A stretch of 5,526 nucleotides of DNA from Candidatus Latescibacterota bacterium (GTDB lineage: Bacteria; JAAXHH01; JABIQT01): assembly GCA_018667995.1 (NCBI GenBank), contig JABIQT010000199.1:1-5526 (forward strand), read 5' to 3'. Positions 1-5,526 of the stretch are shown here, piece after piece. Position numbers and translations under genes: made by a program. Numbering within the stretch: the first letter of the stretch is position 1; each line of letters starts with the position of its first letter. The notes under the pieces were generated by a model, which did not search any database, was not told the DNA's origin, and worked only from the letters and a program-made list of their open reading frames with translations.

Positions 1-352
1 AGATTCCCAGGACTATCAATCCACCGAACACTATGGCAGCTGTACCGATAACCACCATTGTTGACAACCACACTACAGTTTGACCATAGAGACGAAGTGT
101 ACCCAATGTCAACTTGCCCCCGAGTAGGAATCCGACCATGATCAAGGCAAATACGGAGACGCTGGAGAACCACTGCTCGCCGAATTTAGGCAATAGATCA
201 AGAACCGAAGGACCAATGATACAGCCAAAGACCAGGAGGAGCGTCACACGGGGAAGTGTGGTCCGCCTACCGATCTCATCGGTTGCTACTCCGACGATCA
301 GAATAGCGCCGAGTGTGATGAGTGTGATTGGTAGATCGGCTGACTGGTGCAT
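1..352 (-). CDS. Cation/proton antiporter (CPA/Kef-type), N-terminal part, cut by window edge
   Basis: Reading the minus strand from the ATG at 352 gives 117 residues with no stop before the window edge, so only the N-terminus is present. It is strongly hydrophobic, with membrane segments at about residues 8-25, 34-52, 62-80 and 93-116. The stretch RTTLPRVTLLLVFGCIIGPS (30-49) matches the usual 'LP.V.GyLl.GiliGPs' signature that opens Na+/H+ and K+/H+ exchangers (Na_H_Exchanger family), which swap monovalent cations for protons across the inner membrane. The start is supported by GGAAGG (358-363 on the plus strand) five bases upstream. The ion-binding Asp residues would lie beyond the edge, so ion specificity cannot be called. 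It is divergent from the stress operon at 779. The family call is fairly sure; the subfamily is not. Confidence 0.8.
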   Translation of the reverse strand, partial: MHQSADLPITLITLGAILIVGVATDEIGRRTTLPRVTLLLVFGCIIGPSVLDLLPKFGEQWFSSVSVFALIMVGFLLGGKLTLGTLRLYGQTVVWLSTMVVIGTAAIVFGGLIVLGI

Positions 353-473
353 AGCAACCTTCCGATCGGACTTGATATTGAGGCAATAACCTTCTCTATA
401 TCCATTGGAGCTGCAAACCATGTGCCATGTCTTATGGAGCTAATCCCACGATATTCACCCCCAATAAGGGTAA

Positions 474-707
474 TTATTCGGGTGTCAGAGTTCCGTTTTG
501 ACAGAATGTCATCACGCTATTGAGGGCACAGGTTGGGTTTGACATATTGTCTCTATCAGGAAATCTGCTGAGAATCCCTCTCGCCACATTGTCAGGAAAT
601 TGACCCTTCGGCGAGCGATTACAGGCACGTTTGAGCTCGATGAAGTCGGTTGTCATCTCAACAGCCCCTGATTTGGGTACAACCGCAAAGTAGAGACGCG
701 CTGGCAT
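474..707 (-). CDS. Doubtful small hypothetical protein, 77 residues
   Basis: An ORF of 77 codons runs from the ATG at 707 to TAA at 474-476 on the minus strand. The protein is soluble-looking, with no membrane segment and no motif I recognise; it has three Cys (residues 29, 60 and 69). In favour: its codons look like those of the neighbouring genes, the frame stays open upstream to a TGA near 773, and it lies in the same direction as the antiporter. Against: the eight bases before the ATG (caacaagc) contain no ribosome binding site, and no other start codon is available in frame. It could be a real small gene, a decayed remnant, or chance in the spacer. I do not assign a function. Confidence 0.25.
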   Translation of the reverse strand: MPARLYFAVVPKSGAVEMTTDFIELKRACNRSPKGQFPDNVARGILSRFPDRDNMSNPTCALNSVMTFCQNGTLTPE

Positions 708-766
708 GCTTGTTGCATTTTGAGCTAATAGATTGTAGAAGCCACAGACGGTCCATCTGATAAAGT

Positions 767-771
767 GAGGG
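767..771 (+). promoter_or_regulatory. Ribosome binding site of the stress-protein gene
   Basis: GAGGG lies seven bases upstream of the ATG at 779, which supports that start for the universal stress protein. Confidence 0.6.
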
Positions 772-778
772 TATCATC

Positions 779-1267
779 ATGACACAGTCAACCGAGAGAG
801 CAACTACGGAGCGTATCAGTCTGAAGCATATCATTGTTCCAACTGACTTCTCACCTCTTGGTAATTACGCGATTGAGATGGCCATCGAGTATGCAAAGCG
901 CTACGATTCGGATATCCTTCTTATGCACGTCATGGCTCCATATTTTGGTGGAACGGAAGCAGATGTTATGGCTATCCCTTCCGCCTATTACAGTCGTGAC
1001 ATGATGGCTATGCTGGCTGAGCGTCTCGAGGAAATTGCGGTCACCATTCGAGAAAAAGGGGTAGATGTAGAGACGCATCTGACAATGGGGGTGCCGTTTG
1101 TTGAGGTCGTCAAACTGGCGCGGTCCAAAGATACCGATCTGATTGTTGTGTCGACACACGGCCGAACAGGCTTGAGTCATGCGTTCCTCGGCAGTACCGC
1201 GGAACGCATTGTACGTAAAGCGCCGTGCCCTGTGCTCACTGTTCGTCCACCGGAACCGGCCACCTGA
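779..1267 (+). CDS. Universal stress protein, UspA family, ATP-binding type
   Basis: This 162-residue cytosolic protein is a single Usp domain of normal length. After a polar 15-residue tail come the first beta strand and conserved Asp (HIIVPTDFS, Asp23), the helix NYAIEMAIEYAKR, and strand DILLMHV. The nucleotide-binding loop STHG-x9-GS lies at residues 125-139 and is followed by AERIVRKAPCPVLTVR. The usual G-2x-G-9x-G-S/T motif has Ser125 in place of the first Gly, a common variant; the remaining glycines (128, 138) and Ser139 are kept, so ATP binding is expected. Members form dimers and act in resistance to stress, starvation or energy change. It is the first gene of a four-gene plus-strand operon and is followed after 19 bases by a cytidylate-kinase-like gene. 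The family is certain; the stress it answers to is unknown. Confidence 0.95.
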   Translation: MTQSTERATTERISLKHIIVPTDFSPLGNYAIEMAIEYAKRYDSDILLMHVMAPYFGGTEADVMAIPSAYYSRDMMAMLAERLEEIAVTIREKGVDVETHLTMGVPFVEVVKLARSKDTDLIVVSTHGRTGLSHAFLGSTAERIVRKAPCPVLTVRPPEPAT

Positions 1268-1276
1268 CCAGCAATT

Positions 1277-1280
1277 GAGG
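1277..1280 (+). promoter_or_regulatory. Ribosome binding site fixing the start of the first kinase-like gene
   Basis: GAGG lies six bases before the ATG at 1287. It favours this start over the in-frame ATG at 1179, which would add 36 residues overlapping the end of the stress-protein gene and is unlike the family's N-terminus. Confidence 0.6.
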
Positions 1281-1286
1281 TGTACT

Positions 1287-1934
1287 ATGCTAAGGGGAGA
1301 TACGGTCAAGCAGGAAGAGCGTGTTCAAAACGTTATAACAATTTCTCGCCAATTTGGGGCTGGAGGCCACACCGTAGCAGCGCTTCTTGCCAAGAGACTC
1401 GGTGAGACGTGGCAGATCCGTGATAAGGATATCATACAGCAGTTGGCCGAGAGTGCACAGGTCAGAAGCAGAATGGTGGAAGCGCTGGACGAGCGCACCC
1501 AGTCGTGGATCCAGGAAATGGTTCGTGTTGTCCTCAAGGAGCAGGTATTGGAGCCCATGGGCTATCGCCGTCATTTGGCGATTGTACTTCTGACGATTGC
1601 ACAGCAGGGCCCCCAGATCATCGTTGGACGAGGTGCGAATTACATTCTAAAGGATGCGCTGAATGTACGCCTTGAGGCGTCCATGAAATTTCGGTCAGAG
1701 GTGATAATGCGGCGTGATGGCATCTCACAGGAAAAGGCTATTGCCCTCGCCGAAAGAGTGGATCGGGAAAGGGCCTCGTTTGCCAGGACCATGTTCAATC
1801 GTGACGTGAATGATGCGAGCGACTACGATATCGTCTTACAGACCGATACCCTTGGTTTCGCAGGGACCACAACTGTCATAGAGTCTGCCTGGACCGAAAT
1901 GAAGAAGCTGCCTCTCGTTTCCGGAGAGGATTGA
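1287..1934 (+). CDS. Cytidylate-kinase-like protein, first and most divergent of three
   Basis: This 215-residue soluble protein belongs to the cytidylate-kinase-like P-loop family (Cytidylate_kin2 type), not to housekeeping Cmk. After about 15 extra N-terminal residues it has ITISRQFGAGGHTVA (17-31) at the P-loop position, with no Walker A lysine. Then come DKDII (46-50), the strand and loop QIIVGRGANYIL (110-121), the core strand VRLEA (127-131), and a LID-like arginine-rich helix with DRERASFAR (159-167). It ends with DYDIVLQTDTLGF (179-191). It lacks the W-A-D-P and TINTG motifs shared by the two paralogues in this window, and its middle region is shorter. Family members are assumed to bind nucleotides, but CMP phosphorylation is not shown for them. 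The stop lies three bases before the next gene, so the two are surely cotranscribed. The family call is confident; the substrate is unknown. Confidence 0.85.
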   Translation: MLRGDTVKQEERVQNVITISRQFGAGGHTVAALLAKRLGETWQIRDKDIIQQLAESAQVRSRMVEALDERTQSWIQEMVRVVLKEQVLEPMGYRRHLAIVLLTIAQQGPQIIVGRGANYILKDALNVRLEASMKFRSEVIMRRDGISQEKAIALAERVDRERASFARTMFNRDVNDASDYDIVLQTDTLGFAGTTTVIESAWTEMKKLPLVSGED

Positions 1935-1937
1935 GCC

Positions 1938-2636
1938 ATGGCTGTAATCACCGTCTCTCGAGAACTGGGCAGCAACGGCAAAGCCATCGCTGCGCAAGTG
2001 GCCGAGGAACTGGGATACGTGTGTTTTGACAAGACACTAATCCTGGAACTGTCACGACAGGCCGAGGTCTCGGAATTGGAAGTGTCGCGGTACGACGAAA
2101 AGCTCGTGAACCCGATCAGACAGTGGCTTAAAGAGATGATCGTACAACCGTGGGATACACTTGTGAATCCACCGGTATCCATGAGTTTTGCCGACGCGGC
2201 AGGCCTAAGCCTGTTGATCCCAGATGAAGAGAATGCCTTGGATTCTGCAGCGTATCACGAGTTTTTGGAGAGGCTCTTGATTCGACTTTGGCGCAGAGAT
2301 AATGTGGTTATCGTGGGCCGAGGAGCTCAGCGCGTGCTGGCTGGCCGAACCCGCACGCTTCACGTCAGGATTGTCGCGTCGGAAGAGTTGCGCTCTGACC
2401 GAATAATGAAGCGTGAAAACCTCGACAGAAACGACAGTATGACATTAATTCGTCGGACGGACAATGCCAGAGCAAAGTATTTCAGTCGTCGATATCATAT
2501 GGACTGGGCGGATCCGACACTGTACAATATGACCATCAATACGGGAATGACACGAGAGGAAGAGACCTGTCGTATTATCTGCGATGCAACACGGCGCATG
2601 ATAGCGTCCGCCAGACATCACGAGGAGGAATCATGA
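1938..2636 (+). CDS. Cytidylate-kinase-like protein, second of three
   Basis: This 232-residue soluble protein opens directly with the P-loop strand: VITVSRELGSNGKAIA (3-18). Unlike its neighbours it has a Lys (15) after the last Gly, but it still lacks the GxxxxGK spacing and the Ser/Thr of Walker A. Other family marks are F-D-K (30-32), VVIVGRGAQ (123-131), VRIVA (143-147), the LID-like DNARAKYFSRRY (175-186), and the end motif DWADP with YNMTINTG (189-203). Residues of about 60-105 form an acidic, loop-rich insert where an NMP-binding region would be. It is cotranscribed with the genes on both sides: GAGAGG (1924-1929) precedes the start by eight bases, and the stop overlaps the cytochrome start as ATGA. 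It is closer to the minus-strand paralogue at 3871-4548 than to its upstream neighbour. The nucleotide substrate is unknown. Confidence 0.85.
   Translation: MAVITVSRELGSNGKAIAAQVAEELGYVCFDKTLILELSRQAEVSELEVSRYDEKLVNPIRQWLKEMIVQPWDTLVNPPVSMSFADAAGLSLLIPDEENALDSAAYHEFLERLLIRLWRRDNVVIVGRGAQRVLAGRTRTLHVRIVASEELRSDRIMKRENLDRNDSMTLIRRTDNARAKYFSRRYHMDWADPTLYNMTINTGMTREEETCRIICDATRRMIASARHHEEES
2623..2628 (+). promoter_or_regulatory. Strong ribosome binding site of the cytochrome gene
   Basis: AGGAGG, the strongest Shine-Dalgarno match in the plus-strand operon, sits four bases before the ATG at 2633, inside the end of the preceding kinase-like gene. Confidence 0.65.
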
Positions 2637-3787
2637 GCCACCGAGTTTGGAAACGATCTGTAGTTGGCGCCTTGACGTTAGGCATTCTATTTATGGTAGC
2701 AGGAGAGATCAGCGCGCAGCGAGCCAATCCTGGCGACTCGGTGCCGACCATGCGTTCTCTGATGCGTGCGCTGGCCAGCGCATTTCCCATGAGTTTGCAT
2801 CAGGAGGATTTCAGGCATCCCGCCAACCGTCGAGCGATCCTGCTGGCGCTGGAGGTGCTTCAGGAGAATTCCGAGGCACTTGAGTCTCATGGCAGTGACG
2901 ATAGCTCCAGTTTCCACTTTCTACGGAAAACGCTGGCAAGGGATACCCGCTCCGCGGCTGATAGCTACCGTGAGGGGAGGTTTGAAGTGGCCAGGGTTTT
3001 TCTCCACCAGATGACAGAAAACTGTTTTGCCTGCCATACCCGTCTGCCCGGCCAGGCCAATAAGACATTTGGTAAACAGTTCATGGAAGACATGGAACTG
3101 GAGTCGCTAACACTCGACAATCGTGCCAGAATTGAAGTAATCACAAGACGATTTGACGATGCACTCACAACCTATGAGGCCATGCTCCAGCTACCTGTCT
3201 GGGAAGAGCCCCTTCTGGGATTTGATGGTGCTTTTGAAAACTACCTTAAGGTATCCATGCGTGTCAGGAATGACTACGAGCATCCCGTAGACGTCTTGAC
3301 CTCATTTGGTGCACGAAATGACATTCCACGCTATATGACTCAGCCTGTTCGGGACTGGGTCGTTGCCCTCAATAAACTTCAAAGTACCAACTATCCCGAA
3401 GATAAGCTTGAACATGCACGGAGGCTTATTCAGGAGGGGCAGACTCGAAAGTTATTCCCGGGAGACCGGCAAGGCACTGTTCATTTTGTAGCGGCGTCCA
3501 GCGTTCTTCACCAGTTCGTGCAGTCGGCGAACGCTACGAAGGACGAATTGGCAGAAGCGTATTTCCTTCTTGGAGTAGTAGAGTCGCATATCTCCTCTAC
3601 GTCGTGGGTATCAGAGACCGAGTTCTTTCTCGAGAATTCAATCCGGCTTAACCCAACGGCAACCTTTGCGCCACGGGCCTATGCCGTGCTGGAAGAGTTC
3701 GTACTGATGCAGCACGGAGCTCTTCCAGCAATACCTCCGGAGATTCTGGATTATCTTGAAGAGCTAAAGGGTTTGATCGATAGGTAG
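2633..3787 (+). CDS. Exported monohaem c-type cytochrome with C-terminal helical repeats
   Basis: This 384-residue protein begins with a Sec signal peptide: basic RVWKR, a hydrophobic core at 9-23, and probable cleavage after ISA (28). It is therefore periplasmic, with no lipobox. One haem-binding CFACH motif lies at residues 131-135. Before it come about 100 residues of predicted helix ending in FEVARVFLHQMTENCFACHTRLPG. CXXCH at the end of a helical bundle resembles class II cytochromes (c' or c-556 type), which is my inference for the fold. If correct, Met40, Met44 or Met53 could be the distal ligand. Residues from about 165 to 380 are helical and TPR-like, for example 304-341 (AYFLLGVVE followed by FLENSIRLNP), suggesting protein binding. 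It is the last gene of the operon and overlaps its upstream neighbour by four bases. I know no named homologue; an electron-transfer or redox-sensing role is inferred. Confidence 0.8.
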   Translation: MSHRVWKRSVVGALTLGILFMVAGEISAQRANPGDSVPTMRSLMRALASAFPMSLHQEDFRHPANRRAILLALEVLQENSEALESHGSDDSSSFHFLRKTLARDTRSAADSYREGRFEVARVFLHQMTENCFACHTRLPGQANKTFGKQFMEDMELESLTLDNRARIEVITRRFDDALTTYEAMLQLPVWEEPLLGFDGAFENYLKVSMRVRNDYEHPVDVLTSFGARNDIPRYMTQPVRDWVVALNKLQSTNYPEDKLEHARRLIQEGQTRKLFPGDRQGTVHFVAASSVLHQFVQSANATKDELAEAYFLLGVVESHISSTSWVSETEFFLENSIRLNPTATFAPRAYAVLEEFVLMQHGALPAIPPEILDYLEELKGLIDR

Positions 3788-3817
3788 GACGAGCTCGAAT
3801 TGTATCGCAGGACCTGC

Positions 3818-3858
3818 ATTCAAGGGCCGATCTAGTAACACGCGATCGGCCCTTGAAT
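3818..3858. terminator. Probable bidirectional terminator between convergent operons
   Basis: ATTCAAGGGCCGATC (3818-3832) is repeated as an exact reverse complement at 3844-3858, with an 11-base loop. It forms a perfect 15-bp stem that can fold in transcripts from either strand. It lies 30 bases after the cytochrome stop and 12 bases after the minus-strand kinase stop, as expected for a shared terminator. There is only a short TTT at 3860-3862 on the plus side and no T-run on the minus side, so it may be a weak intrinsic terminator or an mRNA-stabilising 3' hairpin. Confidence 0.7.
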
Positions 3859-3870
3859 CGTTTAGGAGGG

Positions 3871-4548
3871 TTAGACGGGTACGGCCGCAAGGACCATCTC
3901 TGATGCCCTTTTGATGGAACAGAGGCCAGTATTGATGGTCAGATGATACATGGCTGGGTCGGCCCAGTTCATGCCAAAGTGCTCATGGAGGTACTCGGCA
4001 CGTGCCCTGTCTGATACCAGGATACCCTTGCGGGCTTCCTCGAGTCCGATTTTTTCACGCGCCATCACCCTCTCACAACGGATTTCCAGTGGAGCAATAA
4101 TGCGAACGTGAAGCACATCCGTTTCATTCTTGAGAATGGCCTGGCCACCACGGCCTACGATTATGGCATCTCCGCGATGATGAATCCGTCGGATCAGTTG
4201 CCTCAATACGTCGAGATACTCGATGCGATCTAGGATATGCTCTCCCTGGACCGGTGGCGTAGGCACAAGAGTCGGCATGGTCTGTGTCGGCCAGAAAACG
4301 GGCGCAGCCTCCGCACTAAAGACAGGATCCGTTCCCATAAACACATCCCGTAGCCAGTCACCGATCCCAGGTTTTCTGGGTTCGTGTTCATCAAATCTCT
4401 CCACAGCCGCCTCGGAGACCCCCAGTTCACGCGCGACGTCAATAATCAACGACTTATCGACTACGCTATAGCTGAGCTTTTCTGCCGCTTGCTTGGCGAT
4501 GGATTGACCTCCGCTCCCTTTTTCACGAGATAACGTAATTACCGACAT
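3871..4548 (-). CDS. Cytidylate-kinase-like protein, third of three
   Basis: This 225-residue soluble protein carries VITLSREKGSGGQSIA (3-18) at the P-loop, with no Walker A lysine. Next come VVDKSLI (29-35), the helix ELGVSEAAVERFDE, DAIIVGRGGQAIL (127-139), VRIIA (148-152), a LID-like DRARAEYLHEHFG (180-192), and NWADP with YHLTINTG (194-208). A Pro-rich insert at about 72-103 (PTQTMPTLVPTPPV) replaces the acidic insert of the second paralogue. The start at 4548 is chosen because AAAGGCGG (4555-4562) lies six bases upstream and the protein then begins exactly like the second paralogue. A longer in-frame start at 4629 would overlap the YwiC-like gene and add a non-family tail. It is the second gene of the minus-strand operon, 40 bases after the YwiC-like gene. 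Nucleotide binding is expected; the substrate is unknown. Confidence 0.85.
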   Translation of the reverse strand: MSVITLSREKGSGGQSIAKQAAEKLSYSVVDKSLIIDVARELGVSEAAVERFDEHEPRKPGIGDWLRDVFMGTDPVFSAEAAPVFWPTQTMPTLVPTPPVQGEHILDRIEYLDVLRQLIRRIHHRGDAIIVGRGGQAILKNETDVLHVRIIAPLEIRCERVMAREKIGLEEARKGILVSDRARAEYLHEHFGMNWADPAMYHLTINTGLCSIKRASEMVLAAVPV

Positions 4549-4554
4549 AGTACA

Positions 4555-4562
4555 CCGCCTTT
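4555..4562 (-). promoter_or_regulatory. Ribosome binding site fixing the start of the third kinase-like gene
   Basis: On the minus strand AAAGGCGG ends six bases before the ATG at 4548. It is the best ribosome binding match in the 40-base gap after the YwiC-like gene and decides this start. Confidence 0.5.
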
Positions 4563-4588
4563 CTTTGATGTTCCTCCCTACACTAAGA

Positions 4589-5455
4589 TCAAGCCAGCGA
4601 TCGGATCGCGGCCTGTGCAAAGAGGGCAAACCAGACCGAATATACGGCCTCCCTTATACCGACTTTCGCGAGTGCAGGTAGCTCTGTGGTCAGTGTCGCC
4701 CAACCGTGGAAACTCCTTACCACGACGGGAACGAATGCCAATAACAGAAATACATTGGTCCAGCTGGGTGTCCATAGAATCAGTATTGTGGCTGATAAAA
4801 GTAATACGGTGTGGTAGGCGCCGTTGATCGCACCTATCTTCAGTTTTCTCTGGCTCCCAAGTACTCCTGGCACGCGCGCACCTGTCAATAGCATATTTAC
4901 GAAGACCACGCCGCTGATGAAATAGATGACAGCGACCGCATAAATGATCCAGGCGATTGGAGATAGCTCCCTGTGAATAATCAAATGCGAGGCAGGAGCC
5001 GTGAGTGCAAGTGCCGCCACTCCCATCACTTCGCCGGTGATCGATCGATCGAAGCGCCCACGAGATCGCCGTCCGATCAGGATAGCCACCAGATAAATGG
5101 AAAACCCAATTGTTCCTATCAATATGATCTCATGGTACCCGAATATGATAATAAGTGTTGTTACGCCAATGGCGAGGGCGATAGCGTAGATTGCGAGCCA
5201 GAAGAGGTGCCCCGGACGCCTGCGTGGTTTTGACGCCAATCGAAAGGCGTTCTGCCCCATGAAGGCGCTCAAAGCCACGAGTAACAGGGCCAGGGCAGGC
5301 TGCAAAGGTATGGCGTCAGTGGCCATGAATGGAATTGATAGAGGAATGAGGAGCATAAACCAGGCTCCGTGTTCATGGGGAATGGGCGGGCGACCGATAT
5401 GCCAGTGACTTACGTGCTGAGTTCGGTCCGGTGAATCTGTTGCAAGCGTCGCCAT
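4589..5455 (-). CDS. YwiC-like integral membrane protein
   Basis: This 288-residue inner-membrane protein has about eight or nine hydrophobic segments (roughly 32-47, 51-68, 84-104, 108-127, 143-160, 168-190, 212-229, 233-247 and 268-285). The family mark is the N-terminal PHEHGAWFMLLIPL (26-39), the HEHGAW signature of YwiC-like proteins. These are named after a Bacillus subtilis gene near the nitrate respiration region and have no established biochemical role. Other conserved-looking points are RSITGE (137-142), in the loop before a membrane segment, and KVGIRE (264-269) near the end; the latter recalls the tail of UbiA-like proteins, a resemblance only. The basic loop KPRRRPGH (76-83) follows the second segment. 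The start has GGGAGG (5465-5470) nine bases upstream. It leads an operon with a cytidylate-kinase-like gene 40 bases downstream. Confidence 0.8.
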   Translation of the reverse strand: MATLATDSPDRTQHVSHWHIGRPPIPHEHGAWFMLLIPLSIPFMATDAIPLQPALALLLVALSAFMGQNAFRLASKPRRRPGHLFWLAIYAIALAIGVTTLIIIFGYHEIILIGTIGFSIYLVAILIGRRSRGRFDRSITGEVMGVAALALTAPASHLIIHRELSPIAWIIYAVAVIYFISGVVFVNMLLTGARVPGVLGSQRKLKIGAINGAYHTVLLLSATILILWTPSWTNVFLLLAFVPVVVRSFHGWATLTTELPALAKVGIREAVYSVWFALFAQAAIRSLA

Positions 5456-5464
5456 AGTATCCGA

Positions 5465-5470
5465 CCTCCC
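5465..5470 (-). promoter_or_regulatory. Ribosome binding site of the YwiC-like gene
   Basis: On the minus strand GGGAGG ends nine bases before the ATG at 5455, supporting that start. Confidence 0.6.
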
Positions 5471-5490
5471 ATTGATATAGTGCTTGTTTA

Positions 5491-5499
5491 TTTATAACA
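5491..5499 (-). promoter_or_regulatory. Possible extended -10 promoter of the minus-strand operon
   Basis: On the minus strand TGTTATAAA reads as an extended -10 (TGn before TATAAA) in a local A/T-rich patch. It would start transcription about 29 bases before the ATG at 5455, leaving room for the GGGAGG site. No good -35 is seen 17 bases upstream. An alternative pair, TTGTGT (5497-5502) with TATATC (5474-5479) at 17 bases, has good spacing but would start inside the ribosome binding site, so I favour the first. Confidence 0.35.
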
Positions 5500-5526
5500 C
5501 AATAAGCGTGCCAGAGAGACCATGGG

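Follow-up and report, generated by a model that had tools for sequence, protein, structure and literature searches.

The 5,526 bp stretch of DNA analysed here, referred to as the window, spans the complete contig C815 of a draft genome of Candidatus Latescibacterota (6.06 Mb in 1165 contigs, 85% complete, 4.2% contamination). It carries two operons that converge on each other. Operon 1, on the plus strand, begins with a gene for a universal stress protein (Usp, positions 779–1267; PF00582, 111 bits, E=1e-31), followed by CK1 (1287–1934; 215 aa), CK2 (1938–2636; 232 aa) and CYT (2633–3787), which encodes an exported monohaem protein bearing a single CFACH motif. The gaps are 19, 3 and −4 nt, the CYT start overlapping the CK2 stop by 4 nt. 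Operon 2, on the minus strand, consists of a gene for a YwiC-like membrane protein (4589–5455; PF14256, 63.5 bits) and, after a 40-nt gap, CK3 (3871–4548; 225 aa). A gene for a CPA2-type sodium/proton antiporter runs into the contig edge, so that only its N-terminal part is present (2–421, minus strand); the match of this part to PF00999, 23.7 bits over 140 aa, is slightly below the cut-off of 26.2 bits, and the truncated gene probably lies outside both operons.

CK1, CK2 and CK3 are intact genes, each starting with ATG behind a plausible Shine-Dalgarno sequence and closed by a stop codon; plausible ribosome-binding sites are found upstream of all six operon genes. The 83-nt stretch between the operons folds into a strong hairpin (3812–3866; −31.8 kcal/mol), which is likely a two-way terminator of both. 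The hairpin is absent from the output of a simple terminator scan, and Rfam and tRNA scans of the window gave no matches. The initial annotation described three genes of one family, two in tandem on the plus strand and one on the minus strand, in two convergent operons; its coordinates are correct, and the gene spacing and the intervening hairpin bear out the operons. The neighbours are also as it listed them, i.e., Usp, YwiC, an edge-truncated antiporter and an exported CXXCH protein that falls outside Pfam.

All three CK proteins belong to PF13189 (Cytidylate_kin2), with CK1, CK2 and CK3 scoring 137, 153 and 152 bits, respectively, against a curated cut-off of 28 bits. They are rightly termed diverged, as CK2 and CK3 share 37% identity and CK1 shares ∼30% with each of the other two. 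CK1 represents a short and CK2 and CK3 a long subfamily. None of the three matches the canonical Cmk profile PF02224, and with the archaeal-type profile cyt_kin_arch (TIGR02173) they reach 42–55 bits vs a cut-off of 102 bits. The signature residues of PF13189 (T5, R8, G14, D31, G127-R128-G129, R144, R152, D175, R178 and Y196 in CK2 numbering) are retained in all three, and also in CK4, a fourth PF13189 gene found on contig C369 of the same genome.

A structure model of CK2 (pLDDT 71, core ∼90) finds its best matches in the solved PF13189 members 3hdt (Z 20.5) and 3fdi (Z 19.4). True CMP kinases come next, with Z mostly 14–17.7, and other small-molecule kinases reach at most 13.3. The window proteins agree with PF13189, the family of 3hdt and 3fdi, in sequence, fold and signature residues. 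They resemble Cmk (PF02224; TIGR02173) in fold and in their weak TIGR02173 matches, but the classical Walker A motif is missing. The two solved structures are titled only 'putative kinase' and 'uncharacterized protein', no PF13189 protein with an assayed substrate appears in the hit lists or the literature search, and literature searches for PF13189, for cytidylate kinase-like proteins and for YwiC found nothing about function.

The initial annotation took the lack of a proper Walker A motif as a sign that the three genes are not the housekeeping Cmk. Classical GK[S/T], however, is conserved nowhere in PF13189; a degenerate P-loop is a family-wide trait, shared by CK4. Because of this, and because the phylum itself mostly lacks canonical Cmk (see below), the missing motif is not distinctive. 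The P-loop argument consequently falls, and what stands of the claim is that the genes differ from the ordinary cmk gene, as extra copies situated in real operons. The missing motif, together with the fusion of other PF13189 proteins to BON and response-regulator domains, might also suggest that CK1–CK3 have lost catalysis and serve as nucleotide-sensing pseudokinases in the regulation of some other process. We regard this as a serious alternative but an unlikely one, since the degenerate loop extends to CK4 and CK1–CK3 retain the remaining conserved residues.

Conclusions on paralogy come from a single tree of 89 PF13189 proteins. CK2 and CK3 are sisters (support 99/90), and the pair is sister to a clade formed by CK4 and its orthologues in the phylum (96/83). 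CK1 is placed in a separate, widespread subfamily (99/93), and its nearest relative is an orthologue with 61% identity in a genome of the same order, G015. The trio is not a single gene in triplicate: two members, CK2 and CK3, are paralogues, and CK1 comes from another subfamily. The terminal branches of CK2 and CK3 are ∼1.0 vs 0.39 for CK4, and because these branches are long, the function of CK2 and CK3 may have shifted. Compared with PF13189 genes elsewhere, the window differs in having two subfamilies together, long-branched paralogues, and Usp, cytochrome and YwiC genes as neighbours. A search of genome contigs detected one Poribacteria locus with a CK2 relative (39% identity). Plasmid searches gave matches of only 24–30% for CK1 and CK2 and none for CYT or YwiC, and no CK1 relative was found among viral contigs.

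A comparison with CK4 would be meaningless if the window, a contig of only 5.5 kb in a draft bin of 1165 contigs with 4.2% contamination, had been misbinned from another organism. This is highly improbable. The GC content of the window is 0.519 vs about 0.50–0.55 for the genome; its tetranucleotide correlation of 0.80 lies within the range of the genome's contigs (0.77–0.94) and far above that of loci from other genomes; and CK2 and CK3 branch with the phylum's own clade, while the nearest relative of CK1 is in the same order.

The gene that members of the phylum share is the CK4 orthologue (57–61% identity). Of the phylum's 16 genomes, 15 have PF13189 and one has PF02224, which is found in none of the nine high-quality ones. 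CK4 orthologues adjoin MTAP/PNP-like, accD, purF and ndk-like genes; these names, and ResB and CcsA below, were assigned from sequence by eye, and a portion were checked against Pfam. The lack of Cmk in 15 of 16 genomes and the conservation of the CK4 type beside nucleotide genes suggest that CK4-type PF13189 is probably the housekeeping CMP kinase that replaces Cmk in this phylum, a reading based on absence from draft genomes and on gene order, and that the window copies are extras. Alternatively, an enzyme of the adenylate kinase family could do the CMP kinase job in the phylum.

PF13189 is common among bacteria (105 of the 384 genomes sampled). Outside the phylum it is usually an addition to PF02224, which is also present in 82 of 90 PF13189-positive genomes, vs 1 of 15 within the phylum (p=5e-11, with genomes that are not independent of one another). 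A general mutual exclusion of the two families was considered and rejected: outside the phylum, PF02224 is lacking in 8/90 PF13189-positive vs 34/278 PF13189-negative genomes (p=0.45). Family f59 is a possible second candidate case of Cmk replacement; all three of its PF13189-positive genomes (G155, G298 and G429, small and 99% complete) have high-scoring PF13189 genes and lack PF02224. A phylum with apparent replacement of Cmk offers a clean test ground for CMP kinase activity of PF13189.

The reading we favour, and consider fairly probable, is that CK1–CK3 represent a lineage-specific cluster of accessory PF13189 NMP-kinase-like paralogues with a putative substrate. CK2 and CK3 would be sister paralogues that branch beside CK4, the phylum's resident PF13189 gene, which would stand in for canonical Cmk; CK1 would derive from the separate, widespread subfamily. 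The three proteins presumably remain phosphotransferases acting between ATP and a nucleoside monophosphate, with CMP/dCMP or a close analogue as the likeliest substrate, and may use the family's own glycine-rich loop in place of a classical Walker A. Co-transcription with Usp, the cytochrome and YwiC might make them conditionally expressed copies.

The initial annotation proposed instead that Usp, the three CK proteins, the cytochrome and YwiC act together as a dedicated nucleotide-binding module for stress or respiration. The tight operon spacing, with the 4-nt overlap of CK2 and CYT, speaks for this. Also, some PF13189 genes elsewhere lie beside redox genes, single cases being L156 and L164, with multihaem cytochromes and ResB/CcsA look-alikes by sequence, L112 (see below), and Anaerolinea thermolimosa, where a PF13189 gene is found beside a cytochrome cd1/haem-copper cluster (PMC8756737). 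The neighbourhood survey that had been named as a test able to refute the proposal was performed on 90 loci, i.e., 13 from the phylum (the CK4 contig included), 17 from a search of 84 Poribacteria genomes, and 60 from across Bacteria. Neighbourhood genes were called mechanically, some of the calls being wrong in G+C-rich loci, and Usp was detected with one query sequence. Relatives of Usp, YwiC and CYT were found at none of 77 PF13189 loci of other genomes and at none of the phylum's own loci. YwiC occurs in 31 of the 384 genomes, together with PF13189 in nine, and the two are linked in one of these nine, the window's own. CYT relatives are present in five other genomes, none with a strong PF13189, and their neighbours vary. 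A rough motif test for Fe-S and haem proteins showed no enrichment of redox neighbours (7/297 of the nearest vs 6/495 of the far genes, p=0.25). Linkage of Usp, CK, cytochrome and YwiC genes in independent genomes was not encountered in this survey, a sampling in which rare conservation could have escaped. The genes are thus largely scattered independently, a concerted module appears quite unlikely, and the overall interpretation in the initial annotation is mostly not supported, being partly supported in the points noted above. The genes around CK1–CK3 give the impression of operons put together locally, not of a conserved machine, and the window mainly illustrates extra copies that end up in unrelated operons.

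CYT itself has no Pfam or NCBIfam match. It is predicted to be all-helical, with a poor single-sequence model (pLDDT 44). Relatives with one C-x-A-C-H motif are found in genomes G156, G367, G394 and G255. CYT and the proteins at L186, L188, L189 and L190 make up a small family, as yet unannotated, of exported monohaem proteins that display one C-x-A-C-H and a long helical C-terminal part; the window member shares about 19–43% identity with the others.

A CPA2-type antiporter adjoins PF13189 at other loci as well, three in Poribacteria (L072:5730–7721, L073:8736–10727 and L079:5523–7520) and one in G015 (L027:13913–14788); two of the four antiporters were checked against Pfam.

Pairs or trios of PF13189 genes are found in five genomes outside the phylum, three of them near sulfur genes, and in the tree they branch apart from the window CKs. 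These loci, L112 to L116, resemble the window in that two or three PF13189 genes are grouped within a few kb, in some cases next to sulfur genes. They are unlike it in subfamily, in having related forms with a BON domain, and in being without Usp or YwiC. At L112 (G323:C98) the clustered genes are beside ATP sulfurylase, Hdr-like genes and TauE, at L115 (G105:C58) beside TauE and a CobB-like gene, and at L113 (G123:C84) beside SulP. It is tempting, although improbable on present evidence, to view PF13189 as having replaced an essential CMP kinase throughout this phylum, and perhaps in f59, with extra copies repeatedly joining stress, cytochrome or sulfur operons and thereby coupling nucleotide state to energy metabolism.

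A C-terminal BON domain is present in some PF13189 proteins, and a response-regulator receiver domain in one (L121, L131, L134 and L171); such fusions suggest that part of the family has regulatory roles. Members of a third group (L127:6772–7740, L136:5946–6875 and L149:5555–6562) are extended at the C-terminus by a sequence similar to FTPDFYLPDFDLYIELTT. The extension gave no Pfam match in the two proteins tested; by eye, its sequence resembles a PD-(D/E)XK nuclease-like domain.
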